A stretch of 64,000 nucleotides of DNA, from the NCBI RefSeq assembly GCF_011047135.1, contig NZ_CP049255.1:682001-746000 (forward strand). Reading direction: 5' to 3'. This stretch comes from Microbacterium endophyticum (GTDB lineage Bacteria > Actinomycetota > Actinomycetes > Actinomycetales > Microbacteriaceae). This document shows, one piece after another, positions 1 to 64,000 of this stretch. The first letter of the stretch is position 1, and each line of letters begins with the position of its first letter. A model generated the notes under the pieces. The model was not told the origin of the DNA and did not search any database. It saw nothing but the letters and a program-made list of their open reading frames with translations. The position numbers were made by a program, and so were the translations under genes.

Positions 1-350
1 CTGATGAGCGCGTCGACAGCGTGCTCACCGTCGATCGTGGACGCCTCGTCCTGGAGCTCGACGCCTCCGGTGCCATCACCGTGCACTTCTTCGGCCGAGA
101 TCCATTCCCGCACGAGGGGCCGGCGGCATCCCAGATGAATCGGCACCTCGCCGGAGCGTCCTGCCATCGCCAGGGTGAGTTGCGCGTTTGTCGTCTGCTG
201 ATCAAAGCCGACGTTCCCGGCAACCATCGTGATTGCTTTGAGCTCTGCTGCTGGGTCGAGCAACCCGAGGAGTAGAGCGACGCAGTCGTCTTGAGCCGTG
301 TCGGTGTCGATGACGAGTGGAATGCGATCGCGACCTACCGAACCGGTCAT
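1..350 (-). CDS. Nucleoside hydrolase (IUNH family), 3' end cut by window
   Basis: Roughly the first 116 residues are present, and the C-terminus lies beyond the window edge. Near residue 14 the frame reads VIDTDTAQDDCVALLLGLL, which matches the DTDxxxDD calcium-binding signature of inosine-uridine-preferring nucleoside hydrolases. That family cleaves ribonucleosides to free base and ribose. The ATG overlaps the manC stop as ATGA, so translation is probably coupled to manC. Which nucleoside is used cannot be judged from the N-terminus alone. Confidence 0.85.
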   Translation of the reverse strand, partial: MTGSVGRDRIPLVIDTDTAQDDCVALLLGLLDPAAELKAITMVAGNVGFDQQTTNAQLTLAMAGRSGEVPIHLGCRRPLVREWISAEEVHGDGTGGVELQDEASTIDGEHAVDALI

Positions 351-1459
351 AGAACGTCGCCGCGGCCGGTGAGCTTGAGCGCGTCAACAACGCCCTTTAC
401 TCGCTGAGCGTGAGCACTCGTTGTGACGAGAAGCGCATCCTCGGTGTCGACGACCACAATGTCTTGCACGCCGATGACGCTGATCACTCGGCTCGTCTGA
501 GAGACGACGATGCCGCTCGAAGCATCTGCCAGGACACGCGCATTGCCTCCGAGAATGGCCAGCTCTCCACGCCCGCGCGAGTTGAGCTTTGCAAGGCTCG
601 CGAAGTCGCCGACGTCATCCCAGTCGAAATGGCCAGGAATGACGGCGAGTCGCCCTTTCTCGGCTGCCGGTTCCGCAACGACATAGTCGATAGCGATCTT
701 TTCGAGCGTGGGCCAGATGCGGTCGACAGCGGGCCCACGCGCATCGCGGTCATCCCACGCGGCGGCGAGCTCGATCAACCCGGCGTGGAGCGCGGGATTG
801 TTTGCTTCGATTTCGGCAAGCAGCACATCAGCACGAGCGATGAACATCCCCGCGTTCCAGAGATAGGAGCGGTCTGCGAAGTAGGTTTGTGCGGTTTCGA
901 AGTCAGGCTTCTCGACGAACCGCTCAACCAGCGCCGCCTCGGGCGCGCCATCGACGTCGAGTTCGCTGCCCTTCTTGATGTAGCCGAAACCCACCGAGGC
1001 CTCGCTCGGCTGGATACCGATCGTGCAGATATAACCAGCGCGTGCCACGTCGACGGCCTGCTGCACGGCGAACTCGAAAGTGCGCGTGCCATGGATCACG
1101 TGGTCTGCGGCGAACGAACCGATGATGACGTCAGGCTCTCGTCGCACCAAAATCGCGGCGGCAAGTCCAATCGCAGCGGCGGATTCGCGCGGCTCTGATT
1201 CCAGGATGACGTTCTTATCGGCGATGTCTGGTAGTTCACGCTCTACTGCGGCACGGTGGGCACGTCCCGTGACGACCGCGATCCGGTCCTCGCCACTCAA
1301 CGGCGCCAGGCGATCCCAGGTATCGCGCAAGAGCGTCTGCCCGGACCCGGTGAGGTCATGCAGGAATTTCGGTGCGTCCGCGCGCGAGAGCGGCCAGAGT
1401 CTGCTGCCGATACCGCCTGCGGGGATAACCGCGTAGAAGTCCGTGATTGGGTGTGCCAT
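347..1459 (-). CDS. manC: Mannose-1-phosphate guanylyltransferase
   Basis: This 370-residue enzyme makes GDP-mannose from mannose-1-phosphate and GTP for glycan and lipoglycan synthesis. Seen: the nucleotidyltransferase signature GGIGSRLWPLSR near residues 15-26 and FVEKP further on, with the length of the single-domain actinobacterial form (no phosphomannose-isomerase domain). I start it at the ATG at 1459 (MAHPITDFYAV). Upstream in-frame sequence is low quality and would cross the sdh promoter region. A TACGCT hexamer lies six bases before this ATG, the leaderless arrangement used by many genes here. The downstream nucleoside hydrolase gene overlaps its stop by four bases. Confidence 0.93.
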   Translation of the reverse strand: MAHPITDFYAVIPAGGIGSRLWPLSRADAPKFLHDLTGSGQTLLRDTWDRLAPLSGEDRIAVVTGRAHRAAVERELPDIADKNVILESEPRESAAAIGLAAAILVRREPDVIIGSFAADHVIHGTRTFEFAVQQAVDVARAGYICTIGIQPSEASVGFGYIKKGSELDVDGAPEAALVERFVEKPDFETAQTYFADRSYLWNAGMFIARADVLLAEIEANNPALHAGLIELAAAWDDRDARGPAVDRIWPTLEKIAIDYVVAEPAAEKGRLAVIPGHFDWDDVGDFASLAKLNSRGRGELAILGGNARVLADASSGIVVSQTSRVISVIGVQDIVVVDTEDALLVTTSAHAQRVKGVVDALKLTGRGDVL

Positions 1460-1465
1460 GCCGAC

Positions 1466-1471
1466 AGCGTA
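1466..1471 (-). promoter_or_regulatory. -10 box of leaderless manC promoter
   Basis: TACGCT on the minus strand, six bases before the manC ATG, with no ribosome-binding site between. It fits the window-wide TAnnnT-N6-start pattern. Confidence 0.55.
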
Positions 1472-1526
1472 TCGCCGTCGCGTAACGCACCCATGACGGC
1501 GACATGACGAGGGGCCGAAGCCGAGA

Positions 1527-1544
1527 TATCTCGACATCGAGATA
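1527..1544. promoter_or_regulatory. 18-bp perfect inverted repeat between manC and sdhC
   Basis: TATCTCGACATCGAGATA has 8-bp perfect arms around CA. It lies in the divergent manC/sdhC promoter region about 40 bp upstream of the likely sdh -10 box. The form is that of a dimeric repressor or activator site. I cannot name the regulator. Confidence 0.55.
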
Positions 1545-1546
1545 CT

Positions 1547-1558
1547 AAGGCTCGCCTT
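1547..1558. promoter_or_regulatory. Candidate DtxR/IdeR-like iron box
   Basis: AAGGCTCGCCTT has 5-bp perfect arms and adjoins the 18-bp repeat. It resembles the core of actinobacterial iron boxes (AGGxxAGxCTxxCCT), and SDH is iron-rich, so iron control is plausible. The match is partial and the regulator assignment is inferred. Confidence 0.3.
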
Positions 1559-1583
1559 CCTCGCCGGGTGGCTTATGCGCGAA

Positions 1584-1589
1584 TATGAT
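1584..1589 (+). promoter_or_regulatory. Likely -10 box of the sdhCDAB promoter
   Basis: TATGAT is close to consensus; no good -35 is visible at the usual spacing. It predicts a leader of roughly 80 nt that can form two small hairpins, one of them a GGAGCC/GGCTCC stem at 1615-1628, before the AAGGAGG ribosome-binding site of sdhC. Confidence 0.45.
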
Positions 1590-1676
1590 TGCCGGAGCGC
1601 CCGAGTGACGCTCGGGAGCCTCGGCTCCTGTGGGGCAAAGCTCGCCCCGCCCCTGTTTCGTTCAAGGAGGACGATC

Positions 1677-2111
1677 GTGTCTGCACCCGCACGCGTCACA
1701 CCAGATGTCTCCGTCACAACGTCGAAAGTTCCTCGTGGCACCCTGTACCGCGGCAACGAGGGCATGTGGTCGTGGGTTCTGCACCGCATCACCGGCGTGG
1801 CGATTTTTTTCTTCCTGCTGGTCCACATCCTCGACACGGCGCTGATTCGCGTATCGCCAGAGGCGTACAACGCGGTGATCGGCACCTATAAGAATCCGAT
1901 CATGGGCATTGGCGAGGTCTTCCTTGTCGCAGCGATTGCGTACCACGCATACAACGGGCTGCGCATCATCGTCGTAGATTTCTGGGCGAAGGGTGCTCGA
2001 TACCAACGGCAGTTGTGGTGGGGAGTTCTCGCCGTCTGGGCGGTAACCATGCTGGGCTTCGCCCCGCGCCATCTCATCAATGTTTTCGCTGAGATGGGAG
2101 GAGGTCACTGA
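1677..2111 (+). CDS. sdhC: Succinate dehydrogenase cytochrome b subunit
   Basis: A 144-residue membrane anchor of complex II, which binds haem b and quinone and passes electrons from SdhB. Seen: three hydrophobic segments, the typical N-terminal RGNEGMWSWVLHRITGVAIFF stretch (the HRITG histidine and serine region) and the AYHAYNGLR haem-ligand region. The GTG at 1677 is chosen because AAGGAGG sits seven bases upstream. It is the first gene of sdhCDAB. Its stop overlaps the sdhD ATG as TGATG, implying coupled translation and equal amounts of the two anchors. Confidence 0.93.
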   Translation: MSAPARVTPDVSVTTSKVPRGTLYRGNEGMWSWVLHRITGVAIFFFLLVHILDTALIRVSPEAYNAVIGTYKNPIMGIGEVFLVAAIAYHAYNGLRIIVVDFWAKGARYQRQLWWGVLAVWAVTMLGFAPRHLINVFAEMGGGH

Positions 2112-2560
2112 TGACTGCTCCCGCTCTCGCCGATCCCCGCTCCTCTTTCGCGGGCCCTCGTAAGCGCAGCCGCAATCTCGAGAAAATCGGCTGGCTGTAC
2201 ATGCGCGGCTCGGGAATCATTCTCGTGGTGCTGATCTTTGGACACCTGTTCGTCAACCTGATGCTCGGTGACGGCATCCACGGCATCGACTTCGCGTTCG
2301 TCGCAGGAAAACTTGCATCGCCGTTCTGGCAGTGGTGGGACGTCCTCATGCTGTGGCTTGCGCTCATTCACGGCGGCAACGGCATGCGCACCATCGTGAA
2401 CGACTACGTCACGCACAACACGCCGCGACGCATTTTGATCTGGGCGATCTGGATCACTGCTGGTTTCCTGATTCTGCTCGGAACCCTCGTCGTGTTCACC
2501 TTTGACCCTTGCATCGGCGTCACCAACACCAGCACCCTGTGGGAAGCCTGCCAGGCCTGA
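2111..2560 (+). CDS. sdhD: Succinate dehydrogenase hydrophobic membrane anchor
   Basis: The 149-residue second anchor of complex II. Three membrane segments are visible, and the block GHLFVNLMLGDGIHGIDF followed by ALIHGGNGMRTIVNDY matches the actinobacterial SdhD family, with conserved histidines for haem contact. GGAGG lies just before the start, which overlaps the sdhC stop. A 42-bp gap follows before sdhA. Confidence 0.9.
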   Translation: MTAPALADPRSSFAGPRKRSRNLEKIGWLYMRGSGIILVVLIFGHLFVNLMLGDGIHGIDFAFVAGKLASPFWQWWDVLMLWLALIHGGNGMRTIVNDYVTHNTPRRILIWAIWITAGFLILLGTLVVFTFDPCIGVTNTSTLWEACQA

Positions 2561-2602
2561 GCCTGAGCGCGCCCGCGACAACGAAACGAAAGCATCTAAC
2601 AC

Positions 2603-4408
2603 GTGAGCACCGAAAGCACGGATAGCGTCGTGAAAGACGGCGTGCATTACCACCAGTTCGACATCGTCATCGTGGGCGCCGGAGGCGCTGGGATGCGTGC
2701 CGCGATTGAAGCGGGCCCGGGCGCAAAGACGGCGGTCATTTCGAAGCTCTACCCGACCCGATCGCACACCGGAGCCGCACAGGGCGGCATGGCAGCAGCC
2801 CTCGCGAACGTCGAGGAAGACTCATGGGAGTGGCACACCTTCGACACTGTCAAGGGTGGCGACTACCTGGTCGACCAGGATGCCGCCGAGATCCTTGCCC
2901 GCGAAGCGATCGATGCTGTCATCGACCTCGAGAACATGGGGCTGCCCTTCAACCGCACTCCGGACGGCAAGATCGACCAGCGCCGTTTCGGTGGCCACAC
3001 CGCCGACCACGGTAAGACTCCGGTTCGCCGCGCCTGCTACGCCGCGGACCGCACCGGCCACATGATTTTGCAGACGCTCTTTCAGAACTGCGTCAAACTC
3101 GGCATCAACTTCTTCAACGAGTTCTACGTCCTCGATCTTCTGACGACGACCGAAGACGACGGCTCGACCAAGGTGTCGGGCGTCGTGGCGTACGAGCTCG
3201 CCACCGGCGATCTGCACGTTTTCCAGGCGAAGGCGATCATCTTCGCCACCGGCGGTTTCGGCAAGATCTTCAAGACGACGTCGAATGCCCACACTCTCAC
3301 CGGCGACGGCGTCGGCATCGTATGGCGCAAGAAGCTACCGCTCGAAGACATGGAGTTTTTCCAGTTCCACCCGACAGGTCTTGCGGGTCTCGGCATCCTG
3401 CTCACTGAGGGTGCACGCGGTGAAGGTGCCATTTTGCGAAACGCCTCCGGTGAACGCTTCATGGAACGCTACGCACCCACGATCAAAGACCTTGCACCCC
3501 GTGACATCGTCAGCCGCTGCATGGTGCAAGAAGTCGCCGAGGGTCGCGGCGGCGGCCCCCACAAGGACTATGTCTTCCTCGACTGCACCCACTTGGGCGC
3601 CGAGGTTCTCGAGACGAAGCTTCCCGATATCACTGAGTTCGCGCGCACCTACCTGGGCGTTGACCCCGTCGTTGAGCCGGTGCCGGTGATGCCGACGGCG
3701 CACTACGCAATGGGTGGAATCCCCACCAACAACGATGCCGAAGTACTCAGCAGCAACACAACCGTCGTGCCGGGTCTTTACGCAGCCGGCGAATGCGCGT
3801 GCGTTTCAGTGCACGGCTCAAACCGCCTGGGCACCAACTCGCTCCTCGACATCAACGTCTTCGGCAAGCGTGCCGGCAAGAACGCTGTTGAATATGTCAA
3901 GACCGCCGAGTTCGTTCCGCTTCCAGAGGACCCGGCCAAGGAAGTGCGTGAGCTCATCGAGGGTTTGCGCAACAACGCGGGCACCGAGCGCATCGCAGTG
4001 CTTCGCAAGACGCTTCAAGAAGAAATGGACCGCAAGGCCCAGGTCTTCCGCACCGACCAGTCCTTGAGTGAAGTCATGACCGTAATTGAAGAGTTGCGCG
4101 AGCGCTACCTCAACGTACGCGTCGATGACAAGGGCAAGCGGTTCAACACCGACCTACTCGAGGCGGTGGAGCTCGGTTTCTTGCTCGACATCGCCGAAGT
4201 TGTTGTTGTGGCTGCCCGCAACCGCAAAGAAAGTCGCGGTGGCCACATGCGCGACGACTACCCCACGCGTGACGACGAGAACTACATGCAGCACACCATG
4301 TCGTATCTTTCGGGTGACCCGCACTCGTCACACCCCGAGGACCACATCAGGTTGGACTGGAAACCGGTCGTTATCACCCGGTACCAGCCAATGGAGAGGA
4401 AGTACTGA
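2603..4408 (+). CDS. sdhA: Succinate dehydrogenase flavoprotein subunit
   Basis: A 601-residue catalytic subunit oxidising succinate to fumarate at the inner face of the membrane. Seen: the FAD dinucleotide fold [10 protein letters not shown] near residue 26; the covalent-flavin histidine in [11 protein letters not shown] (about residues 52-62); the substrate-loop arginine regions [11 protein letters not shown] and LTEGARGEG; and the C-terminal flavoprotein domain with [14 protein letters not shown]. It uses a GTG start at 2603 with only a weak purine-rich stretch upstream. The stop overlaps the sdhB ATG as TGATG. Confidence 0.96.
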
Positions 4409-5187
4409 TGTCTGCAGCTCTCGTAGAACCGGAAGCCCCCAAAGCTCCCGACGCCGCCGAAGACACCGGCATCCAGTCGTTCCTCGTCACCTTCATCGTG
4501 CGCCGGTTCAACCCGGAACTCGACTCGGAGCCCCACTGGGTTGACTACGACGTCGAGGTCTACTCGACCGACCGCGTGCTCGATGCGTTGCACAAAATCA
4601 AGTGGGAGGTCGACGGTTCCCTCACGTTCCGTCGCTCGTGCGCCCACGGCATCTGCGGCTCCGATGCGATGCGCATCAACGGACGCAACCGCCTCGCGTG
4701 CAAGACGCTCATCAAAGACCTCGACATCTCGAAGCCCGTGTATGTCGAGGCGATCAAGGGCTTGCCGCTAGAAAAAGACCTTGTCGTCGACATGGAACCG
4801 TTCTTCGCGTCATTCCGCGAGGTGCAGCCCTTCCTGATCTCGAATCAGGCTCCGGAAAAGGGCAAAGAGCGTATCCAGTCGGTCGCGAACCGTGAGATCT
4901 TCGACGACACCACAAAGTGCATCCTGTGCGCTGCGTGCACTTCGTCATGCCCCGTGTTCTGGACCGACGGACAGTACTTCGGCCCGGCAGCGATCGTCAA
5001 CGCTCACCGGTTCATCTTCGACTCCCGCGATGACGCAGCAGATGTGCGCCTCGACATCCTCAACGACAAAGAGGGTGTGTGGCGCTGCCGCACCACCTTC
5101 AACTGCACCGAGGCGTGCCCCCGCGGCATCGAGGTCACGAAGGCCATCGCCGAGGTCAAGCAGGCCGTGCTGCGCGGCAAGCGCTGA
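4408..5187 (+). CDS. sdhB: Succinate dehydrogenase iron-sulfur subunit
   Basis: This 259-residue subunit carries electrons from SdhA flavin to the quinone site. All three cluster motifs are intact: the [2Fe-2S] ligands in CAHGICGSDAM with RLAC, and the [4Fe-4S]/[3Fe-4S] ligands in CILCAACTSSCP and FNCTEACPRGI. GAGAGGA precedes the ATG. It is the last gene of the operon and is followed by a hairpin terminator. Confidence 0.96.
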   Translation: MSAALVEPEAPKAPDAAEDTGIQSFLVTFIVRRFNPELDSEPHWVDYDVEVYSTDRVLDALHKIKWEVDGSLTFRRSCAHGICGSDAMRINGRNRLACKTLIKDLDISKPVYVEAIKGLPLEKDLVVDMEPFFASFREVQPFLISNQAPEKGKERIQSVANREIFDDTTKCILCAACTSSCPVFWTDGQYFGPAAIVNAHRFIFDSRDDAADVRLDILNDKEGVWRCRTTFNCTEACPRGIEVTKAIAEVKQAVLRGKR

Positions 5188-5190
5188 GAC

Positions 5191-5230
5191 ACGGATGCCG
5201 TTCGGCTCACGCTGAGCGTGTGGCATCCGT
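5191..5230 (+). terminator. Hairpin terminator after sdhB
   Basis: A 9-bp stem ACGGATGCC/GGCATCCGT encloses a second small stem, GCTCA/TGAGC. There is no long T-run, but it stands three bases past the sdhB stop and just before the next promoter. Confidence 0.65.
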
Positions 5231-5236
5231 GCTGGA

Positions 5237-5242
5237 TATCCT
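5237..5242 (+). promoter_or_regulatory. -10 box of leaderless promoter for the BrkB-like gene
   Basis: TATCCT, six bases before the GTG at 5249. It lies right behind the sdh terminator, so the gene has its own start of transcription. Confidence 0.55.
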
Positions 5243-5248
5243 GGCACC

Positions 5249-6466
5249 GTGGCACAAAGACGAACTCCCGCGGATCTCCCCTCATCGGGGACCTCACCCG
5301 ATGAGGAGACAGAGGATTCTTTGCGCGCCCGCTGGGAGGCGAGCCTTCGCGAACGTTTCGATGAGCCAATCGAGCGCGCCACCGAATTAACGAGACAGAC
5401 TCTCGGATGGTTCCCCATTCGGGTCTGGCGACATTTTCTCCAGCACAACGGTTTTCTTCTCGCAGCCGGCGTCAGCTATCAATCACTCTTCACGATCTTC
5501 GCGGTCATCTACCTCGCGTTTGCCGTCGCGGGGCTGTGGCTGGGCGGGAGCCCGGACTCCATCGAGTGGCTCATCGATCTCATCAACCGGTACATCCCCG
5601 ATCTGATCAGCGAGAACGGCCTCGCCACCCCCGACCAGGTCTCGGCCATTGCCACCACCAGCGGCAGCACTCTTCTTGCAACGGGTGGAATCGCGCTCGT
5701 CGTCGCCATCTGGACCTCCATCGGGTTCGTCACTTACACCCGGCGAGCAGTTCGTGACACGTTCGGGTTGCCCTACGACAACCGCAGCTACCTCCTCCTC
5801 AAAGCGCGTGATCTCTTTGCGGCTCTCATCTTCGGCGTCGCGCTCATTGCGGGTGCGATCCTTGCCAACCTCGCCACCTGGGCGTTGCGGGCGGTGGTTT
5901 CTCTCGTCGGGATCGACACCGCGGCGCTGTGGTCCCAACTAGGTGTGCGGGGAGTCTCCCTCATCGTCGCGTTCATCATCAACGCGGCGGCACTCGCGGC
6001 GCTCTTTCGTTTTCTGACGGGAACGAGCTTGCGGTGGCGTCGCATCTGGCCAGGATCATTGATCGGCGGCGGCGCCATCGTCGTTCTCCAGATCGGCGCG
6101 GGCCTCCTCCTCAGCTACTCCCCCAGCAATCCACTGCTGGCGACCTTCGCCATCTTCGTCGGATTTCTGTTGTGGTTTCGGCTGAACGGCGTTGTCATTT
6201 TGGTCGCGGGCGCGTGGATTGCCGTCGCGACGACTGATCGAGATCTCCCCCTCATCGAAGAGTCGGAGTTGGAGCGGGAACGGCGTGAGCATGCAGCGCT
6301 TACTATTGCCGCTGAGATTCGCGTTCGACAGGCTCGTGCTGCAGCGGAGCGTGCCCGTTGGTGGAAACGCGTGCGTGCAGAGCGTGATCTTCGCCGGGCG
6401 CTCCTGGCACAGGATGAGCTCGAAGCGTCGGCACCTCCGCCGCGAAAAGCGCGCTTCCTGGACTAG
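5249..6466 (+). CDS. YihY/BrkB family membrane protein
   Basis: 405 residues with about six hydrophobic segments between roughly residues 60 and 330 and charged tails at both ends. The segment NGFLLAAGVSYQSLFTIFAV is the family's 'GasYyallslFP' region, and a late segment reads FAIFVGFLLWFRLNGVVIL. The family was once called RNase BN by mistake; its role is unsettled (transport or envelope integrity). The C-terminal tail is rich in Arg and Ala and probably helical. The GTG start is supported by a -10 box six bases upstream. Confidence 0.85.
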   Translation: MAQRRTPADLPSSGTSPDEETEDSLRARWEASLRERFDEPIERATELTRQTLGWFPIRVWRHFLQHNGFLLAAGVSYQSLFTIFAVIYLAFAVAGLWLGGSPDSIEWLIDLINRYIPDLISENGLATPDQVSAIATTSGSTLLATGGIALVVAIWTSIGFVTYTRRAVRDTFGLPYDNRSYLLLKARDLFAALIFGVALIAGAILANLATWALRAVVSLVGIDTAALWSQLGVRGVSLIVAFIINAAALAALFRFLTGTSLRWRRIWPGSLIGGGAIVVLQIGAGLLLSYSPSNPLLATFAIFVGFLLWFRLNGVVILVAGAWIAVATTDRDLPLIEESELERERREHAALTIAAEIRVRQARAAAERARWWKRVRAERDLRRALLAQDELEASAPPPRKARFLD

Positions 6467-6492
6467 CGTCCGACCATGTCGGCGGGGCCAGT

Positions 6493-6498
6493 TAGGGT
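6493..6498 (+). promoter_or_regulatory. -10 box of leaderless exonuclease III promoter
   Basis: TAGGGT, seven bases before the GTG at 6506. There is no ribosome-binding site between, so the transcript probably begins at the start codon. Confidence 0.55.
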
Positions 6499-6505
6499 GA
6501 AAAGC

Positions 6506-7354
6506 GTGTCTCGTACAGTTCGCATTGCTTCCGTCAACGTCAACGGCATCCGTGCCGCAGCCCGCAAGGGAATGAACTCCTGGCTGGAGACTGCCGGCGT
6601 CGACATTTTGACGCTGCAGGAGGTGCGTGGCACCGCAGAGCATCTGTCGATCGCGCTCCCCGATTGGCACATCGAAGAAGATGAGGCACTGCAGAAGGGT
6701 CGCGCGGGGGTGGCAATCGCCAGTCGGACTCCCCCGGTCGAGGTCCGCAAAGAACTCGGGGGCGACGATTTCGATTCCAAGGGCCGCTGGATCGAAGCCG
6801 ATTTTGCCATCGAGGGCGAACAGTTCACGGTCGTGAGCGCATATGTCTACACCGGCGAAGACGGCACACCCAAACAGGATGCGAAGTACGCATTTCTCGA
6901 TGCGATGACCGAGCGGATGCCGCAGCTCGCAGCCGATGGCTCTCTCGCCCTGATCACCGGCGATCTGAACGTTGGCCACCGCGAACTCGACATTAAGAAC
7001 TGGCGGGGCAACCTCAAGAAGGCCGGGTTCCTTCGCCGCGAACGTGCCTACTTCGACAGCTTCTTAGCCCCCGAAGGCGAAGCAATTACCCGCATCGACG
7101 ACTCAGCCGGCGTGGGTCTCGGATGGACCGACATCGGACGCGCCTTCCACGGTGACGTCGACGGGCCATACTCATGGTGGTCCAATCGTGGCCAGGCATT
7201 CGATACCAACACCGGGTGGCGAATCGATTATCACCTCGCCTCCGCTCCGCTCGCCGGGCGGGTGACCGATTACTCGATCGTGCGCGCACCCTCGTGGGAC
7301 ACACGCTGGAGCGACCACGCACCCGTCATCGCCGACTACACACTCGGCAGCTAA
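6506..7354 (+). CDS. xth: Exodeoxyribonuclease III / AP endonuclease
   Basis: A 282-residue exonuclease/endonuclease/phosphatase-fold enzyme that cuts DNA at abasic sites in base-excision repair. Seen: IASVNVNGIRAA at the N-terminus, the metal-binding glutamate in LTLQEVRG, the active-site pair in GDLNVGHRELDI, and the C-terminal SDHAPV with the catalytic Asp-His. I prefer the GTG at 6506 because it directly follows a TAGGGT -10 box. An in-frame ATG at 6476 would lie upstream of that promoter. Confidence 0.92.
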   Translation: MSRTVRIASVNVNGIRAAARKGMNSWLETAGVDILTLQEVRGTAEHLSIALPDWHIEEDEALQKGRAGVAIASRTPPVEVRKELGGDDFDSKGRWIEADFAIEGEQFTVVSAYVYTGEDGTPKQDAKYAFLDAMTERMPQLAADGSLALITGDLNVGHRELDIKNWRGNLKKAGFLRRERAYFDSFLAPEGEAITRIDDSAGVGLGWTDIGRAFHGDVDGPYSWWSNRGQAFDTNTGWRIDYHLASAPLAGRVTDYSIVRAPSWDTRWSDHAPVIADYTLGS

Positions 7355-7391
7355 GCGCGGCCGCCGGCACTACGGTCGTTAGCGCCCCGTC

Positions 7392-7397
7392 TAGAAT
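7392..7397 (+). promoter_or_regulatory. -10 box of leaderless trpS promoter
   Basis: TAGAAT, six bases before the GTG at 7404. Confidence 0.6.
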
Positions 7398-7403
7398 CGT
7401 GGA

Positions 7404-8408
7404 GTGAGCAAAGCGCGCCTGTACTCCGGAATGCAACCCTCCGCCGACTCTCTCCAGATCGGTAACTACATTGGAGCGCTCCTCCAGTGGCGCGACCTGC
7501 AAGAGTCATACGACGCGTTCTTCTCCGTCGTTGACCTGCACGCGCTGACGGTTCCGAACGATCCGGCCGAACTGCGCGAAAAGACGCGCCGCACGGCTGC
7601 GCAGTACATTGCCGCGGGTATCGAGCCCGCGAAGTCAACGCTCTACGTGCAGTCCCACGTGTCGGCGCACGCCGAGCTTGCCTGGATTCTGTCAACCATC
7701 ACAGGGTTCGGCGAAGCCGGCCGCATGACGCAGTTCAAAGACAAGTCCAGTCGGTATGGGGCTGAGGCATCCTCCGTGGGCCTTTTCACGTACCCCGTGC
7801 TGATGGCCGCCGATATTCTGCTTTACCAAACGGCCATCGTTCCGGTGGGCGATGACCAGAAGCAGCACGTCGAACTCACCCGTGACCTGGCTGAGCGATT
7901 TAACGCACGCTACGGCGACACCTTTCGCGTGCCGGTGCCGATGATCCAGCAGGACACGGCACGCATTTACGATCTTCAGAACCCGACAGCCAAGATGTCG
8001 AAATCGGCGGAGTCCACGGCGGGCGTGTTGTGGCTGCTTGACGATCCGTCGGCGAGCGCCAAGAAGATCATGCGGGCCGTCACTGACAGTGAGGGCGTTG
8101 TGCGTTACGACCGCAAAGAGAAGCCAGGCGTTTCGAACCTCCTTGTGATCTATGCGGCACTCACCGGCCGACAGATTCCCTCGCTCGAAGACGAGTACGC
8201 CGGACGCGGTTACGGAGACTTCAAAAAGGGACTCGCTGAGGTCGTCGTCAATGAGTTCGGTCCGGTGCGCGAGCGCGCGCTCGAGCTCCTTTCGGACCCG
8301 GGCGAGCTCGACCGCGTACTGGCGAAAAACGCCGACCACGCGGCATCCGTCGCCGACGAGACACTCTCGAAGGTCTACGACCGGGTCGGGTTGCTTCGCC
8401 GCCGCTGA
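7404..8408 (+). CDS. trpS: Tryptophanyl-tRNA synthetase
   Basis: A 334-residue class I aminoacyl-tRNA synthetase that charges tRNA-Trp. Seen: the HIGH-equivalent region in MQPSADSLQIGNYIGAL near the N-terminus, the Trp-pocket stretch FTYPVLMAADILLY, GDDQKQHVELTRDLAERFN, and the KMSKS loop as AKMSKSAES near residue 198. Length is normal for the bacterial enzyme. The GTG start follows a TAGAAT -10 box. It is monocistronic; inverted-repeat elements begin 55 bp after its stop. Confidence 0.97.
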   Translation: MSKARLYSGMQPSADSLQIGNYIGALLQWRDLQESYDAFFSVVDLHALTVPNDPAELREKTRRTAAQYIAAGIEPAKSTLYVQSHVSAHAELAWILSTITGFGEAGRMTQFKDKSSRYGAEASSVGLFTYPVLMAADILLYQTAIVPVGDDQKQHVELTRDLAERFNARYGDTFRVPVPMIQQDTARIYDLQNPTAKMSKSAESTAGVLWLLDDPSASAKKIMRAVTDSEGVVRYDRKEKPGVSNLLVIYAALTGRQIPSLEDEYAGRGYGDFKKGLAEVVVNEFGPVRERALELLSDPGELDRVLAKNADHAASVADETLSKVYDRVGLLRRR

Positions 8409-8463
8409 CGCACACTCCGTTCCCCGCTGGCCTGCCTCTGCCTTCTTCCCCTCACTCCTCCCC

Positions 8464-8561
8464 TGCACGAACTCAGGCAATCCATCCGACTCGACAGCGG
8501 AGAACCCGGTCGTTGCCGAGTTCTGCAGCATGCGCAGCCGAAGGATGCCTGAGTTAGTGCA
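8464..8561. repeat. Inverted-repeat mini-element M1 (98 bp)
   Basis: Bounded by TGCACGAACTCAGGCA (8464-8479) and, inverted, TGCCTGAGTTAGTGCA (8546-8561). The two 16-mers differ at one position, and the similarity runs on inward (AATCC against GGAT). The interior shows no reading frame. It ends one base before the stop codon of the DUF559 gene. Same repeat family as M2 and M3. Confidence 0.7.
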
Positions 8562-8562
8562 G

Positions 8563-9522
8563 TCAGCGGCTGGCGCCGCGCGCGGCGAGTAGACCGCGCA
8601 CGGCTGCCCGCACCCGTTCGGGCTCGGTGAAAATCAGCTTCGCTGTCGGCCTTAGTACCGTGTATCCCCGCTCTGCGCTGGCGAGATCCCGCAACCGGTC
8701 ACGCTCCTGGTACCGCCAACCGGAGTGAAACTCTTCGCTATCGCACTCGATGATCAACCAACCATCGACCAGTAGATCAACGCGACCGACCCCGTCGATC
8801 ACCACTTGCAATTCCACCTTGCAGCCGAGCGAACGAAGTATCAGACGGAGCAAAGTTTCGGCACCTGATTCTGCTCGGCCGTCGATAAGCAGACGAAGCG
8901 GCCGGTACCGCGCCGGCAGAGCCGCAAACACGTCGTCAAGGCCCTGTTCATCCACAAAGCCGAGGTGCAGGGCGCTGTCGAACGTCGCGACTGTGGCACG
9001 GGGCGCTTGGCAGCGAGCAGCGGCGGCGAGCCCATCGACGATACTCACGCAGGTCGCGTCGTGGGAGCAAGGGACACTCAGCACTTCCCAGTGCATTTGG
9101 GTGCCACGGACAGAGCGATGCTCGAGCCGATGCCAGCGATCGTGAGGAGAGCGCAATCGGCTCATAGTGTGTGCGGCACGGACGTGAAGCTTCGAGTTGT
9201 TCAGCACGAATATTCCAGCCAGCTGCAGCAACGAGAGGCACGTTAGTTGGCCTCCCACCCGCACCGCGCGGGAGATAGCGTCAGGCGCGTCCCCCGGCAG
9301 ATAGTGATCGCGGCGCGCCCGCAGGAGCACTCCGCTTGCCACCGCCCTGGCAATCGCGCCTCTCCCCCAGCCTGCGTTCCGGAGTTGCGCGCGAGACACC
9401 GACCTGGCGCTTGCCGCCATCTCGCGACTATCGGTCCATCGATCAAACTCATGCATACGCCCACGCTCACGACTGCGCGGCGTCGACGGGATGAGTGCAC
9501 TCGACTCCGGGTCGAACGTCAC
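8563..9522 (-). CDS. DUF559 endonuclease-like protein with AbiEi-type N-terminus
   Basis: 319 residues. The N-terminal part (VSRAQLRNAGWGRGAIARAVASGVLLRARRDHYL) resembles the winged-helix domain of AbiEi-type antitoxins. The C-terminal part (RVDLLVDGWLIIECDSEEFH, then RDLASAERGYTVLRPT) is a DUF559 domain, a Vsr/PD-(D/E)XK-like nuclease fold with its acidic residues present. Such two-part proteins are common singletons in Microbacteriaceae, and no substrate is known to me. The GTG at 9522 is preceded by GCGAGG at good spacing; an ATG at 9456 is the alternative. No partner toxin lies alongside. Inverted-repeat elements flank it on both sides. Confidence 0.75.
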   Translation of the reverse strand: MTFDPESSALIPSTPRSRERGRMHEFDRWTDSREMAASARSVSRAQLRNAGWGRGAIARAVASGVLLRARRDHYLPGDAPDAISRAVRVGGQLTCLSLLQLAGIFVLNNSKLHVRAAHTMSRLRSPHDRWHRLEHRSVRGTQMHWEVLSVPCSHDATCVSIVDGLAAAARCQAPRATVATFDSALHLGFVDEQGLDDVFAALPARYRPLRLLIDGRAESGAETLLRLILRSLGCKVELQVVIDGVGRVDLLVDGWLIIECDSEEFHSGWRYQERDRLRDLASAERGYTVLRPTAKLIFTEPERVRAAVRGLLAARGASR

Positions 9523-9548
9523 TGCCTGCCTCGCTGGGGAGGACAGCC

Positions 9549-9624
9549 TGCACTAACGCAGGCAGGATGCCGTTCGAGCGGTTTCAGGACCCCGGTCGGG
9601 CACCGTTCTGCCTGAGTTCGGGTA
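9549..9624. repeat. Inverted-repeat mini-element M2 (76 bp)
   Basis: Bounded by TGCACTAACGCAGGCA (9549-9564) and, inverted, TGCCTGAGTTCGGGTA (9609-9624). The left end is 27 bp from the GTG of the DUF559 gene, so the element may overlap that gene's promoter. Confidence 0.65.
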
Positions 9625-9691
9625 CGAGACGGGGCTGCCGCCATGTGCGAATGAACGGGACACGCGTTTCAGGGGCGCGGAGCAGCACACG

Positions 9692-9776
9692 TGCACTAAC
9701 GCAGGCAGAATGCGGCCGCACCGCACCTGAGACACCCGAAACGGCTGGTCGCTGTTGTATTGCCTGCGTTCGTGTC
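9692..9776. repeat. Inverted-repeat mini-element M3 (85 bp)
   Basis: Bounded by TGCACTAACGCAGGCA (9692-9707, identical to the M2 left end) and, inverted, TGCCTGCGTTCGTGTC (9761-9776). It has the same outward orientation of ends as M1 and M2. Confidence 0.65.
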
Positions 9777-9864
9777 GGGGAAGTTGTTATACGGAGTGTG
9801 CGCTGGTGTTCGACGCCGGGGCGGTACGGGGAAGGGACGACGACGGCACTGCTAGGCGGGCGGA

Positions 9865-9870
9865 TATTCT
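9865..9870 (+). promoter_or_regulatory. -10 box of leaderless acetyltransferase promoter
   Basis: TATTCT, six bases before the ATG at 9877. Confidence 0.55.
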
Positions 9871-9876
9871 GGCGCC

Positions 9877-10440
9877 ATGGAACCCGTGGTTTTGCATACA
9901 GCACGTCTCGTACTCTCCGCTCCGACAGCTGCCGATGTTCCGGCGATTTTTGCCGCCTGCCAGGATCCGGACATTCAGCGTTACACGACGGTGCCATCGC
10001 CATATCTACGCGAGCACGCGGAGAAATTCATTTCCGACACCGCCGAGCAATGGGACGCCAAGACCCACCTCACGTGGGCGATGCGCCACAACGATCGCCT
10101 CGTCGGAATGATCGGGCTATATCGCCTAGACAAAGACGGCGGCGCGGAGCTTGGTTACTGGGTCGACCCCGAAACGCGTGGCCGGGGCTTCGTCACCGAA
10201 GCGAGCGCCGCGGTGCTCGATTGGGCATTTGATCGGCACACGCTGGGGCTGCAACGTGTCGAGTGGCGCGCAGTCGTCGGAAACAATGCCTCTGCTCGCG
10301 CGGCGCGGGCAGTCGGTTTTCGTTATGAAGGAACACGACGCCGTGCTCTCGTCCATGGTGACTACCGCGACGATGGTTGGGCCGCGGCGCTGCTAGCCGA
10401 AGATGACCGCCAACCGCAAGCGTGGCCTGTTCTGCCCTGA
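9877..10440 (+). CDS. GNAT-family N-acetyltransferase (RimJ/RimL-like)
   Basis: 187 residues. The opening VVLHTARLVLSAPTAADVPAIFAACQDP and the acetyl-CoA loop ELGYWVDPETRGRGFVTEA (about residues 91-109, the RxxGxG/A-type motif) place it with RimJ/RimL-like acetyltransferases. The NNASARAARAVGFRYEGTRR block is the usual C-terminal motif B. The acceptor (ribosomal protein, other protein or small molecule) cannot be told. The ATG follows a -10 box by six bases. Confidence 0.85.
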   Translation: MEPVVLHTARLVLSAPTAADVPAIFAACQDPDIQRYTTVPSPYLREHAEKFISDTAEQWDAKTHLTWAMRHNDRLVGMIGLYRLDKDGGAELGYWVDPETRGRGFVTEASAAVLDWAFDRHTLGLQRVEWRAVVGNNASARAARAVGFRYEGTRRRALVHGDYRDDGWAAALLAEDDRQPQAWPVLP

Positions 10441-10469
10441 TCGCCGCGACGCGTGCCAGGATAGTGCGC

Positions 10470-11333
10470 ATGCCAGAGATGCCGGAGGTTCAGGGGCTCG
10501 TAGATTTCTTGAACCATCGCATCGTCGGCCTCAGCATCACGCGAGCCCGCGTGGTCTCGATAGCTGCGTTGAAAACCTACGACCCTCCGGTAGAGGATCT
10601 CGAAGAAGCAACCGTGGTCTCCGTTTCACGCCACGGCAAGTTCATCGATATCGCCACTACCGAAGCGCATCTGATCTTTCACCTAGCCAAGGCGGGCTGG
10701 CTGCGCTGGCACGAATCGTTGCCCACCGCGCCCATCAAGCCGAGCGGACGCTCGCCGCTTGCGCTCCGCGTCGGTTTCGACGATGCATCCGGGTTCGACC
10801 TCACCGAGGCCGGGACCAAAAAATCTCTCGCGATATCGGTAGTCCGGCTACCGACAGATGTTCCGGGGATCGCGCGGCTCGGACCCGACCCGCTGGATCC
10901 AGCCTTCACCATCGACGTACTCGAAGCGATCGTCACGGCACGTCGTACCCAGATAAAAGGCGTGCTCCGGGATCAGTCGATAATCGCTGGCATCGGTAAT
11001 GCCTACTCGGATGAGATTCTGCACGCCGCACGCGTGTCTCCGTACGCACTCGCGTCGTCGCTCAATAGCGAAGAAATAGCTGTGTTGTTTCGCGCCATCA
11101 CCGAGACGCTGACGGATGCCTCGGCCGCTGGCGCGGGACGGCCACCCGCCGACCTCAAAGATGCGAAGCGACGCGGAATGCAGGTGCACGGCCGACGCGG
11201 TGAGGTGTGCCCTGTGTGCGGTGACACAGTACGATCAGTCTTTTTTGCCGACAACAGTCTTGAGTACTGCCCTACGTGCCAAACGGGCGGAAAACTTCTC
11301 GCAGACCGCAGGCTCTCACGCATCCTGAAGTAA
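10470..11333 (+). CDS. Fpg/Nei-family DNA glycosylase/AP lyase
   Basis: 287 residues. It begins MPEMPEVQGL, so after Met removal Pro1 and Glu2 form the catalytic N-terminus of the family, and I start it at the ATG at 10470 for that reason. An in-frame ATG 48 bases upstream would bury the proline. The helix-two-turn-helix region reads IKGVLRDQSIIAGIGNAYSDEIL, and the C-terminal zinc finger is CPVCG...YCPTCQ. It removes oxidised bases in repair, fitting the nearby AP endonuclease. Fpg versus Nei specificity is not settled by sequence. Confidence 0.9.
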   Translation: MPEMPEVQGLVDFLNHRIVGLSITRARVVSIAALKTYDPPVEDLEEATVVSVSRHGKFIDIATTEAHLIFHLAKAGWLRWHESLPTAPIKPSGRSPLALRVGFDDASGFDLTEAGTKKSLAISVVRLPTDVPGIARLGPDPLDPAFTIDVLEAIVTARRTQIKGVLRDQSIIAGIGNAYSDEILHAARVSPYALASSLNSEEIAVLFRAITETLTDASAAGAGRPPADLKDAKRRGMQVHGRRGEVCPVCGDTVRSVFFADNSLEYCPTCQTGGKLLADRRLSRILK

Positions 11334-11380
11334 CTGCTTTTCTTTTCGGAAAGTTTCTCCCGTGACGCCGCCAGCATCGC

Positions 11381-11386
11381 TAGGGT
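11381..11386 (+). promoter_or_regulatory. -10 box of leaderless promoter for the sensor-like gene
   Basis: TAGGGT, six bases before the GTG at 11393. Confidence 0.55.
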
Positions 11387-11392
11387 GAGGCC

Positions 11393-13180
11393 GTGGGCGA
11401 ATTCCCGATCGCCAACGTGCATCGCACGCGTACCGCCGTGCCGACGGTCTTTGACTCTGGCAGACAGGCGGCTCTCACCCCTGCCCTCGCAGTGCGGACG
11501 GCGCTCACCAGTCGCCGGTTTTACACCGGATGGTCAGCCCTCGTGTCATTCGTTTTCGCTAGCACCGTTTTTGGTGCGTACCTCGGCCCTACGACCCTCA
11601 ACGAATACGGTCGCGGCTTTATTGTGTCTGCCGTCACCTGGTCGATTCTGGCGATCTGTGTCGTCCCTTTCGCTCTGCTGCAGCGGCGTCTCGAATCCCC
11701 TCTGCTGCGGACGACGATCACGGTAGGCACCCTCATTGCGGCTTCACTCGTGCGAGCCCCCCTGAACGATGCGTTGTCGTCGTTGATCACGCCAGACGTA
11801 GCCAATGCGGGTCATTGGACTCAACGTGGCCTCCTCAACCTCCTCGTCTGGACGATCGTGCTCACGATGGTCGCGGTGGCAACGACGAGTTACGAGGCGT
11901 CCTCGGCGATGGCTCGTCGCCTTGCATCGGGGCTGAACGCAATGCGCGCCGCCGACCAGGAAGTGGACCAGTTCGCGGCAGAGGTAACAGAGGCCACCAA
12001 CACAGCACGCCGTGAGTTGCTCGGCGCGATCGACGCGGTCGGTGATCCTCGATACGGAGAAGTGGATTTCGAGCGCGTCAAGAAGCTCTCCGAAGCAATC
12101 CGCTCGCAGAGCCATCTTCTCGAGTCATTCGCAACGCAGCGGTTGCGGTCTCCGCGTGAGCTCGTGACTGCAGCCCGCTCGTATCGCGTGCCTCGCCGGA
12201 CGGTCTTGGCGCGAGTAGCAACTCCCCCAATCATGCTCGTGGGGGGCGTATATGGCGTGGCGACGGCAGCGTACACGCTGTACTTTCTCGGACGTGAAGC
12301 GGGCATCTTTCTGCTCGCGATCGTCTTCAGCGTCAGCTTTCTCGTTGACCTGCTTTGCCGGCTCGGCAGAAACAAGCTGTCGGCACGACGGCGCGGCGCC
12401 CTCGTCGTCTGCGCCTGGATCGCGTGTGGTGCGGTTATCGCGGCGGTGACGACCGCGCTTCCCACGGCCCCAGTCGTTGCTCCACTCATCCCGCTACTCG
12501 GGATACCGGTGGTCGCGGCAATCGCGGCGCTGTGCACCGACTCATTTGCAGAGTTGCGCATACAAGAAAAGCTTCTCACTCAGTCCCTGTCGGGATATCG
12601 AGGTTCTGCTGGTGCACGCACCAGCGAAATCCGCGCGGCGCTTCATCGCGTCAGCGAACGGCTCCACGGACGCGCGCAGGGGCGCTGTGTCATGTTCGCC
12701 GCTACACTCGATGAACGATCGGCGCTCCCCCAAGAAGTCTCGGATTTCCAGTCGGAGGTGCGCCTCGCCGTCGAGACAGCCTTTGATGAGAGCCCCGGCG
12801 TGCGCGATGTTGCCCGCTTGGATGATCTCATCTCGACGTGGTCCCACGTGCTCAGCATCGACGCGGCGATCGAAAGAGAGGCGGATGTCGCAATGCGTGA
12901 TCCGTTGGTTTCGCAAAACGTCGTCGAGATCGTTACCGAAGCATTCGTGAACGCGATTAAACACTCCGACGCTCGCACCGCGCGGGTGGCGGCCACCGTC
13001 GCTGCAGATTCGCCGTCGACGCTGCAGGTGGATGTGTCGACTCCGGGTGTCATTCAACACCGCGGACCGCAGGGTCGCGGGCTCCTCAATATCAGCGTTC
13101 CCACTCGCCTGTTCGAACGGGACGGATGGGTCGTGCTCGAAGCACGAGTCCCCTGCGCTGAGGCGGCTCAGCCGAGCTAG
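11393..13180 (+). CDS. Membrane protein with degenerate histidine-kinase-like ATPase domain
   Basis: 595 residues. About four membrane segments lie in residues 45-170, a soluble helical stretch follows, and about four more lie in residues 275-385. The C-terminal 200 residues carry an N-box-like NVVEIVTEAFVNAIKHSDAR and a G-box-like GPQGRGLLNIS, the outline of a GHKL ATPase. I see no canonical phospho-acceptor histidine box, and no response-regulator gene lies beside it. It may be a divergent sensor kinase or a signalling scaffold; its ligand is unknown. A -10 box six bases before the GTG supports the start. Confidence 0.6.
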   Translation: MGEFPIANVHRTRTAVPTVFDSGRQAALTPALAVRTALTSRRFYTGWSALVSFVFASTVFGAYLGPTTLNEYGRGFIVSAVTWSILAICVVPFALLQRRLESPLLRTTITVGTLIAASLVRAPLNDALSSLITPDVANAGHWTQRGLLNLLVWTIVLTMVAVATTSYEASSAMARRLASGLNAMRAADQEVDQFAAEVTEATNTARRELLGAIDAVGDPRYGEVDFERVKKLSEAIRSQSHLLESFATQRLRSPRELVTAARSYRVPRRTVLARVATPPIMLVGGVYGVATAAYTLYFLGREAGIFLLAIVFSVSFLVDLLCRLGRNKLSARRRGALVVCAWIACGAVIAAVTTALPTAPVVAPLIPLLGIPVVAAIAALCTDSFAELRIQEKLLTQSLSGYRGSAGARTSEIRAALHRVSERLHGRAQGRCVMFAATLDERSALPQEVSDFQSEVRLAVETAFDESPGVRDVARLDDLISTWSHVLSIDAAIEREADVAMRDPLVSQNVVEIVTEAFVNAIKHSDARTARVAATVAADSPSTLQVDVSTPGVIQHRGPQGRGLLNISVPTRLFERDGWVVLEARVPCAEAAQPS

Positions 13181-13182
13181 CG

Positions 13183-13198
13183 CCGCAGACTTCTGCGG
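13183..13198. terminator. Bidirectional hairpin between convergent genes
   Basis: CCGCAGA-CT-TCTGCGG, 7-bp perfect arms, in the 23-bp gap between the sensor-like gene and glpK, which converge here. Confidence 0.5.
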
Positions 13199-13203
13199 TG
13201 AGG

Positions 13204-14742
13204 TCAGGGTCCGGTCGTTCCCATCAGGGTGCGCGCGTCGTCGTCAACCCAGTCGAGCGACTTCGTGAGCGCCTTTCGCCACAGACGAATGCGACGAGAG
13301 CGCTCATCGGCATCCATCTTCGGTTCAAAGCGTCGATCTTCACGCCAGTGCTCTCGCAGCTCATCGCGAGTCGACCAGACGCCGACCGCGAGACCTGCGG
13401 CGTACGCCGCTCCGAGCGCAGTGGTTTCGACGACGGCGGGACGCACAACCGGGATACCGAGAATGTCAGCCTGGAACTGCAGTAAAAGGTCGTTCTTGGT
13501 CATGCCCCCATCGACACGTAGCTCTTGAAGCTCGCGACCCGCGTCTGCCACGACTGCCTCGATGACATCGAGGCTCTGGAACGCCGTCGACTCAAGTGCG
13601 GCACGTGCGATATGCGCCTTGTTGACGTAGCGGGTGAGCCCAACGAGCGCGCCGCGAGCATCCGGTCGCCAATGCGGCGCGAACAGGCCGGAAAACGCGG
13701 GAACGAAATACGCTCCGCCGTTATCGTCAACCGAGTTAGCGAGCTCTTCGATGTCTTCTGATCGCTGGATGAGCCCGAGATTGTCTCGAAGCCACTGCAC
13801 GAGCGAGCCGGTGACGGCAATGGAGCCTTCGAGCGCGTACCTGGCGGGCTCGTCGCCGCAGCGGTATGCGACGGTCGTCAGGAGGCCATGCCGCGAGCGC
13901 ACGATCTGTTCGCCGGTGTTCACGAGCAAGAAATTGCCGGTGCCGTAGGTGTTTTTGGACTCGCCGATATCGAACGCGGCCTGGCCGAACGACGCTGCCT
14001 GCTGGTCCCCCAAGATTCCAGCGATACGGATGCCCGCGGCCTCACCCGGTTCGCTGATTTCGCCGACTACCTCGGATGAGGATCGGATTTCCGGCATCAT
14101 CGAGCGGGGAATGTTCCACACCGCGAGCATCTCGTCAGACCACTCGAGTGACTGCAAATCCATCAGAAGGGTGCGGCTCGCGTTTGTCACGTCGGTGATG
14201 TGCCGGCCGCCCCGCGTTCCGCCAGTGAGGTTCCACACCAGCCACGAATCTGGGGTTCCGAACATCAAGTCCCCAGCTTCCGCCGCGGCTCGAGCGCCCG
14301 GAACGTGGTCGAGAATCCAACCGATTTTCGATGCCGAGAAGTACGTGGCAAGCGGCAGCCCCGTCACGTCAGCAAATCGGTCACGCCCGCCATCAGCGAT
14401 GAGCTGATCGATGCGCGGCTGAGTGCGAGTGTCCTGCCAGACGATCGCTGGGTGCACCGGCCGCCCCGTGCGGCGATTCCACACGATCGCGGTCTCGCGC
14501 TGATTGGTAATGCCCACAGCCGCTATTTCGGCGGCGGAGAGACCAGCGCGCGCCAAGACCGAGGACACGACCCACTCAGTGTTCGTCCAAATCTCAACCG
14601 GATCGTGTTCGACCCACCCCGCTCGGGGGAGCAGTTGCGAATGCTCGCGCTGAGCTGTCGCAACTATCGTCCCGCGCGCATCGAAAATGATCGCTCGCGT
14701 CGAGGTCGTTCCCTGGTCAAGGGCGAGGACATGCTCGGCCAT
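13204..14742 (-). CDS. glpK: Glycerol kinase
   Basis: A 512-residue FGGY-family kinase making sn-glycerol-3-phosphate. Seen: the N-terminal phosphate loop [16 protein letters not shown], the glycerol-binding NQRETAIVW, and the family signature around [20 protein letters not shown]. The ATG at 14742 has GGGAAGAAG upstream; a longer start seven codons earlier lacks support. It follows glpD with an 84-bp gap containing a GCCCGCA/TGCGGGC hairpin. No glycerol channel gene is in the window. Confidence 0.96.
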
Positions 14743-14755
14743 GGCACTTCTTCCC

Positions 14756-14773
14756 GCCCGCAACTATGCGGGC
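14756..14773 (-). promoter_or_regulatory. Intergenic hairpin between glpD and glpK
   Basis: GCCCGCA-ACTA-TGCGGGC, 7-bp perfect stem, ending 13 bases before the glpK ATG. It could tune glpK expression relative to glpD by mRNA processing or attenuation. There is no T-run. Confidence 0.4.
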
Positions 14774-14826
14774 ATCGTCTATGTGGGCAGCGTCGTCGGT
14801 GTCGCGCATGCACCGGGTTGCGTCGG

Positions 14827-16557
14827 TCAGGCTATCGCGGACTCGCTCGCGGCATGCGCAGCGGCCGGTTCTGCGGCGTGAACCGCTGCGACGCCAAGGC
14901 TGACTTCAGCTTCGATCCGAGCGGCATCCCACCCGAGAACCGGGGCGATCGCTACAGCTATCTCGGCCGCGGATGCGTCGTCGGCATCTCCGACGAAGGC
15001 GACACTCGTGCGCCGCAGCAGAATATCGGCCAGGTGTACGACATGTTCGGTGCGAGCAATGTGACGAAGCTCACCCGTGCTGTACTCGGGAAGAGTCGCG
15101 AGCTGCATGTCGTCTGCGTCTGCGCTGATGGCCGCGATCACGTCGGATGCCACGGTCCCGTAGCGTTCCAGAAGCGCAGCCGTGCGGACGCGGCCGATTC
15201 CGGAGTCGTGCGCGGTGATCCATTGCTGGCGAGCACGGGCAGTGGCGGGGTAACCCGCACCACCGCCGATGGCCAGCCCCAGCGTGGAGCGACGGCGGTC
15301 ACGACCGAGGGAGGCGAGGGCACGATTCGTGAGCGACTCAGCCGATGCCCGGAATGTCGTCCATTTGCCACCGACGAGACTGAATACTGAGACGCCAGCG
15401 GCGCCCGTGAGCGACGATTCTTCGATGCGGTAGTCGCGGGAAACGAAACCGGGCGCCATGTCGCCGTGTCCGGGCAGCGGTCGCACGCCAGAGAACCGAT
15501 ACACGATTTGGGAACGGTCGACATCGACGTCGGGCAGGACATGACCTATCAGGTCGAGGAAGTAGTCGACCTCAGCCTCAGTGCAGATCGCAGGCTGCGA
15601 CATGTCGTGCTCGAGATCACTCGTGCCGATCAGCACACGACCCTTGAGCGGGTAGATCAAGACGATGCGACCATCTTTGTGCTCGAAGAAGAGCTCGCGT
15701 CCACCGGTCGCCGCGAGCAGCTCCGGGTTGTCGAGCACGATGTGTGAGCCTTTGGTTCCCCCCATGTAGTGGGTCGGCTCATCGATCGCCGCGTTGGTGA
15801 GATCGGTCCAGGGTCCCGCTGCGTTGATGACCACGGGCGCCGCGAAGTCGTATTCTGCCCCGGTTTGCTCATCGCGCAATACGATTTTGCCGTCGCGCGC
15901 CCCCACTGCCGAGGTGTAGTTCGCAGCCCGGGCGTTTCCGGCACCGGCCGAGATTCCGTCTCTCAGTACGTCTACCGCGAGTCGTTCGGGATCTTGAAGC
16001 GAGGCGTCCCAGTACGAGGCGGTGTACTTCACACCACGGTTGAGGTCCGGGAGTATTTCGAGTGATCGCTTCTTGCCGTGGAATGCGTGCCTGCGAACGC
16101 GTCCCCCACCGCGCGAGAACGAGTCGTAGATCACGAGACCGATCTTGATGAGTACCGCGCCGCGTTCGCTGGGCTTTCCAGAACCGTGGCGCAGAAAGCG
16201 GAAGGGGGCCGCAAGGATTCCGGAAAATGTCGAGAAGATCGGGATGGTCGTCTGAAGCGGACGCACGTAGTGGGGAGCGGTTTGCAGTAGCGCATTGCGT
16301 TCGGTCACGGCCTCATGCACAAGTCGGAACTCGCCATTTTCGAGGTATCGGACGCCACCGTGAATCATGTGGGATGACGCCGCGGATGCGCCGCTAACGA
16401 AGTCGTTCTTCTCTACGAGGGCGACGTCCACGCCCTGAAGCGCCAGGTCTCGAAACGTGGCGAGGCCGTTGATTCCGCCACCGATGATGAGCACCTCGGC
16501 AGAGGGGCGAGCAGTGAGCGAGTGAGCTGTCGCGTTCTCGGCATTCGTGTTGGTCAT
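14827..16557 (-). CDS. glpD: Glycerol-3-phosphate dehydrogenase/oxidase
   Basis: 576 residues. The FAD-binding fold reads VLIIGGGINGLATFRDLALQG near residues 23-44, followed by SHMIHGGVRYLENGEFRLVHEA, a hallmark of GlpD. The C-terminal DAO_C domain carries GELRHIARTEHVVHLADILLRRT. It oxidises glycerol-3-phosphate to dihydroxyacetone phosphate and feeds electrons to the respiratory chain or oxygen. GGAAAGGG precedes the ATG. It is first in a glpD-glpK operon, with a palindrome in its upstream region. The C-terminal 25 residues are Ala-rich. Confidence 0.94.
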   Translation of the reverse strand: MTNTNAENATAHSLTARPSAEVLIIGGGINGLATFRDLALQGVDVALVEKNDFVSGASAASSHMIHGGVRYLENGEFRLVHEAVTERNALLQTAPHYVRPLQTTIPIFSTFSGILAAPFRFLRHGSGKPSERGAVLIKIGLVIYDSFSRGGGRVRRHAFHGKKRSLEILPDLNRGVKYTASYWDASLQDPERLAVDVLRDGISAGAGNARAANYTSAVGARDGKIVLRDEQTGAEYDFAAPVVINAAGPWTDLTNAAIDEPTHYMGGTKGSHIVLDNPELLAATGGRELFFEHKDGRIVLIYPLKGRVLIGTSDLEHDMSQPAICTEAEVDYFLDLIGHVLPDVDVDRSQIVYRFSGVRPLPGHGDMAPGFVSRDYRIEESSLTGAAGVSVFSLVGGKWTTFRASAESLTNRALASLGRDRRRSTLGLAIGGGAGYPATARARQQWITAHDSGIGRVRTAALLERYGTVASDVIAAISADADDMQLATLPEYSTGELRHIARTEHVVHLADILLRRTSVAFVGDADDASAAEIAVAIAPVLGWDAARIEAEVSLGVAAVHAAEPAAAHAASESAIA

Positions 16558-16622
16558 GAGTTCCCTTTCCTGCTTCTACCCTCACAGAGTTTCGAACCGG
16601 ACGGGTTTTCTCTCAACGGGTT

Positions 16623-16636
16623 TGCACAAATGTGCA
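16623..16636. promoter_or_regulatory. Palindrome upstream of glpD
   Basis: TGCACAAATGTGCA, 6-bp perfect arms around AA, 66 bp upstream of the glpD ATG in the 109-bp gap after the alpha-galactosidase gene. It is a candidate operator for glycerol control; the regulator is not in this window. Confidence 0.4.
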
Positions 16637-16666
16637 GCGGTGCTGTGACGCTGAGCGTACGAACGG

Positions 16667-18730
16667 TCATTGGATGGCGCGAACGGCGAACAATTGTGCT
16701 TCTCCAGGAAGCAGTCCCGGCATCGCAAGGCCCACCTCGCCGAGCACACGGCCGGTAGCCTCTACTCCCCCCTCGAGCCAGGGTGGAGGTGCGTCGGCCA
16801 ACGAATGCGGTGAGGCACCGATGTCGAGCCGCTCAACGCGGTATCGCCGATTCGCATCGAGGTGAGGCATCCGAAGTCGCGGTGGAACAGCGGTCTCAGC
16901 CGCCGCTATCAGGGCATACGAGAACACGGCTTCGGAGAGGTCGGTCGCGACGACCCCGTGGACCACCACTGCCGGGTCCGGCTCATCGACGTGCACAACC
17001 TTGCCGCTGTGCAAAAGTGCCCGGTGAGTACGATGCACCTCGATCCACCGGCGGATGATCTCGAGGTCATCGCGATCAAGACGAGTGAGGTCGGACTCGA
17101 TTCCGGCGTGACCGAAGAAGGCAGTCGCGAAGCGAAACGCGAGCGACGAAGTTCTTCCTGATGTGTGTGCGCGGGCATCACCGAGATGCGAGCCGAGATA
17201 CTCGGGTGGAATCAGGATGCCGGTGTACCGCTGAATGCGCTGACGCTCGAGCGGATCGTTGGTGTCACTGGTCCAGACACGATCGACTCGCGGCAGGATT
17301 CCGAGATCGATTCTCGCGCCCCCCGAGGCGCACGACTCGATTTCCACCTGCGGGTGCAAGCGCCGCAATTCATCGAGAATCCGGTACAACGCGAGCACCT
17401 GCTCGTGTGATTCGTCGACAAGGAGGTCGCGGTTGTGGTCCCACTTGAGGTACTTGATCGGGTACTCCCGTAAGAGAGCATCCAGCGCGTCGCGCACGTG
17501 TGTCTCGGCGCCGGGTGCCGCAAGGTTCAGTACGTGCTGCCAACGCCAGGTGACGGCATCCTGTCCCGACATGATCCATTCCGGATGCGCCCGCGCGAGT
17601 TCTGAATCAGAGCTGATCATCTCGGGCTCAACCCACAACCCGAATTGCATGCCCCGCGCCTCGACACGCTCAATGAGCGGTGACAGACCGTCGGGCCAGG
17701 TCGTCGTGTCGACCGTCCAGTCGCCGAGAGCGCGCTTGTCGTCGCTCCGGCCGGAAAACCAGCCGTCATCGAGAACGAACCGTTCAACGCCCACATCTGC
17801 TGCGCGATCGACGAGGGGTGCCAGGCGATCGATCGAGTGATCGAAGTAGACGGCTTCCCACGTGTTGAGGGTTACCGGTCGAGGTGACGCGTGCGTCGAC
17901 CACGACCGCACCCAGGGGTGAACTCTTGACGAAATGCCATCTAGCCCCTGATCAGACCATGCCGCCACGACCGTGGGGGTTTCGACTGAGTGCCCCGGTG
18001 CGAGCGTGACAGGTGGCCGACGCTCCCCCGCACCGAGCACTGTGGTTCCGAGCGCCGAGCGCTCGAACCACTGCTGCGTGTCACCGCTCCAAGCGACGTG
18101 TGTCGCCCACACCTCGCCCGAAGAGAAGCCGAAACCTGGAGTGCCTGCCGCCATCAAAAACGCGTCGTCGTGTCCGCCTCTGCCATGTCGAGACTCCCTG
18201 AGCCAGACTCCCAAGCCAGGCTGCTGTCGCTGAGGTTGCCGCTCGCGCGACCATAAGCCGGTGAAGTCGAGCAACTCGCGGGCCCGATCCGGGACCGGAA
18301 GCGCTATGGCCGCAGAAGTCAGTGTGATCGCACTCGCGCTCTCGTTGTGAACGACATGCGAGGCCAGCAATAGACCCTGCACCGTGAGCTCAAGGCGTGT
18401 CGTGACGGATGACTCAGGCCATTCGCTAATCGAGGTGATGACGTTTTCACGTCGTGCCGTCTCGCGGTGCCGCGGCGTGCCTGCGGCCTCGGTGAATGCA
18501 ACGACCGGATGCCCGGACCAGCCTTCATGGAGGCCCGCAATCAAACTGAAACGCGGCGGTCGGTCGATCGAACTCGGCGGGTTGAGCTCCACTGTCGCAT
18601 CGACCAGATTGTGGAGATCGCTATCGGCAAGAGCGCCGAGGTCGCGACCCCAGTGCACGATCACCGGCACCTCCGTGCCGCGGGAGTCGACTACGAGAGA
18701 GACTCCCGCAGCACGGAGGTGATGGATCAT
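16667..18730 (-). CDS. Alpha-galactosidase, GH36
   Basis: 687 residues. Seen in order: an N-terminal beta-sandwich region, VERFVLDDGWFSGRSDD, the nucleophile aspartate in KYLKWDHNRD, the substrate loop ESCASGGARID and the acid/base aspartate in WTSDTNDPLERQ. It removes terminal alpha-galactose from raffinose/melibiose-type sugars. There is no signal peptide, so it acts on imported sugar. It is last in the galactoside operon, five bases after the binding-protein gene, whose 3' end supplies CGGAG as ribosome-binding site. A -10-like box is not seen in that gap. Confidence 0.93.
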   Translation of the reverse strand: MIHHLRAAGVSLVVDSRGTEVPVIVHWGRDLGALADSDLHNLVDATVELNPPSSIDRPPRFSLIAGLHEGWSGHPVVAFTEAAGTPRHRETARRENVITSISEWPESSVTTRLELTVQGLLLASHVVHNESASAITLTSAAIALPVPDRARELLDFTGLWSRERQPQRQQPGLGVWLRESRHGRGGHDDAFLMAAGTPGFGFSSGEVWATHVAWSGDTQQWFERSALGTTVLGAGERRPPVTLAPGHSVETPTVVAAWSDQGLDGISSRVHPWVRSWSTHASPRPVTLNTWEAVYFDHSIDRLAPLVDRAADVGVERFVLDDGWFSGRSDDKRALGDWTVDTTTWPDGLSPLIERVEARGMQFGLWVEPEMISSDSELARAHPEWIMSGQDAVTWRWQHVLNLAAPGAETHVRDALDALLREYPIKYLKWDHNRDLLVDESHEQVLALYRILDELRRLHPQVEIESCASGGARIDLGILPRVDRVWTSDTNDPLERQRIQRYTGILIPPEYLGSHLGDARAHTSGRTSSLAFRFATAFFGHAGIESDLTRLDRDDLEIIRRWIEVHRTHRALLHSGKVVHVDEPDPAVVVHGVVATDLSEAVFSYALIAAAETAVPPRLRMPHLDANRRYRVERLDIGASPHSLADAPPPWLEGGVEATGRVLGEVGLAMPGLLPGEAQLFAVRAIQ

Positions 18731-18735
18731 GCGTT

Positions 18736-20058
18736 TTACTCCGATACCGGGATGGACTGCGCCTCGAGCGTGTCGATCGTCGAGCTCTGCGCTGACTTCA
18801 AGGCATCTTCAAGTGTGCCCTGTCCGGTGACAGCCTTCTGGAATCCGTCAGAGACATCCGCGTAAGTCTGCGTCATCGTCGGGCCCCACAGGAAGTCCGG
18901 GTTGACCTCAGCGGCAGCCGCGGCGAACACGTCATAGATTGCCTGGCCACCATAGAAGTCGACACCCTCCTTGAGCACGGGCAGGTCGAGACCCGCCGTG
19001 GTCGCGGGGTAGATGTTAGCGCTCTCGTTGAGGGCTGTCAGAGCTTCTTCCGACGTGTTGAGCCACAGCGCGAACTTGGCCGCTTCGTAAGGGTGCTCGC
19101 TGCCCTTGAATACCGCAGTCGACGATCCGCCCCAGTTTCCAGCCGCGTTCTGTCCGGCTTCCCACTGCGGCGAGCTTGCAACGGACCACAGACCTGCTGT
19201 GTCAGGGGCACCACTCGAGATCGAGTTCGCACCCCATACCGCTGACTCCCACGTCCAGACTTCACTGGAGTTGTAGGCGTTGTTCCACTCTTCGGTCCAC
19301 GCGGGGTAGGTGGACACGAGATCGTTGTCGATCAGGTCCTGCCAGTACGCAGCAACGGTCTCTGATTCGCCGCTGGCGAGATCAACAGTCCACTCGTCGC
19401 CGTCGTTACCGAACCACTCGCCGCCCGCTTGCCAGACGAGGCCGGCAAACTGGTTGATATCGGCCGTCGAGAAGTTCGTGATGTATCCGCCGAGAGCACG
19501 GATCTCCTCGGCAGCGGTCTTGTACTCATCCCACGTTGTCGGAACAGCGATGCCGTTCTGTTCGAACAGGTCAGAGCGGTAGAAAAGCGCCATCGGGCCC
19601 GAGTCCTGCGGGATGGCGTAGATGCCATCCGAACCGAGCGTGACCTGCGACCACGTCCAGGGGATGAACTCAGACTCCGCGGCAACGACGTCGTCGCAGG
19701 CCGAGAGGTCAGTGAGGCCGTCCTGAACGCGGAAGCTCGCGAGGGCGTCGTACTCGATCTGACCCAGGTCAGGTGCGTTTCCTGCTTCGAGCTGGCTGAA
19801 GAAGTTCTGGTAGGTGCCGGAGTTACCGTTCGGACCGGTCTGGACCTCGACCTGGATATCGGGGTTCGCTTCGTTCCAGGTCGCTACGACATCTTCAATT
19901 CCCGGGATCCACGAGGTGAATTCGAGGGTAACCGGACCGTCTGCGGGCGTGCAGGCGGCAGCGTCGGTGCTGCCACTGTCTCCAGATGTACATCCTGCAA
20001 GCGCGACCGCGCTCAGCAGTACGACGCCTGTGGCGACTGCTTTCTTGGTGTTGTGCAT
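18736..20058 (-). CDS. Sugar ABC transporter substrate-binding lipoprotein
   Basis: A 440-residue family-1 solute-binding protein. The N-terminal signal ends in the lipobox LAGC (Cys about residue 22) followed by a Gly/Ser/Asp-rich linker, so it is lipid-anchored outside the membrane. Its place between two CUT1 permeases and an alpha-galactosidase suggests an oligosaccharide ligand of galactoside type; the exact sugar is inferred. A 72-bp gap with a hairpin separates it from the upstream permease gene. Confidence 0.9.
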   Translation of the reverse strand: MHNTKKAVATGVVLLSAVALAGCTSGDSGSTDAAACTPADGPVTLEFTSWIPGIEDVVATWNEANPDIQVEVQTGPNGNSGTYQNFFSQLEAGNAPDLGQIEYDALASFRVQDGLTDLSACDDVVAAESEFIPWTWSQVTLGSDGIYAIPQDSGPMALFYRSDLFEQNGIAVPTTWDEYKTAAEEIRALGGYITNFSTADINQFAGLVWQAGGEWFGNDGDEWTVDLASGESETVAAYWQDLIDNDLVSTYPAWTEEWNNAYNSSEVWTWESAVWGANSISSGAPDTAGLWSVASSPQWEAGQNAAGNWGGSSTAVFKGSEHPYEAAKFALWLNTSEEALTALNESANIYPATTAGLDLPVLKEGVDFYGGQAIYDVFAAAAAEVNPDFLWGPTMTQTYADVSDGFQKAVTGQGTLEDALKSAQSSTIDTLEAQSIPVSE

Positions 20059-20102
20059 GATTTTTCAGTGCTTTCTGTGTGGGGAAAGGGACTTTTACGG
20101 AT

Positions 20103-20123
20103 GCCGGAGATACCTCCTCCGGC
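20103..20123 (-). promoter_or_regulatory. Hairpin before the binding-protein gene
   Basis: GCCGGAG/CTCCGGC, 7-bp perfect stem with a 7-nt loop, between the second permease gene and the binding-protein gene. Such intercistronic stems often stabilise the binding-protein part of the mRNA; no T-run follows on the minus strand. Confidence 0.45.
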
Positions 20124-20130
20124 GCGGAAC

Positions 20131-21030
20131 CTACTTCACGGAACCGGCACCAAGGCCGCCGCGCCAGAAGCGCTGAAGTAAGAGGAAGGCGATGATCAAC
20201 GGGATGATCGAAAGGAGGGAGCCCACGAGCACGTAGGTGCGGAGCTCCGGGATCTGGTTCAGCTGCGTATTCCAGGTGTAGAGCCCGTATGTGACGGGGA
20301 AGAGCTCCTGTGAACGGAGCATGATCAGCGGCAGGAAGAAGTTGTTCCAAATCGTGACGAATTGAAACAGGAACACTGTCACGAGAGCTGGAACCATGAG
20401 CCTGATCGACACGGTGAAGAAGGTGCGAACCTCGCCCGCGCCATCGAGTCGTGCGGCTTCGATCAGCTCATCGGGCACACTCGATGCCGCATAAATGCGG
20501 CTGAGATACACACCGAACGGGCTCACGATACTCGGGAGCAGTACGGCCCAAATGGTGTTGGTCAGGTTGACCTGGCTGAAGAGCAGGAACAGCGGCAACG
20601 CGAGAGCAGTCGCCGGTACCAGTACTCCTCCGAGCACGACGTTGAACAACAGTTCCCGCCCGCGGAAGGAATACTTCGCCAGTGCATACCCGCACATCGA
20701 CGCAAGAATCGTCGCGAGAACAGCGCCAACTCCGGCATAGAGGAGGCTGTTACCGAGCCAGCGCACGTAAATACCGTCGTTGTAGTCGAGCAGGTCTTTG
20801 ATGTTGTTGAACAGATTGAAATCGGCGAACCACAGCGACGGTGTTGTGAGGAGCTGGCCACGGTCTTTCGTGGAGGCGATGAATAGCCACCAGATTGGGA
20901 CCAAGAAGTACAGGGTGAATACGCACATGATCAGCAGTGCTGCCCCGCGGGAAAGTATCCCCTCCTTAGGGCCTTTACCGGTGACGAGATCGTCGGCTGT
21001 CGCACCCTTGGTGCGCGTGAGGAAGCTCAT
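20131..21030 (-). CDS. CUT1 sugar ABC permease, MalG type
   Basis: 299 residues with six membrane segments. The cytoplasmic EAA loop reads EAARLDGAGEVRTFFTVSIR, the contact site for the ATPase. It pairs with the MalF-type protein encoded just upstream, whose stop overlaps its ATG (TGATG). The conserved MalG-type C-terminus ends in the short basic stretch RFWRGGLGAGSVK. No ATPase gene accompanies this transporter. Confidence 0.92.
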   Translation of the reverse strand: MSFLTRTKGATADDLVTGKGPKEGILSRGAALLIMCVFTLYFLVPIWWLFIASTKDRGQLLTTPSLWFADFNLFNNIKDLLDYNDGIYVRWLGNSLLYAGVGAVLATILASMCGYALAKYSFRGRELLFNVVLGGVLVPATALALPLFLLFSQVNLTNTIWAVLLPSIVSPFGVYLSRIYAASSVPDELIEAARLDGAGEVRTFFTVSIRLMVPALVTVFLFQFVTIWNNFFLPLIMLRSQELFPVTYGLYTWNTQLNQIPELRTYVLVGSLLSIIPLIIAFLLLQRFWRGGLGAGSVK

Positions 21031-21962
21031 CAGTCGGCCTTCCGCTGGGTGATCTTCAAGAAGGTGAACGAGAGAACGAACGTTGCGAGGGCCAAAACGA
21101 CCGAGAACGCCGCGGCGAGGTTGATGTTGGGAATCGAGTTGGTCGCATACACAGTCATGTTGGGTGTGAATGTGCTGGACACAGCGGAGCTAAAGGATCG
21201 GAAGACCTGGGGCTCGGCGAGCAGCTGGAGAGTTCCGATAATCGAGAAGATCGCGGTCAGCACGATCGCCGGTGCCACCATCGGGATCTTTATCGACCAT
21301 GCGATGCGGATTTGACCCGCGCCGTCGAGTCGGGCGGCCTCATACACTTCGCTCGGAATCGCCAGGAGCGCCGAGTAAATGATGAGCATGTTGTATCCGA
21401 CAAACACCCAGGTCACAACGTTTGCGATCGACCAGAGCACGAGTTCCGGCGAGAGAAAATCGATGGCGCGCGTCACATCGGTGAACGGTGACAGATTCGG
21501 AGAGTAGAGGAATCCCCACATGATCGCCGCGATCACTCCGGGAACCGCATAGGGAGCAAAGAATGCGAGGCGGAAGAACTTCCGGCCCTTGAGAACTGGC
21601 GAGTCAAGCAACAGAGCGAACAGCAGCGCAAGCCCGAGCATGACCGGCACTTGCACAACACCGAACAGCAGCACGCGCAGCACGGATTCCCAGAAGGGTG
21701 CGTTCTGCAAGACGAGTGCGTACTGCGCGAACCATCCGAACACCTCTTGAGGTGCCCCGTATGTGCCGTCGCGCTCAACGACGAGCAGTGACTGCCACAC
21801 CGCGTACCCGATCGGCACGAGATAGAAGAGAAGGAATAGCACACCGAAAGGCGCGGCAAAGAATGCGACCGCGGATCGGTGTGTTTGTCCGCGCCGCGGT
21901 TTCTGCACTGATCGTCCCCTACGAGAACGTTGTGCAGTCGGGTCTACGACGTCAGTTGTCAT
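21030..21962 (-). CDS. CUT1 sugar ABC permease, MalF type
   Basis: 310 residues, a basic N-terminal tail and six membrane segments. The EAA loop is EAARLDGAGQIRIAWSIKIP. It forms the membrane channel with the MalG-type partner. Its ATG overlaps the stop of the GH42 gene as ATGA, so the beta-galactosidase and transporter are translated in step. Confidence 0.92.
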   Translation of the reverse strand: MTTDVVDPTAQRSRRGRSVQKPRRGQTHRSAVAFFAAPFGVLFLLFYLVPIGYAVWQSLLVVERDGTYGAPQEVFGWFAQYALVLQNAPFWESVLRVLLFGVVQVPVMLGLALLFALLLDSPVLKGRKFFRLAFFAPYAVPGVIAAIMWGFLYSPNLSPFTDVTRAIDFLSPELVLWSIANVVTWVFVGYNMLIIYSALLAIPSEVYEAARLDGAGQIRIAWSIKIPMVAPAIVLTAIFSIIGTLQLLAEPQVFRSFSSAVSSTFTPNMTVYATNSIPNINLAAAFSVVLALATFVLSFTFLKITQRKAD

Positions 21963-24022
21963 GACGCAGACTCCTCTCTGATAATTCGAACCGCGCCAGG
22001 TGGAACCTCGACGGTTGCGACAGTGTTGTCGCCAGCAGTGTTGTGGCCGGCAGTGTTGTGTCCGGCGTTGTTGTCGCCGGTGATCAACTCGGTACCGCTC
22101 ACCTGCAGCTGAACCGAGGTATTGCTGTGGTTAATCGCGAATACGTAGGATGCGAGGTCTCCTCGACGGCGCACTACTTCGACGGCGCCCTCGGCGTCCC
22201 CGCTTACGCGCACCGGAGAGTCCACTCCCGCCTCGGCGGCAAGCTGCAGCGCGAGAGACCGATATTCCTCGGGTTCGAGCAGTGTGGAGAGATACCACGC
22301 GTTTCCAGATCCCCACCGGTTTCGCGTGATGGCTGGGCTGCCAGCGGCTGGCCCATCGGCGAACGCATCCACCACCTCGGCGGTCGTGACACGCATGCGC
22401 TCCGACCACTTCGTCCCGGTGGCCCCACTATCGAGTGAAACTCGGGAGTCGGGGGCTAGCGGAGCGAATTCCTCCACCGCGACGCCGAGAGCGTCGCGGA
22501 AGGGCCCGGTGTAGCCGCCCGCCCACACTCGATCATTTTCGTCGACGATTCCGCTGAAGAACGTCACGAGCGCAGTGCCGCCGTCCGCGATCCAATCGTT
22601 GATGATGGCCGCTTCTTCGTTGCGAACGAGATGGAGGCCAGGAACGACGACCAGTTTGTACTCGGAGAGGTCAGCACCGGGCGCGACGACATCCATTGTC
22701 ATGTGGAGCGCCGCAAACGCGGCGTAGACCGCGTGCACCTGATCGAGATATCCGATAGCCGTGCTCGGCCTCGATTCGGCGTCCGCTGCCCACCACGATT
22801 CCCAAGAGAAGACAAGAGCGATGTCAGCGACAACACGGGATCCTGCCACTTCGTCGAGCTTGCTGAGGATGGCGCCGAGTTCGACGACTTCACGCCAGAG
22901 CTCCGAATCGGTACCCGCATGCGGCAGCATCGCGGAGTGGAATTTTTCGCTGCCCTGCAAAGAAGCACGCCACTGAAAGAAGCACACGGCGTCCGCACCA
23001 CGCGCAACGTGAGTAAGCGAGTTACGCAACATTTGGCCGGGGCTCTTTGCGAAGTTAATCGGTTGCCAGTTCACAGCGCCCGTCGAGTGCTCCATCAGAA
23101 GCCACGGGGACCCAAGGGCCAACCCGCGCGACAAATCTGCGGCGAAGGAGAGCTCGGTACGTGGGTCACCGAGTCGGTAGTCGAGATAGTGGTCGTTTGC
23201 AACGACGTCCATCTCGCCCGCCCATTGCCAGTAGTCCATGTTCTCGATGTGGGCGGCGACCATGAAGTTCGTGGTCACCGGCACATCGCTCAAATCGCGG
23301 ATGACAGCCGCCTCTGCTCGGTAGTAGTCAAGGAGCTCATCGGAGCTGAAGCGGTGAAAGTCGAGGGCCTGTCCGGGATTCCTTGCTGAGAGGGCGGCAC
23401 GCGGAGGAAGAATCTCGTCCCAATCGCTGTAGGTCTGAGACCAAAACGCGGTGCCCCAGGCCGCATTCAGCGCATCAATTGAGTTGTAGCGTGCCCGAAG
23501 CCAGCGGCGAAACGCTGCTGCGCTCTGATCGCAGTAGCACAGCGCGTTGTGGCATCCGAGCTCATTCGATACGTGCCATAAGGCAACAGCTGGGTGAGAT
23601 CCGAAGCGCTCAGCGACAGCTCGAACGAGCGATAGGGCTGCTGTGCGAAAAGCTGGAGAGCTGGGGCACCATGCTTGGCGGCCACCCGGATAGCGCGTGG
23701 TGCCGTCTTCAGCAATCGGCAGAATCTCGGGGTGCGCAAGAGTCAGCCATGCTGGCGGGGAGGCCGTTCCCGTCCCAAGATTCACCCGAATGCCCGCGGC
23801 GTGCAGAAGCTCGATGACACGGTCAAGCGATGCGAAGGTGAATTCGCCGCTACGCGGCTCGACGGCGGCCCAGCCGAAAATGTTGATCGCGACAAGGTCC
23901 ACGCCCGCTTCGCGCATGAGCGCGACATCCTCTTCCCAGACAGAGGGATGCCACTGCTCAGGGTTGTAGTCACCGCCGAAGGCAATGCCGTCGTGGGTGA
24001 ACGTGTGTGCGGGGGCCGCCAT
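21959..24022 (-). CDS. Beta-galactosidase, GH42
   Basis: 687 residues. Seen: FGGDYNPEQWHPSVWEEDV at the N-terminus, the acid/base glutamate in WHVSNELGCH and the nucleophile glutamate in LLMEHSTGAVNWQP; then trimerisation and C-terminal domains. It hydrolyses beta-galactosides in the cytoplasm. The ATG at 24022 has CGAGGAG upstream. A longer in-frame start at 24097 would run through both operators and is rejected. It is first gene of the galactoside operon. Near the C-terminus a 15-bp tandem repeat gives repeated (A/T)AG(D/H)N pentapeptides. Confidence 0.94.
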   Translation of the reverse strand: MAAPAHTFTHDGIAFGGDYNPEQWHPSVWEEDVALMREAGVDLVAINIFGWAAVEPRSGEFTFASLDRVIELLHAAGIRVNLGTGTASPPAWLTLAHPEILPIAEDGTTRYPGGRQAWCPSSPAFRTAALSLVRAVAERFGSHPAVALWHVSNELGCHNALCYCDQSAAAFRRWLRARYNSIDALNAAWGTAFWSQTYSDWDEILPPRAALSARNPGQALDFHRFSSDELLDYYRAEAAVIRDLSDVPVTTNFMVAAHIENMDYWQWAGEMDVVANDHYLDYRLGDPRTELSFAADLSRGLALGSPWLLMEHSTGAVNWQPINFAKSPGQMLRNSLTHVARGADAVCFFQWRASLQGSEKFHSAMLPHAGTDSELWREVVELGAILSKLDEVAGSRVVADIALVFSWESWWAADAESRPSTAIGYLDQVHAVYAAFAALHMTMDVVAPGADLSEYKLVVVPGLHLVRNEEAAIINDWIADGGTALVTFFSGIVDENDRVWAGGYTGPFRDALGVAVEEFAPLAPDSRVSLDSGATGTKWSERMRVTTAEVVDAFADGPAAGSPAITRNRWGSGNAWYLSTLLEPEEYRSLALQLAAEAGVDSPVRVSGDAEGAVEVVRRRGDLASYVFAINHSNTSVQLQVSGTELITGDNNAGHNTAGHNTAGDNTVATVEVPPGAVRIIREESAS
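22021..22080. repeat. 15-bp tandem repeat, four copies, inside the GH42 gene
   Basis: Four head-to-tail units at 22021, 22036, 22051 and 22066, first unit CAGTGTTGTCGCCAG, later ones differing at one to four positions. On the coding strand they give an Ala-Gly-Asp/His-Asn-Thr type pentapeptide repeat. The unit length is a multiple of three, so copy-number change would keep the frame. Confidence 0.85.
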
Positions 24023-24034
24023 GGTCTCCTCGTA

Positions 24035-24052
24035 TCTGTGAACGTGCACAGA
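24035..24052. promoter_or_regulatory. LacI-type operator O1
   Basis: TCTGTGAACGTGCACAGA, palindromic except one central pair, with a central CG as usual for LacI-family sites. It lies 13 bp before the GH42 ATG, so a bound repressor would block the galactoside operon. The core TGTGAACGTGCACA is identical to O2. Confidence 0.8.
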
Positions 24053-24080
24053 AGAACGTAAAATCTTCATCGATGCAAAA

Positions 24081-24098
24081 TGTGTGAACGTGCACACA
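24081..24098. promoter_or_regulatory. LacI-type operator O2
   Basis: TGTGTGAACGTGCACACA, same 14-bp core as O1, 46 bp away centre to centre. It sits between the two divergent genes and could control both the repressor gene and the operon, possibly by looping with O1. Confidence 0.8.
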
Positions 24099-24157
24099 CT
24101 ATAGATAGCGCGAAAGACATGTCAACAACGACGAACAAAAGTTGCACGCTTGGCACA

Positions 24158-24163
24158 TACGAT
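24158..24163 (+). promoter_or_regulatory. -10 box of leaderless repressor promoter
   Basis: TACGAT, six bases before the GTG at 24170. It decides the start of the LacI-type gene. Confidence 0.5.
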
Positions 24164-24169
24164 GGGTGC

Positions 24170-25189
24170 GTGGCTTCCGAGGATCGACGTCGTCGTGCGA
24201 CGGTAAATGACGTAGCCATCGAGGCTGGAGTTTCGCGAGGAACCGTAAGCCGCGTGCTGAATGGAAAGCGATATGTTTCCAGCGAAGCACGTTCCGCGAT
24301 AGACGCAGCGATCGCCAAAGTGGGATTCGTCCCCAACGGGGCCGCACGCAGTCTGGTCATGCAACGTTCACAAGCGGTGGGACTCATCGTGCACGAGCCC
24401 AGTTCGCTTTTTATCGAAGATCCCAACATCGGCTCGATCCTCTTGGGCGCCAATGAAGCGCTCTCAGAGGCCGACTATCAGATGGCGTGCCTCATCGCGG
24501 ATTCATCGCGCGACATAACGCGCCTGTCGAACTACTTGAGTGGCGGCCTCATCGACGGCGTCATTATCGTGTCGGCTCGCGAAGGCGACGCTATTACACG
24601 GGCCGTCAGCCGACTTGATCTTCCGACCGCTTTCGTTGGGCATCCACGTGACATCGGCAACGCTGCCTACGTCGCTATTGATAATCAGACTGCGGCTCAC
24701 GCAATCACGCGCCGGTTGGCCGAAACCGGTCGTCGACGGATTGGCATGATCGCCTCCGCTTTGGACCGAGACTCTGGTGCGGACCGACTTGCTGGCTTCA
24801 CAGCCGCACTCGGGAATGATTTTGACCCAGCGCTCGTCGAATCTGTGCCGCTCTACTCGTATCGAGACGGCCAGGAAGGCATGCGAGCACTCTTGCAACG
24901 CGCACCTGATATCGATGGCGTGTTCGCGTCAAGCGATGCAGTTGCCGCCGGCGCCCTCGAAGTTCTTCATCTCGCTGGCCGCCGAGTGCCTGAAGATATC
25001 GGCATCGTGGGTTTTGACGACAGCTCATGGGCGATGAGGTGCGATCCGCCCCTTTCGACAGTGCAGCAGCCGGCCACGAGCCTTGGGCGCGCAGCTGCCG
25101 AGGCTGTGTTGCGACAGATTCGTGGCGAAGAGCCCCTGCAGAACGCTCAGATGCTCGAGTGCCCGATCGTCTGGCGCAACTCCGCATAG
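24170..25189 (+). CDS. LacI-family transcriptional repressor of the galactoside operon
   Basis: 339 residues. The N-terminal helix-turn-helix reads ATVNDVAIEAGVSRGTVSRVLN, with the hinge region and a periplasmic-binding-like sensor domain (IGIVGFDDSSWAMRCDPPLSTVQQP near the C-terminus). It is divergent from the GH42 gene, with two identical operators between, so it most likely represses that operon and itself until a galactoside binds. I choose the GTG at 24170, six bases after TACGAT; an ATG at 24119 is the alternative and would add 17 residues. Confidence 0.9.
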   Translation: MASEDRRRRATVNDVAIEAGVSRGTVSRVLNGKRYVSSEARSAIDAAIAKVGFVPNGAARSLVMQRSQAVGLIVHEPSSLFIEDPNIGSILLGANEALSEADYQMACLIADSSRDITRLSNYLSGGLIDGVIIVSAREGDAITRAVSRLDLPTAFVGHPRDIGNAAYVAIDNQTAAHAITRRLAETGRRRIGMIASALDRDSGADRLAGFTAALGNDFDPALVESVPLYSYRDGQEGMRALLQRAPDIDGVFASSDAVAAGALEVLHLAGRRVPEDIGIVGFDDSSWAMRCDPPLSTVQQPATSLGRAAAEAVLRQIRGEEPLQNAQMLECPIVWRNSA

Positions 25190-25232
25190 CGGGAATGAAT
25201 TTTCACCAAAACTGTTGAGTACACTGATGAGC

Positions 25233-25390
25233 AGAAGTGCTCCGGGGTCGGTGAGAATCCGAACCGGCGGTGATAGTCCGCGACCCGACGCAATACATTT
25301 CACGATGAGTGCGACGGTTGAGCTGGTGGAACTCCAGCACCGACGGTGATGCGACACACCAGTGTTGCTAGTCCGGATGAGAGGAAGCAC
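25233..25390 (+). promoter_or_regulatory. FMN riboswitch (RFN element)
   Basis: Conserved blocks of the RFN element are present in order: TGCTCCGGGGTCGGTG, AATCCGAACCGGCGGT, AGTCCGCGACCC, CTGGTGGAACTCCAG, ACCGACGGTGA and AGTCCGGATGAGAGGAAGCAC. The closing P1 helix pairs GTGCT (25237-25241) with AGCAC (25386-25390). FMN binding shuts off the riboflavin operon that follows. Confidence 0.95.
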
Positions 25391-25415
25391 AAGACGCCGT
25401 AGGCGTTGGCACGGC

Positions 25416-25445
25416 CGTTCCCGGGGCGCCGCAATAAAGGGAACG
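25416..25445 (+). promoter_or_regulatory. Ribosome-binding-site sequester of the FMN riboswitch
   Basis: CGTTCCC (25416-25422) can pair with GGGAACG (25439-25445), which contains the purine-rich ribosome-binding region just before the ribD ATG. There is no T-run, so control looks translational. A small ACGCC/GGCGT hairpin precedes it and may be the competing fold. Confidence 0.55.
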
Positions 25446-25448
25446 GGA

Positions 25449-26492
25449 ATGACCACGAAGCCGGTTGAGCGTGATGCCATGCTCCTCGCGCTCACGCTCG
25501 CGCGACGCGGCCCTGCGGGCATCAACCCGCAAGTCGGCGCCGTCATCCTCTCGCCCGGGGGCGAAATTCTCGCCGAGGGCTGGCACCGCGGAGCAGGAAC
25601 AGCGCATGCCGAAGTCGATGCTCTTTCGCACCTTTCGCCCGGCGATGCTGCGGGAGCAACCGCGATTGTCACACTCGAACCTTGCAACCACACCGGGAGA
25701 ACCGGGCCGTGCACCGAAGCGTTACTCGATGCAGGCATCGCACGCGTCGTCTTCGCTCTCTCCGACCCGGGTGATGCATCCGGTGGCGGTGCCGAAAGGT
25801 TGCGCGCGGCCGGAGTTCAGGTCGAAGCGGGGGTGTGTGCGGATGAGGCGCGAGACCTCCTCTCTTCGTGGCTGACTGTGCAAGTACTCGGCCGCCCGCA
25901 CGTCACAGTGAAATGGGCGCAAAGCCTTGATGGCCGCGCTGCCGCAGCTGACGGCACAAGCCAGTGGATCACCGGCGCGCAGGCGCGCAGCGACGTCCAC
26001 GTGCGCAGATCCCGCGCCGATGCCATCGTTGTCGGAACCGGAACCGTTTTGGCAGATGACCCATCGCTGACAGCGCGCACACCCGATGGCGATCTATACG
26101 ACCACCAGCCGCGACCTGTGATCATCGGCGAACGAGAAACTCCGAGCGATGCTGCAGTTCAGCAGCATCCGCTCTCGCCCTGGTTCTTTCCGACTCACGA
26201 CCTGGCTCAGGTTCTGAGCGAGCTGCGCGGCCGCGGAGTGCACAGCGTCTTTATCGAGGGTGGGCCGAGCCTCGCGAGCGCGTTTCTGAGCCGAGGACTC
26301 GTCGACGAAGTGCTCATCTACACGGCGCCGCTTCTTCTCGGAGGCGATCGCCTGGCCACAACAAACATCGGGGTCGATTCAATCGGCGATGCGATGCGCG
26401 TAAACATCCTCCACACCACTCAGCTCGGTGCCGATTTTCTCGTGATCGGCGCCCCGCTTGCAGCTTCACCCGCAGATCAAGGAGACCTCTAG
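25449..26492 (+). CDS. ribD: Bifunctional pyrimidine deaminase/reductase RibD
   Basis: 347 residues. The N-terminal deaminase has the zinc site HAEVDAL and EPCNHTGRTGPC; the C-terminal reductase starts around VTVKWAQSLDGRAAAADGTSQWITG and includes the NADPH-binding FIEGGPSLASAFL. It performs the second and third steps of riboflavin synthesis. The ATG at 25449 follows the sequestered GGGAACGGG; in-frame codons upstream lie inside the riboswitch. First gene of ribD-ribE-ribBA-ribH. Confidence 0.95.
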   Translation: MTTKPVERDAMLLALTLARRGPAGINPQVGAVILSPGGEILAEGWHRGAGTAHAEVDALSHLSPGDAAGATAIVTLEPCNHTGRTGPCTEALLDAGIARVVFALSDPGDASGGGAERLRAAGVQVEAGVCADEARDLLSSWLTVQVLGRPHVTVKWAQSLDGRAAAADGTSQWITGAQARSDVHVRRSRADAIVVGTGTVLADDPSLTARTPDGDLYDHQPRPVIIGERETPSDAAVQQHPLSPWFFPTHDLAQVLSELRGRGVHSVFIEGGPSLASAFLSRGLVDEVLIYTAPLLLGGDRLATTNIGVDSIGDAMRVNILHTTQLGADFLVIGAPLAASPADQGDL

Positions 26493-27142
26493 TGTTCACC
26501 GGAATCATCGAAGAAGTCGGCACCGTCACAGCTGTCGAATCCTCAGGTGACGGCGTTCGTCTGACGGTGCGCGCGCCGCTTGCGGTATCGGATGCCAGCC
26601 ACGGCGACTCGATCGCCGTAAGTGGCGTTTGCCTCACGGTTATCGAGCAGGGCGCTGACTGGTTTACCGCAGATGTGATGCGCCAGACACTCGATATGTC
26701 TACCCTCACCGGCGTTGCGCCGGGCACCGAAGTCAATATCGAACGCGCAACCGCCGCACACGGCCGGCTCGGCGGACACATCGTTCAGGGCCACATTGAC
26801 GGCACCGGAACTGTGGCCGAGGTCCGGCCTGGTGACAAATGGCAGGTAGTCCGCATCGACATGCCACGCACGCTCGCAGCCCTCGTCGTCGACAAAGGAT
26901 CGATCAGCATCGATGGCGTCTCACTCACGGTGAGTTCAGTGAGCGCCGCTACCGAGGCGACTCAGTGGTTAGAAGTCTCACTGATTCCCGAGACGCTGTC
27001 TGCGACAACTCTCGGTCGTCGCGCCGTCGGCGACGCGGTCAACCTCGAAACCGACATCCTCGCCCGACATGTGCAACGCCTCTTGACATTTTCACCTCCC
27101 CCGGCGCCCTCCGACGCCCCAACAGAAGGAGGCTCGCGATGA
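26492..27142 (+). CDS. ribE: Riboflavin synthase alpha chain
   Basis: 216 residues made of two related lumazine-binding barrels, the first opening FTGIIEEVGTVTAV and the second with GGHIVQGHIDGTGTV. It joins two lumazine molecules to give riboflavin. The GTG start at 26492 shares a base with the ribD stop and has AAGGAG upstream. The stop overlaps the ribBA ATG. Confidence 0.95.
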   Translation: MFTGIIEEVGTVTAVESSGDGVRLTVRAPLAVSDASHGDSIAVSGVCLTVIEQGADWFTADVMRQTLDMSTLTGVAPGTEVNIERATAAHGRLGGHIVQGHIDGTGTVAEVRPGDKWQVVRIDMPRTLAALVVDKGSISIDGVSLTVSSVSAATEATQWLEVSLIPETLSATTLGRRAVGDAVNLETDILARHVQRLLTFSPPPAPSDAPTEGGSR

Positions 27143-28419
27143 GCCTTTCATCCATCGAAGACGCCCTCACCGCGCTGCGGGAGGGCCGTCCCGTGATCGT
27201 CGCCGATGACGAGAGCCGCGAGAACGAGGGCGACGCGATCCTGTCGGCAGCGCTCGCGACGCCCGAGTGGATTGCGTGGACGGTGCGCTGGTCAAGCGGT
27301 TTCATTTGCGCACCGATGCCAGCCGAATGGGCAGACCGCCTCGATCTGCCGCCCATGGTCGAAGTGAACCAGGATGCGCGCGGGACGGCATATACAGTGA
27401 GCGTCGATGCGGCCGATCGCCGTGACTCCACGGGCATCAGCGCCTCAGACCGCGCCCACACCCTCAACGTGCTTGCGAACCCAGCCTCCGTCGCTTCCTC
27501 GCTGCTTCGCCCCGGCCACGTCCTTCCGCTTCGCGCAGTGGATGGCGGCGTGCGCGAGCGCCCCGGCCACACCGAAGCCGCCGTCGAGCTCATGAAACTT
27601 GCCGGTCTCGAGCCGGTGGGCGCCATCGCTGAGATCGTGGCCGAAGACGGCGCGATGATGCGGATGCCGGGCCTTCTCGATCTGGGAGAGCGCGACGGGT
27701 TGCCGGTAATCACGATCGAGCAGCTCATCGCTCACTTGCAACTCATCGACCCCATCGAGCCGGCTGAGGCTCCGGTGCACAGCCGGCGGGTGAGCTTGCG
27801 TGCCGAATCGCTCGTGCCGACGTCACACGGAGTCTTCCGCTTTTTGGCGTACAAAGACCGTGTGACGGGAACTGACCACATCGCCGTCGTTTCTGGTGAT
27901 CTCACCGACGAAGCCCCTCTGGTGCGGGTGCACTCAGAGTGCCTCACCGGCGAAGCATTCGGCTCGCTCAAGTGCGAATGTGGCCCCCAGCTCGATGCTG
28001 CCCTCGACACGATCGAGCAAGAGGGTGGAGTCGTCATCTATATGCGCGGACACGAGGGGCGCGGTATCGGTCTCATCAACAAGCTTCGCGCCTACAGCCT
28101 GCAAGAGCGCGGTCTCGACACCGTTGACGCCAATCTCGCACTCGGTCTACCAGCAGATGCCCGCGATTACGCGGCGGCCGCCGGTATTCTCACCGATCTG
28201 GGTGTCGACAAGCTTCGACTGCTCACGAACAACACCGACAAGGTGAATCAGCTGCAGAACCTGGGGCTCGACATCGTTGAGCAGGTGCCGCTGCTCGTGG
28301 GCGTCGGCCCGAACAATCACCAGTACCTTTCGACGAAACGGGACCGCATGGGACACATCATTGCCGAACAAGACCTGAGCGATGCGATCGCGAAGATGCA
28401 GGAAGGCACCGGCGCATGA
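27139..28419 (+). CDS. ribBA: Bifunctional DHBP synthase / GTP cyclohydrolase II
   Basis: 426 residues. The RibB half has DDESRENEGD, the TGIS loop and RPGHVLPLRA with GHTEAAVEL; the RibA half has the three zinc cysteines in CLTGEAFGSLKCECG and the catalytic stretch YMRGHEGRGIGL. It supplies both starting compounds of the pathway (from ribulose-5-phosphate and GTP). The ATG at 27139 has AAGGAGG upstream and overlaps the ribE stop. The residues normally needed appear intact in both halves. Confidence 0.95.
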   Translation: MSLSSIEDALTALREGRPVIVADDESRENEGDAILSAALATPEWIAWTVRWSSGFICAPMPAEWADRLDLPPMVEVNQDARGTAYTVSVDAADRRDSTGISASDRAHTLNVLANPASVASSLLRPGHVLPLRAVDGGVRERPGHTEAAVELMKLAGLEPVGAIAEIVAEDGAMMRMPGLLDLGERDGLPVITIEQLIAHLQLIDPIEPAEAPVHSRRVSLRAESLVPTSHGVFRFLAYKDRVTGTDHIAVVSGDLTDEAPLVRVHSECLTGEAFGSLKCECGPQLDAALDTIEQEGGVVIYMRGHEGRGIGLINKLRAYSLQERGLDTVDANLALGLPADARDYAAAAGILTDLGVDKLRLLTNNTDKVNQLQNLGLDIVEQVPLLVGVGPNNHQYLSTKRDRMGHIIAEQDLSDAIAKMQEGTGA

Positions 28420-28889
28420 GCGGCAAAGGAGCACCCGTCATCGTTCCCACCGATGCATCGGGTTTGAAGGTCACGATCGTCGCTGGCACCTGGCACGATG
28501 TGATCACCGACGGCCTCATCGCTGGAGCTGAGCGCACTCTCGAGGCTTCGGGCGCAACGTACCGTCTTGTGCGTGTACCTGGTTCGTTTGAGCTTGCTCT
28601 TGCGAGCAAGGTTGCGCTTGAAGCGGGCGCGGATGCTGTCGTCGCACTGGGTGTCATCATTCGAGGCGGCACTCCCCACTTCGAATATGTCGCGTCCGCC
28701 GCGACCGATGGGCTCAACCGCGCCTCACTCGATACCGGAAAGCCCATCGGCTTCGGTCTTCTTACCCTCGATGACGAGCAGCAGGGACTTGATCGCGCGG
28801 GGCTCCCGGATTCGAAAGAAGATAAAGGCGCTGAGGCCGCCGACGCTGCTGTCCGCACAGCGCTACTGCTACGTGCACTGCGCGAATGA
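28416..28889 (+). CDS. ribH: 6,7-dimethyl-8-ribityllumazine synthase
   Basis: 157 residues. Seen: VPGSFELALASKV and the phosphate-binding GVIIRGGTPHFEYVASAATDGL, both typical of lumazine synthase, which forms large hollow capsids. It overlaps the ribBA stop as ATGA and is the last gene of the operon. Confidence 0.95.
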   Translation: MSGKGAPVIVPTDASGLKVTIVAGTWHDVITDGLIAGAERTLEASGATYRLVRVPGSFELALASKVALEAGADAVVALGVIIRGGTPHFEYVASAATDGLNRASLDTGKPIGFGLLTLDDEQQGLDRAGLPDSKEDKGAEAADAAVRTALLLRALRE

Positions 28890-28939
28890 GCACGACCGGT
28901 GTGAGGCATCCCTTGCTGGCGGGACTGCAACGGCGCGCA

Positions 28940-28945
28940 TAATCT
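28940..28945 (+). promoter_or_regulatory. -10 box of leaderless promoter for a small membrane protein
   Basis: TAATCT, six bases before the ATG at 28952. Confidence 0.5.
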
Positions 28946-28951
28946 AGCTGC

Positions 28952-29305
28952 ATGGAGACCCTGCGCCACGTCGTTGTATTCGTTCACCTGATAGGTTTCG
29001 CGACGCTCTTCGGAGCGTGGGCCGTCGAGGCCTTCAACCGCCGTATCCGGGTGACGCCACTCATGAACATCGGCATGGTCATCGCTGCAGTTGCGGGACT
29101 CGCATTGGCCGCTCCGTGGGGTCTTGAGTACGACTTGAACTACACCAAAATCGGCGTGAAGCTCATCGTGTTGTTGATCATCGGTGCCTTCCTCGGTATC
29201 GGGCAGAGCAAGCAGCGGAAGACGGGCAGCATGCCGTCAGCACTGTTCTGGTCGGTCGGCGTGCTGACAGCCCTCAACGCTGCCATCGCCGTTATCTGGC
29301 GCTAA
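28952..29305 (+). CDS. Small four-helix membrane protein, function unknown
   Basis: 117 residues with four hydrophobic segments (about residues 5-25, 38-55, 66-83 and 95-115). A histidine sits in the first (VVVFVHLIGFATLFGAW), a pattern seen in haem- or quinone-binding four-helix proteins, but I do not recognise the family. It has its own leaderless promoter after the riboflavin operon. Confidence 0.7.
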   Translation: METLRHVVVFVHLIGFATLFGAWAVEAFNRRIRVTPLMNIGMVIAAVAGLALAAPWGLEYDLNYTKIGVKLIVLLIIGAFLGIGQSKQRKTGSMPSALFWSVGVLTALNAAIAVIWR

Positions 29306-29331
29306 AGCTGTGTCGGGGCCGCCACGCGGCC

Positions 29332-29337
29332 TACAAT
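29332..29337 (+). promoter_or_regulatory. Likely -10 box for the MHS transporter gene
   Basis: TACAAT. It implies a leader of about 130 nt before the ATG at 29477, rich in G and C. I find no known riboswitch in it. Confidence 0.4.
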
Positions 29338-29476
29338 AGAGAGTTCGCATCGGCGATAGTGCCCGCGACGCCGGTGACCCAGCGCAGTGCCGCCTGATGC
29401 GCCACAGCGCCTCGGGCCCGCGCCACCGTTTGTGTCCCAGAAGGACCGCACCGCTCTCTCTCTTTTCAGGCTTCAT

Positions 29477-30967
29477 ATGTCATCTGCATCCCCTGCCGCG
29501 CCCAACACCACTGCTGCCCCGCTCAATCCGCGCTCGCGCGTCATCACGGCCAGTCTTGTCGGCACGACGATCGAGTTCTACGACTTCTATGCGTATGCGA
29601 CAGCCGCAGTCCTCGTCTTTCCGGTCCTGTTCTTTCCGACGGGGAATGACACCACGTCACTGCTCTCGTCGTTCGCCGTTTTTGGCGCGGCGATGGTTGC
29701 CCGCCCCATTGGCGCCGTCGTGTTCGGTCACTTCGGCGACAGAGTCGGACGCAAAACAACCCTGGTTGTTTCGCTCCTCACGATGGGAATCGCCACATTC
29801 CTGATCGGATGTCTTCCCACATTTGCCGACATCGGCTGGTGGGCAGCTCTTCTCTTGCTCGTGCTGCGACTGGCGCAGGGGTTCGCACTGGGCGGAGAGT
29901 GGTCAGGAGCAGCGCTCGTTGCGACCGAGAACGCACCCAGGGGAAAGCGCGCGTGGTACGGCACGTTCCCACAGCTCGGTGCACCCATCGGTTTCATCAT
30001 CGCCAACATGGTGTTCTTGACGATCAACTGGGCTCTCCCTCACCCAGATGGGGCTCTGCAGCGTTCAGAAGCATTCCTTGCCTGGGGCTGGCGCGTCCCA
30101 TTTCTCTTCTCGGCGGTCATGGTGTTCATTGGGCTGTGGGTGCGGTTACGCCTCGTTGAATCCGAAGCCTTCGTGAAGGCGGAGAAGAAGGGCGCCATTC
30201 GCAAGTTCCCGCTCGGGTTTGTGATCCGTCGCCACTGGAAGAACCTCATCCTCGGCACGTTCATCATGCTTGCGACCTACGTGCTCTTCTACCTGATGAC
30301 AAACTTCACGCTCTCTTACGGCACGAAAGCGGCAGATCTTTCTACAGCGTCGGCGGCTGCTCAGGCTGCGGCGGAGGCCGCGGGCAAGTCCTTCGATGCA
30401 ACAGCGTTCGCAGAGCAGTTCTACCCCGGTCTCGGATTCGGATACATCGACTTCGTGCTCATGCAAATCATCGGTGTGGTGTTCTTCGGTATCTTTACGT
30501 TGCTTTCTGGCCCGATTGCCGATGCGATCGGTCGCCGGAAGCTCCTCATTTGGGTCACAGTCGGCATCATCGTCTTCGGGCTGTCGTTCAACCTGTTCCT
30601 CATGCCATACGCAGATGCGAAATTCACGGGCGCTCTCGTGCAGGCGTTCCTGGTCTTCGGCTTCGTATTGATGGGTGCAACATTCGGACCGATGGGCGCG
30701 TTGCTACCGGAGCTGTTTCCGACGAACGTCCGCTATTCGGGCTCAGCGATCGCGTACAACATGTCGTCGATCCTCGGCGCGGCCGTGGCTCCCCTCATCG
30801 CGGTGTGGCTGTGGGCCGCAGCCGACGGCGAGCCCTGGCTTGTCGGACTGTACCTGTCTGCGATGGGCGTTCTGACCCTCATCGCACTGCTGCTGTCGAA
30901 GGAAACGAAAGACGTCGACTACGACGACGACGGTTCACTAGGCGTCGGAGCGACCGCATCGCTTTAG
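29477..30967 (+). CDS. MHS-family major facilitator transporter
   Basis: 496 residues, twelve predicted membrane segments. The opening VGTTIEFYDFYAYATAA and the loop GHFGDRVGRKTTLVVSLL are hallmarks of the metabolite:proton symporter (MHS) subfamily, as is RLAQGFALGGEWSGAALVATENAP. Members carry organic acids, betaines or aromatic acids; the substrate here is unknown. I use the ATG at 29477 because the core begins shortly after and upstream frame looks non-coding. Confidence 0.88.
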   Translation: MSSASPAAPNTTAAPLNPRSRVITASLVGTTIEFYDFYAYATAAVLVFPVLFFPTGNDTTSLLSSFAVFGAAMVARPIGAVVFGHFGDRVGRKTTLVVSLLTMGIATFLIGCLPTFADIGWWAALLLLVLRLAQGFALGGEWSGAALVATENAPRGKRAWYGTFPQLGAPIGFIIANMVFLTINWALPHPDGALQRSEAFLAWGWRVPFLFSAVMVFIGLWVRLRLVESEAFVKAEKKGAIRKFPLGFVIRRHWKNLILGTFIMLATYVLFYLMTNFTLSYGTKAADLSTASAAAQAAAEAAGKSFDATAFAEQFYPGLGFGYIDFVLMQIIGVVFFGIFTLLSGPIADAIGRRKLLIWVTVGIIVFGLSFNLFLMPYADAKFTGALVQAFLVFGFVLMGATFGPMGALLPELFPTNVRYSGSAIAYNMSSILGAAVAPLIAVWLWAAADGEPWLVGLYLSAMGVLTLIALLLSKETKDVDYDDDGSLGVGATASL

Positions 30968-31035
30968 CGTCTGAGTGGCCGCCCCACACAAACACGAAGT
31001 AGCGTCGTAGGTAGTCACCCTGAACCGAGGTATCC

Positions 31036-32925
31036 ATGTCTACGAGCGCACCTGCGCGTCGCGGATTCCGTCGCCCCACCAAAGACGACGGTCCGCGCGC
31101 CAGCATCAAACAACTTCTGCCGTACGTGTTCGAGCACAAAAGCGTGCTCGTCGTCGTGGGTGTTCTCAGTGTGTTGGCAGCGGCGGCGACACTCGGACAA
31201 CCGCTCCTCGTGGGTTCCGTCATCGAACGCGTGCAGGCAGACGAGAGCCTGGGCCTGCTCGTCTGGGCGCTCGTCGCGCTCGTCATCGTTTCTTCGGTCG
31301 TCTCCGGGTTTCAGCACTATCTTTTGCAGCGCACCGGCACCGCGGTGGTGTTCTCCAGCCGTCGCCGATTGATCGCTCGAATCCTGCATCTTCCGATTCG
31401 CGAATTCGATGCCCGCCGTACCGGTGACCTTGTCTCTCGCGTCGGCACCGACACGACCCTGCTTTACGCCGTACTCACTCAGGGTCTTGCCGATTCGATC
31501 GGAAACGTGCTCATTTTTGTGGGTGCGATCATCGCGATGCTGATCCTCGACCCGATTCTGCTGGTGCTGATTCTCGTCGTCGTGGGTGCATCCGTTGCCG
31601 CTGTTGTCGTGCTGAGCGGGCGCATCCGTGCGGCAACTCGTGTGCAGCAGGAGAAGGTCGGCGAGCTCGCATCCGGCGTTGAACGTGCGATTGGTTCGAT
31701 TCGGACGGTGCGCGCGTCAGGCGCCAGCGAGCGCGAGCAACGCACGATCACATCGGTCGCCGAAGACGCGTACGATGCCGGCGTGCGGGTGGCCAAGGCA
31801 TCCGCTCTTGTCGTTCCGGTCGCAGGAATTGCGCTGCAGGTTTCGCTCCTCGTCGTTCTGGGCGTCGGCGGGTTCCGGGTGGCGTCGGGCGCCCTGACGA
31901 TCGCGAATCTGGTGACGTTCGTCATCTTCTTGTTCTTGCTCATTCAGCCGCTGGGCTCATTCCTCGGCGCAATCACGTCGGTGGGCCAAGCCCTCGGTGC
32001 TCTCGGGCGAATCCAAGAAGTGCTCGACCTGCCAACGGAGACGCAAGACGATAAGACCGACTCGGTGTCAAAGCCGGCAGCGGTTGCATCGAGCGCCGCA
32101 CTCTCGTTCCAGAATGTGCACTTTCGGTATCCGGATGCCGTCGTCACAGCGCGGAAGAAAGCCGAAACTGAGGCGCTCACGCTCTTAGAAGGTGCGCACG
32201 CCGATACCTCAGCGATAGACACCGAAGCTGCGGGCCGGAAGCCCGGCGATGTTCTGCGCGGAGTGTCGTTCGACGTGCCACGCGGAGCTCGCGTTGCGCT
32301 GGTCGGCCCCTCCGGCGCCGGTAAAAGCACAACGCTGTCGCTCATCGAGCGGTTTTACGACCCGACCGATGGCGCGATTTTGCTCGATGGGCGAGACATC
32401 CGTGACCTCGACCGTGAAGAGCTTCGTGCGCAGCTGGGATACGTCGAGCAGGACGCGCCCACTCTCGCCGGAACGATAGCCGATAATCTGCGGCTCGCCT
32501 CACCTGACGCCACCGACCACGAGTGCGAGCAAGTGTTGCATGCGGTGAACCTCGGCGATGTGCTCGAGCGCAGTCCCCTCGGGATCGACGCGCCCGTTGG
32601 CGAGTCAGGAGTCATGCTCTCTGGGGGCGAGCGCCAGCGCCTCGCGATTGCGCGAGCGCTGCTGGCTGCTCCCCCGATCCTGCTCCTCGACGAGTCGACG
32701 TCATCCCTCGATGGACTCAACGAGCAGCGGATGCGCGAGGCAATCGACGCCGTGGCAACCGGCCGCACTCTCATAGTGATTGCGCACCGTCTCTCCACCG
32801 TCGTCGACAGCGACGTCATCGTCGTCCTCGACCACGGAGAGGTTGTCGGCCAGGGAACGCACTCCGAGCTCGTCACTTCCACTCCCCTGTACCGGGATCT
32901 CGCAAAACACCAGTTGCTCGTATAG
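31036..32925 (+). CDS. ABC exporter, fused permease and ATPase
   Basis: 629 residues: six membrane helices in the first 310 residues, then an ATPase with Walker A GPSGAGKST, signature LSGGERQRLAIARALL, Walker B ILLLDEST and the H-loop IVIAHRLSTV. It works as a homodimer exporting drugs or lipids. Oddly, about 38 extra residues rich in Ala, Lys and Glu (about 368-405) sit between FRYPDA and VLRGVSF, where most relatives have a short turn. GAGG precedes the ATG. It converges with the topoisomerase gene eight bases away. Confidence 0.92.
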   Translation: MSTSAPARRGFRRPTKDDGPRASIKQLLPYVFEHKSVLVVVGVLSVLAAAATLGQPLLVGSVIERVQADESLGLLVWALVALVIVSSVVSGFQHYLLQRTGTAVVFSSRRRLIARILHLPIREFDARRTGDLVSRVGTDTTLLYAVLTQGLADSIGNVLIFVGAIIAMLILDPILLVLILVVVGASVAAVVVLSGRIRAATRVQQEKVGELASGVERAIGSIRTVRASGASEREQRTITSVAEDAYDAGVRVAKASALVVPVAGIALQVSLLVVLGVGGFRVASGALTIANLVTFVIFLFLLIQPLGSFLGAITSVGQALGALGRIQEVLDLPTETQDDKTDSVSKPAAVASSAALSFQNVHFRYPDAVVTARKKAETEALTLLEGAHADTSAIDTEAAGRKPGDVLRGVSFDVPRGARVALVGPSGAGKSTTLSLIERFYDPTDGAILLDGRDIRDLDREELRAQLGYVEQDAPTLAGTIADNLRLASPDATDHECEQVLHAVNLGDVLERSPLGIDAPVGESGVMLSGGERQRLAIARALLAAPPILLLDESTSSLDGLNEQRMREAIDAVATGRTLIVIAHRLSTVVDSDVIVVLDHGEVVGQGTHSELVTSTPLYRDLAKHQLLV

Positions 32926-32933
32926 TCGGCGCG

Positions 32934-33902
32934 CTAGGTCAGTAACTGGATGAGCTGCGCTTCGATCGAGCCCGACGTGGCAGCATCGATCGTCTCGCCG
33001 CGTTCGTAGCGGTCGAGTACCCGTGGGTCTACGTAGCTACTGCGAGCAATCGACGGGGTATTTCCGAGTACGTCTGCGGCGTCCCGCATGGCAGCGGCAA
33101 CAGCACGACGTTGCGCGGCGACAGATTTTTGCGGACCCGCCTTGGCGAGGCTGATAGCCGCAGCACCGGTGCCGTGGAGGGTACGAAAGTCTTTGGCGGT
33201 GAAGTCTCCCCGGAGCCGCCGACGGAGATCATCGTTGATTTCTTCGGGCTGAAGCGGATGCCACGAGCCCTCTTCCTGCCAGGCGAGGAGCCGGGCCTGC
33301 CCACCGCGACGCTTGAGTCGAGCCACGAGTTCTGCGAGCTCAACATCGTGGATGTCCGACTCCCACGCTTGGCCGCTCTTACCGGGAAATCGAAGTTCAA
33401 CGATTTCACCCGCACGCACACTCGCGTGCGCGCCTCGAAGGGTGGATAGTCCGTAGCTTCCGTGTTCGTCTGCATACCGCTCCGAACCGACACGGAGACT
33501 GCCGGTGTCGAGCATGCGGAATGCGCCGGCGAGCACCCGCAACCGCGTCATCCCGTCTTGGCGGATGTCGATAGTTACTCCCCGGCGGGCTGACGGAAGT
33601 GCCGCTGCGAGCTCCAGCATCCGATCGAACTTCACGCGATCGCGCTGGATACGCCAGGCCGGGTGGTAGATGTACTGACGGCGGCCGGCCTCGTCAAAGC
33701 CCAGCGCCTGAATATGGCCGTTTGCGTGGGGCGCGATCCACACGTCTCTCCAGGCTGGCGGGATGACGAGCGACGCAATTCGCTCCTGTATCTCGCGATC
33801 TTGGAGCGCGCCCCCGTTGACATCGACGTACCCGAAACCGCGCCCTCGCCGCACTCGCGTGATCCCCGGTTTTGCGGGTTGGCTTCGACGCAACCGTGTC
33901 AT
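32934..33902 (-). CDS. DNA topoisomerase IB
   Basis: 322 residues, the poxvirus-like bacterial type. The catalytic domain shows KDFRTLHGT (Arg of the pentad), a later lysine-rich region AKAGPQKSVAAQRRAV and the nucleophile tyrosine in SSYVDPRVLDRYERG (about residue 290). It relaxes supercoils without ATP. The ATG is followed upstream by GAATAT six bases away, a weak form of the leaderless pattern. It sits alone, convergent with the ABC exporter gene. Confidence 0.93.
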   Translation of the reverse strand: MTRLRRSQPAKPGITRVRRGRGFGYVDVNGGALQDREIQERIASLVIPPAWRDVWIAPHANGHIQALGFDEAGRRQYIYHPAWRIQRDRVKFDRMLELAAALPSARRGVTIDIRQDGMTRLRVLAGAFRMLDTGSLRVGSERYADEHGSYGLSTLRGAHASVRAGEIVELRFPGKSGQAWESDIHDVELAELVARLKRRGGQARLLAWQEEGSWHPLQPEEINDDLRRRLRGDFTAKDFRTLHGTGAAAISLAKAGPQKSVAAQRRAVAAAMRDAADVLGNTPSIARSSYVDPRVLDRYERGETIDAATSGSIEAQLIQLLT

Positions 33903-33944
33903 GTCGTCATATTCTCACGCGCGGTAGCTGAGCCGACCCCCTCG

Positions 33945-33973
33945 ACAACTGGGCTGAATGTGTGCTCAGTTGT
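33945..33973. promoter_or_regulatory. Inverted repeat in the topoisomerase upstream region
   Basis: ACAACTGGGC and GCTCAGTTGT form 10-bp arms with one mismatch and a 9-nt loop, overlapping a further TGTTG-A-CAACA palindrome at 33971-33981. It sits between divergent genes; an operator is likelier than a terminator. Confidence 0.4.
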
Positions 33974-34018
33974 TGACAACACACAGCGCATGCGGGTGTG
34001 CTCGACGAGCTCACCTTC

Positions 34019-34024
34019 TAGGCT
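34019..34024 (+). promoter_or_regulatory. -10 box of leaderless promoter
   Basis: TAGGCT, six bases before the ATG at 34031. Confidence 0.5.
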
Positions 34025-34030
34025 CGGCAT

Positions 34031-34369
34031 ATGAGCGAACCATTCACGACTACACCGAAGCAGCCGTTGCTGGCAAACGCGGGGCCGCTAAGCAAGGGCG
34101 CGTTCGTGCTGGGTGCGCTGTCGGCACTCAACTACGTGCTGGGAACAGCGCTTCTCTCGTGGGTCCTGCCAGGAAATACCGTCGCCATCGCCATCGCCAC
34201 AGTATTCCAGTACCTTCTGCCGATCGCCGGCATCGTGGTTGGCACGCTGGCCCGCCGCCGGGAAGGGCCGCACCGCGCGGCGAAGATCGGGCTTTTGCTG
34301 TCTTACCTCTGCCTCGCCGCGGCGGCATTCCTGCTCATCATCGAGGTGTACGGAGCGCTTGCGGCATAG
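34031..34369 (+). CDS. Small membrane protein, function unknown
   Basis: 112 residues with a soluble, proline-containing N-terminus and three hydrophobic segments (about 25-43, 50-70 and 87-110). The arrangement resembles DUF4190-type proteins, but I cannot assign a family firmly. A leaderless -10 box supports it. Its last 32 bases overlap the 3' end of pckG on the other strand. Confidence 0.65.
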
Positions 34370-36194
34370 CGTCACTTGCCGACCGCTTGAGCCGGTATCG
34401 GAGCGCTGCAAGCTCGGATCGGAGCGCTGCGGGAATGGTTCCGTTGAATGAGTCGTAAAACTCCTCGGTGAGATCGCTCTCGCGCTGCCACGACTCAGTG
34501 TCGATGGCAAAGAGTGCGTCAAGATCAGCCTGCGGAACATCGATTCCGTCGAGATTGAGGTCTTCGATACGGGGCAGGCGACCAATCGCGCTCGCGACGG
34601 CGGGGACTTCTCCTTCGACGCGGCGAATAATCCAGTCGATGACTCGTGAATTCTCACCGAACCCTGGCCACAGGAAGCGACCATCATCACCCTTCCGGAA
34701 CCAGTTGACCTGGAAGATCCTTGGCGCGCGGTCAAAGCGCAGCTGCTGACCGATATCGAGCCAATGCGCAAAGTAGTCGCCCATGTTGTATCCGCAAAAG
34801 GGCAACATCGCGAACGGGTCACGGCGTAGTTCGCCAACGGTGCCTTCGGCGGCAGCGGTGCGTTCTGAAGAGATGTTCGAGCCCATGAAGACTCCCTGAC
34901 TCCAGTCGGCAGCTTCAACAACGAGCGGAACGTTCGTAGCGCGGCGTCCGCCGAACAGAATCGCATCGATCGGAACCCCGGCAGGAGTGTCCCAGTCCTC
35001 GGCGATCTGAGGGCATTGGGATGCCGAAACAGTGAATCGAGAATTGGGGTGCGCTGCTGGCCGACCAGATTCGGGCGTCCAAGGGTTGCCCTCCCAATCG
35101 GTGAGATGCGGAGGGGCGTTACGGGTGAGACCCTCCCACCACACGTCGCCATCGGGGCGGAGCGCCACATTGGTGAAGATGGTGTTGCCCCACAGCGTCT
35201 CGACAGCGGTGACGTTGGTCTCTTCTCCGGTCCCCGGTGCAACCCCGAAGAAACCAGCCTCGGGGTTGATCGCCCACAGCCGTCCATCGTCGCCGGGACG
35301 CAACCACGCGATGTCATCGCCGAGCGTCTCGACCCGCCAACCCGGGATCGTCGGCCTCAGCATCGCAAGGTTCGTCTTGCCGCACGCCGAGGGGAATGCT
35401 GCGGCGACGTGGTAGGCCTTGCCCTCGGGGCTGATGACCCGAATAAGCAACATGTGCTCCGCGAGCCACCCCTCGTCGCGACCGATGACCGATGCGATGC
35501 GGAGGGCGAAGCACTTCTTTGCGAGGATCGCATTCCCGCCGTAGCCCGAGCCGTATGACCACACCTCGAGCGTCTCGGGAAAGTGCACGATGTACTTTTC
35601 ATCGTTGCATGGCCACGCGACATCCTGTTCTCCCGGCGCAAGCGGTGCGCCGACGGAGTGAACTGTTTTGACCCAAGGCGCACCCTCAGCGATGAGCTGA
35701 CGCACGTCGTCACCGACACGCGTCATGATCCCGATGGATGCCACTGCGTACGCACTGTCGGTGATTTGCACACCCAACTGCGATAGCGGGCCGCCCACGG
35801 GCCCCATCGAGAAGGGAACGACGTACATTGTGCGGCCCCGCATCGAACCGGCGAACAACGGATTGAGTGTTCCTCGAATTTCAGCCGGGTCAGCCCAGTT
35901 GTTGGTTGGCCCGGCGTCGGCCTCATTTTCAGAAGCGATGAATGTGCGCGCCTCCGTTCGAGCAACGTCGCTCGGGTGCGATCGCGCAAGGTATGAGCCG
36001 GGACGCCATTCCGGGTTCAGCTTGATCAGTTTTCCCTCTGACACCATTTCGCGCAGCAGCAGCTCGTTCTCACGACGAGAACCGTCGACCCAATGAATTC
36101 GATCCGGCTGCGTAAGCTTCGCGATCTCATCGACCCACTCTTCAAGAGCCGTTTCGGCTGTTGCTGAGCGGGTGTAGGTTTCGGCGATTGCCAT
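34338..36194 (-). CDS. pckG: Phosphoenolpyruvate carboxykinase (GTP)
   Basis: 618 residues, the GTP-dependent form of actinobacteria. Seen: the substrate-binding stretch [15 protein letters not shown], the P-loop-like kinase site [12 protein letters not shown] with the active cysteine, and the metal site around [13 protein letters not shown]. It turns oxaloacetate into PEP for gluconeogenesis. The ATG at 36194 has AAAGGAGT upstream; a longer start 16 codons earlier lacks one. It is divergent from a RamB-like regulator gene, a natural pairing for acetate or fatty-acid growth. Confidence 0.97.
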
Positions 36195-36234
36195 AACGAC
36201 TCCTTTGCCGGAAGTGGTGAGAGATTGTTGGGCT

Positions 36235-36277
36235 TTCTTCACTTTGCGGGCTTCACGGCGGGTTTTACAGCCAAAGT
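36235..36277. promoter_or_regulatory. Candidate RamB-like sites between pckG and its divergent regulator
   Basis: CACTTTG (36239-36245) and its inverse CAAAGTG (36271-36277) face each other, 25 bp apart. The first continues as ACTTTGCGGG, resembling the ACTTTGC core reported for RamB sites in Corynebacterium. Control of both genes from here is an inference. Confidence 0.4.
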
Positions 36278-36303
36278 GTCGGAAATTTATGGCTTTCTTT
36301 CGC

Positions 36304-36309
36304 TATGCT
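36304..36309 (+). promoter_or_regulatory. -10 box of leaderless RamB-like gene promoter
   Basis: TATGCT, six bases before the ATG at 36316. Confidence 0.5.
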
Positions 36310-36315
36310 CAAGGA

Positions 36316-37758
36316 ATGGCGCAGCGCAGCATGGAATTGACGACACTCGGACACCGTATTCGTCACTACCGGCAGGCGGCCGGACTCACGCTCGACGAAC
36401 TCGGAAGTGCCGTCGGCGTCGCGGGGAGCCACCTCAGCCTGATCGAGAATGGAAAACGTGAGCCGAAGCTCTCGCTCCTGCAGTCCATTTCCCGCGTAAC
36501 GAACACTGATCTTTCCCAACTGCTGTCGACAGAACCGCCCAATCGGCGTGCCGCCCTTGAAATCGAGTTGAATCGCGCACAGTCGAGCACAGTCTTCCGG
36601 CGCCTAGGAATCGCGCCGGTAAAGGTTACGAAGTCAACGCCGGACGAAACGATTGAGACGGTCCTCGGCCTCCATCATGAGCTCCAACGCCGTGAGCGTG
36701 ATGCAATCGCCACTCCCGAAGAAGCTCGTCGCGCCAACACCGAGCTTCGTCATCGCATGCGCGAAAAGAACAACTACCTGCCCGAAATCGAAGCTCTGGC
36801 AGAAAAACAGTTGAAAGCTGTCGGGCACACGTCGGGCGCGCTCACTCACCGCAGCGTGAGCGTGATGGCAGAGCAGCTCGGTTTCGAACTGCTCTACGTC
36901 AGTGATTTGCCGCACTCCGCACGATCTGTCACAGATCTCGAAAACGGCCGCATCTACCTTCCACCCGCGTCGATTCCCGGCGGCCACGGCCTGAGATCAA
37001 TGGCTTTGCAGGCCATGGCGCATCGCCTACTCGGGCACACTCAGCCCACCGACTACGCGGACTTCTTGCAGCAGCGGCTGGAGATCAACTACTTCGCGGC
37101 ATGCTGCCTCATGCCCGAAACCAACGCGGTCGCGATGCTGCACCAAGCCAAGCGTGATCGCGATATCGCTGTCGAAGACTTTAGAGATGCATTTGGAGTC
37201 ACCCACGAAGCCGCGGGCATGCGGATGACAAACCTCATGACCCAGCATTTCGACATCCCGCTCCACTTTCTCCGGGTCGACAGCGCGGGGGCAATTAACC
37301 GCGTGTACGAAAATGATGACCTCCCCCTGCCGATGGATGTCACGGGTGCTGTCGAGGGGCAGGTTGCCTGCAAGTGGTTCTCCGCTCGCTCAGCGTTCAG
37401 CGAGCAGAACCGCACTACCGAGCACTACCAGTACACCGACACTCCCTCCGGAACGTTCTGGTGCGCAACCCAAACCGGCACGACGTCCGAGGGAGAGTTT
37501 TCCATCACCGTCGGCGTCCCGTTCGATGACTCCAAGTGGTTCCGTGGACGCGAAACCACAAAGCGTGCGACGTCGACGTGCCCTGACGAGTCGTGCTGCC
37601 GGAAGCCCGCAGCGGATGCCGCGGCCCGATGGAGCGGAAAAGCATGGCCGAGCGCCCGCGTGCACATGCAGATGTTCTCACCTCTTCCCCGCGGCGCATT
37701 TCCCGGGGTCGATGACAACGAGGTGTACTCATTCCTCGACCGGCACGCCTCAAGCTGA
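36316..37758 (+). CDS. RamB/ScfR-like XRE transcriptional regulator
   Basis: 480 residues. An N-terminal helix-turn-helix (LGHRIRHYRQAAGLTLDELGSAVGVAGSHLSLIENGKREP) is followed by an IrrE/ImmA-like domain whose usual HExxH reads AMAHRLLGH, so its glutamate is lost and peptidase activity is doubtful. The C-terminal domain carries the family cysteine cluster CPDESCCRKP and ends EVYSFLDRH. Relatives sense short-chain acyl-CoA and control acetate and propionate metabolism. Divergence from pckG suggests control of gluconeogenesis. An ATG five codons later is possible. Confidence 0.85.
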   Translation: MAQRSMELTTLGHRIRHYRQAAGLTLDELGSAVGVAGSHLSLIENGKREPKLSLLQSISRVTNTDLSQLLSTEPPNRRAALEIELNRAQSSTVFRRLGIAPVKVTKSTPDETIETVLGLHHELQRRERDAIATPEEARRANTELRHRMREKNNYLPEIEALAEKQLKAVGHTSGALTHRSVSVMAEQLGFELLYVSDLPHSARSVTDLENGRIYLPPASIPGGHGLRSMALQAMAHRLLGHTQPTDYADFLQQRLEINYFAACCLMPETNAVAMLHQAKRDRDIAVEDFRDAFGVTHEAAGMRMTNLMTQHFDIPLHFLRVDSAGAINRVYENDDLPLPMDVTGAVEGQVACKWFSARSAFSEQNRTTEHYQYTDTPSGTFWCATQTGTTSEGEFSITVGVPFDDSKWFRGRETTKRATSTCPDESCCRKPAADAAARWSGKAWPSARVHMQMFSPLPRGAFPGVDDNEVYSFLDRHASS

Positions 37759-37784
37759 CCGCGATATCACACAAGAATAGAGGC

Positions 37785-38360
37785 ATGAAACAGCAGCGAG
37801 CCTGGGTGGGCCGAGTTACTATCGGCGTCAGTCTCGATGGTTTCATCGCACGACCGAACGGTGATATCTCCTGGCTGCTTGACCCACCAGCGGGCCGGGC
37901 CCACGCTCACATCAGCAGCACACGTCGAGCCGAGTCCTGGGACACTTTCTTTCCTACTATCGATCACATCGTGATGGGATGCGGCACCTACGAGACGGTC
38001 GCCGCCTTCGACGAGTGGCCATACGACGGCAAGGGCGTCATCGTCCTGTCCACAACGTTGAGCGAAAAAGACGACCGGATTCGTGTGGCTCGAAGTGTCG
38101 AAGACGCGGCGGCTATGCTGACCGACCTTCACGCTCGTATCGTCTATATCGATGGCGGCAAGACCATCCAGGCCTTTCTACGCAAAGACTTCATCGATGA
38201 GATCACGACGAGCTGGGCTCCGATTCTTCTCGGCGCCGGAAGTCGACTGTTCGATTCTCTGCCTCGCGACGTCTATCTCACCCTGCTCGGAAGCCACGCC
38301 ACGGACGATGGCATGGTGCACTCCACCTATCGGGTGGAGCACCACCCCATCGGGCGCTGA
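37785..38360 (+). CDS. Dihydrofolate-reductase-family protein (RibD C-terminal type)
   Basis: 191 residues. VTIGVSLDGFIARPNGDISWL at the N-terminus and YIDGGKTIQAFLRKDFIDEI further on match the RibD C-terminal/DHFR-like reductase family of small NADPH proteins. Substrate unknown; it is neither FolA nor part of the riboflavin operon. AAGAAT six bases before the ATG is a weak version of the leaderless -10 box. Confidence 0.82.
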   Translation: MKQQRAWVGRVTIGVSLDGFIARPNGDISWLLDPPAGRAHAHISSTRRAESWDTFFPTIDHIVMGCGTYETVAAFDEWPYDGKGVIVLSTTLSEKDDRIRVARSVEDAAAMLTDLHARIVYIDGGKTIQAFLRKDFIDEITTSWAPILLGAGSRLFDSLPRDVYLTLLGSHATDDGMVHSTYRVEHHPIGR

Positions 38361-38397
38361 TTCATCACACGTCTCGAACAGCCGACCGGTCGAGGTT

Positions 38398-39870
38398 CTA
38401 GTTGAACGGGTTAGGCGTGAGGGTGTATTTCGTCTGAAGATATTCATGGATGCCTTCATCCCCACCCTCACGTCCAAGCCCTGACATCTTCCAGCCACCA
38501 AAAGGTGCCGCAGCGTTTGAAACGACACCGACGTTGAGGCCCATCATTCCGGTCTCCAACTTCTCGATCATGCGCTGGCCACGGGCAAGGTCTTGTGTGA
38601 AGACGTACGAAACGAGGCCGAACTCGGTGTCATTCGCGATACGAACGGCATCTTCTTCGGTATCGAAAGGCACGATCGCCAGCACTGGGCCGAAGATCTC
38701 TTCCCGCAGGATCTCGCTGCCGTCGGCGACGTCAGAGATCACTGTCGCTTCGTAAAACGTTCCCGCCCGGTTGATCGCACTTCCACCGGTTCGAAGCTGA
38801 GCGCCGCGCTCGAGCGCGTCATCAACGAGTCTCGAGGCTTTCGCCACGGCACGATCATCGATCAGGGGTCCGATCGTCACTCCTGATTCGGTTCCGCGGC
38901 CGACTCCGAATTGCTGCACACGATCGGTGACCCGCCGCGCAAACTCCTCAGCAATGCCGCGCTGCACGATGAACCTGTTTGCGGCGGTGCAGGCCTGGCC
39001 GATGTTCCGGAACTTTGCTGCGATTGCGCCGTCAACGGCCTTATCGAGGTCGGCATCATCGAACACGACGAACGGCGCATTTCCGCCGAGCTCCATCGAT
39101 GTTCGCAGCACGCCACCCGCGGCCTGCGCGAGGAGCTTCTGACCGACTGCGGTAGATCCTGTGAACGACAGTTTGCGCAGTCGCGAATCGCTGATGATGG
39201 GCTCTGATACCCCGGCAGAGTCACTCGTGGTGACCACGTTGACGACACCCGCGGGAACCCCCGCTTCTTCTAGCAGCTTTGCAAAGTACAGCGTTGTCAG
39301 CGGCGTGAGTTCAGCCGGTTTGATGATGAGCGTGCACCCGGCAGCGAGCGCCGGCGCAATCTTTCGAGTCGCCATCGCGAGCGGAAAGTTCCACGGCGTG
39401 ATGAGGTAGCAGGGCCCGACCGGATGCTGCGACACAATCACGCGTCCGGTTCCTTCGGGGTTCGCGCCATAGCGTCCCTGTACTCGCACGGCCTCTTCAC
39501 TGAACCACCGCAGGAACTCGCCTCCGTAGGTCACTTCACCGCGTGACTCGGCGACGGGCTTTCCCATCTCGAGGGTCATCAGTAGCGCAAATTCATCTGC
39601 GCGCTCTTGCAGCAGATCGAACGCCCGGCGCAAGATTTCACCTCTCACTCGGGCAGGTGTCGTTGACCATTCCGGAAACGCTGCGGATGCGGAATCCATC
39701 GCAGCTTTGGCATCTGCCGGGTTTCCGGAGGCAATCGTTTTGATCACGTCACCGGTTGATGGGTCTGTGACATCGAGCGTGCTGTTGTCGCTCGATGACC
39801 GCCACTCACCACCGATGAAAAGGTCTGCGGGTACCCGCCCCAGCAGTTCACTCTCGCTGATCTCAGTCAT
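38398..39870 (-). CDS. NAD(P)-dependent succinate-semialdehyde dehydrogenase
   Basis: A 490-residue aldehyde dehydrogenase. Seen: the catalytic glutamate motif MELGGNAPFVVFDDADLDKAV, the catalytic cysteine in GQACTAANRF, and FTGSTAVGQKLL in the cofactor site. The best-matching subfamily is GabD-like, feeding succinate to the TCA cycle, but other semialdehydes are possible. No transaminase gene accompanies it. The ATG at 39870 has GGGAGAAA upstream; a start six codons earlier is not supported. Confidence 0.88.
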   Translation of the reverse strand: MTEISESELLGRVPADLFIGGEWRSSSDNSTLDVTDPSTGDVIKTIASGNPADAKAAMDSASAAFPEWSTTPARVRGEILRRAFDLLQERADEFALLMTLEMGKPVAESRGEVTYGGEFLRWFSEEAVRVQGRYGANPEGTGRVIVSQHPVGPCYLITPWNFPLAMATRKIAPALAAGCTLIIKPAELTPLTTLYFAKLLEEAGVPAGVVNVVTTSDSAGVSEPIISDSRLRKLSFTGSTAVGQKLLAQAAGGVLRTSMELGGNAPFVVFDDADLDKAVDGAIAAKFRNIGQACTAANRFIVQRGIAEEFARRVTDRVQQFGVGRGTESGVTIGPLIDDRAVAKASRLVDDALERGAQLRTGGSAINRAGTFYEATVISDVADGSEILREEIFGPVLAIVPFDTEEDAVRIANDTEFGLVSYVFTQDLARGQRMIEKLETGMMGLNVGVVSNAAAPFGGWKMSGLGREGGDEGIHEYLQTKYTLTPNPFN

Positions 39871-39937
39871 GTTTCTCCCGACTCGCACGCGCAGATAGAT
39901 CAGTTCATCTTTACACCCAGCAGCGATTCACGCGCGG

Positions 39938-40588
39938 CTATCCGGGCAAGTATTGGTGCTCCCACTCGCTGCCATTGCGCGTGTATTCGACACGGCGACT
40001 TGCAGCGTTCGGGTGAGAAACCCAGAACAGCATGCGATGCGGTTTCACGGCGTATCCCACCCAACCCTGCGGCTGCTGTGGTGCGGGTACCCGCTCGGCA
40101 TAGTGTGACCATTCCGAGACGCGCGTGGTCAGCGGCATCCGTGCGTACTCTGTCGTGTTGAGCCACGCGAGCTGTTGCAGATACGGCGAGCGCTTCTCAT
40201 AGGCATCTGATACCTCAGCTGCCGGCGCAATCGATGCTGTGCCCTGCACGACGAGTTGTCTCGTGAAACCTGGCCACAACACAGTCAGCGCAACCCGGGA
40301 GTTCTGTGCCAGGTCTTGCACCTTTTGGCTCTGCGCGTCGGTGTGAAAATAGAAGCTCTCCCCGTCGAACTCGCTCAGCATGACGGTGCGACTTCGGGGG
40401 AATCCTTCGGCGTCGATCGTTGAGAGGGTCATCAGCACGCGTGGCTCATCGTCAGCCGGCAGCCACTCGGCGGCAAGAGCTGCGGGGTCGTGCATCGGGT
40501 CGTCTGACTGCACCGGATCGGTCGTGTGATCGATGAGAGGAACCTCGACAACCGTCGTGGCTGTCTGCTGCATTTCGCCGCCACTCAT
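39938..40588 (-). CDS. Pyridoxamine-5'-phosphate-oxidase-like flavoprotein
   Basis: 216 residues. FPRSRTVMLSEFDGESFYFHTDAQSQKVQDL and the C-terminal block WVGYAVKPHRMLFWVSHPNAASRRVEYTR follow the PdxH layout (FMN barrel plus dimerisation domain). Its place in an operon with creatininase and flavin oxidoreductase genes suggests a catabolic flavin enzyme as much as vitamin B6 synthesis. The ATG at 40588 overlaps the creatininase stop as ATGA. Confidence 0.78.
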   Translation of the reverse strand: MSGGEMQQTATTVVEVPLIDHTTDPVQSDDPMHDPAALAAEWLPADDEPRVLMTLSTIDAEGFPRSRTVMLSEFDGESFYFHTDAQSQKVQDLAQNSRVALTVLWPGFTRQLVVQGTASIAPAAEVSDAYEKRSPYLQQLAWLNTTEYARMPLTTRVSEWSHYAERVPAPQQPQGWVGYAVKPHRMLFWVSHPNAASRRVEYTRNGSEWEHQYLPG

Positions 40589-41382
40589 CCGAACACGAAC
40601 CCATCGATCTCGGCGAGCGCTTCACTGACGAAGTTGACCCCTGCGGTAAACAACCTCTCACCGTGTTCTGCGTTCGCCCCGGTGGGGTCACCGATCACGC
40701 CGCTCGGCCCGAAGTCGTCGCTCGTCCAGCCGAACATGACCGGCTTCTTGTTGAACCCGATGTACTGGAGGCCCGCGATCTTTTCGGGAACATTGCGCGG
40801 TGGCAGTTCTGGCGCGACCAGGTGAGGGGCGAGGTGCATGACGATCGACGTCTCACCAAAGCCCGCATGGATGCCCTGGCCGAGTTCGTCTGGGCGTCCA
40901 TCGATGCCATCGCCGGCCGCAGCGATGCCCGAAGGCATCGAGAATGAGCGCAAGCCGAATCTGCGGTGGAGCTCGCGATTCACCCAGCCGAGGAGCATGA
41001 CGTTTCCGCCGTGGCCGTTGACGAAAACGACGGTCTTTACGGGGGTCATCGCAATCGAACGGCCAATTTCGATGAGCTGTTCGAGCAGCGTTGTGCCCTC
41101 CATCCACAGGGTTCCCGGAGCCCAATAGTGTTCATCCGACTTCGCGTACGAGATCGTCGGGAGGAGCCAGGCATCTATTCCGTCCGCCGCCACACGCTCC
41201 ACTGCAGCGGCCGCGACAGATTCAGCAACGAGCGCGTCGGTGCGAAGCGGCAGATGGGGGCCGTGGTGTTCGATCGCACCAATCGGAACCACCGCGATCG
41301 ATCGTTCCGACGTTGCGGCGATGAGGGATGGGCCAGAGAGATCAGCCCACGCGCGAGAATTTGGACGAAAAACCGTGCTCAA
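40585..41382 (-). CDS. Creatininase-family amidohydrolase, UUG start
   Basis: 265 residues. Metal-site motifs are intact: IGAIEHHGPHLPLRTD, FVNGHGGN and HAGFGETS. The family includes creatinine amidohydrolase, formamide hydrolases of flavin/archaeal pterin pathways and MftE peptidases, so the substrate is open. The start is a TTG at 41382, read as TTGA over the stop of the upstream gene, with AAAGGAG seven bases before. Longer starts would run deep into the upstream gene. It is the middle gene of a three-gene operon. Confidence 0.85.
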   Translation of the reverse strand: MSTVFRPNSRAWADLSGPSLIAATSERSIAVVPIGAIEHHGPHLPLRTDALVAESVAAAAVERVAADGIDAWLLPTISYAKSDEHYWAPGTLWMEGTTLLEQLIEIGRSIAMTPVKTVVFVNGHGGNVMLLGWVNRELHRRFGLRSFSMPSGIAAAGDGIDGRPDELGQGIHAGFGETSIVMHLAPHLVAPELPPRNVPEKIAGLQYIGFNKKPVMFGWTSDDFGPSGVIGDPTGANAEHGERLFTAGVNFVSEALAEIDGFVFG

Positions 41383-42701
41383 CGGATCGCTCCTTTCGTG
41401 GGACCGGCATACTCGGGGTTGAGTTTCCCCGGGTTGAGTAGCCCCTGTGGGTCTGTGGTCTGCGCGAGTTCGAGTGTCTCTTGCAGGCGGAAGTCGACGT
41501 TCCACTGGTGAGGGTTGTGGACTCCGACTCCCAGTTCGCCAAGCTTTTCGATTCCCGCGTACACGGCCTCGGGACTCTCATAGATGCCCGCGAGCATCCC
41601 GATCGGCACAGTATGTCCGGCTTCGATGTGAAGGAGTCCTCCGGGGTAGACCGCGTGGACCTCATCGATGCGTTCGACGAGCGCGTCGCCCGAGACCTCC
41701 ACGTGAAAGTACACACCGGGCTCCGACTTCTGCAGCCACTCGATTGGGTGGTTGTAGCTCAGTACCGAGAGCGCGGCCGATACCGAAGGCCCCTCGCGAA
41801 CGTCTTCGATACGACCGCCTGCTCCCTCGATAATGGCGGTTGCCTCGGCGACAATGCTCGCGTCGACGATCATCCGTAGCGAACTTCGTCCGGCGGGGAA
41901 AGCATCATCGGGCGGTAGCTGAGCCGTGATGTGCGGGGTGTCTGCGGATACCAGACGTGGAGCCGGCTGCAGGCGACCCAGCTTGCGAAGTACCGACAAT
42001 GAGCCGGCAAAGTCCGCGAACGAGGCATATAGACCACGCCAGTCTTGGGCGGGCTCAAGCCGCACGGTCGCGCGTGCGATGATTCCTGCGGTGCCGTAAT
42101 TGTGCACGAAGCCCTGCGCTTCGTCTCCCTCAACGTGCAGCAGCTCGCCGTCGGATTCTGGCGTCACGACGTCGAGAGCTGCCACGAATCCGGCATCGTT
42201 GCTGCCGTGCAAGATCGTTCCGGTGCCACCGGATCCGCCACTCAGAAAGCCGCCGATCGTGGAGTGCACCGTCGACGGGTACATCCACAGTTGTCTTCCT
42301 GCCGCGCGTGCGGCTTGCTCAAGAGCTGTGATGGGTACTCCGGCGTCTGCTGTGATCGTGTCGCCCGACACACCAATGACAGTGCGCGCCCGTGACATAT
42401 CGAGCACCAGTCCACCTGACATCGGGATCGCTTGCCCGTAATTGCCGGTCCCTTTGCCGCGCGGAGTCACTGGGACGCGGTGGCGAACGGCAGCCGCGAC
42501 GACTCCGGTGATCTCTTCGGCCGTAGTGGGAAAGGCCACGAGGTCTGCGATACCCAGTGGCAGGAGTTCGGCGATGATGGGCGACATCCGTGCTCCATCG
42601 ACGGATGCCTTTTCGCGCTGCCGACTGTCGCGGCTCACACCGCGCGGTCCCAGAAGTTCTTTCAGATCGTTCTCAAGAGCTGCGTAGTCGGGTTCAGTCA
42701 T
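41379..42701 (-). CDS. FAD-binding oxidoreductase (VAO/GlcD type)
   Basis: 440 residues. The FAD-binding PCMH domain shows VAFPTTAEEITGVVAAAVRH, PRGKGTGNYGQA and HSTIGGFLSGGSGGTGT; the C-terminal cap ends QGLLNPGKLNPEY. It oxidises a hydroxy-acid-like or heterocyclic substrate not identifiable from sequence. First gene of the operon with creatininase and PNPOx-like genes, divergent from a cupin regulator. The ATG at 42701 has AGAGAAGAG upstream. Confidence 0.82.
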   Translation of the reverse strand: MTEPDYAALENDLKELLGPRGVSRDSRQREKASVDGARMSPIIAELLPLGIADLVAFPTTAEEITGVVAAAVRHRVPVTPRGKGTGNYGQAIPMSGGLVLDMSRARTVIGVSGDTITADAGVPITALEQAARAAGRQLWMYPSTVHSTIGGFLSGGSGGTGTILHGSNDAGFVAALDVVTPESDGELLHVEGDEAQGFVHNYGTAGIIARATVRLEPAQDWRGLYASFADFAGSLSVLRKLGRLQPAPRLVSADTPHITAQLPPDDAFPAGRSSLRMIVDASIVAEATAIIEGAGGRIEDVREGPSVSAALSVLSYNHPIEWLQKSEPGVYFHVEVSGDALVERIDEVHAVYPGGLLHIEAGHTVPIGMLAGIYESPEAVYAGIEKLGELGVGVHNPHQWNVDFRLQETLELAQTTDPQGLLNPGKLNPEYAGPTKGAIR

Positions 42702-42729
42702 TGTTGCTCTTCTCTGCGGCACTGGCCGC

Positions 42730-42735
42730 TACCGT
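42730..42735 (+). promoter_or_regulatory. -10 box of leaderless cupin-regulator promoter
   Basis: TACCGT, six bases before the ATG at 42742. Confidence 0.45.
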
Positions 42736-42741
42736 ATTTAC

Positions 42742-43353
42742 ATGTCTGAAATTGCTGCGGCAGCCGATCCCGGGCCGGGTCCTGCGGATCACGATGCCTC
42801 TGCGCTGGCGTTGGGTGCGCGTATTCGGGCGCTCAGAAAGCGTCGCGGTCTGACTTTGACGCAGGCAGCATCCGACGCTGACCTTTCGCACTCTTTTTTG
42901 AGCCAGGTGGAGCGCGGGCACGAAAGACTCAGCATGGCATCGCTGTTTCGCATCGCACGAGCACTCGGCACCACACAGCAGGCTCTGCTCACTGACGAAC
43001 CCGAGGGTGTTCCGTCGGGTGGCTTTCATGTGTACCGCGCCACGTCGGATTCGCCCGTCGATGCGGGCTCCGGTTCGGGCGCTGTGACGGTGTTGGCCCA
43101 GCAACGCGCACGTTTTCTGCCGATGATTTTTTCTGGCAGCTTCGAAGACGATGGCCTCTGGTGGCAGCACGATGAAGAGGAATTCGTCTACGTTCTCGAG
43201 GGCGAAATCGTCATCGTTTTGGAAGATGAAGAGGTGACTCTCGCGCGCGGGGACGCTGCGTACTACGGCGGTGGTTCGCGACACAAGTGGCGCACAGCAC
43301 CCGGTGAGACCTGCCAGGTGCTTGTGGTGAAAGAACAACAGCATCACACGTAG
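42742..43353 (+). CDS. XRE-family regulator with cupin sensor domain
   Basis: 203 residues. Helix-turn-helix in residues 25-80 (GARIRALRKRRGLTLTQAASDADLSHSFLSQVERG) and a C-terminal cupin barrel with HDEEEFVYVLEGEIVIVLEDEE and SRHKW. Relatives such as PuuR bind small catabolites. It is divergent from the oxidoreductase-creatininase operon with only 40 bp between, so it probably controls that operon. Confidence 0.88.
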   Translation: MSEIAAAADPGPGPADHDASALALGARIRALRKRRGLTLTQAASDADLSHSFLSQVERGHERLSMASLFRIARALGTTQQALLTDEPEGVPSGGFHVYRATSDSPVDAGSGSGAVTVLAQQRARFLPMIFSGSFEDDGLWWQHDEEEFVYVLEGEIVIVLEDEEVTLARGDAAYYGGGSRHKWRTAPGETCQVLVVKEQQHHT

Positions 43354-43373
43354 CCGACCCGCTACCGCAGAGG

Positions 43374-44630
43374 TCATACCGAGTTCTCCGGCTGCGCCAG
43401 TGGTGTCACGGTGACGGCCCTGGACGACCGGCTTTGCACTGAGATCACGCGCCCCGCGCGGATGACAACGCGATCGGGTGCGCGTTCGGCAACGGCTTCT
43501 GCAACGGATGCCGCGCGCACAAGAATCATGTCGGCGGCATCGCCGACCGCTCCCGTGGCCGGTTGAAGGCCCATGAGCGAGCGGCCAGCGGCAGCGATGT
43601 CCCATGCTGCGCGCGGAGACAGATGACCCGCCAACACCATCGCCGCGACGACATCGATCATGTCGCCGTTGCCGAGGGGATTGAAGGGGTCTTGGACGTT
43701 GTCGCCACCGGCAGCAAGAGTTACTCCGGCCGCGAGAATCGCAGCGAGGGGCGGCAGGGCACGCGGGGTAGCAACGGGGTGCTGCCACCCCTGTAGGTAG
43801 AGGTTGGTGAGCGGATTCGTGATGATGCTCACATCAGCGGTGGCAGCTTCTTTCAGCACGAGCGCGAGGGTTTCGGGGTCTTGCATCGCGAGACTCACGC
43901 AGTGTCCGGCGGAGCGTGTGCGCTCTTTCGGCCAGGTTTTGGTCAGTCGAGCAAGCTCCAGCAGGCCTAACGAATCGGGATTGAGGTTCTCGTCGGTATG
44001 GAGGTCGACACCGAGGTTCGCTTCTTCAGCGAGGCGCAGCGTGCGCTCGAGCTCAAGCTGCGGATCGGGCGCAAGATGGGGAGCCGCTCCCAACAGGTCA
44101 ACGCCTAAAGCGATGGCGCTTCGAATCAGCTCGGCGCTCCGAGTGTGGTCATGCATTGCGACGACCTGCAGATCGAGCACATTTCGGAACTCGGCCCGCA
44201 GCTCGACGACAGCACGGATACCTCGGAGCGAATCGTCACCCTCGTGATAGTTCACATGAGTGCGCATTGCGGTGACGCCCGATTGAAAAGCCGCGGTGAG
44301 TTGGCGACGCGCGTTTGTCTTGATGTCGTCGTAGCTGAGCGACGGACTGAACGCCCGCCACGAGGCCACGGCATCCTCGAGAGAGCCGGCAGGACTCCCC
44401 GAAGCACTCCAGGTGTAGGCCTTATCGAGATGCGCGTGCAGGTCCGCCAGCGGACTCAGCACCATCCAGCCTGCCGCATCGATGCTCACCTCTGTGTGAC
44501 CGGCATTTCGGTCAGCAATCCGCCCATCGACAATCGCGAATGTGCTGCTGGCGCCATCGATCGTCGTCGCGCCCGAGACAGCGTTCACGTTCTGGTGGGG
44601 AACAAGATGTTCCGGGCGGATCAGGGGCAT
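43374..44630 (-). CDS. Cytosine-deaminase-like amidohydrolase
   Basis: 418 residues. Motifs in order: DLHAHLDKAYT, HTDENLN, AGHCVSLA, ITNPLTNLYLQG and GGDNVQDPFNPLGNGDM, the set of the CodA subgroup of amidohydrolases, with metal ligands present. It deaminates a cytosine-like ring or hydrolyses a related heterocycle. I start it at the ATG at 44630, with GCGAAAG upstream; a GTG at 44639 is possible. A TACTCT box about 30 bp upstream may be its promoter. Confidence 0.82.
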   Translation of the reverse strand: MPLIRPEHLVPHQNVNAVSGATTIDGASSTFAIVDGRIADRNAGHTEVSIDAAGWMVLSPLADLHAHLDKAYTWSASGSPAGSLEDAVASWRAFSPSLSYDDIKTNARRQLTAAFQSGVTAMRTHVNYHEGDDSLRGIRAVVELRAEFRNVLDLQVVAMHDHTRSAELIRSAIALGVDLLGAAPHLAPDPQLELERTLRLAEEANLGVDLHTDENLNPDSLGLLELARLTKTWPKERTRSAGHCVSLAMQDPETLALVLKEAATADVSIITNPLTNLYLQGWQHPVATPRALPPLAAILAAGVTLAAGGDNVQDPFNPLGNGDMIDVVAAMVLAGHLSPRAAWDIAAAGRSLMGLQPATGAVGDAADMILVRAASVAEAVAERAPDRVVIRAGRVISVQSRSSRAVTVTPLAQPENSV

Positions 44631-44668
44631 GCTGCTCACTTTCGCATCGGTGCTTTAGAGTATCGTGC

Positions 44669-44685
44669 TGTTGGCGTGGCCAACA
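44669..44685. promoter_or_regulatory. 17-bp perfect palindrome upstream of the reductase
   Basis: TGTTGGC-GTG-GCCAACA with 7-bp perfect arms, in the 191-bp divergent region between the amidohydrolase and reductase genes. Two related stretches follow near 44741 (ACTGTTAAACGT) and 44783 (ACAGTTAACGTT). These are likely regulator sites for one or both genes. Confidence 0.5.
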
Positions 44686-44821
44686 ATTAGGTTTCAGTCA
44701 ACGTGACAAGTGTTTCTGTAACCAGCGGCAGCTGTTGCGTCACTGTTAAACGTGCCGGGGTTCCGTCAAGGATGCCTCGACGCACAGTTAACGTTGTTTT
44801 CAGAATCGATCAGGAGCAAGT

Positions 44822-45808
44822 GTGAGCTTTTTCAGTGACGTCGAGCGCGACCTGGTGGTTGCGGCTCGAACCGATGTGGCATCCGGGGTCGTGGCTCTTG
44901 ACCTTGTCTCCCACAACGGTCGAGACCTCCCTGCGTGGACGCCCGGCTCTCACGTCGACCTCATCTTTCCTGCGGTCAATGGCGGGGCACCCGTCGAGCG
45001 GCAGTACTCACTGTGTGGCGACGCGAGCGACCGCTCAACGTGGCGGGTCGCCGTCTTGCGCGAAGACGACGGGCGCGGCGGATCGGTGCGCGTGCACGAC
45101 GAGGTAGCAGTCGGCCAGCGCCTGCGCGTCCGCGGACCACGAAATCACTTCTCATTCGAGGTCGCGCCCGGCACCTCCTACCGCTTCATCGCTGGCGGAA
45201 TCGGCATCACGCCGATCATGTCGATGGTGAAAGCAGCGGATGCCGCGGGCGCAGACTGGACCCTGGACTACGCTGGCCGCTCGCGCGAGACCATGGCCTT
45301 CGTTGCGGAGCTGGCATCTGTGCACCCAACTCGCGTGCGGGTCTTCGCGGCGGACGAAGGCAGGCGGCTGAGCCTTGACGGTCTGATCAACAGCGTGGAC
45401 GAAAGCACAGCGATCTATTCCTGCGGTCCCGCGCGGCTTATCGAGGCCTTGGAGTCGGGATTGGCCACAGCAGGCGACAGCGTGCTGCACGTTGAGAGGT
45501 TCGAAGCGAAAGAGTTTGGTGAGCCGCTCTGGTCGGAGGCTTTCGAGGTAGAACTCGCGCTCAGCGGTGACGTGGTCACTGTCGAACCCGAGCAGACCAT
45601 CATCGAGGCCATCGCCGCGCAGGCCCCTGACACGATTGTGCTGTCGAGCTGTCGCCGAGGCACGTGCGGCACGTGCGAAGTGCCGGTTCTCGAGGGCGAA
45701 ATCGAACACCGCGACTCGATCCTCACCCCGGTGGAGCGAGAAGAGAGCCTCGTGATGATGCCCTGCGTTTCGCGGGCGGCTTGCCCACGAATCGTTCTCG
45801 ATCTGTAG
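44822..45808 (+). CDS. Phthalate-dioxygenase-reductase-like flavin/[2Fe-2S] protein
   Basis: 328 residues in three domains: flavin domain with RQYSLCG, NAD domain with AGGIGITPIMSM, and a C-terminal plant-type ferredoxin with CRRGTCGTC and a later MPCVSRA cysteine. Such reductases pass electrons from NADH to a Rieske oxygenase or demethylase. No oxygenase gene is present in this window, so it is an orphan or serves a distant partner. CAGGAGCAA precedes the GTG start. Confidence 0.9.
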   Translation: MSFFSDVERDLVVAARTDVASGVVALDLVSHNGRDLPAWTPGSHVDLIFPAVNGGAPVERQYSLCGDASDRSTWRVAVLREDDGRGGSVRVHDEVAVGQRLRVRGPRNHFSFEVAPGTSYRFIAGGIGITPIMSMVKAADAAGADWTLDYAGRSRETMAFVAELASVHPTRVRVFAADEGRRLSLDGLINSVDESTAIYSCGPARLIEALESGLATAGDSVLHVERFEAKEFGEPLWSEAFEVELALSGDVVTVEPEQTIIEAIAAQAPDTIVLSSCRRGTCGTCEVPVLEGEIEHRDSILTPVEREESLVMMPCVSRAACPRIVLDL

Positions 45809-45810
45809 CC

Positions 45811-45840
45811 ACCGCGCGGCCGGCTGTCACGGCGTGCGGT
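45811..45840. terminator. Possible hairpin between convergent genes
   Basis: ACCGCGCG (45811-45818) can pair with CGTGCGGT (45833-45840), eight pairs with one G-U. It is placed where the reductase gene meets the small gene on the other strand. Confidence 0.35.
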
Positions 45841-46114
45841 ATGCGGTCTCCCAGTAGTCGAGCGTGATGATGTCGGCGGGGAGCACATCATCGATCTCAC
45901 GCAGCAAACGCTCCGCTTCAGCACGGTGTGCGATTGCCGTCTCCTCGTCAGGCCACCCCTGTTGCTCGTCGAAGTGCTGCTCGAACTGCAACGCCCACTT
46001 CGTGGCCTCGACCTCAAGTTCCGGAGGCAAAACCGGGTCCCCGTGCCCACACACACCGTCTTCGGCCCAGAACGGCCATGAAGCACCGGAGGCGTTCATC
46101 AGTTTGTACTGCAT
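45827..46114 (-). CDS. Small acidic protein, function unknown
   Basis: 95 residues, rich in Glu, Asp, Trp and Tyr. A CGHGDP stretch lies near the N-terminus and a helical acidic middle (EATKWALQFEQHFDEQQGW). I do not recognise the family. AAAGGAAC precedes its ATG, which argues for a real gene. It follows the deaminase gene by 51 bp on the same strand and may be the last gene of that operon. Confidence 0.6.
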   Translation of the reverse strand: MQYKLMNASGASWPFWAEDGVCGHGDPVLPPELEVEATKWALQFEQHFDEQQGWPDEETAIAHRAEAERLLREIDDVLPADIITLDYWETAYRTP

Positions 46115-46165
46115 GCTCAGTTCCTTTGGTCACGTGGAGTGGAATGGCGCGATATTGATAAGCGA

Positions 46166-47482
46166 CTACGAAGTGATGCGCACTTTCAGGTTTGCCACGA
46201 GGTCGGCTTCGCGCGCTGACACCAGCTGGTAGTCGCGAACGACGGGGCGGCCGTCAACAAACACGTGGCGGGGCTTTCGCCCGGGAGATGCCCAGAGCAA
46301 GCCGGCGATCGGGTCGGCAACCCCAGCATCCGAAACGCCGGACACATCCCAGACGCACAGATCGCCGCGAGCGCCTTCGCGCAGGTGCCCGATATCAGTA
46401 CGACCGAGCCCGGCAGCACCACCGGTTGTCGCCATTGCCAGAACTGTGCGCGCCGGCAGCTGTGGACCAATAAGCCCGGATACCTGCATCGCGAGGCGTG
46501 CGTCGGCGAGAAGGTGGCCTGCGTCATTCGATCCGCCGCCAGACGTCCCGAGGCCGAGCTCGATACCCGCCTCCAAAAGGGCGTGCACGGGCGCTATCCC
46601 CCAGCCCATCGGCACATCGCAACCGGGCGCGTGGGTACCCGTCACACCACGTTCGGCTAGGCGCGCGATTTCGGCCGGCGTGACGTCGCACAGATGCGCG
46701 ATGGTCACATCCGACGACAGCCATCCCCAGTCTTCAAGAAGGTCGAGCGGGCGACGCCCATACTTCTCAAGAGCGATTTCGGTATCGACCTGCTCATTGG
46801 CCTGAGTGCGACGACGAAGACCATGGCGCGCAGCCACCTCGCCGAGCAGCCGAAACGTTGCTTCGCTATCGGAGTGCACTCCGGCGGGCCCAACGGCGAG
46901 CTGCAGCATTCCGTCGTGAGTGACGCCGCCTTCATGACTGCCCGCGAGGAGGGCTTGCGTGATCGCCTCGGCGCTCGCGGCCGCCTGCTCGGGGTCGTCA
47001 CGGGCAGACCCGCGAACGAACACGAGACGTGCGCCGAGAACCGTTGCCGATTCCGCGATGGCACGCGCAATGGCGACGGTGTCGGCGACCGGATCGGTCG
47101 AACCTCTCGGATCTGGCCAGTTGAGCTGGTGGTCGGCGGTCGTGGTGACCCCGCTCAGGAGAGACTCGGCAAGACCGACAGCCGCTGTAGCACCGGTGAG
47201 CGATGCGTCTATTCCCGCTCCTGCATATGCCGCGGCCATCGCCGGGAGCCACTCACGCATCGGCACGCCCCGCGTGCCGGGCAGGGTGCGAAAGCCGGTC
47301 TGCAAGAGGTGGTGGTGCGCGTTAACGAGCCCCGGCGTGATGACACAGCCCGTGACATCCCACATCTCGCCGTCTGGCGCGCCAGAGCTGGCGACACGAC
47401 CGTCGTCGGCGACATGAAGATCGCCGTCCCGCTCGTCGGCGGGATCGATCATGATGCGCTCAGCGCCGGAGAGTGTCAGCAT
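46166..47482 (-). CDS. 8-oxoguanine-deaminase/TrzN-like amidohydrolase
   Basis: 438 residues. VNAHHHLLQTGFRTLPG is the first metal motif of the ATZ/TRZ group, then TQANEQ, IAHLCDVTP and LGTSGGGSNDAGHLL. This subgroup deaminates 8-oxoguanine, isoxanthopterin and related rings. It starts four bases after the folD stop, so it is probably transcribed with glyA-folD behind the ZTP riboswitch. The exact ring substrate is inferred from the subgroup. Confidence 0.82.
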   Translation of the reverse strand: MLTLSGAERIMIDPADERDGDLHVADDGRVASSGAPDGEMWDVTGCVITPGLVNAHHHLLQTGFRTLPGTRGVPMREWLPAMAAAYAGAGIDASLTGATAAVGLAESLLSGVTTTADHQLNWPDPRGSTDPVADTVAIARAIAESATVLGARLVFVRGSARDDPEQAAASAEAITQALLAGSHEGGVTHDGMLQLAVGPAGVHSDSEATFRLLGEVAARHGLRRRTQANEQVDTEIALEKYGRRPLDLLEDWGWLSSDVTIAHLCDVTPAEIARLAERGVTGTHAPGCDVPMGWGIAPVHALLEAGIELGLGTSGGGSNDAGHLLADARLAMQVSGLIGPQLPARTVLAMATTGGAAGLGRTDIGHLREGARGDLCVWDVSGVSDAGVADPIAGLLWASPGRKPRHVFVDGRPVVRDYQLVSAREADLVANLKVRITS

Positions 47483-47486
47483 CCTG

Positions 47487-48374
47487 TTAGCTTGCCAGGC
47501 GCTCCGCGGTCTCTACGACGTTGGCCACGAGCAGAGCGCGCGTCATCGGACCGACACCACCGGGGTTCGGCGAGAGCCACCCGGCGACCTCGGCAACGGC
47601 CGGATCGATATCACCGGCGAGCTTTGCCCGACCCGACTCGGTCGTGCCGACGCGGGTGACGCCGACATCGAGCACGGCAGCGCCCGGCTTGATCCAGTCC
47701 ACCTGCACGAGGTGAGGCTGACCAACAGCTGCCACGACGATATCGGCGCGGCGGACTTCGGCGGCCAGATCTTTCGTGCGCGAGTGTGTCAGCGTGACCG
47801 TGGCATCCGTACCCTTGCGGGTAAGCAGAAGGCCGAGCGGGCGACCGACCGTGATGCCACGACCGATCACCGTCACGTGTTTTCCAGCGATTTCGACACC
47901 GTGACGCTCGAGCAGCTGAATGATGCCGGCGGGCGTGCATGGCAGGGGCGCCGCAACAGCTGTCGCCGGGTCGACGCCCAAGACGAGCCGACCGAGGTTC
48001 ATCGGGTGCAGCCCATCAGCGTCTTTGGCCGGATCGATGAGTTCGATGATGCGGTTCTCGTCGATGCCCTTCGGCAGCGGCAACTGCACGATGAATCCCG
48101 TCACTGCGGGGTCTTCGTTCAGCTCGCGAACCGCTGCTTCGATTTCGTCTTGAGTCGCCGTTGCCGGTAGCTCTTTCGAGATCGAGGCAACGCCCACCTC
48201 GGCGCAGTCGCGGTGCTTGCCCGTGACGTACGAGCGCGACCCGGGGTCGTCTCCGACGAGCAAAGTGCCAAGACCCGGCACGATGCCACGCGCTTCGAGT
48301 GCAACCACGCGCTGACGCAGTTCTTCTTTAATTGTGGCCGCTGTCGCGACGCCATCAAGCTTCTGTGCAGTCAT
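47487..48374 (-). CDS. folD: Methylenetetrahydrofolate dehydrogenase/cyclohydrolase
   Basis: 295 residues. Seen: the catalytic tyrosine and lysine in [29 protein letters not shown], the NADP loop [11 protein letters not shown] and the closing [10 protein letters not shown]. It interconverts methylene-, methenyl- and formyl-tetrahydrofolate. The ATG at 48374 has AGAGGG upstream. It follows glyA by 56 bp and precedes a deaminase gene by four. Confidence 0.96.
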
Positions 48375-48430
48375 GTCATTCCCTCTTCGAAGCATCATCG
48401 CCCCGAGTCGTGTGTGTGCGGAACTGAGTT

Positions 48431-49705
48431 CTACTGGTGCAGCCCCGGGTAGAGCGGGAACGCTGCAGTGAGGGCCGCAACGCGTGCCTGCAGCGCAGGG
48501 ATGTCGGCATTCGGCAGCAGTGCGAGCGCGATGATGTCGGCGACCTCGGTGAATTCAACGTCACCGAAACCGCGGGTGGCGAGCGCCGGTGTACCGATGC
48601 GAAGCCCCGATGTCACCATCGGCGGCCGCGGGTCATTGGGCACCGAGTTGCGGTTCACAGTGATGCGAATGTCGTGCAGCAGGTCTTCGGCCTGCCTGCC
48701 GTCGATCTCGGCATTTCGAAGATCAACGAGCACGAGGTGCACGTCGGTTCCGCCCGAGCGCACTGAGATGCCGGCATCCGCGATGTCTTTCTGGCAGAGG
48801 CGATCGGCAAGGATCGAGGCACCGCGGAGGGTGCGCTCCTGACGCTCGCGGAATTCAGGAGTCATCGCGAGCTTGAACGCTGTGGCCTTCGCCGCGATGA
48901 CGTGCATGAGGGGTCCGCCCTGCTGACCGGGGAAGACGGCAGTGTTGATCTTCTTCGCGAGATCAGCGTCGTTGGTCAGGATGATTCCGGAGCGGGGGCC
49001 GCCGATGGTCTTGTGGACCGTGGTCGATACGACGTGGGCGTGCGGCACGGGGCTCGGGTGGACGCCGCCGGCCACGAGACCAGCGAAGTGAGCCATGTCG
49101 ACCCACAGGTAGGCGCCGACCTCATCAGCGATCTCGCGGAAGCGTGCGAAATCAAGCTGACGCGGGTACGCCGACCACCCGGCGATGATGACCTTGGGCT
49201 TGCTCTCGATCGCGAGGCGACGCACCTCATCCATGTCGATGAGGGATGTCTCGGGGTCAACGCCGTACGCGACGATGTTGTAGAGACGACCCGAGAAGTT
49301 GATCTTCATGCCGTGTGTGAGGTGCCCACCCTGGTCGAGCGCAAGGCCCAGAAGTGTGTCGCCGGGACGAGCAATGGCGTGGAGCACGGCAGCATTGGCT
49401 GTCGCACCAGAGTGCGGCTGCACGTTCGCGAACTCGGAGCCGAAGAGCGCCTTCGCGCGCTCGATTGCGAGTTCTTCGGCGACGTCGACTTCTTCGCATC
49501 CGCCGTAATAGCGGCGGCCGGGGTAGCCCTCGGCGTACTTATTGGTGAGCACCGAGCCCTGCGACTGCAGGACAGACACCGGAACGAAGTTCTCGGAGGC
49601 GATCATCTCGAGGAATCCGCGCTGGCGGTCAAGCTCTCGCTCGAGCACCTGGGCGATCTCGGGATCAACCTCAGAAAGTGGGGCGTTGAAATACTGATCG
49701 GTCAT
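48431..49705 (-). CDS. glyA: Serine hydroxymethyltransferase
   Basis: 424 residues. Seen: MIASENFVP, the tetrahydrofolate/substrate stretch [15 protein letters not shown], and the PLP lysine in [14 protein letters not shown]. It makes glycine and methylene-tetrahydrofolate from serine. The ATG at 49705 has AGGGAG upstream; an apparent longer start at 49804 would cover the ZTP riboswitch. First gene of glyA-folD-deaminase. Confidence 0.97.
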
Positions 49706-49751
49706 GGCAGGCTCCCTGACGACGGCTTTTCGGATAGATGTGTCCGCATCG

Positions 49752-49823
49752 GCCCAGGCGAGCGATCGAATGCCGTTATCAGTCGCTTCCCGGTGGTAGC
49801 CCACCTCAACGCCAGTTGCGACG
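49752..49823 (-). promoter_or_regulatory. ZTP (pfl) riboswitch controlling glyA
   Basis: On the minus strand all conserved parts occur in order: CAACTGGCG, a GGTGGG-CTA-CCACC hairpin, GGGAAGCG and, after a linker, CGCCTGGGC. The P1 helix GTCGC/GCGAC closes around them. ZTP/ZMP binding signals folate shortage and raises one-carbon genes. The ATG is 46 bases beyond its 3' end, with no T-run, so control is perhaps translational. Confidence 0.88.
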
Positions 49824-49918
49824 ATGTGAGCATATCGGATCTTTGCCCCCTGTTGCCTGCGTTCACAATTAGTTAGGGTTCCTTACATGAAGTGTTCTGT
49901 CGGCGTGAGGGTTCTTCC

Positions 49919-51424
49919 ATGACTCGGCATCCCGCGGTCGTGCCCGCCCCAGCGATGATGCACGCGGGCGACGGAACATTTCTGCTCGGCGCCGGAGTTG
50001 TCGTCGGTGGCGAGGCCGCGGCATCCGCTCTCTGCACGGAGTTGCTTGCACAGCGCACGGGCTTGTCGCTTGAAGCCGGCGCGAATGCACAGATTTCTTG
50101 CACTCTCATCGATGATGGCGAGCCCGAGTCGTACCGGCTGCGAGTAACCCCCGAAGGGGCGCGACTGGAGGCCCCGGATGCCGCCGGTCTCTTCTACGGT
50201 GTGCACACTCTCGCTCAGCTCGTTGCCCGGCACGACGGCGAATGGATTCTGCCGGCGGTGGAGATCACCGATGCGCCACGCTTTGAATACCGCGGCGTGA
50301 TGCTCGACGTCGCGCGCCACTTTCACGGCGTCGATACCGTCAAGGGCTACATTGATCGTGCGTCGGCGCTGAAGTTCAATGTGCTGCATCTGCACTTGAC
50401 CGATGATCAGGGGTGGCGACTCGAGCTGTCGTCGCGCCCAGAGCTCACCGGGTCGGGCTCGGGAACCAGCGTCGGCGACAAACCCGGCGGATACTTCAGC
50501 GCGGGCGACTACCGCGACATCGTCGCGTATGCGGCGGCGCACCATATGACGGTGGTTCCAGAGTTCGATGTACCCGGCCATACTCACGCCGTGGGGCTCG
50601 GGTATCCGGAGCTAGCCGCCCCGCCCGCCGCCAGTGAAGCGGTTGACGATGCCGTGGCCGAGTTCGGCGGCGGCATGCCGACGCCTGGAGTTCCCTACAT
50701 CGGCCTCGCCGTGGGGTTCTCCTCCCTGATCATCGACAGTGCCGCGACCGACGAATTTCTCGCAGATGTGTTCGGGGAGCTCGCAACGATGACGCCCGGG
50801 CCGTACCTGCATGTGGGTGGCGATGAGGCACTCGGCACTCCGCCAGCCGATTTCGCCGCGTTCATGGCCCGCGTGACAACCCTCGTGGCACAGCTCGGCA
50901 AGACTCCGATCGCGTGGCACGAGGCGGGAGCTGCACCGGGTATTGCGCCGAGCACCGTCGGTCAGTACTGGGGGTTCGTCACGCCCACGGCTGACTCCGC
51001 TGAGAAAGCGCGTGCGTTCGTCACGCACGGTTCGCGATTGATCCTCTCCCCCGCGGATGCCGTGTACCTCGACATGAAAGAGAACGACAGCGATCGCCTC
51101 GGACTCACCTGGGCGAACGGCCCAACGAGCCTCGAACGCTCGTACCGGTGGGAGCCGACGAGCATCATCGATGGCATCGGCGAAGACGCAATCCTCGGCG
51201 TAGAAGCGCCGCTGTGGACCGAAACGATCGTCAACGCCGCAGACATCGACGCAGCCGCTTTTCCGCGCATCGCCTCGGCCGCCGAGGCCGCGTGGTCGCA
51301 ACCGGAGCAGCGCGACTGGGAGTCCTTCGTCGTTCGCGTGGGCCGGCTCGGCCCGCTCTGGACGCGCGCGGGAATAGCTTTCACACCCCTCCCCGCGGTC
51401 CAATGGGCACATGACGAAGAGTGA
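49919..51424 (+). CDS. Beta-N-acetylhexosaminidase, GH20
   Basis: 501 residues: a small N-terminal domain (to about residue 120), then a GH20 barrel with HLTDDQGWRLEL, VPEFDVPGHTHA and the catalytic pair in HVGGDEALG. It frees N-acetylglucosamine from chitobiose-like sugars. No signal peptide is visible, so it works on imported oligosaccharide. The ATG at 49919 has GTGAGGG upstream; an earlier ATG nine codons up lacks support. nagA follows, overlapping by 14 bp. Confidence 0.92.
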   Translation: MTRHPAVVPAPAMMHAGDGTFLLGAGVVVGGEAAASALCTELLAQRTGLSLEAGANAQISCTLIDDGEPESYRLRVTPEGARLEAPDAAGLFYGVHTLAQLVARHDGEWILPAVEITDAPRFEYRGVMLDVARHFHGVDTVKGYIDRASALKFNVLHLHLTDDQGWRLELSSRPELTGSGSGTSVGDKPGGYFSAGDYRDIVAYAAAHHMTVVPEFDVPGHTHAVGLGYPELAAPPAASEAVDDAVAEFGGGMPTPGVPYIGLAVGFSSLIIDSAATDEFLADVFGELATMTPGPYLHVGGDEALGTPPADFAAFMARVTTLVAQLGKTPIAWHEAGAAPGIAPSTVGQYWGFVTPTADSAEKARAFVTHGSRLILSPADAVYLDMKENDSDRLGLTWANGPTSLERSYRWEPTSIIDGIGEDAILGVEAPLWTETIVNAADIDAAAFPRIASAAEAAWSQPEQRDWESFVVRVGRLGPLWTRAGIAFTPLPAVQWAHDEE

Positions 51425-52568
51425 GCACGTATCGGTCGTGCATTCGGCGCGGGTAATCTCGGGCGGGATCGAGGCTCGGAACGGCTGGGTCGCATGGCAG
51501 GGTGAACGCATCCTCGGCACCGGCACGGGTGACACCTGGCGTGCGCATGTTCGCGACTCATCGACGGTGACTGACGCACACGGCGGCGTACTCACACCGG
51601 GCTTCATCGACATTCATGGCCACGGCGGCGGCGGATTCTCCTACGACGACGGCGCGGACGCAATCCGCGCGGTACGCACCGCCCACCGCGCCCACGGCAC
51701 CACACGGGCAGTCATCTCTCTTGTGACAGCGCCACTGGATCTCCTCGCGGAACGCGTCGCTTTGGTCGCTTCGCTGTCGACAACAGATGACGACATTCTC
51801 GGCTCGCACCTCGAGGGGCCGTTTCTCGAGCACGCCCATAAGGGTGCGCACGACCCATCGCTCCTGACCGACGCCACGGAAGAGCGTCTTGCGCTATTTC
51901 TCGACGCCGGGCGCGGCACGGTTCGCCAAGTGACGCTTGCCCCCGAGCTCACCGGCGGCCTCGATGCTGTGCGACAGATCGTGGCCGCCGGAGCCGCTGC
52001 GGCTGTCGGCCACACCGGCGCGACGCTCGCCCAGACTGCAGCCGCCTTCGATGCCGGGGCAACGATTCTCACGCACGCGTTCAACGCGATGCCCGGGCTC
52101 CACCACCGAGAGCCCGGCCCCATCGGCGCTGCGGTGGCCGATCGGCGGATAACCCTCGAGGTGATCGCAGACGGTGTGCATGTGCACCCGCAAATGGTCG
52201 CCCTCGCGTTCGCTGCGGCGCCGGGTCGCATCGCACTCGTCACTGACGCGATGGCTGGGGCTGCGGCATCCGATGGTCAGTACGTGCTCGGGTCGCTGGA
52301 GGTCACGGTCGAAGACGGGGTCGCGCGGCTGGAAGACGGCACGATCGCCGGTTCAACCCTCACGCAGGATGCCGCAGTACGCACTGCTGTTTCGGCCGGC
52401 GTGCCGCTCGTCGATGCCATCACCGCCGTGACGTCAACGCCCGCGCGCGCCATCGGATACGCCGACTCGCTCGGTGCACTGACACCCGGATTCCTCGCCG
52501 ACGCCGTGCTGCTGAACGCCGACCTCACCGTGCGCGCGGTGTGGTGCGCCGGGCGACCCGTCACATAA
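51411..52568 (+). CDS. nagA: N-acetylglucosamine-6-phosphate deacetylase
   Basis: 385 residues of the amidohydrolase fold. Metal and substrate motifs: DIHGHGGGGFSYDD, SHLEGPFLEHAHKGAHD, GHTGAT, THAFNAMPGLHHREPG and LVTDAMAGAA. It removes acetate from GlcNAc-6-phosphate, giving the substrate of NagB encoded 4 kb away. The ATG lies within the end of the GH20 gene, so the two are translated together. Confidence 0.95.
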   Translation: MTKSEHVSVVHSARVISGGIEARNGWVAWQGERILGTGTGDTWRAHVRDSSTVTDAHGGVLTPGFIDIHGHGGGGFSYDDGADAIRAVRTAHRAHGTTRAVISLVTAPLDLLAERVALVASLSTTDDDILGSHLEGPFLEHAHKGAHDPSLLTDATEERLALFLDAGRGTVRQVTLAPELTGGLDAVRQIVAAGAAAAVGHTGATLAQTAAAFDAGATILTHAFNAMPGLHHREPGPIGAAVADRRITLEVIADGVHVHPQMVALAFAAAPGRIALVTDAMAGAAASDGQYVLGSLEVTVEDGVARLEDGTIAGSTLTQDAAVRTAVSAGVPLVDAITAVTSTPARAIGYADSLGALTPGFLADAVLLNADLTVRAVWCAGRPVT

Positions 52569-52634
52569 CGCGGCCGAGCCTGGGTGCACTCACGCTCGAT
52601 CTCGCTATGCGTTCTTTCGACGCGCGGACGTGCG

Positions 52635-53009
52635 TCAGGATGCTGGCCGTGAGAAAAGGTTGACGAGGTTGCCATCTGGATCGCGAAAGAGCGTCGACCT
52701 GTTCCCCCAGGGCATGGTGGTCGGTTCGAGCACGATGTCGTCAAGCTGCTCTTGCAACCGCGTGAACTCGCCATCGACATCCGTCACAAGAAATTCGATG
52801 ATGATGGTGTCGTTGCTGGCTGGCTTCGGTGCGTTGTCGCCCAGCATCGCGACAGTCGCTGTACTTGCGATCGCGAGGGTTCCTGAGTCTGTTCGGAACT
52901 CGGCGAAGACGGGGGCGGGACGTGTGGCAACTGTTCCCGTCACTGCCTCATAGAAGCGAACGAGTCGGTCGAGGTCCCGCGTGATGATGCGAATTGATGC
53001 GAGGTTCAT
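52635..53009 (-). CDS. VOC-family (glyoxalase-like) protein
   Basis: 124 residues in two beta-alpha-beta-beta-beta halves: IRIITRDLDRLVRFYEAVTG opens the first, IIEFLVTDVDGEFTRLQEQ the second, and RDPDGNLVNLFSRP closes it. Function in this superfamily ranges from glyoxalase to antibiotic binding and cannot be told here. It follows the WYL regulator gene by 75 bp on the same strand and may be its target. Confidence 0.82.
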   Translation of the reverse strand: MNLASIRIITRDLDRLVRFYEAVTGTVATRPAPVFAEFRTDSGTLAIASTATVAMLGDNAPKPASNDTIIIEFLVTDVDGEFTRLQEQLDDIVLEPTTMPWGNRSTLFRDPDGNLVNLFSRPAS

Positions 53010-53084
53010 GATCTTCCTTTCGGCGAGCCGTCCGGCGCGACGTGTCTAGCTTCACCCTGCCTCGCGACAACGTCGTGTCGGCGT

Positions 53085-53792
53085 TTACGACGAATTTTCG
53101 CTCAGACCGACCATCCGCAATTTCCCTTCGACAATGCCGAGGTCCTCTGCGCGGAGGGGGCGCCGCGGTGGCCGCTCGCCCAGCGTTGTCGCGTGAGTAA
53201 TCCGGTCGCCTCGAAACGCGCGAATGCCGTCACGGAGGCGGCACCAAGCGATCAGATACCAGTCGTCCCCCTTGCCGACGAATCCCATGGGTTCGACGTC
53301 TCGTAGCGTCGCATTTCCACTGCGATCGTTGTAGGCAATCTGCACGACGTGCCCGGTTCGCAGTGCATCAGCCAGCACGCGCGACCCTTCTTGCGGCCGG
53401 TCATCGCCAAGCAGGTGGATGCGGTTGGCCAAGTCCGCAGCCCCCGTCAGGCTGTGCTCGCCAGTGACGGCGACGACTTTGCGCAGAGCCGACATCGCGG
53501 CATCACGGAACGGGCTGGTATCGAGTGCCCCCAGCGCAATCATCACGGCAAGGGCTTCGTCGACAGTGAACCCGAGGGGCGCCAACGTGTGACCCGGGTC
53601 GAGGCAGTAGCCGCCGGTGCGGCCAGGTTCCGCCCAGATGGGGACTCCGCTCTGTTGCAGCGCCGACAAATCACGCTCGATCGTTCGCGAGCTGACGTCG
53701 AACTTTTCCGCAAGCCACCGAGCACTTCGCGGACGCGGGGCGATAGCCCGAAGTTCTTCCACAAGCGCGTAGAGCCGGTCGGTACGAGTCAC
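53085..53792 (-). CDS. HTH regulator with WYL domain (YafY/DeoR-like)
   Basis: 235 residues. The N-terminal helix-turn-helix (RSARWLAEKFDVSSRTIERDLSALQQSGVPI) precedes a WYL domain with DDWYLIAWCRLRDGIRAFRGDRI. WYL domains bind nucleic acids or small ligands. It has a GTG start and probably controls itself and the VOC gene downstream. Confidence 0.88.
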   Translation of the reverse strand: MTRTDRLYALVEELRAIAPRPRSARWLAEKFDVSSRTIERDLSALQQSGVPIWAEPGRTGGYCLDPGHTLAPLGFTVDEALAVMIALGALDTSPFRDAAMSALRKVVAVTGEHSLTGAADLANRIHLLGDDRPQEGSRVLADALRTGHVVQIAYNDRSGNATLRDVEPMGFVGKGDDWYLIAWCRLRDGIRAFRGDRITHATTLGERPPRRPLRAEDLGIVEGKLRMVGLSENSS

Positions 53793-53986
53793 ACCCCGAC
53801 ACTGGCTATTGGGAGTACTGAATCGGATCGATCATCGAACAGCTTCGGACGCAGTCAGCGAATCGCTCGGCTGTGAATCAACGGCATTTTTTGCGCCAGG
53901 TCCGAAGGGAAGCCCGAGCACGATCCCGACCCGATTCAGCTGCGCACCCCTCCGGGCGCACCTCGCGCCGCCCGTAGACTGGGGGC
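53793..53986. other. Divergent intergenic region, 194 bp
   Basis: It lies between the WYL regulator and DUF2568 genes. Apart from the leaderless -10 box at its right end I see no hairpin, repeat or credible small gene. Confidence 0.5.
53975..53980 (+). promoter_or_regulatory. -10 box of leaderless DUF2568 gene promoter
   Basis: TAGACT, six bases before the GTG at 53987. Confidence 0.55.
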
Positions 53987-54355
53987 GTGTCACAGAGCGT
54001 TGAAACTACCCCAGGAATGAGCGCGCGCCCGAGCGTCATCGATATTCTCGCGTTCATCGTCGAGCTCGCGGCGTTCGCCGTGCTTGCCGTGTGGGGCTTC
54101 TTGGCGTGGCCGTTCGCGTGGAACATTCTGTTTGGCATCGCGACCCCCGCGATCGCAATCTTGGTGTGGGCACTTTTCGTCTCCCCCCGTGCCGTGCTCG
54201 CGGTGCACCCGTTCGTACGTGCGTTCGCTGAGCTTCTCATCTACGCCGCCGCAACCATCGTGCTGTGGAGCCTCGGGCTTGCCTGGGCCGGAATCGCTTT
54301 CGCCGTCATCGCCGTCACCGTCGGAGTCCTCGCGGGACGTCGCCGCTTGGCGTGA
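53987..54355 (+). CDS. DUF2568/YrdB-like small membrane protein
   Basis: 122 residues, four hydrophobic helices after a short polar N-terminus. LAFIVELAAFAVLAVWGFLAW and the final basic GRRRLA fit the YrdB (DUF2568) family, whose role is unknown. GTG start with a -10 box six bases upstream. It overlaps the next gene's GTG by four bases (GTGA). Confidence 0.75.
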   Translation: MSQSVETTPGMSARPSVIDILAFIVELAAFAVLAVWGFLAWPFAWNILFGIATPAIAILVWALFVSPRAVLAVHPFVRAFAELLIYAAATIVLWSLGLAWAGIAFAVIAVTVGVLAGRRRLA

Positions 54356-55731
54356 GCGCGCACATCGACATGACTTCCGTGCTCGATCAGTTGCGCCAAG
54401 CCCTCGGCGAGCGCGTTGACACGACGGATGCTGCGCTCGACGCTGCTCGAGCTGACAAGTCGGGGCATGCCGCATCCGGTCGCCCACTCGCTGTCGTGCA
54501 CGCGGCATCCATTTCTGATGTGCAAGCCACGCTCCGCATCGCTCACGCCTCCGGTACCCCCGTCGTCACGCGCGGCGCGGGCACCGGGCTTGCGGGCGGG
54601 GCAAACGCCGGCACGGGTGAGATCGCACTGTCAGTGCGTGCGATGGACGGCATCCTCGAGGTGCGCAGCGACGACCTGCTCGCCGTCGTCGAACCCGGCA
54701 TCGTCAATGCCGACCTCAACGCTGCCCTTTTCGAACACGGACTGTGGTGGGCGCCTGACCCCGCCAGTCGCGAGATCTCGACGGTCGGCGGCAATATCGC
54801 CACGGGCGCGGGCGGCCTGCTGTGCGCCAAGTACGGAGTCGTTCGCGATGCCGTACTCGCACTCGACGTCGTGCTCGCTGACGGGCGGCTCGTGCACCTC
54901 GGTCACCGGAGCGTAAAAGGTGTCACGGGCTACGACCTCACGGCGCTCATGATCGGTTCCGAAGGCACCCTCGGCGTCGTCGTCGGCGCAACGCTCAAGC
55001 TTCGCCGACTCATCCCTGGCGAAGTCTGCACGCTCAACGCGACCTTCGCCGACGTGCGCGCGGCAGCGGTTGCCGCCGCGGCAGTAACTGCCTCGGGGAT
55101 ACAGCCCGCAATCATGGAGTTGATGGACGCGACGAGTCTCGCGAACGTCCACACTTACCTTGAGCTCCCGGCCCCTCCCCCGGGCGCCGCCCAACTCACC
55201 GTGCAAACCGATGGTCCGAGCGCTCACACCGAGGCTGAGTCGATCTCGGCCGTACTGCAGCATTCCGGCGGCACCGTGCGGGTAGCGGCAACGCCCGAAG
55301 AGGGCGAAGAGCTTCTCCGCATCCGCCGCTCGATGCACCCGGCAACCGAGAAGCTCGGGATGTCACTCGTCGAAGACGTCTCGGTACCGAGGTCGGCTCT
55401 CCCCGACATGTTCGACGAGATCGCCCGCATCGAGAATCAGTACGGGCTCGTTATCCCCACCATCGCGCACGCGGGCGATGGTAATCTCCACCCCAACTTC
55501 ACGTTCCGCGGCGACGAGGTTCCCGATGTCATCTGGGATGCCGCAAGCGATCTGTTTCGCTCGGCACTCCGCCTCGGCGGCACGCTGACGGGCGAGCACG
55601 GCATCGGAGTGCTCAAGCGGCAGTGGCTCGCCGACGAACTCGGCGACGATCAGTGGCACCTGCAGCAGCAGATAAAAGCGGTATTTGACCCCACCGGCAT
55701 CCTGAACCCCGGCAAAGTCTTCGCACGCTGA
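54352..55731 (+). CDS. FAD-linked oxidase, GlcD/D-lactate-dehydrogenase type
   Basis: 459 residues. The FAD domain has VVTRGAGTGLAGGANA and the ISTVGGNIATGAGG region; the cap domain has the metal/substrate histidines in IAHAGDGNLHPNF and GEHGIGVLKRQ and ends GILNPGKVFAR. It oxidises glycolate or D-lactate. I start it at the GTG at 54352, coupled to the stop of the membrane-protein gene; the ATG at 54370 is the other choice. Confidence 0.9.
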   Translation: MSAHIDMTSVLDQLRQALGERVDTTDAALDAARADKSGHAASGRPLAVVHAASISDVQATLRIAHASGTPVVTRGAGTGLAGGANAGTGEIALSVRAMDGILEVRSDDLLAVVEPGIVNADLNAALFEHGLWWAPDPASREISTVGGNIATGAGGLLCAKYGVVRDAVLALDVVLADGRLVHLGHRSVKGVTGYDLTALMIGSEGTLGVVVGATLKLRRLIPGEVCTLNATFADVRAAAVAAAAVTASGIQPAIMELMDATSLANVHTYLELPAPPPGAAQLTVQTDGPSAHTEAESISAVLQHSGGTVRVAATPEEGEELLRIRRSMHPATEKLGMSLVEDVSVPRSALPDMFDEIARIENQYGLVIPTIAHAGDGNLHPNFTFRGDEVPDVIWDAASDLFRSALRLGGTLTGEHGIGVLKRQWLADELGDDQWHLQQQIKAVFDPTGILNPGKVFAR

Positions 55732-55738
55732 ATCCTGG

Positions 55739-56518
55739 CTACAACCCCTGCCACGCAGGCTTGTGGGCCCACGCATAACGGTAGTAGTCGGCAAAACGCA
55801 GAGCGGATGCCGCAGCCTCATCCACGACGACCGTCACATGCGGGTGCAGCTGAATTGCCGAGCCCGGCACCGAAGCGGTGACGGGCCCCTCGACAGCCCC
55901 GGCCACGGCCTCGGCTTTGCCCTCACCGATCGCCAACAGCACAAGGTGGCGCGCAGCAAGGATCGTTCCGAGCCCCTGAGTGATGCAGTGCTCCGGAACG
56001 TCGTCGATGCTGTCGAAGAACCGCGCATTGTCTTCACGGGTCTGTTGCGTCAGGGTTTTCACGCGCGTGCGCGAGGCAAACGATGAACCGGGCTCGTTGA
56101 ACCCGATGTGTCCGTCGGTTCCGATCCCGAGGATCTGCAGGTCGATGCCGCCAGCAGCCGCAATGGCTGCTTCGTAGGCATCGCCCGCTGTCTCAATGCC
56201 GTCTAACGCACCCGACGGCACCCGCACGCGTGCGGGGTCGAACCCGAGCGGCTCGACGACTTCGCGGCGAATGACGTTGCGATAGCTCTCGGGGTGGTCC
56301 GGGTCGATTCCGACGTACTCATCGAGCGCGAACGCTCGTAGTCGCGAAACGTCGAGGTCTCTCACTCGCTCGCGAAGCGCTTCGTACACCGGCAACGGGG
56401 TCGAACCGGTGGCAACTCCCAAGACGGCGTCTGGTCGGCGAGTAATCAGGTGCATGATCTCGTCGGCCACGAGAACACCCGCATGTGCGGCATCGGGAAC
56501 GATAACAACTTCAGCCAT
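55739..56518 (-). CDS. nagB: Glucosamine-6-phosphate deaminase
   Basis: 259 residues. Seen: GVATGSTPLPVYEAL, the catalytic FALDEYVGIDPDHPESYRN and GIGTDGHIGFNEPGSSF. It turns glucosamine-6-phosphate into fructose-6-phosphate and ammonia, the last step of GlcNAc use. The ATG at 56518 lies eight bases inside the ROK kinase gene end, with TGGAG upstream. Last gene of the GlcNAc operon. Confidence 0.96.
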   Translation of the reverse strand: MAEVVIVPDAAHAGVLVADEIMHLITRRPDAVLGVATGSTPLPVYEALRERVRDLDVSRLRAFALDEYVGIDPDHPESYRNVIRREVVEPLGFDPARVRVPSGALDGIETAGDAYEAAIAAAGGIDLQILGIGTDGHIGFNEPGSSFASRTRVKTLTQQTREDNARFFDSIDDVPEHCITQGLGTILAARHLVLLAIGEGKAEAVAGAVEGPVTASVPGSAIQLHPHVTVVVDEAAASALRFADYYRYAWAHKPAWQGL

Positions 56519-57491
56519 GATGATGATTCTCCAGTGGGGTAAGGCCAGCCGTCGAGCCGATGAGAGCTGCGCCGACTGCCGCAACGGCTGATCCCTGCGG
56601 CAGCATGCGCAAGCGCTCGGGTAGGCGCAACGACGTCATGAAAGCGGATGCCCGAGCACTCTGCGCAAGGCTGCGCTCGACATGAGTCATGAGCGTGTCG
56701 CCGAGCCCGGTGAGTCCACCTCCGAGCACGATCGCGTCGGCATCGGTTGTGAGCACGAGCACGCGAATCGCTGCAGACACTCCGCTCACGAGTTCGTCGC
56801 GAAGCGCCATCGCGTGCTCATCTCCGCCGTCTGCCGCATCGAAGACGTCTCGGATTGGCAGCTCCCCGCCCCGCCCCCAGCGCTCGGCGACTGCGCCGCC
56901 ACCGGCGAGCGCTTCGATACATCCGCGCTGACCGCATCGACACAGCGGCCCCTGCGGATCAACCGAGATGTGGCCGATTTCGCCGGCCGTGCCTCTCGCA
57001 CCTCGCCACAGGGTGCCGTCTGACACGATTCCAGCGGCAATCCCAGTGCCGAGGTTCAAATACGCGATAGTGCCGACGCTGCCGTGCAGCGCGTACGCGC
57101 CAATGGCCGCGGCCTTCACATCGTTCTCCACCGCGACCGCCACGCCGCCAAGCCGCGGGGCTACCGCGGTCGCCATGTCGAAGTCCGTCACGCCGAGATT
57201 CACCGCGTGACGCATGCGCGCTGTTCCGGGAACAACTTGCCCCGGCATGCCGACCCCTACAGAGACGAACTCGACATCGTCATCACGAAGTTCCAGACGG
57301 AGCTCTTCGACGGCCGCAAGGATAGTGTCGGCAACGGCGTCGGGGCCCCAACCGGTCCGCAGGCGCCGAAGCGCAACGATCTCACCTCGGGCATCGATTG
57401 CGACAGCATCCGTTTTCGTACCGCCAACGTCGAGTCCCACTTTGAGAGGCCGTCTCCCGGTCGAGGAAACGGCTGATTCCATGTCGCGCAT
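56511..57491 (-). CDS. ROK-family sugar kinase, probably N-acetylglucosamine kinase
   Basis: 326 residues. The ATP loop VGLDVGGTKTDAVAID (about residues 18-33), the sugar-site glutamate in GEIGHISVD and the ROK zinc motif CRCGQRGCIEAL are present. No helix-turn-helix, so it is an enzyme rather than a regulator. Between the transporter and nagB genes it most likely phosphorylates imported GlcNAc. The ATG at 57491 overlaps the permease stop (TGATG). Confidence 0.85.
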   Translation of the reverse strand: MRDMESAVSSTGRRPLKVGLDVGGTKTDAVAIDARGEIVALRRLRTGWGPDAVADTILAAVEELRLELRDDDVEFVSVGVGMPGQVVPGTARMRHAVNLGVTDFDMATAVAPRLGGVAVAVENDVKAAAIGAYALHGSVGTIAYLNLGTGIAAGIVSDGTLWRGARGTAGEIGHISVDPQGPLCRCGQRGCIEALAGGGAVAERWGRGGELPIRDVFDAADGGDEHAMALRDELVSGVSAAIRVLVLTTDADAIVLGGGLTGLGDTLMTHVERSLAQSARASAFMTSLRLPERLRMLPQGSAVAAVGAALIGSTAGLTPLENHHHG

Positions 57492-58333
57492 CAGCCTTTT
57501 ACCGCTCCCGACACGAGTCCGCTCGTCATGCGGCCCTGCACGAACAAGAAGAAGATGATGACCGGGATCGCCATGAGCGTCGATGCCGCCATGACAACAG
57601 ACCAGTCGGTCGCCTTCGTGGCCTGGACAAAACTTCGCAGCCAAATGGGCAGCGTCTGCGACTCAGGCCGCGTCATGATGACGAGCGCGAACACGAACTC
57701 ATTCCAGGCCTGGATGAAGGCGAAGACGCCGGTGGCAACGAGACCGGGAGCAAGAAGTGGAAAAGTTACTCGCCAGAAGGCGCCGGTGCGACTGCATCCG
57801 TCGATCATCGCGGCCTCTTCCAGTTCGGCTGGCACTCCACTCACGAAGCCTCGCAGAGTCCAAATGGTGAACGGCAGCACGAGCGCGATGTAGACGAAGC
57901 TCAGCCCAATGATCGTGTTGAGCAGTTGCCACCCGTCGAGCACCCGGAAGGTTGAGATGATGAGCGACTCTGCCGGGATCATTTGAATGACGAGAATCGC
58001 GATGATGAAGCTCGTGCGGCTGCGAAACCGAAACCGCGAGACGGCGACGGCGGCAAGAAACGCAAAGACGAGTGCGACAGCAACCGTGATGACGGTCACA
58101 CTGAGCGACACGAAGAGCGCTGGACCGAAACCGCCCTCGACGAAGGCGTCGACGTAATTGTTCAGTGTGAACTGGTCTGGCCAGAGGTGTGGTGTGGAGG
58201 TGCGGACCGCAGCGGCCGGCAACAGCGACGTGTTGACCATCCAATAGACGGGAAAGATCGAACAGACGATCACGACCAGGGCAGCGGCGTTGAGCAACAC
58301 TCGACCGGTGCGGCGACGTACGCGAGGGTTCAC
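57491..58333 (-). CDS. CUT1 sugar ABC permease, MalG type
   Basis: 280 residues, six membrane segments, EAA loop EEAAMIDGCSRTGAFWRVTFP. Partner of the MalF-type protein encoded upstream, whose stop overlaps its GTG as GTGA. Part of the GlcNAc/chitobiose operon. As with the galactoside system, no ATPase gene is nearby. Confidence 0.9.
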   Translation of the reverse strand: MNPRVRRRTGRVLLNAAALVVIVCSIFPVYWMVNTSLLPAAAVRTSTPHLWPDQFTLNNYVDAFVEGGFGPALFVSLSVTVITVAVALVFAFLAAVAVSRFRFRSRTSFIIAILVIQMIPAESLIISTFRVLDGWQLLNTIIGLSFVYIALVLPFTIWTLRGFVSGVPAELEEAAMIDGCSRTGAFWRVTFPLLAPGLVATGVFAFIQAWNEFVFALVIMTRPESQTLPIWLRSFVQATKATDWSVVMAASTLMAIPVIIFFLFVQGRMTSGLVSGAVKG

Positions 58334-59289
58334 GAGCGGTCCTCCTTGAGCATCGAGCGAATGTAGTAGGCAGCGATCAGCAGCATGATCACGACGAGAA
58401 TCACCGAGATCGCACCTCCCGCGCCGAGATCACCAGAGGCCATCGAAACGCTGTAGATATAGACGCCGATCGTGTTGGTGTCAGCGCGTACGCCGCCGAT
58501 TGTCTGCAGCGCATAGATCTGCGCGAACACCCGAAGATCCCAAATCACCTGCAGAATCAGCAGCACGATCAAAATCGACCGAATGTAGGGCAGTGTCACG
58601 AGCCGGAATCGCTGTGCGGGTCCGGCACCGTCGAGTGAGGCAGCTTCGAGCACTTCGTCGGGCACCTGGGTGAGGCCGGCATACGCGGTAAAGGCGACAA
58701 ATGGGATCGCGCCCCACGTGATGATGATCGCCGCGACGGCAAAGAAACTCAGCGGGTCGATGAGCCAGCTGTGCCCGGTCCAGTCGGTACCCGTGACCTG
58801 GGTCAGAAAGTAGTTGACGAGCCCGTACTGAGTATCGAAAATCCAGCCCCACACGATCGTGGCGGTAAGGGCGGGCATCGCCCACGCCAGCAGCAGCGAG
58901 ATTGAAAGAGCCGTGCGCATGACCGTGCCGAGGCTTTTCATCATGAGCGCGATCAGTACCCCGAGCACCATGGTGGCTGTGACACACGCGAGACACAGCA
59001 GGATGCTGCGCGCCAGCACCATCCAGAATTCGCTGTCCGTCAGCACCGCGATGTAGTTGTCGATGCCGATGAACTCAGCCGGCGTGCCAAAGATCTGCGC
59101 GCGGCCAAACTCTTGGAACGACATCACGATCATCTGAACGAGCGGCCAGCCGATGAAGACCGCCAGCATGATGATCGCGGGCGCGATCAGAGCAAACGGG
59201 GCCAGCGACCGCCGATGTCGTGGTTTTTGGTGAGACTCCGGGGCAGGCGGCGCGGATGCCACGGGCGGCGCGAGCGTGGTCTTGGCCAT
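58330..59289 (-). CDS. CUT1 sugar ABC permease, MalF type
   Basis: 319 residues with a proline-rich, basic N-terminal tail and six membrane segments; EAA loop LEAASLDGAGPAQRFRLVTLP. The ATG at 59289 has AAAGGAAG upstream. An 81-bp gap with a strong hairpin separates it from the binding-protein gene. Confidence 0.9.
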   Translation of the reverse strand: MAKTTLAPPVASAPPAPESHQKPRHRRSLAPFALIAPAIIMLAVFIGWPLVQMIVMSFQEFGRAQIFGTPAEFIGIDNYIAVLTDSEFWMVLARSILLCLACVTATMVLGVLIALMMKSLGTVMRTALSISLLLAWAMPALTATIVWGWIFDTQYGLVNYFLTQVTGTDWTGHSWLIDPLSFFAVAAIIITWGAIPFVAFTAYAGLTQVPDEVLEAASLDGAGPAQRFRLVTLPYIRSILIVLLILQVIWDLRVFAQIYALQTIGGVRADTNTIGVYIYSVSMASGDLGAGGAISVILVVIMLLIAAYYIRSMLKEDRS

Positions 59290-59329
59290 CGCGCTTCCTT
59301 TCGACGGTGGGTCAATAACGGGGCCAGGT

Positions 59330-59361
59330 GGGGGCACCTCGCGTGTGAACGAGATGCCCCC
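59330..59361 (-). promoter_or_regulatory. Strong hairpin between binding-protein and permease genes
   Basis: GGGGGCA...TGCCCCC with an inner CTCG/CGAG: 11 base pairs, one mismatch, 8-nt loop. No T-run. It is likely a partial terminator or mRNA stabiliser giving more binding protein than permease. Confidence 0.6.
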
Positions 59362-59370
59362 GCCGCTGGA

Positions 59371-60639
59371 TTAGCCGTTCAGAATTGACTCGATCGTCTC
59401 GTCGGCGTCGGCTGCGAGCTGAGCGACGTCACCGCCGTTGGCGATGTTGACGAAGAGGTCTTGCATGACACCCTGCGCTTCGACGTCGGCCCAGTTGGGC
59501 GATGCCGGCGTGAGCTTGGCGTTCGCTGCAGCGTCGGCGATTACCGTAGCGAGCTCGGGCGTCGCTGCGGCGACCTTGTCTCCGAGTGATGTTTTGGCCG
59601 GAACGAGGCCGGCTTCCGCCAGAATCGTCTGGTACTCGTCGCTCAGCATGATCTTCAGCGCGCTCTTGGCAAGATCGGGGTGAGCCGACTTCGCGGCGAT
59701 CCCCACGTTCGATCCACCAGCAAAGACCTGAGCGGCTCCGCCGTCCATTCCGGGCAGAGCGTAGTAACCCGTCGTGTCGACAACCGCGGTGTCGTTCTGG
59801 TCTTCGTCGGCGACGATCGACCAGTACGCCCAGCTGGGTGCCGAAAGCGTTGCTGCTTGCTCAGTTCGGAAGGGAACCCATGATTCGGTTTCGTCTCCGT
59901 CTTTCGCCGCCAGCGAAGCGTTCGTCATGAGATCTTGCACCTGCGAGAGTCCAGCGACCGACTCGTCACTGGACAGCTGCGCATCCCACGTGCCATCAGA
60001 ATTCTCCACGGCGATCTCGCCGCCGTTCTCCCAGACGAACGGAAGCGCGTTGTACCAGTCCTTGCCGGGGAAGTAGACGCCAGAAACTCCAGGCAGTGCG
60101 TCAGCAAGCGTGACACCGTTCGCGACGTAGTCATCGAGCGTCTCGGGTACCGAGACGCCGGCCTCGTCGTACATCGCCGTGTTGTAGAACACAACGCGTG
60201 ATCCCGAGTAGTAGGGCGCCGCGTACAGTGTGTCGTCCCAACTGCCGATCTCGACAAAACCAGGCAGCAGATCTGAACCGCCAAGATCTTCCTCGATGTC
60301 ATAGAGGCTCAGCAGCGCGCCGCTCGATGTGAACGCGGGCGCCTGGGTGTTTCCCATCTCGACGACGTCGGGCGAATCGTTGGACGAAAGGCTCGTCGTG
60401 AGCTTGTCGACAAGACCCGTCCACTGCTGCTCTTCGATGACCAGTGTGGAGCCGGGGTTCTCGTCTTCGAAGGTGGAAACGAGATAGTCACGAGCATCTT
60501 GTGGGGTGTCTGTGCCAACGAGCCAGACACGGATTTCTGCGCCATCAGCGCTGGCGGTGTCGCTGCCAGATCCTGCGCAACCGGCGAGGGTGAGAGCGCT
60601 GGCCCCGAGCAGGGCGACGGCTCCGAGGGACTTCTTCAT
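59371..60639 (-). CDS. Sugar ABC transporter substrate-binding lipoprotein
   Basis: 422 residues. Signal peptide with lipobox LAGC (Cys about residue 21) and a Gly/Ser/Asp linker, then a family-1 solute-binding fold. With the permeases, ROK kinase and nagB downstream, the ligand is probably N-acetylglucosamine or chitobiose; this rests on context, not on binding residues. The 74-bp gap to the upstream ROK regulator gene leaves room for its own promoter. Confidence 0.9.
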   Translation of the reverse strand: MKKSLGAVALLGASALTLAGCAGSGSDTASADGAEIRVWLVGTDTPQDARDYLVSTFEDENPGSTLVIEEQQWTGLVDKLTTSLSSNDSPDVVEMGNTQAPAFTSSGALLSLYDIEEDLGGSDLLPGFVEIGSWDDTLYAAPYYSGSRVVFYNTAMYDEAGVSVPETLDDYVANGVTLADALPGVSGVYFPGKDWYNALPFVWENGGEIAVENSDGTWDAQLSSDESVAGLSQVQDLMTNASLAAKDGDETESWVPFRTEQAATLSAPSWAYWSIVADEDQNDTAVVDTTGYYALPGMDGGAAQVFAGGSNVGIAAKSAHPDLAKSALKIMLSDEYQTILAEAGLVPAKTSLGDKVAAATPELATVIADAAANAKLTPASPNWADVEAQGVMQDLFVNIANGGDVAQLAADADETIESILNG

Positions 60640-60713
60640 GTGTTGTCCTTCTATTTTCTCTGTGGTGAGGGTGGATGCCGCAGACCTCTTGCCGGCGGCG
60701 GCTTGTGGTCCGG

Positions 60714-61904
60714 TTAAGAGACGCCGAGTCTCGATGACAGGACCATGACGGCAGCACCGCGCAGGACGATGTCCTGGCCCTGAGCCGTCATCCGCACACG
60801 CACGCCCTCATGGAACGGAGCGAGCGTTCGGGTGCGGAGGGCCTCGGCGGTAGCCTGCGCAAGCACACCGCCGAGGAGTTCTGGGGGGCCAGAGAGCACA
60901 ATCTCTGACAGATCGAGGGCACCAACCACGGGTGCCAACGCGATGCCAAGACGTTCGCCTGCGTCACGCAGCAGGCTTTCGCGCTCCGACGCGGATGCCG
61001 CGGCAAGCCGCTCTTCAAGGGCCGGCACTGCAAGCCAGGCTTCGAGGCATCCCACCTTGCCGCAGGCACACTGCGGACCGCCGTCGGTGCCGACCGTCAC
61101 GTGCCCGATCTCGCCGGCGGCGAAGCGGCTTCCGCGCATCGGCTGACCTGCAGCCAGCAAGCCGGAACCAACACCTCGACCGACCTTGACGAGGATGACG
61201 TCGTCGCCGGCGCCGCCGAAGGTGTATTCCGCCAGCACAGCAGCGTTCGCGTCGTTCGCGACGATCACGGGGAGATCGAGGGCGCTTTCGAGCACTCCCC
61301 GAAGATCGAATCCCACCCAGCCGAGGTTCGGTGCGCGCAGCACGACGCCTGCGTCGTCAATCACACCGGGGGTTCCGACTCCGACGCCGAGCACCGGCGC
61401 GTGCGCATCGGCAACAAGCTCACGTGCCAGTGCGACCACCGCAGGAATGACGTCTACTGCCTCGGCTGGCTGAGCAACGTCACGGCGGGCAACGATATCG
61501 CCGTCGAGAGTGAGCACGGCACCGATCACACTGTCACTACCCGAGAGGTCGAGTCCGACGATGCGGTGCGCTGCGCGGTCGATATCGACGAGCATCGCGG
61601 GCTTTCCCGGCCCCGCGGCTTCTCGCATGCCAATCTCGGCGACGAATCCGTCGGCGATGAGGTCAGCGACGAGATCGGAGATCGTCACACGGGTGAGGCC
61701 GGTTTCGCGAGCGAGGTCAGCTCGGCTCTGAGCACCACCGTGATACAGCGTTTGCAGCACGAGCGAGCGGTTGTGCCCGCGCGCCTCACCCGGCAGTACT
61801 TTCGTGCCGGAGCGCAAAACCCGGCCGGGGCCGAATGAATGAGTGTGCGATGGGTGCGCGGAATCCAATGTGGAAGAGCCGCGCTGCACTTCCGATGCAG
61901 ACAT
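60714..61904 (-). CDS. ROK-family transcriptional repressor (NagC-like)
   Basis: 396 residues. After a 35-residue polar N-terminus comes a winged helix-turn-helix (GGAQSRADLARETGLTRVTISDLVADLI), then a ROK domain with VGLDLSGSD and the zinc motif CACGKVGCLEAW. Together with the downstream uptake genes this suggests a GlcNAc-responsive repressor of the operon. A ROK-type operator overlaps the region just upstream of its ATG. Confidence 0.88.
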   Translation of the reverse strand: MSASEVQRGSSTLDSAHPSHTHSFGPGRVLRSGTKVLPGEARGHNRSLVLQTLYHGGAQSRADLARETGLTRVTISDLVADLIADGFVAEIGMREAAGPGKPAMLVDIDRAAHRIVGLDLSGSDSVIGAVLTLDGDIVARRDVAQPAEAVDVIPAVVALARELVADAHAPVLGVGVGTPGVIDDAGVVLRAPNLGWVGFDLRGVLESALDLPVIVANDANAAVLAEYTFGGAGDDVILVKVGRGVGSGLLAAGQPMRGSRFAAGEIGHVTVGTDGGPQCACGKVGCLEAWLAVPALEERLAAASASERESLLRDAGERLGIALAPVVGALDLSEIVLSGPPELLGGVLAQATAEALRTRTLAPFHEGVRVRMTAQGQDIVLRGAAVMVLSSRLGVS

Positions 61905-61923
61905 GTTTGTTAGTACAACTTAC
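61905..61923. promoter_or_regulatory. Candidate ROK/XylR-type operator
   Basis: GTTTGTT-AGTAC-AACTTAC, arms matching at five of seven positions, the layout known for XylR/NagC-type sites. It touches the start codon of the ROK regulator gene, so self-repression is likely. A weaker ACAAGT...ACTTGT pair lies further upstream (61937-61979). Confidence 0.4.
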
Positions 61924-62090
61924 GAACCCTCGCTCCACAAGTGTTTTTACCAATTAGTGCAGACCCTTTACAAACTTGTTACATGGCGTGATCAGCACGG
62001 AACGTCATAAAAGCGTGATGGGGAATCGGTTCCTCTGAGGCACATGGTCGCCTACCATAGATCTCACGATCACGCTGAGGGGGTGGTGAC

Positions 62091-63587
62091 GTGACCGACA
62101 TCGCAACGAAAAACGAAGCGAACAACGGCTCGTCGTCGGATGACGCCGCAACAACAGTCATCGACAACACGATTGTCGAGGGCGACTCTGGCGACGGTGC
62201 CGACAAGAACTACGAATGGGCGCCCACCGAACCGGCCCCCAAAAAACGCCACCTTGGATGGTGGATCTCGGGAGCCGCAGCAGTCATTGCGGTAGCAATC
62301 GTCGCTTCGTCTCTCGTGCTTATCGCCCCAGGCACCGCAATTGCGGGTGTCTCGGTTGGCTTGATGACGCCCGGTGGCGCAATAGGTGCTGTCAATTCGC
62401 GCCTTGCCGAGACCGAAATCGCCATCTCGACTCCGGATGGATCGGCAACGCTCACAGGAGCGGATCTCGGTGCGAGCGTCGACGCCAGCGCCGCGGCTGA
62501 AGCAGCGTTCGAGGCCCACCCGATGTGGAATGTCACCGAGTGGTTTGCCGATAGCTCGGCGCCCGACGTCGCGATCGACCCCATCACGGCAGAAGCTGCG
62601 CTCACGGCAGCTTTTCCCGACGCTTTCCTGGCACCGGTCAACGCAACGATTTCGTTCGATGCTGATTCCGCGAGCTACGCAGTCACCCCGGCCGTTGAGG
62701 GCACAGGGATCGACCTCGACCTCATCCAGAGCACTCTCAAGCAGGCATTCCTCGACGGCTCCACGCGCGTCGAGATCGACGCCACTGTCGTTCCCGTCGA
62801 TGCGACGTTCACGACGGCCACCGCAGAAGAATCAGTGACGTCTCTTAACGCCATGCTCGACTCGGCAGGCTTCTACGTCGGCGAAGAACGCACTGTTCCT
62901 CTCGATCGCGCGCTCGTCGCGTCATGGTTGACCGTCGACACAACCGACGCTGTCGATGCGAGCGATGTCACAGTCACCGCCGATGCGAGCGCGATGGCAG
63001 ACGTAATCGACTCGCTTCCCAAGGCTGTTGATCGCGACGCCGTGAACGCAACGGTCATCACCAACGAAGCCGGCGACGTGCTGCGGACCGAGACCGAAGG
63101 GGTCGCCGGTCGTGCACTCGACTCCACTGACGGAATCGCAGACAGCTACGCCGCCCAGCTCGCGAGCGGGAATTCGGTATACGAACTCCCGGTGACCGAG
63201 ACCGAGTTCACCACGACTTCGCTTGCCCGCATGCTCGAAGTGAACCTCAGCGAACAGCGCCTCTACGTCAAAGAGAACGGCGTCGTTGTCGACTCGTGGC
63301 TGATCTCGAGCGGACTTGAATTCCCCACGCAAACGGGTCGCTACAACATCGGTTGGAAGACGCCGCTCCAGACGATGCGTGGCAACAACGCCGACGGAAC
63401 GACCTACGAGACCCCGAACATCAAGTCGGTCATGTACTTCAACGGTGATCAGGCATTCCACGGTGTGTACTGGCACAACAACTTCGGCCAGCCCATGAGC
63501 CACGGTTGCGTCGGAATGCCCGAGTACCGCGCAGCGCAGATCTACAGCTGGGCACCCGAGGGCGTCGACGTGTGGATTCACAACTAA
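62091..63587 (+). CDS. L,D-transpeptidase (YkuD) with peptidoglycan-binding repeats
   Basis: 498 residues. A 55-residue polar, acidic cytoplasmic tail, one membrane segment (about 56-85), two peptidoglycan-binding-type domains, and a C-terminal YkuD domain with FHGVYWHNNFG and the catalytic cysteine in SHGCVGM (about residue 473). It cross-links peptidoglycan outside the membrane. The position after HGCV is Gly where many relatives have Arg or Asn. GAGGGGG precedes the GTG start. Confidence 0.92.
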   Translation: MTDIATKNEANNGSSSDDAATTVIDNTIVEGDSGDGADKNYEWAPTEPAPKKRHLGWWISGAAAVIAVAIVASSLVLIAPGTAIAGVSVGLMTPGGAIGAVNSRLAETEIAISTPDGSATLTGADLGASVDASAAAEAAFEAHPMWNVTEWFADSSAPDVAIDPITAEAALTAAFPDAFLAPVNATISFDADSASYAVTPAVEGTGIDLDLIQSTLKQAFLDGSTRVEIDATVVPVDATFTTATAEESVTSLNAMLDSAGFYVGEERTVPLDRALVASWLTVDTTDAVDASDVTVTADASAMADVIDSLPKAVDRDAVNATVITNEAGDVLRTETEGVAGRALDSTDGIADSYAAQLASGNSVYELPVTETEFTTTSLARMLEVNLSEQRLYVKENGVVVDSWLISSGLEFPTQTGRYNIGWKTPLQTMRGNNADGTTYETPNIKSVMYFNGDQAFHGVYWHNNFGQPMSHGCVGMPEYRAAQIYSWAPEGVDVWIHN

Positions 63588-63603
63588 GCAACAACATCAA
63601 CAC

Positions 63604-63651
63604 AAACGCCTGAGGGGCGGATGCCACGTGGCATCCGCCCCTCAGGCGTTT
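63604..63651. terminator. 48-bp perfect palindrome, bidirectional terminator
   Basis: Two 24-bp arms (63604-63627 and 63628-63651) are exact reverse complements with no spacer, beginning AAACGCCTGA. It stands between the convergent L,D-transpeptidase and icd genes, with AAA/TTT at its ends, and should end transcripts from both sides. Confidence 0.85.
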
Positions 63652-63660
63652 CATGACCGC

Positions 63661-64000
63661 TTAGAGCGCGTCGATGATCTTGTTCAGAGTCGCCGATGGG
63701 CGCATGACTGCCTTCACTCGGTCCATGTCGGGGTAGTAGTAACCACCGATGTCGACGGGTGAACCCTGCACAGCGAGAAGCTCGGCGACGATCGCGTCTT
63801 CGTTCTCCGTCAGTGCGTCCGCGACAGGAGCGAAGATCGCAGCGAGTGCCGGGTCGGATGTCTGAGCGGCAAGCTCTTTGGCCCAGTACAGGCCAACGTA
63901 GAAGTGGCTACCGCGGTTGTCGAGCGAGCCGGGCGCGCGCCCCGGTGACCTGTCGTTTTCGAGATAGGTACCCGTTGCCGCATCGAGCGTGTCGGCAAGC
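63661..64000 (-). CDS. icd: NADP-dependent isocitrate dehydrogenase, monomeric type (3' end)
   Basis: Only the last 113 residues lie in the window. LDNRGSHFYVGLYWAKELAAQ and the end VDIGGYYYPDMDRVKAVMRPSATLNKIIDAL match the C-terminus of the monomeric IDH-II enzyme (about 740 residues), which makes 2-oxoglutarate and NADPH. The remainder is beyond the right edge. Confidence 0.92.
   Translation of the reverse strand, partial: LADTLDAATGTYLENDRSPGRAPGSLDNRGSHFYVGLYWAKELAAQTSDPALAAIFAPVADALTENEDAIVAELLAVQGSPVDIGGYYYPDMDRVKAVMRPSATLNKIIDAL

Follow-up and report, generated by a model that had tools for sequence, protein, structure and literature searches.

A nuclease gene of Microbacterium endophyticum lies among six copies of a 16-bp repeat, and this layout raises the question of whether the repeats belong to the nuclease and what kind of partnership the two might form. 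The window, i.e. the whole stretch of 64,000 nucleotides analysed, spans positions 682001-746000 of the 2.916-Mb chromosome. Its sequence bore out the preliminary description of three inverted pairs around a DUF559-like gene: the 16-mer lies at 8464+, 8546-, 9549+ and 9692+ (no mismatch at 8464+, 8546-, 9549+ and 9692+) and at 9609- and 9761- (two mismatches each), and the element lengths of 98, 76 and 85 bp, as well as the distances of 2 and 27 bp to the ends of the ORF (8563 and 9522), are correct. Element 1 (98-bp class, 8464..8561; arms 8464-8479 (+) and 8546-8561 (-), offset 82) is located downstream of the gene and element 2 (76-bp class, 9549..9624; arms 9549-9564 (+) and 9609-9624 (-), offset 60) upstream of it; element 3 (85-bp class) occupies 9692..9776, with arms 9692-9707 (+) and 9761-9776 (-) at offset 69. 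Allowing up to three mismatches, TGCACKAACKCAGGCA matched the window nine times, against a mean of 2.08 and a maximum of 6 in 100 shuffles; the three further matches, at 18654, 35949 and 47924, carry three mismatches each. A second motif described between the copies, SGTTTCRGG, is indeed in excess (seven window matches for 2.5 expected, three of them in 9580-9743) but weak by itself, as 1 of 100 shuffles reaches seven.

The gene lies on the minus strand at 8563..9522 and encodes 319 aa from a GTG. Its true start is probably the ATG at 9456 (297 aa), since residues 1-26 of the longer ORF were modelled at pLDDT <50 and, among the 120 homologues listed out of 495 scored, the majority measure about 280 aa and cover about 85% of the query. 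On the same strand, residues 41-214 (8881..9402) are predicted to adopt an AbiEi antitoxin-like fold, a putative DNA-binding part, and residues 218-317 (8572..8871) form a Vsr/EDxHD-type nuclease domain. Residues E222, D249, E259, D261 and H266 are invariant in 44 aligned sequences, and the structural model predicts a catalytic fold of the Vsr type, its acidic and His residues being conserved. Homologues carry the names DUF559, 'AbiEi family antitoxin domain' or 'very-short-patch-repair endonuclease'. The gene is flanked by trpS (PF00579) on one side and, on the other, by a GNAT gene (PF13302) followed by a DNA glycosylase gene, apparently Fpg/Nei-like from our reading of the frames. In the closest named relative found, M. 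halimionae, the nuclease is 86% identical.

The repeat extends well beyond this gene. The chromosome holds 44 matches to the 16-mer with up to two mismatches, against 15 for the reversed pattern, and at least 18 inverted pairs, which we call family A, with lengths of 75-76 (7), 85-86 (3) and 97-98 bp (8). This count is a lower bound, as pairs with two weak arms would escape detection; the single two-mismatch matches at 243853, 1113169 and 2464513 were left out of the search for weak partner arms, and a match at 2549147 was discarded as a codon-level chance match within a LysR-like gene, judging from the frames. By eye, the interiors of these elements are unrelated in sequence. One family A element lies in the 3' end of a predicted AlkA-like frame (G000:752890-752964) and may encode its C-terminus. 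Fifteen of the 18 pairs lie away from the nuclease gene, so that the 16-mer is, literally, widespread without DUF559 genes, one of two outcomes that the preliminary description had held against its own reading. Moreover, GrpB-like, CofC-like and lipoprotein genes also sit between elements, making the bracket non-exclusive to the nuclease, and no bracket was found at the DUF559-like loci L032 and L036 of the same genome. All of this favours a coincidence, in which a dispersed repeat flanks the nuclease by chance, and given the 15 pairs away from the gene and the other DUF559-like loci without the 16-mer nearby, we at first adopted the link as an accident.

The second outcome, loss of the inverted pairing in relatives, did not occur. 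In M. halimionae we found 17 pairs, with lengths of 75-76 (9), 86 (1) and 97-99 bp (7). Comparison with M. endophyticum yielded 16 aligned ortholog rows and, after two were dropped (775881 having two candidate partners), 14 ortholog pairs; for three of the 18 M. endophyticum pairs (1098246, 1339865 and 1340052) no partner was found in M. halimionae. Across the 14 pairs, identity was 429/447 (96%) in the arms, 552/756 (73%) in the interiors and 1128/1565 (72%) in the 60-bp flanks, and the arms were better kept than the interior in 14/14. Element length was equal in 10 of the 14 and within 1 bp in 13, the exception being element 3 of the window, whose position in M. halimionae is occupied by an element of the 76-bp class (85 vs 76 bp), a whole ladder step shorter. 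As for the other two, both arms of element 1 are 16/16 identical, and element 2 aligns without gaps, its interior length unchanged. Arms and inter-arm distance are hence kept while the interior drifts. The one aligned presence/absence site of an element between the two species was not a clean insertion. A stretch of about 330 bp in M. halimionae (G058:C1:710810-711150) is missing from M. endophyticum; it carries an element mid-stretch, with GC-rich short tandem repeats adjoining.

Start-to-start offsets between arms in both species are 59-60, 69-70 or 81-83 bp; they rise by 10-12 bp at a time, in agreement with a single helical turn. The same ladder appeared elsewhere. The pair pattern, with 25 allowed gap lengths, matched in six of 366 same-genus genomes, including M. 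endophyticum and M. halimionae, and among the matches listed the lengths were 69, 78-79 or 90-92, i.e. the three classes, at every place. Searched alone with up to one mismatch, the arm exceeded its reversed control in G147 (62 vs 10), G249 (40 vs 5) and G060 (16 vs 8), and showed no excess in G309 (5 vs 11) or G383 (8 vs 10). In G147, G249 and G060, the 34 convergent pairs whose arms lie within 110 bp of each other all stand at offsets of 59-60, 69-70 or 81-82; beyond that range, three G249 pairs stand at 116, 124 and 137 bp. Tandem copies also occur in the further genomes searched with the arm. Of 398 genomes scanned across the family, 127 contained a short core pattern, mostly one to three times each, at control level, and as its reversed control reaches 25 and 27 in two genomes, counts alone prove little. 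Some genomes stand out, such as G428 (14), G508 (13), G514 (16) and G562 (13), and among the matches listed for them the lengths lie, by an unquantified impression, mostly near 59-60, 69-70 and 80-82, a few departing from the ladder. A further length class was seen in G686 (genus g64), where five CTCAGGC pairs, on contigs C19, C33, C69, C200 and C229, are all 57 bp.

Left and right arms matched each other as well as shuffled partners would (250/288 vs 248.7 in M. endophyticum; 240/272 vs 238.0 in M. halimionae), and this absence of covariation argues that family A arms are double-stranded sites read by a protein and not a selected stem. An RNA element was discarded on the same count, and because the single Rfam match over seven loci was below its gathering score and not at an element.

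Nuclease relatives with pairs on both sides were found in 10 Microbacteriaceae genomes belonging to four genera: Microbacterium (G000, which is M. endophyticum; G058, which is M. halimionae; G060, G147, G249 and G383), g76 (G514), g70 (G508 and G562) and g26 (G540). As to whether copies always flank such nucleases, the association recurs in 10 genomes, but most pairs of M. endophyticum lie elsewhere and other genes are bracketed too. For instance, four places chosen for having two elements about 1 kb apart contained a nuclease in G249, G514 and G540, and a YchF-type GTPase gene in G445. In G508, which is not a Microbacterium, 12 of 13 exact pairs are gathered in one 87-kb stretch, and the nuclease relative there is bracketed by two of them. 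At G508:C1:2674265-2761527 and G562:C6:857513-879487, elements are densely interspersed with ordinary housekeeping genes for tens of kb on the flanks of the nuclease gene.

Paralogs of the nuclease are bracketed by other arms. Paralog B of M. endophyticum, 29% identical and obtained from a protein search, has its own palindrome, GTCGGAGAATCGC, on both sides. Within the stretches examined, three dispersed GTCGGAGAATCGC copies lie beyond this bracket (L041:3116-3177, i.e. G000:806358; L297:14617; L308:10616; all with GTCGGAGAATCGC arms at offset 51), and all five pairs stand at an offset of exactly 51 when 20-120 was allowed. At G000:806358, about 1 kb separates the family B element from one of family A next to a coaA-like gene. 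In G249, paralog C stands between two GGGAGGAGATC pairs, each with an offset of 56, and an Actinomyces oris relative sits between two similar 122-bp palindromic elements whose 22-bp arms have one mismatch; five places with this element are listed in the record, and the two flanking the nuclease were identified. The A. oris locus (NZ_CP116225.1:97428-102679) comes from a record labelled plasmid yet carrying groL, dnaK and cysS. Elements of families B and C and of A. oris form extended, internally structured hairpins, 6/7 interiors having z < -1.5 against simple shuffles. Family A interiors did so less: this threshold was passed by 1/18 in M. endophyticum (mean z -0.33), 3/17 in M. halimionae (-0.70), 4/13 in G428 (-1.22) and 2/4 in G514 (-1.85). 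A centre motif near CCGC..GATTTCCGCGG seems, by eye, common to long family A and A. oris elements. In the nuclease tree, the ten AACTCAGGC-type nucleases do not form one clade (3 label changes, against 1 for a single clade), although this sample is biased, the AACTCAGGC core itself having served as a search query; on this tree, the core would either predate the split or have arisen twice.

To score brackets without supplying an arm sequence, we rated each locus by its best-matching quartet of 12-mer arms, two per side (maximum 72). Twelve of 21 nuclease-like loci scored 64-72: nine of family A (G000A 65, G058A 68, G147A 64, G249A 64, G383A 66, G514A 69, G508A 72, G562A 72 and G540A 65), together with G000B (69), G249C (66) and A. 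oris (68). The highest score among 195 control genes was 61. Controls were frames of 600-1500 bp called by a simple gene caller in unselected stretches plus a few fetched ones; they initially numbered 196, and the row removed, scoring 68, was the A. oris nuclease itself, and one remaining control, scoring 57, is a nuclease locus of Tsukamurella. On seeing that the G508 downstream element overlaps the ORF end, we extended the inner margin a single time, from 60 to 200 bp, and controls were scored likewise. Among the loci that did not pass, G060A (49) has degenerate arms that are visible with the family consensus, making it the 13th bracketed locus by known arms, and two have a pair on one side only: Gordonia (46), whose pair exceeds shuffles (count 10 vs a maximum of 3), and HD4P20 (47), whose pair does not (3 vs a shuffle maximum of 7) and has offset 69 and an AACTC core. 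The others showed no bracket (G000D 42; Tsukamurella 57, 50 and 54; a phage-labelled contig 51; the DUF559-only locus L032 44). Restricting the comparison to 13 loci reached independently of the elements (L072, L073, L074/G060, L075, L036, L037, L206, L282-L286 and L032, of which L072, being orthologous to the window gene, is not independent of it), 4/13 passed vs 0/195 controls (about 1e-5, Fisher, by hand).

The G508 cluster, the brackets around relatives across genomes and paralog B with its own palindrome made us reverse the accident reading. Brackets in so many genomes, paralog-specific palindromes and the control scoring refute coincidence in our view, and we give it next to no credence. 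What does stand from the preliminary description is a nuclease living with its own palindromic elements in a REP/RAYT-like layout, a picture that now extends to 10 genomes and to paralogs with distinct palindromes. The solitary homing cassette that it offered as another likeness leaves, alone, the dispersed copies without explanation. In a fuller version of that idea, the gene would have entered a target element, the brackets would be the scar of a duplicated target, and the dispersed copies further potential targets. The gene seems to move rarely, however: trpS adjoins it in G000, G058, G060 and G147, and trpS or the glycosylase gene lies near it in G249, G383 and G514, from our reading of neighbouring frames. 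As bracket interiors in M. endophyticum are also unrelated to each other, we regard homing as improbable. A virus-borne element was likewise set aside, as the two viral contigs with the arm-pair pattern carry no nuclease relative by tblastn; no relative of the nuclease was found in the scan of viral contigs.

We then considered where the elements lie on the chromosome. All 18 pairs found in M. endophyticum are located between -767 and +291 kb from dnaA (1,457,888), with none in the remaining 64%. This distribution, and the existence of helically phased paired sites under selection, are what one would expect of chromosome-architecture sites serving the nucleoid or segregation near the origin, with the nuclease as a mere neighbour. 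Yet G147 and G249 display a weak origin bias, with a less marked gap in elements about the presumed terminus; brackets around the nuclease reappear in four genera and, with other arms, around distant paralogs; and G508 has 12/13 exact pairs in the 87 kb around its nuclease. We deem an architectural role very unlikely. A MatP/matS-like terminus macrodomain is out because dnaA falls inside the element range, and an origin macrodomain because the bias is just modest in two other species. A strong dif-like site, with one mismatch to the dif pattern, lies at G000:C1:111491-111510, far from dnaA. In M. endophyticum, elements also cluster near the nuclease, 4 of 10 other loci being within 132 kb (chance about 0.009, for a radius chosen post hoc). 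Such clustering, here and in G508, is as expected of local spreading, while G249 lacks it.

A different role for the arms would be that of operators, through which the AbiEi-like part autoregulates its gene; the dispersed copies would then be a regulon or otherwise selected sites, and the nuclease would act elsewhere, e.g. in defence. According to passages of PMC7319586, AbiEi and Rv2827c do autoregulate via inverted repeats, and arms and spacing of family A resemble protein sites under selection. Nevertheless, elements stand on both sides of the gene, including just beyond its stop codon, and dispersed copies occur not just upstream of genes but also between convergent ones. Their neighbours share no evident function in our reading of frames and translations, for which reason a regulon was rejected. 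Tandem copies and interiors that look similar by eye in some genomes resemble copying and not the evolution of sites. We consider the operator reading unlikely.

The reading that we favour, and hold to be fairly probable, is that of a dispersed REPIN-like family dedicated to the nuclease that it brackets, which would bind, nick and spread it. According to passages of PMC7319586, two AbiEi monomers together occupy an inverted repeat and bend the DNA, and it is from this likeness that we infer that each nuclease recognises its own arms. The AbiEi-like part would bind one arm per protomer, placing two protomers on each element, and offsets of 60, 70 and 81-82, being helical-turn steps, would put both on the same face of the DNA, where they could meet over a bent interior. 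The Vsr/EDxHD domain would then nick or cut the bound element or DNA close to it, after which element copies would spread into intergenic DNA through break repair or a transposition-like joining. The nuclease gene itself would stay mostly vertical and not be copied along with the elements, and different paralogs with different arm sequences would sustain separate element families. Of this picture, the bracketing, the dispersal, the length ladder, the conservation and paralog specificity of the arms and the predicted fold are observed, and the binding, cutting and mobilisation are inferred. Dispersal looks old in M. endophyticum and more recent in G428 and G514, where the interiors of the copies are alike by eye.

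How does this compare with known systems? Excerpts of PMC3116915 describe REPINs as REP doublets with preferred spacings of 71 and 110 bp and tandem clusters, with 560 doublets in P. fluorescens SBW25, and RAYTs as single-copy genes flanked by their own REP, with several RAYT/REP pairs per genome. Measured against those excerpts, our system shares the inverted pairs of short arms at preferred spacings, the tandem copies, and an enzyme gene with its own repeats on either side, which differ from paralog to paralog, although the bracket is absent at 8 of 21 nuclease-like loci. It differs in having tens of copies, in the lack of a base-pairing constraint on family A arms (family B and C elements do form extended hairpins), and in its enzyme, a nuclease with a predicted AbiEi fold and a Vsr/EDxHD domain. 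The Y1 transposase profile PF01797 had no match at E <= 0.001 in M. endophyticum, while 5/14 control genomes were positive. A RAYT-driven REPIN was discarded accordingly: the system has the REPIN/RAYT layout yet is not a member, its defining HUH transposase not being found in M. endophyticum.

With AbiEi antitoxins of type IV toxin-antitoxin systems, the nuclease may share its predicted N-terminal fold and the inverted-repeat binding reported for AbiEi in those passages of PMC7319586. Unlike them, it is fused to a nuclease and its candidate sites are dispersed over the chromosome; its immediate neighbours are trpS and the GNAT gene, with no AbiEii nucleotidyltransferase toxin gene, so it is not an AbiE toxin-antitoxin pair. 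It departs from the EDxHD homing endonuclease I-Bth0305I and from Vsr in being a free-standing intergenic gene with a different DNA-binding part and with no mismatch-repair context seen among its immediate neighbours. BIMEs and MITEs are short palindromic intergenic elements with inverted ends, as family A elements are; the latter stand apart by their unrelated interiors and fixed length classes in M. endophyticum, and by arms that the nuclease presumably binds. In the open-access PMC literature, as far as the retrieved portions of articles go and with subscription papers and preprints outside this scope, we found no description of an association between such nucleases and palindromes. The separate palindromes of several related enzymes in other bacteria point to a so far undescribed partnership of enzyme and repeat.

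More broadly, an AbiEi-type fold joined to a Vsr/EDxHD nuclease may define a class of systems independent of RAYT and HUH transposases, selfish or domesticated, in which each copy spreads and keeps its own family of elements across Actinobacteria and two bound protomers, by their geometry, fix the element lengths in helical-turn steps; we put this forward tentatively, at somewhat less than an even chance. RAYT systems give dispersed palindromes an enzyme partner, and a second, unrelated enzyme class would, if true, mean that such a partnership has arisen at least twice in evolution. Genes annotated merely as DUF559, 'AbiEi family antitoxin domain' or 'very-short-patch-repair endonuclease' would thereby gain a role, and a single genome harbouring two paralogous systems that differ in their arms makes a clean specificity swap possible.
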